Assembly (NCBI GenBank): GCA_025354615.1
Contig: JANXMO010000112.1
Span: 1 to 6,785, forward strand
Reading direction: 5' to 3'
DNA: 6,785 nt
Source: Burkholderiales bacterium
GTDB taxonomy: Bacteria > Pseudomonadota > Gammaproteobacteria > Burkholderiales > Burkholderiaceae_C
In this document: positions 1-6,785 of the stretch, one piece after another
Numbering within the stretch: position 1 is the first letter of the stretch
Layout of the letters: every line of letters starts with the position of its first letter
Program-made: the position numbers and the translations under genes
Notes under the pieces: generated by a model
Databases searched by the model: none
Seen by the model: only the letters and a program-made list of their open reading frames with translations
What the model was told of the DNA's origin: nothing

Positions 1-494
1 ACACCGGCCACTGAGTCGTCGGCAACGCTCACAGAGTCGAATTGCTGCAAGACCTCGGAGGTGCTGGCTGCGCTGCAACGGGCGATGATGCGCTGCACAT
101 CAGCCATCAAGCAGCCCGCCAGCCGGCTGATGCCATGCAAGGTGTGCAGTGCCTGGGCAGCGTTCAGCGCGCAAGCTTGCGCGTCGTCAGTCCAGCGCGC
201 TGCGAAGTCGAGTGCGGGGCTCAAGGCAGTGGCTGTTGAGTTGTCGACAGGCGCCACGTCGGCAGCTGGCGCTGGCAATGCACTGCGCAGCAACTGGGCC
301 ATCAGCACCGCGGCTTGTTGGGCCGACGTGGTGTCGGGGTCGGCGTCGAGTGCGTCGAGCAACGGCGCCGTGGCCACCATCAACTCGCCGACGCTGTGCA
401 GCAGTGTGTCAGCACGCAGCTTTGCAGGGAAGGCTGCCCCTGTGGCCGGCGCTTCCATGAAAGCTGTGTCAGGAAATTGTTCGTCCATGTTCAT
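1..494 (-). CDS. Uncharacterised T3SS-operon protein, C-terminally truncated by window edge
   Basis: This minus-strand frame stays open from an ATG at 494 to the window edge, giving 164 residues with no stop. I do not recognise the family. The protein begins with an acidic stretch (Asp4, Glu5, Asp9, Glu14) and is otherwise Ala/Leu-rich. Helical segments are likely at about 23-50, 54-75 and 95-150, and there are cysteines at 108, 128 and 140. There is no signal peptide or membrane segment, so it is probably cytoplasmic or a secreted substrate. The start is chosen because its ATG overlaps the stop of the preceding 84-residue gene (ATGA, 491-494), which suggests translational coupling; a second in-frame ATG lies two codons later. 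Being last in a sctC-sctD operon suggests a T3SS accessory, chaperone or export substrate, but that is inference from context only. Confidence 0.7.
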   Translation of the reverse strand, partial: MNMDEQFPDTAFMEAPATGAAFPAKLRADTLLHSVGELMVATAPLLDALDADPDTTSAQQAAVLMAQLLRSALPAPAADVAPVDNSTATALSPALDFAARWTDDAQACALNAAQALHTLHGISRLAGCLMADVQRIIARCSAASTSEVLQQFDSVSVADDSVAG

Positions 495-745
495 GACCAC
501 CGCGGCATGATGTCAGCCGCCTCCATGGTTTCATCGTCAATGGCATCGGGCGGGGTGTAGGCACAAAGCGTAGCCGCTCGGCCCGCTTCCTGGTGGATCA
601 ACGCCGTGCATTGCCGCACGCTGGCGGCAGCTGCGATCAGCGCATCTCCCAAATAAAGGGACAGGCGTTCAACGGTGGCCGCATGAGATCCCGGCGGCGC
701 TTCTGATGAAGCGCCGTTTGTTGCCGGGTGCAAGCTCTCGTTCAT
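491..745 (-). CDS. Uncharacterised small T3SS-operon protein (84 aa)
   Basis: No family is recognised. Residues 1-20 are Ser/Pro/Gly/Ala-rich and probably disordered. Residues 21-61 form one likely long helix rich in Ala and Leu, with cysteines at 46 and 61, and the tail (about 67-79) is acidic. There is no signal peptide or clear transmembrane segment. It starts 25 bases after the stop of the 93-residue gene, behind only a weak AGGG ribosome site, and ends in an ATGA overlap with the next gene. Packing within the operon is the main evidence that it is real. In Ysc-type operons the gene after the needle encodes a needle chaperone (SctG), so a small chaperone role is conceivable, but I see no TPR-like pattern. 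A strong inverted repeat (690-728) lies within its first codons. Confidence 0.6.
   Translation of the reverse strand: MNESLHPATNGASSEAPPGSHAATVERLSLYLGDALIAAAASVRQCTALIHQEAGRAATLCAYTPPDAIDDETMEAADIMPRWS
690..728 (-). repeat. Strong inverted repeat / mRNA hairpin inside the start of the 84-aa gene
   Basis: CGGCGCTTC at 695-703 pairs perfectly with GAAGCGCCG at 708-716 across a 4-base loop. CCCGG (690-694) and CCGGG (724-728) extend the stem after a 7-base one-sided bulge, giving 14 base pairs in total. In the leftward mRNA the structure begins about 17 nt downstream of the start codon at 745. No T-run follows it, so it is not a canonical terminator. It could slow translation or stabilise processed mRNA, or it may simply result from GC-rich Ala/Pro/Ser codons. 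Confidence 0.55.
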
Positions 746-770
746 TGAACGCCCTGAAGTTGCGCTTCAA

Positions 771-1052
771 TCAAGCCAAGCCTTTGATGGCTTCGCCGAT
801 CGCCTTGAACAGCTTGGCCAGCGCCTCGCTGATTTTGGTGATCAGCTGGATGATGCCCATTTCCATTTGGAATTTCATTTGCGCAGCAGCGGTCTGCCTG
901 ATCTGCTTCATCATGGATTCTGTGGAATTTTCCGCGTCGTTCGTTGCACCCTGACTGCCTTTAATGGCATCGTCCTGAAATTGGTGTTGAGGGTCCGTCC
1001 TTGGCATAGATGTGGTGGAAGGCATGCCGTAGTTGCTGGAGGTGAAAGACAT
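771..1052 (-). CDS. Small T3SS protein, needle/pilin-like candidate (93 aa)
   Basis: The size and build fit an exported filament subunit. A polar, Ser/Thr/Gln/Asp-rich N-terminus (1-45) without a Sec signal precedes one long amphipathic helix (about 41-91) with Met/Ile/Leu spaced along it, ending in Gly-Leu-Ala. T3SS needles, pilins and inner-rod proteins are typically about 70-130 residues with a C-terminal helix of this kind. The gene follows sctD, the same general place as the needle gene in Ysc-type operons. It has the best ribosome site of the leftward operon (AGGAG, 8 nt before ATG), fitting a subunit needed in many copies. Against a classical SctF, the Pro-containing turn between two helices is not apparent. 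It could also be an inner-rod, HrpA/HrpE-like pilin or harpin-like protein. The CDS is secure; the role is inferred. Confidence 0.8.
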   Translation of the reverse strand: MSFTSSNYGMPSTTSMPRTDPQHQFQDDAIKGSQGATNDAENSTESMMKQIRQTAAAQMKFQMEMGIIQLITKISEALAKLFKAIGEAIKGLA

Positions 1053-1060
1053 GGTGTTAC

Positions 1061-1065
1061 TCCTG
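1061..1065 (-). promoter_or_regulatory. Strong Shine-Dalgarno site before the 93-aa gene
   Basis: On the minus strand AGGAG lies 8 nt before the ATG at 1052. A small inverted repeat, GCAGC/GCTGC with a 4-base loop (1072-1085), lies just upstream in the 81-base untranslated gap after the 31-residue ORF. It might protect a processed mRNA end, but it is short and could be chance. Confidence 0.6.
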
Positions 1066-1133
1066 GTGTAGGCAGCGGTTGCTGCGGTTTAAAAATTGAT
1101 GCGTTGTTTCTTGAAATGTTGGCCGCTTAAGGA

Positions 1134-1229
1134 TTAAGGACCGGCGGCAAGTTTCATCGTGCGCACGCGTTGGCCCGGTTTGTAATGACTGCAGGTCAAG
1201 CGTTTCGTCAAAGGCAGCAGCACTTTCAT
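1134..1229 (-). CDS. Possible 31-residue basic small protein overlapping the sctD stop
   Basis: An ATG at 1229 overlaps the sctD TGA as ATGA, and a GAGG ribosome site (AGAGG on the minus strand) lies 6 nt upstream within the end of sctD. The frame runs to TAA at 1134-1136. The product is strongly basic, with seven Lys/Arg and no acidic residues, and has one cysteine (residue 13) and no clear membrane segment. I recognise no family. In Ysc-type operons a small gene (sctE) sits between sctD and the needle gene, but those proteins are about twice as long, so the positional analogy is weak. It may be a real small component, a coupling ORF, or a decayed remnant. The ribosome site and overlap are the only support. 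Confidence 0.35.
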   Translation of the reverse strand: MKVLLPLTKRLTCSHYKPGQRVRTMKLAAGP

Positions 1230-2371
1230 TCGACACCTCTCGGTTCTTGAGCGAAAGCCGTCGTTGACGACGTCAGCCGCAAAACCTGGGCAGGGGCCAC
1301 TGGCAGTGCTGCAGACGTTTGCCGGGTACTTGGTGGAAGCGGCACGTCGTCATTGATCATCAACACCTTGCGCCCGTCACGCGTTTGCACGATCTGGACA
1401 CCGGGTGCGGCGTAGACCGCGCCGACCAGCTCTTTGCTGGTCGGCGTTGTCGCCTGAACGTCGACTTCAATTCGCTTGACCAGCGGCGCCAGGTCGGACG
1501 CCACGCGTGCCACGGCGGCGCGCAGATGCGGGGCATCGACCGTGTGGCCGCTGAGCACGAACACACCATCGCTGCGGCGGCGCGCCTGGATGTCGTCAAT
1601 CCCCAGCGACTCGACGATTTGGCGCGAGATGTCGTCAGCAGACGCATATTTGCGCCGCACGTGCGTGTCGTCGAAGTGGCGCAATGCGGTGTTCAGCGTG
1701 CGCAGCGCCACCGCGTCGTCAACAATGCCTTCGACCACCAGTTCTTTCCCCGCGCTGCGCAGCGTGACGCCGCGAACCTTCGATTCCTGCAAGGCGCGTT
1801 CAATCTGCTGCGCCAGCGGCGGGGCCGGCTGTACTTTGCCATTGGCACCTGAAACGATGAACACCAGGCCGCCCAGCAACAACGAGGCTGCACCGCCCGC
1901 CCAGGCGGCCATGCGCCGCCGCCCTTGCTGGCGGGCGGGTTCGCCAGCCGTTTCGCCGTCCGCCGTGTGGCTTTGCGCCATCGTGTCGGCGGCCGCATCC
2001 GTGGGGTCTCCTCCCAGCACGTTCTGGAGCGCTTCCACTGCGGCCGTGACCGGGCGCAGCAGCAATTCGAGCAAAGCCATGTCGGACGGCCAGGCCACGT
2101 TGTCAGGGCCGATGCACAGTGCGACATCGCCGAAGCGCCGGGGCACGAAGTCGAGCAGGGACTGCGCTGCTGCGCTCCCGTTGCCCTCGTCCTGCATGCT
2201 GGCCATCAGTATGTTCACGGTGTCCTCGTTTACTTCAATGACGATCGACTCGCCTTGCCAGTCGATGATTTCGACATCGGCGTCAGCCTCGGCGCCAATC
2301 ACATAACGTGCTGATGTCAAAGGTAACTGCACGCCAGCATGGACACCAGTGAGAATGCGAAGAAGTTTCAT
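1226..2371 (-). CDS. sctD: T3SS inner-membrane ring protein SctD (YscD/HrpD5-type)
   Basis: SctD forms the outer ring of the inner-membrane base of the injectisome, linking cytoplasmic components to the periplasmic ring and the secretin. The 381-residue protein has the family architecture. An FHA-like cytoplasmic domain (about 1-98) opens with a Leu-Arg-Ile-Leu-Thr-Gly-Val-His-Ala-Gly strand pattern. A linker follows (100-150), then Arg151-Arg153 and one transmembrane helix (about 154-175). A periplasmic region then carries repeated alpha/beta ring-building (BON-like) modules at about 182-237, 243-305 and 310-345, with a Pro/Ala/Thr-rich tail. The length is within the usual range. The ATG lies 2 bases after the sctC stop with no obvious ribosome site, so translation is probably coupled to sctC. 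Identification rests on architecture plus the adjacent secretin. Confidence 0.88.
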   Translation of the reverse strand: MKLLRILTGVHAGVQLPLTSARYVIGAEADADVEIIDWQGESIVIEVNEDTVNILMASMQDEGNGSAAAQSLLDFVPRRFGDVALCIGPDNVAWPSDMALLELLLRPVTAAVEALQNVLGGDPTDAAADTMAQSHTADGETAGEPARQQGRRRMAAWAGGAASLLLGGLVFIVSGANGKVQPAPPLAQQIERALQESKVRGVTLRSAGKELVVEGIVDDAVALRTLNTALRHFDDTHVRRKYASADDISRQIVESLGIDDIQARRRSDGVFVLSGHTVDAPHLRAAVARVASDLAPLVKRIEVDVQATTPTSKELVGAVYAAPGVQIVQTRDGRKVLMINDDVPLPPSTRQTSAALPVAPAQVLRLTSSTTAFAQEPRGVE

Positions 2372-2373
2372 GA

Positions 2374-4389
2374 TCAGCGAACACAGGTGGAAGAAAAAGC
2401 GGTTGTCAGGTCATTTCCAGCGCTTTGGAAGCCGCAGCGAACAGCCGGAGTCGATGTGTTGAGTCCGGAATTCATGTCAATGTTGAGTGCCAGGCGCGAC
2501 GCATTGACTGCCGGCCGTGCAGCCATAGGCGCTGGCTCAGCAGTGGGCGCCGGTGCCGGCATGCTGGCGGCAATCAACCGCGGAGTGATCAGGAACATGC
2601 GCTCCGAGCGGGTCTTTTCCTGGCTGTTTGACCTGAACAGGCCGCCGACATAAGGCAGGCTGGCCAGACCCGGTACGCCGCTGCGCTGAACGCTTTCCGA
2701 TTCAACCGTGATGCCGGCAATCAGCAGGCTTTCGCCTTCACCCACGTAGGCCTCGGTTTGAATCTGTGTCTTCTTGACCACCGGCACCTGGTCGACCGTG
2801 CCAGCCTCGAAGCTGCCGTCTTCAATGTAGATCGTCAGCTTGATTTGGCGCACACCGTTGACCATGACCGGCTGCGGCGTCATGCGGAGCAAGGTGCCTG
2901 CTTCGACCTGGAACAAATTGGCTTCCAGGTTGCCCGACACGCGTACGCTGACAACGCGCTTTTCCTTCATCATCGCCGCCCGGTTGGCGACACCCAGCAG
3001 CTTGGGCTTGGAAACCACACGCGCCCGGCCCATGCCCTCCAGCGCCTGCAATTGAACCGAAAAGCTGGCGCCGGCGTTGGCCAGTAGCGTACCGATACGG
3101 AACGGCGCCAGGCCACTGGCGGCACCGGCAAGTGAAGGGCTGGTGACGCCCGTCGTCAGCCGGTTGGTCTGCAGCGACCAGTCAACGCCCAATTGGTCCA
3201 GGCTGCCGGCGGAAACATCGACGATCATGGCTTCGAGCTCCACCAGCTGCGGCCGCTGGTCCAGCTGCTGGATCAGCGAAGCGTATTCGGCCATGCGTGT
3301 CTTTTTCGCGTGAACGATCACGCTGTTGGTGCCGATATCAGCTTCAAAGCTGGCTTCGTCTTCACGGGTGTCGACAGGGCTGTGCAGGCCGCGTCCGCCT
3401 GGCGCGCCACCTGCTGCACCCGTACCGGCAGCGGCATCACCTTTGGTGGTGGCATCTGGCAGCAGCTTGTCAGAGCCAGTGGTGGCATACATCGCTTTGA
3501 GCTTGCCGGCCAGCTGCCCGCTCATGCTGGGGCCTTTCGCCGCACCTTCCAGCTTGTTGGCTGGGGTGCCGCTGTATAGCGAGCGCAATGTTGTCACCAT
3601 ACCGGCGACAGTGCTTTCGCCGTATACCTGGTCACCGGCGGAAGCAAAGCGCAATGGAAATACCTGCGTCAGCGCGGCATTCGATTCAATCGCCGAAGCG
3701 TCCAACGCCTCGATCGCCATGGCCAGCAGCTCGACGTGCCGTGGCGGGCCGTACACCAGCAACACGTTATCGACCGCGCTGTAGCGCACGGGATAGCGCT
3801 GGTCGCCAAGCGCCAGCGATTTCAGCAGCTGGCTGACGTTGGCCCGTGTATAGCCGACGAGCTTGAACATGCGGCTTTGAATGGCTTTGGCCGGGTAGAA
3901 ATAAAGCGCCGAGCCATCGTCATACCAAATCAGCGAGTAAGCGGTGGCGATGGCGTTGAGGAATTTGGCCGGCGAGTGGTCAAAATTGCCGGTCACCGAG
4001 CCATCGACGCCATCGGCAATCACGGCTGGCATACCGCGGCTGGAAGCGAAATCCTGCAGTACTTCCGACAGCCGTTTGCCTTCTGCGTGGTAGACGAAAT
4101 GGGGGCCGCTCATGGCCGAGTTGCGGGGCAGCACCGGGGCGTCAATGACCATGGTTTCACGGACATCGCCTTGTTCGTTGTTATTTGCTTTTACATGACG
4201 GGCTGCTGCCACGTGCCGAACCTTCGTTGCTTTCGCCAACGGCGCAGGAGTGTCTACCGCAGTGCCTGCCAGCGATGCATCCAATGCCATCTGATAAGCA
4301 TTTGTGGCCGCAGGCTGCATTGCGAAAGCCAGGGCGCAGCCCATGCGCAGTGCATACACAAGGGACTTGGCGTGCAACGAATTTGGCAT
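2374..4389 (-). CDS. sctC: T3SS outer-membrane secretin SctC (HrcC/YscC family)
   Basis: SctC is the outer-membrane ring through which the needle passes. With ATG at 4389 the protein is 671 residues. It has a Sec signal peptide (1-31, cut after Ala-Thr-Asn-Ala), a basic/low-complexity stretch (32-95), N0 (about 97-171), N1 (174-231), N3 (241-381) with a Gly/Ala-rich insert (311-333), and the secretin barrel (383-610). The hallmark near 572-605, VPGLASLPYVGGLF followed by FLITPRL, is clear. A Pro/Ala-rich tail of about 65 residues (Cys652, Cys669) may bind a pilotin. An in-frame TTG at 4446 overlaps the preceding stop, but it would bury the signal peptide behind 19 residues, so I prefer the ATG, which has a GGAA-like site. 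The family call is secure; the exact start is less so. Confidence 0.95.
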   Translation of the reverse strand: MPNSLHAKSLVYALRMGCALAFAMQPAATNAYQMALDASLAGTAVDTPAPLAKATKVRHVAAARHVKANNNEQGDVRETMVIDAPVLPRNSAMSGPHFVYHAEGKRLSEVLQDFASSRGMPAVIADGVDGSVTGNFDHSPAKFLNAIATAYSLIWYDDGSALYFYPAKAIQSRMFKLVGYTRANVSQLLKSLALGDQRYPVRYSAVDNVLLVYGPPRHVELLAMAIEALDASAIESNAALTQVFPLRFASAGDQVYGESTVAGMVTTLRSLYSGTPANKLEGAAKGPSMSGQLAGKLKAMYATTGSDKLLPDATTKGDAAAGTGAAGGAPGGRGLHSPVDTREDEASFEADIGTNSVIVHAKKTRMAEYASLIQQLDQRPQLVELEAMIVDVSAGSLDQLGVDWSLQTNRLTTGVTSPSLAGAASGLAPFRIGTLLANAGASFSVQLQALEGMGRARVVSKPKLLGVANRAAMMKEKRVVSVRVSGNLEANLFQVEAGTLLRMTPQPVMVNGVRQIKLTIYIEDGSFEAGTVDQVPVVKKTQIQTEAYVGEGESLLIAGITVESESVQRSGVPGLASLPYVGGLFRSNSQEKTRSERMFLITPRLIAASMPAPAPTAEPAPMAARPAVNASRLALNIDMNSGLNTSTPAVRCGFQSAGNDLTTAFSSTCVR

Positions 4390-4442
4390 GGGGTTTCCGC
4401 GTAAGTGAAAAGGAAGGTGAATGGCACAGAACTGGCAGGCGC

Positions 4443-4661
4443 TCAATCAGCGTCGTCTGGGTCTATGTCGTCTTCATCTTCTTCAGGGTGAACGAATTTT
4501 TCGAGCGCTTCAGTGGCAAACCCTTGGCCGGTTTGAAACTGCTGAAAAATTTGCTGGCGAAGGGCCGCCATGATTTCTTTGTCTTGGTCAGACGAAGGGT
4601 TTGTGGTGTCGCCACCGGTGTAAGACGGGGCACTGGGGCCACCAACTGATGGAATGGGCAT
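4443..4661 (-). CDS. Small acidic-tailed protein leading the secretin operon (72 aa)
   Basis: This is the first gene of the leftward operon, 76 bases downstream of an hrpII/PIP-type box. The family is not recognised. Residues 1-25 are rich in Ser, Thr, Pro and Gly, like many T3SS export signals. Residues 25-56 form a likely amphipathic Gln-rich helix. Ten of the last 13 residues (60-72) are Asp or Glu. There is no Sec signal. The ribosome site AAGGA, about 8 nt before the ATG, supports the start. In Xanthomonas the harpin gene hpa1 lies near hrcC behind a PIP box, so a small secreted substrate is one possibility; the acidic tail could instead suit a chaperone or a partner for a basic protein. 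Both are inference. Confidence 0.75.
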   Translation of the reverse strand: MPIPSVGGPSAPSYTGGDTTNPSSDQDKEIMAALRQQIFQQFQTGQGFATEALEKFVHPEEDEDDIDPDDAD

Positions 4662-4700
4662 GTTGATTTCCTTGAATGAAGAGTGGAAGGAACAGGGTGA

Positions 4701-4706
4701 AGGTTG
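4701..4706 (-). promoter_or_regulatory. -10-like hexamer for the secretin operon
   Basis: CAACCT on the minus strand fits the YANNNT pattern described downstream of PIP boxes. It lies 31 bases beyond the box at 4738-4762, within the usual 30-32. The pattern is degenerate, so the spacing is the main support. Confidence 0.45.
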
Positions 4707-4737
4707 CTCTGTTTAGCGCTTTGTGCAAACGCCTGGT

Positions 4738-4762
4738 GCGAACCTTTGTCGCGGGAAACGAA
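4738..4762 (-). promoter_or_regulatory. hrpII/PIP-type box driving the secretin operon
   Basis: On the minus strand this reads TTCGT-N15-TTCGC, an exact match to the hrpII consensus TTCG-N16-TTCG (HrpB of Ralstonia) and one base off the strict PIP box TTCGC-N15-TTCGC (HrpX of Xanthomonas). It ends 76 bases before the ATG of the 72-residue gene. Binding by an AraC-type activator is inferred from the consensus; no regulator gene is in the window. Confidence 0.75.
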
Positions 4763-4812
4763 GTCAGCAAGGCCTGCTGAAAACCCTGAGCATTGAAAAA
4801 GCGTGCATTTGC

Positions 4813-4837
4813 TTCGCTATCGTGGAAAACACTTCGT
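4813..4837 (+). promoter_or_regulatory. hrpII/PIP-type box driving the helical-protein/transglycosylase operon
   Basis: The plus strand reads TTCGC-N15-TTCGT, an exact TTCG-N16-TTCG hrpII element and one base from a perfect PIP box. It ends 74 bases before the ATG at 4912, nearly mirroring the box on the other strand. Its two half-sites occur in the reverse order to those of the partner box. Confidence 0.75.
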
Positions 4838-4868
4838 ATTGCCATGCATGCCGCTTGACGAAGTGGTG

Positions 4869-4874
4869 TTGAAT
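4869..4874 (+). promoter_or_regulatory. -10-like hexamer for the transglycosylase operon
   Basis: TTGAAT lies 31 bases after the box at 4813-4837. It matches TATAAT at four of six positions but lacks the A expected at position 2, so it is a weaker candidate than the minus-strand one. Confidence 0.35.
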
Positions 4875-4911
4875 CCAGTCTTCAATCAACTCACCTGTTC
4901 AGGAGGACTGG

Positions 4912-5376
4912 ATGTCACAAGCCATGAATTCAGAAGCGTTCAGTGCCACAGCGGGCCTGATGGGCTCGGTCGAAGCAATGGGAATGGCCGCAGCGCAGCA
5001 GATTGCTGCTTTCAACACGACTGTTCAGCGCCTGCAAGCACTGGTGCCGCGTGTCACACAAGCCGAGCACCTTGAGTGGGTTCAAGAAGTTTCAGTTGCT
5101 GTGCAACAGGTTCATATGCACCTGTTCGCCACCGTGGCTGACACACCCGCAACGCCGGGCATTGAAGATGCTGTGGAAGAAGTGGCGTCAGATGCCTCCA
5201 GCATCGAAGCTTCGCTGCGTGGTTTAGCCGAATTGATTCAGCTCAGCCAGATGCGCAGCAAGGAAGTTGATTCACTGCTGACGACTTCCGCCGCGCGGTT
5301 GGATGCGATTGAGGCGGCGCTCAATGGCACAGCCGAGGTCGAAGCATGCGTCGCCGAGCCTTCCAACGCTGCCTGA
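4912..5376 (+). CDS. Uncharacterised helical protein co-transcribed with a T3SS lytic transglycosylase (154 aa)
   Basis: The start is strong: AGGAGG sits 5 bases before the ATG. No family is recognised. The protein is almost wholly helical by eye, with segments at about 12-50, 51-75 and 84-140. It has an Ala/Met/Gln-rich N-terminal third, an acidic middle (Glu85, Asp86, Glu89, Glu90), and one cysteine (146) near the end. No signal peptide or membrane segment is present, so it is cytoplasmic or exported by the T3SS itself. It is first in an operon behind an hrpII-type box and overlaps the transglycosylase gene by 31 bases. Options are an exported T3SS protein, a secretion chaperone, or an unrelated helical protein (a phasin-like look was considered but is not supported). 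The gene call is good; the role is unknown. Confidence 0.85.
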   Translation: MSQAMNSEAFSATAGLMGSVEAMGMAAAQQIAAFNTTVQRLQALVPRVTQAEHLEWVQEVSVAVQQVHMHLFATVADTPATPGIEDAVEEVASDASSIEASLRGLAELIQLSQMRSKEVDSLLTTSAARLDAIEAALNGTAEVEACVAEPSNAA

Positions 5377-6080
5377 TTGGTGCGGTTAGCTGGGCAGCAT
5401 GCGCTGCCGCAACCGCGCATTACGAATGTCGGATGGTTGACGGCACTGTCATCAGCTCGGTTCAAGACCTCTCACAAGGCTCGTTGCAAGCCGTGCAAGT
5501 GTGTACACCAGTGGCCACGCAGGTGGCTATCACCGCACCTTTTGACGCCGTAAGCGCCAACGGCTCATCGCCTTTCAAAGCGGCATGGCCCGAAACGTTC
5601 GGCATCCGCATCATCGTGCGCCCGAACTGGCGCAACCCTACGATTGCCGCCAAGCTGTCTTCCGAAGCGGAACCGTCCGCGGCTTATCAGGAGCTGATCG
5701 AGCAAGCTGCCAGCCGCCATGGTGTCGACCCGTTGTTGGTGCGGGCCATGATGGCCGTTGAATCAGCCGGACAACGGGCTGCCGTTTCCCCCAAAGGCGC
5801 ACGTGGCTTGATGCAAATTATGCCCGCCACCGGCGCTCGCTTCGGCGTTGCCGATGCCTCCGAGTTGTTCAACCCTGCAGTAAATATCGATGTCGGCGTG
5901 CGTTATTTGCGTACGTTACAAAACCTTTTTCCTGCTCGTTTTGATCTTGTCGTGGCGGCTTATAACGCCGGCGAATCGGCCGTTCTGCGTGCAGGTGGCA
6001 ATGTGCCGGCTTATGAAGAAACAAAAGCTTATGTGGTGAAAGTATTGGGCCGGTATGAAACGCTGTTGGCTCAACGCTGA
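5346..6080 (+). CDS. Secreted lytic transglycosylase, T3SS-associated (Hpa2/IpgF-like role)
   Basis: Lytic transglycosylases cleave peptidoglycan between MurNAc and GlcNAc; T3SS-linked ones (IpgF, IagB, EtgA, Hpa2) open the wall for the apparatus. The 244-residue protein has a Sec signal peptide (1-24, after which His-Tyr-Glu-Cys follows). An N-terminal region with Cys28 and Cys53 (possible disulfide) comes next, then a Goose-lysozyme-like SLT domain (about 112-240). Catalytic Glu139 lies in Ala-Val-Glu-Ser-Ala-Gly; GLMQIMP (154-160) and AYNAGE (205-210) are the other family motifs, so it looks active. The roughly 85-residue region between signal and SLT domain makes it longer than IpgF-type enzymes. 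GAGG lies 7 bases before the ATG, within the 154-residue gene. A housekeeping enzyme is possible, but the shared hrpII-type promoter argues for a T3SS role. Confidence 0.92.
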   Translation: MRRRAFQRCLIGAVSWAACAAATAHYECRMVDGTVISSVQDLSQGSLQAVQVCTPVATQVAITAPFDAVSANGSSPFKAAWPETFGIRIIVRPNWRNPTIAAKLSSEAEPSAAYQELIEQAASRHGVDPLLVRAMMAVESAGQRAAVSPKGARGLMQIMPATGARFGVADASELFNPAVNIDVGVRYLRTLQNLFPARFDLVVAAYNAGESAVLRAGGNVPAYEETKAYVVKVLGRYETLLAQR

Positions 6081-6102
6081 CCCTCGCTTAGAAAAGAAGC
6101 CC

Positions 6103-6129
6103 AAAAAAAAGCCGCCCGAAGGCGGCTTT
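6103..6129. terminator. Bidirectional rho-independent terminator between transglycosylase and porin genes
   Basis: GCCGCC (6111-6116) and GGCGGC (6121-6126) form a GC-rich stem with a CGAA loop, extended by AAA/TTT pairs. The run of eight A at 6103-6110 becomes a U-tract on the minus strand, so it should be strong for the porin. On the plus strand only a short TTTCT follows, making it weaker for the transglycosylase operon. Confidence 0.85.
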
Positions 6130-6147
6130 CTAAAACATTCGATTCAA

Positions 6148-6785
6148 TTAAAACGAGTGGCGAACGCCAAAGTTATAACCGGTCGATGTGGTGTTCAAAG
6201 CACTGTTGGTGTTGAGCGCTGCACCAACGGTGAAGTTGGCAAAATTCGAGTTAGAAACCCGACCAGCCGTGCCATAAACAGCAGTGCGCTTGGACAAGTT
6301 GTAGATGTATTCCAAAGAATACAAATTGGCTTTGCCATTGTTGAACGCCGTTCCAACAGCGCCGCCAGTAATCTTAGAACGTGCGTAAGAAGCACGGAAT
6401 TCACCTGCGCCAACCGGGGCAGCCGCACTAATTTCCCACAGATTCTGTTTGATGGAACCAAACTTGTTTTGATCCCACAAACCAAACAACTTCACCACGC
6501 TGAAGTCATACGAGGCACCAACGTTGGCCACCTTGAAATCAGTGCTGGTATTTGCCGTCTTGGTCTGACCATATGCAACTGCGGCATTGAACGGGCCTGT
6601 GGCATAACCCAAACGGCCACCTGCATATTTCTGGCCAGGAACACCTTCACCAGCAGCAGCCGTCAGCTGACCGTAGACGCCGCCCAAATCGCCAGGCAGG
6701 AAATACGATGCAACGTTGTTGTCACGCAGGCCAGTAAGAGCGCCGCTATTCAACGCGCTGAACAAGTTGTAACCTTGACCCAGGC
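6148..6785 (-). CDS. General outer-membrane porin, OmpC-like Burkholderiales type, N-terminally truncated by window edge
   Basis: This is the C-terminal 212 residues of a general diffusion porin, a trimeric beta-barrel passing small hydrophilic solutes across the outer membrane. Alternating hydrophobic/polar strands are evident, for example Ala-Gly-Gly-Arg-Leu-Gly-Tyr-Ala and Ala-Ser-Tyr-Asp-Phe-Ser. The protein ends in Gly-Val-Arg-His-Ser-Phe, with the terminal Phe needed for recognition by the Bam machinery. The frame is open to the window edge: the first in-frame start-like codon (TTG at 6765) is internal, with Leu-Gly-Gln-Gly-Tyr-Asn before it. Family members are usually about 330-380 residues, so roughly 40% is missing. 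It converges on the T3SS operon with a shared terminator and is probably a chromosomal neighbour rather than a T3SS gene. Confidence 0.9.
   Translation of the reverse strand, partial: LGQGYNLFSALNSGALTGLRDNNVASYFLPGDLGGVYGQLTAAAGEGVPGQKYAGGRLGYATGPFNAAVAYGQTKTANTSTDFKVANVGASYDFSVVKLFGLWDQNKFGSIKQNLWEISAAAPVGAGEFRASYARSKITGGAVGTAFNNGKANLYSLEYIYNLSKRTAVYGTAGRVSNSNFANFTVGAALNTNSALNTTSTGYNFGVRHSF

Follow-up and report, generated by a model that had tools for sequence, protein, structure and literature searches.

A putative HrpX-type regulon with three promoters at a type III secretion locus of an uncultured Burkholderiales bacterium, one promoter probably lying within sctD codons

The window, by which we mean the whole stretch of 6,785 nucleotides analysed here, carries a segment of a type III secretion system (T3SS). 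On the minus strand lie a 72-aa ORF (4443..4661, ATG at 4661), which would be the first gene of the sctC-side operon, the gene for the T3SS secretin, sctC (2374..4389, a 690-aa ORF that scores 382 bits against TIGR02516, above the cut-off of 238.45), a HrpD5-like gene for the inner ring subunit, sctD (1226..2371, ATG at 2371), and a 93-aa small pilin-like ORF (771..1052), the first gene after sctD in the window, whose suggested role follows from size and position. The sctD product aligns near full length to NF041525, at 246 bits against a curated cut-off of 300 that is passed by 6 of 399 family genomes, and reaches 47 bits against a cut-off of 86 for TIGR02500; we therefore treat the gene at 1226..2371 as a putative SctD/HrpD5 gene, assigned below both cut-offs by its alignment and its position. 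The plus strand carries a 154-aa ORF of unassigned family (4912..5376, ATG at 4912), presumably the first gene of the divergent operon, and a lytic transglycosylase gene (5346..6080; SLT domain, PF01464, E 1.8e-26, 92 bits). Given its SLT domain and its position at the hrcC end of the cluster, in divergent orientation to sctC, the transglycosylase is a candidate HpaH-like enzyme.

The 250 bases between the two divergent start codons (4662-4911) contain two exact TTCG-N16-TTCG boxes that face outward, as the preliminary description had claimed. One box points toward the sctC operon (4739-4762, minus strand; next base C, so that it fits TTCGB-N15-TTCGB too) and the other toward the transglycosylase operon (4813-4836, plus strand; next base T). 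The positions first given for the pair needed small corrections: together the boxes span 4739-4836, not 4738-4837, they lie 77 and 75 bases from the ATG codons at 4661 and 4912, not 76 and 74, and on both sides the -10-like hexamer follows at 32 bases rather than 31. Downstream of a PIP or hrpII box, a YANNNT -10 hexamer is expected at a distance of about 30-32 bases; an excerpt of PMC5483457 speaks of a "properly spaced -10 motif". Of the hexamers that had been proposed for the two sides, CAACCT (4701-4706, minus strand), 32 bases past the sctC-side box, fits YANNNT, whereas TTGAAT (4869-4874, plus strand), 32 bases past the divergent box, mismatches at the second position and is at best a weak -10.

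A third TTCG-N16-TTCG box, overlooked by the preliminary description, spans the start codon of sctD (2358-2381, minus strand). It starts 10 bases 5' of the ATG at 2371 and ends in codon 5, and its hexamer, TACCTT (2320-2325, minus strand), lies 32 bases on, within sctD codons 16-18 (TTA CCT TTG), and fits YANNNT. All three boxes in the window match both the hrpII form, TTCG-N16-TTCG, and the PIP form, TTCGB-N15-TTCGB. In 200 dinucleotide shuffles of the window the mean number of matches was 0.29, and three matches were reached in 1 of the 200.

A single HrpB/HrpX-type regulon had been predicted for the secretin and transglycosylase operons, and the genome does hold a HrpB/HrpX-like AraC-type regulator gene. 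Three HTH_18 proteins are encoded in the draft, on contigs C105, C283 and C386; that on C105 reads as an Ada-type repair protein. The C386 protein, at 492 aa, combines an N-terminal TPR_12 match (36 bits at residues 49-115) with an AraC-type HTH_18 match (62 bits at 395-473), both above the Pfam cut-offs; regulators of the HrpX/HrpB family are about 480-500 aa long. Its gene and an OmpR-type, HrpG-like gene are arranged tail to tail, and sctU and the N-terminal part of sctV lie 1-3 kb away. Among the 22 NCBIfam matches no model is named HrpX or HrpB. Relatives of the regulator, 41-43% identical, lie within sctC loci L140, L145 and L148 among the best 80 of 219 relatives' sctC loci, and HrpG-like homologs occur in 9 of these 80. 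On a Paraburkholderia plasmid, a 34% identical homolog sits between annotated sctT and sctC. The best plasmid match, a 38% homolog on a Variovorax paradoxus plasmid, was discarded as support, there being no annotated T3SS gene within 15 kb of it. Architecture and position, that is, TPR repeats with an AraC-type HTH and linkage to T3SS and HrpG-like genes, thus suggest that the C386 protein is HrpX/HrpB-like.

The draft assembly of this genome comprises 697 contigs with 2,804,475 bases in total and is 80.85% complete. We took 100 stretches from 100 of these contigs (639,718 bases including the window), 86 of them selected for their N16 sites and the remaining 14 without that criterion, called genes with a home-made simple codon model and scanned for spacers of 8 to 24 bases. 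The raw 8-base pattern was not enriched genome-wide, with 116 matches against 123 for the reversed pattern. Sites with a spacer of 16, in contrast, stood in promoter position (intergenic and at most 250 bases upstream of a called start) in 25 of 115 cases, compared with 19 of 515 when the remaining 16 spacers are pooled (Fisher p 2e-9), and were followed by YANNNT at 29-33 bases in 36 of 115 against 34 of 515 (Fisher p 1e-11). Since the contigs were picked for N16 sites, the number of N16 sites is inflated, but the fractions should not be. Among the spacers scanned, none but 16 showed enrichment both upstream of genes and in sites with a spaced -10. Promoter-placed sites numbered 0 to 5 for each of six other N16 words, and 5 of 39 for the reversed word. 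The signal is therefore in the placement of the sites and their spaced -10, not in the raw count: the expectation that a genome scan would reveal a regulon was borne out in that sites precede genes, with a -10 at about 31-32 bases, and failed in that their raw number does not exceed the control.

The genes behind these sites are varied. Downstream of boxes we collected 50 candidate ORFs (49 distinct) and scanned 30 against Pfam, not all of their boxes having a consensus -10. Nine of the 30 matched (GNAT, F-box, ankyrin, YopJ, two LRR, protein kinase, Cupin_8 and DUF3106/DUF5339), and the other 21 had no Pfam match at E 0.001. Type III effector sets typically consist of proteins with eukaryote-like domains and of orphans. 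By position and domain only, the F-box, YopJ-type, LRR and kinase genes behind boxes are candidates for secreted effectors; they lie at L035 3116-4678 (F-box), L047 2572-3609 (YopJ-type acetyltransferase), L053 8806-10101 and L094 1335-2399 (leucine-rich repeats) and L093 684-1859 (protein kinase). The core of the machine is spread over other contigs, with sctU and the N-terminal half of sctV on C386, after a box, the C-terminal half of sctV and sctQ on C124, and sctN on C521. On C386, a GNAT acetyltransferase gene (L034 7209-7847) stands between the box and sctU-sctV. Further back-to-back box pairs occur on C452, C535 and C521.

We then compared the locus with its relatives. A profile search of contigs with SctC alone found no relative; a profile search with a 23-sequence SctC alignment yielded relatives' sctC loci, of which we kept the best 80 of 219. 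Among these, 25 are close relatives with sctC about 50% identical or more (L136-L157, L161, L162, L168), and 23 of them have upstream DNA, L142 and L157 being cut off. The outward-facing pair, both boxes in place, is present in 23 of these 23, so that, within the best 80 of 219 loci, it has not been lost in close relatives that share the operons; a homolog of the divergent transglycosylase is present in 22 of the 23, the one in L156 being weak. The gap between the boxes in these 23 pairs ranges from 3 to 199 bases, and flanking genes and N16 letters differ. In the next tier, at 42-44% identity in sctC, L160 has both boxes, L158 one and L159 none within 1 kb; among the 52 more distant of the 80 loci (49 with at least 700 bases upstream) the outward pair is absent, and any box occurs in 4. 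In the 24 loci read in detail, the sctC-side box is followed by TANNNT at exactly 32 bases in all 24, and the divergent box by YANNNT at 31-32 in 11. Several relatives have non-consensus hexamers on the divergent side, either TGCAAT/TGGAAT (Acidovorax type), resembling the window's TTGAAT, or GACACT nearby. The divergent box is followed by A in 9 of the 24 (L147, L150-L155, L161 and L168; Acidovorax, Paracidovorax and Rhizobacter). Thus the divergent box of Acidovorax-type loci fits the hrpII form rather than the strict PIP form, and a TTCGB search would miss it.

The third box is conserved as well. Among the best 80 of 219 loci, it stands at the same register, -10 from the ATG, in 25 of 28 relatives, with L149, L158 and L160 as exceptions. 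In six of the relatives (L137, L141, L152, L153, L155, L161) it was the box itself that served to place the start, with the MK-LR translation as a check; where the start was placed by alignment alone, the box is present in 19 of 21 (again among the best 80 of 219). TANNNT follows at exactly 32 bases in 26 of 26 third-box sequences, the window and 25 relatives. A start-box pattern matched in 13 of 399 family genomes, and its reversed form in none; 10 of the 13 matches are in sctD (own genome included), all 10 with TANNNT at 32 bases, and the other 3 have none. An HMM search of the same 399 genomes, which are partly of the same species as the sctC-locus set, found matches in 64, 17 of them strong HrpD5-type SctD proteins (at least 184 bits, with the next at 75). 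The third box is present in 14 of these 17 (own genome included), at -10 in 12 and at +8 in 2, and is followed by TANNNT at 32 in 13 of the 14; L253 has TGGATT. The two boxes at +8 (L252, L253) arise because SctD starts 6 residues earlier there: the box keeps to the Leu-Arg codons, not to the ATG. The three strong SctD genomes lacking a box are L244, L251 and L255, and since L244 and L255 share start letters with L149 and L160, these losses are not independent. Given the box's absence from L149, L158, L160, L244, L251 and L255, and the loss of the -10 in L253, the third box is not essential everywhere. Among 13 weaker SctD-like loci (L257-L269), some of whose matches begin inside the gene, there was no box within 100 bases of the tested place, and outside the genome itself a class-wide HrpD5 search of 369 genomes gave weak matches only, the best at 54.5 bits.

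We derived expected codon counts from the codon usage of sctC and sctD, ignoring relatedness, and so we attach no p-values to them. Codon 16, which encodes Leu, Ile or Val, is CTA, TTA, ATA or GTA and thus ends in TA in 26 of 26 sequences, against 0.12 expected; codon 18 is TTG in 26 of 26, against 1.50 expected; and codon 4 is CTT in 26 of 26, against 0.60 expected in a set that was itself picked with a pattern containing CTT. Over 330 columns of 29 aligned genes the excess codon rarity has a mean of 0.05 bits and a standard deviation of 0.57, and the four highest columns are codon 16 (6.88 bits), codon 4 (3.57), codon 18 (2.25) and codon 20 (2.09). In boxless L244, L251 and L255 codon 16 is TTG, CTG or GTT, none ending in TA, and in boxless L149 and L158 it does not end in TA either. 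L256 retains its hexamer, as TACATT, even though its codon 18 is TGG (Trp). Protein conservation fails to explain the pattern at codon 16, where the amino acid changes and the TA stays. Together, the conserved register, the spaced TANNNT and the codon constraint lead us to reject the idea that the third box is a chance match in coding sequence.

From the boxes, their spacing, the regulator gene and the conservation described above, we infer the following course of binding, activation, operon structure and transcription start. The window probably holds three promoters of one HrpX-type regulon, switched on together by the genome's own regulator, and the assignment of the boxes to a HrpX/HrpB-type regulon appears well supported at the level of sequence. 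The HrpX/HrpB-like AraC protein would bind all three boxes and activate the injection machine through three promoters simultaneously. From the outer two, the 72-aa-sctC-sctD operon and its divergent neighbour, the 154-aa-transglycosylase operon, would likely be transcribed in step, with ring assembly and the wall-cutting enzyme thus coinciding. The earlier prediction of one regulon for the secretin and transglycosylase operons is thus strengthened by the regulator gene, the conserved pair and the placement of sites. The third box would form a whole HrpX-type promoter inside coding sequence, with an operator that covers the sctD start along with codons 1-5, and a -10 within codons 16-18; we favour this reading, though less firmly than the regulon itself. 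The transcript from this promoter would start near sctD codon 20 and could therefore not encode whole SctD. More likely it provides the genes behind sctD with a separate HrpX-dependent message; in the relatives these are hrpD6 and small pilin-like genes, in the window the pilin-like 93-aa gene.

Gene order is consistent with this role. In 25 of 25 relatives with the third box (among the best 80 of 219 loci), sctD is followed by hrpD6 (about 87 aa) and a 137-aa gene, and in several of the loci read small pilin-like ORFs come next; in Roseateles-type relatives, homologs of the 93-aa ORF sit after sctD, hrpD6 and the 137-aa gene. The one relative's hrpD6 that was scanned has a weak match to NF041505. 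In the window's own genome, hrpD6 instead lies before sctN on C521 (L087 5474-5740, minus strand), with its own box before it at 5886-5909 (minus strand), back to back with the box (6086-6109, plus strand) of a HrpB1-like gene (6256-6648, plus strand); neither box of this pair has a consensus -10. The proposed main client of the third promoter is thus gone from behind sctD, yet the box remains. In this one case, even after moving away from sctD, hrpD6 has a box, in agreement with the notion that the one at sctD used to serve it. The relatives' 137-aa gene has no match in the window's own genome at E 1e-3. We considered the HrpB1-like ORF on C521 as its ortholog and do not claim it, the best HMM match being weak (E 0.0033, within the fetched part only).

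The third box could act in two other ways. First, it could be the promoter for a shorter SctD, initiated at an internal codon around 52-54. Such a product would lack half of the cytoplasmic domain, and ring assembly would be tuned by how much of it is made relative to full SctD. In-frame start codons do occur at 52-54 in the 10 sequences looked at, many behind purine-rich letters; these letters, however, can be explained as Glu and Gly codons, codons 48-54 show no excess codon constraint, and the aligned columns vary there, with ATG, GTG or TTG as the start codon, all of which makes a shorter SctD unlikely. Second, the box could be a binding site only, at which the regulator hinders polymerase arriving from the sctC promoter and so lowers sctD relative to sctC. 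Binding within a coding region that hinders elongation is documented for RhpR (in an excerpt of PMC9600179), but a mere site needs no TANNNT at exactly 32 bases, and it is this hexamer that holds the most constrained codon of the gene; we give this explanation even less weight.

The codons themselves could have another cause. Rare codons often occur near the starts of genes, and those at the sctD start might serve translation, through a slow ramp or weak mRNA structure, with the match to the box as a by-product. Some excess rarity is indeed found at codons 6, 17, 19 and 20 too. Rarity nevertheless peaks in the columns of the box and the hexamer, codon 16 switches between Leu, Ile and Val while keeping TA, L256 keeps TACATT with codon 18 as TGG, and the boxless L149, L158, L244, L251 and L255 have no TA at the end of codon 16; a purely translational origin is accordingly very improbable. 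Least credible of all is that the back-to-back boxes are functionless chance matches or relics of shared ancestry, since, although the 8-base pattern is not in excess genome-wide, the signal is specific to one spacer, is placed before genes and carries a spaced -10, and the pair persists in all 23 close relatives (among the best 80 of 219 loci) while gap, flanking genes and N16 letters vary. We thus retain the reading of three HrpX-type promoters, one of them within sctD codons.

Published systems can be set beside this reading. According to excerpts of PMC6913199, hrcC of Acidovorax citrulli M6 is HrpX-dependent, with a PIP box 76 bases before its start, and the box listed there for hrcC is letter for letter the orthologous sctC-side box of L152 and L150. 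Table 2 of the same paper lists the sctD-start box for an HrpX-regulated gene of A. citrulli, APS58_2329, at a printed distance of 7 bases; by the coordinates given, the distance from box to gene is 1007 bases, and from the box end to hrpD6 in L152 it is also 1007. The equal distances suggest that APS58_2329 is most likely hrpD6. HrpX-dependence of hrpD6 has thus most likely been seen in A. citrulli, in work that, in the excerpts of PMC6913199, does not single out the responsible promoter. Those excerpts contain no mention of the APS58_2329 box overlapping the start of the preceding gene or of a -10 in codons, and the letters of the divergent box were not found in the main text on the A. citrulli HrpX regulon (PMC6913199). 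In Ralstonia solanacearum, as quoted in an excerpt of PMC6913199, the hrpII box TTCG-N16-TTCG is read by the AraC-type HrpB, which controls hrcC; our locus shares with it the box and an AraC-type regulator. In Xanthomonas translucens, hrpX adjoins hrcC, an order called reminiscent of R. solanacearum (PMC5483457, excerpt), whereas the regulator gene here lies on another contig, beside sctU. X. translucens also has, at the hrcC end of its cluster, an HrpX-controlled two-gene operon, hpaT-hpaH (PMC5483457, excerpt). The divergent operon here likewise has two genes and ends in a predicted lytic transglycosylase, with HrpX control predicted; unlike hpaT-hpaH, it begins with a 154-aa ORF of no known family, and its box is paired back to back with that of sctC. 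A regulator site inside coding sequence is also a feature of internal cryptic promoters of bacterial transcription factors (PMC9600179, excerpt), but in our case both box and -10 are fixed in codons, in one register on the sense strand, across genera.

PIP and hrpII regulons themselves are known, and the novelty lies in the proposed dual-coding promoter at the start of sctD. We found no description of a start-codon or internal PIP box, or of such a system in Roseateles, in the open-licence literature searched. Work on the Xanthomonas hrpD and hrpE operons, reportedly by Weber et al. in 2007, could bear on this novelty. The analysis extends a HrpX/HrpB-type regulon to an uncultured genome and finds the predicted three-promoter layout conserved in Roseateles, Aquabacterium, Hydrogenophaga, Methylibium and Acidovorax-type loci. 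The start-codon box accounts for the odd row in the published A. citrulli table and suggests that a core machine gene can harbour a fixed promoter belonging to a virulence-type regulon. If our reading is correct, the genes distal to sctD (hrpD6 and the pilin-like genes) would be regulated as a unit of their own within the secretin-ring operon, and the core of a secretion machine would contain a dual-coding promoter held by rare codons across many genera. The start-codon box in these loci escapes any search limited to intergenic DNA, as does the divergent box of Acidovorax-type loci any search limited to strict TTCGB.

Several smaller features of these loci were seen along the way. On C535 (L037), the back-to-back boxes (2062-2085, minus strand, and 2153-2176, plus strand), both with TANNNT at 32 bases, separate the gene for a 1072-aa ankyrin-repeat protein from a 630-aa open ORF with no Pfam match. 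The sctD start of L149 and L244 has what looks like a decayed box, with TTCA at -10, CTTCG kept and the -10 gone. At the place of the 72-aa ORF, judged by position only, several Roseateles-type relatives have ORFs of 53-89 aa, whereas in several Acidovorax-type loci sctC itself follows about 70-76 bases after the box. For the 154-aa ORF, tblastn gave no match among the relatives' loci at E 0.01; judged by eye, a small protein resembling it is encoded at the same place in L140, L145, L148 and L162. In the Acidovorax-type loci L147 and L152 it is replaced by an ORF of 504-536 aa, methyltransferase-like by eye, and the transglycosylase gene comes next.
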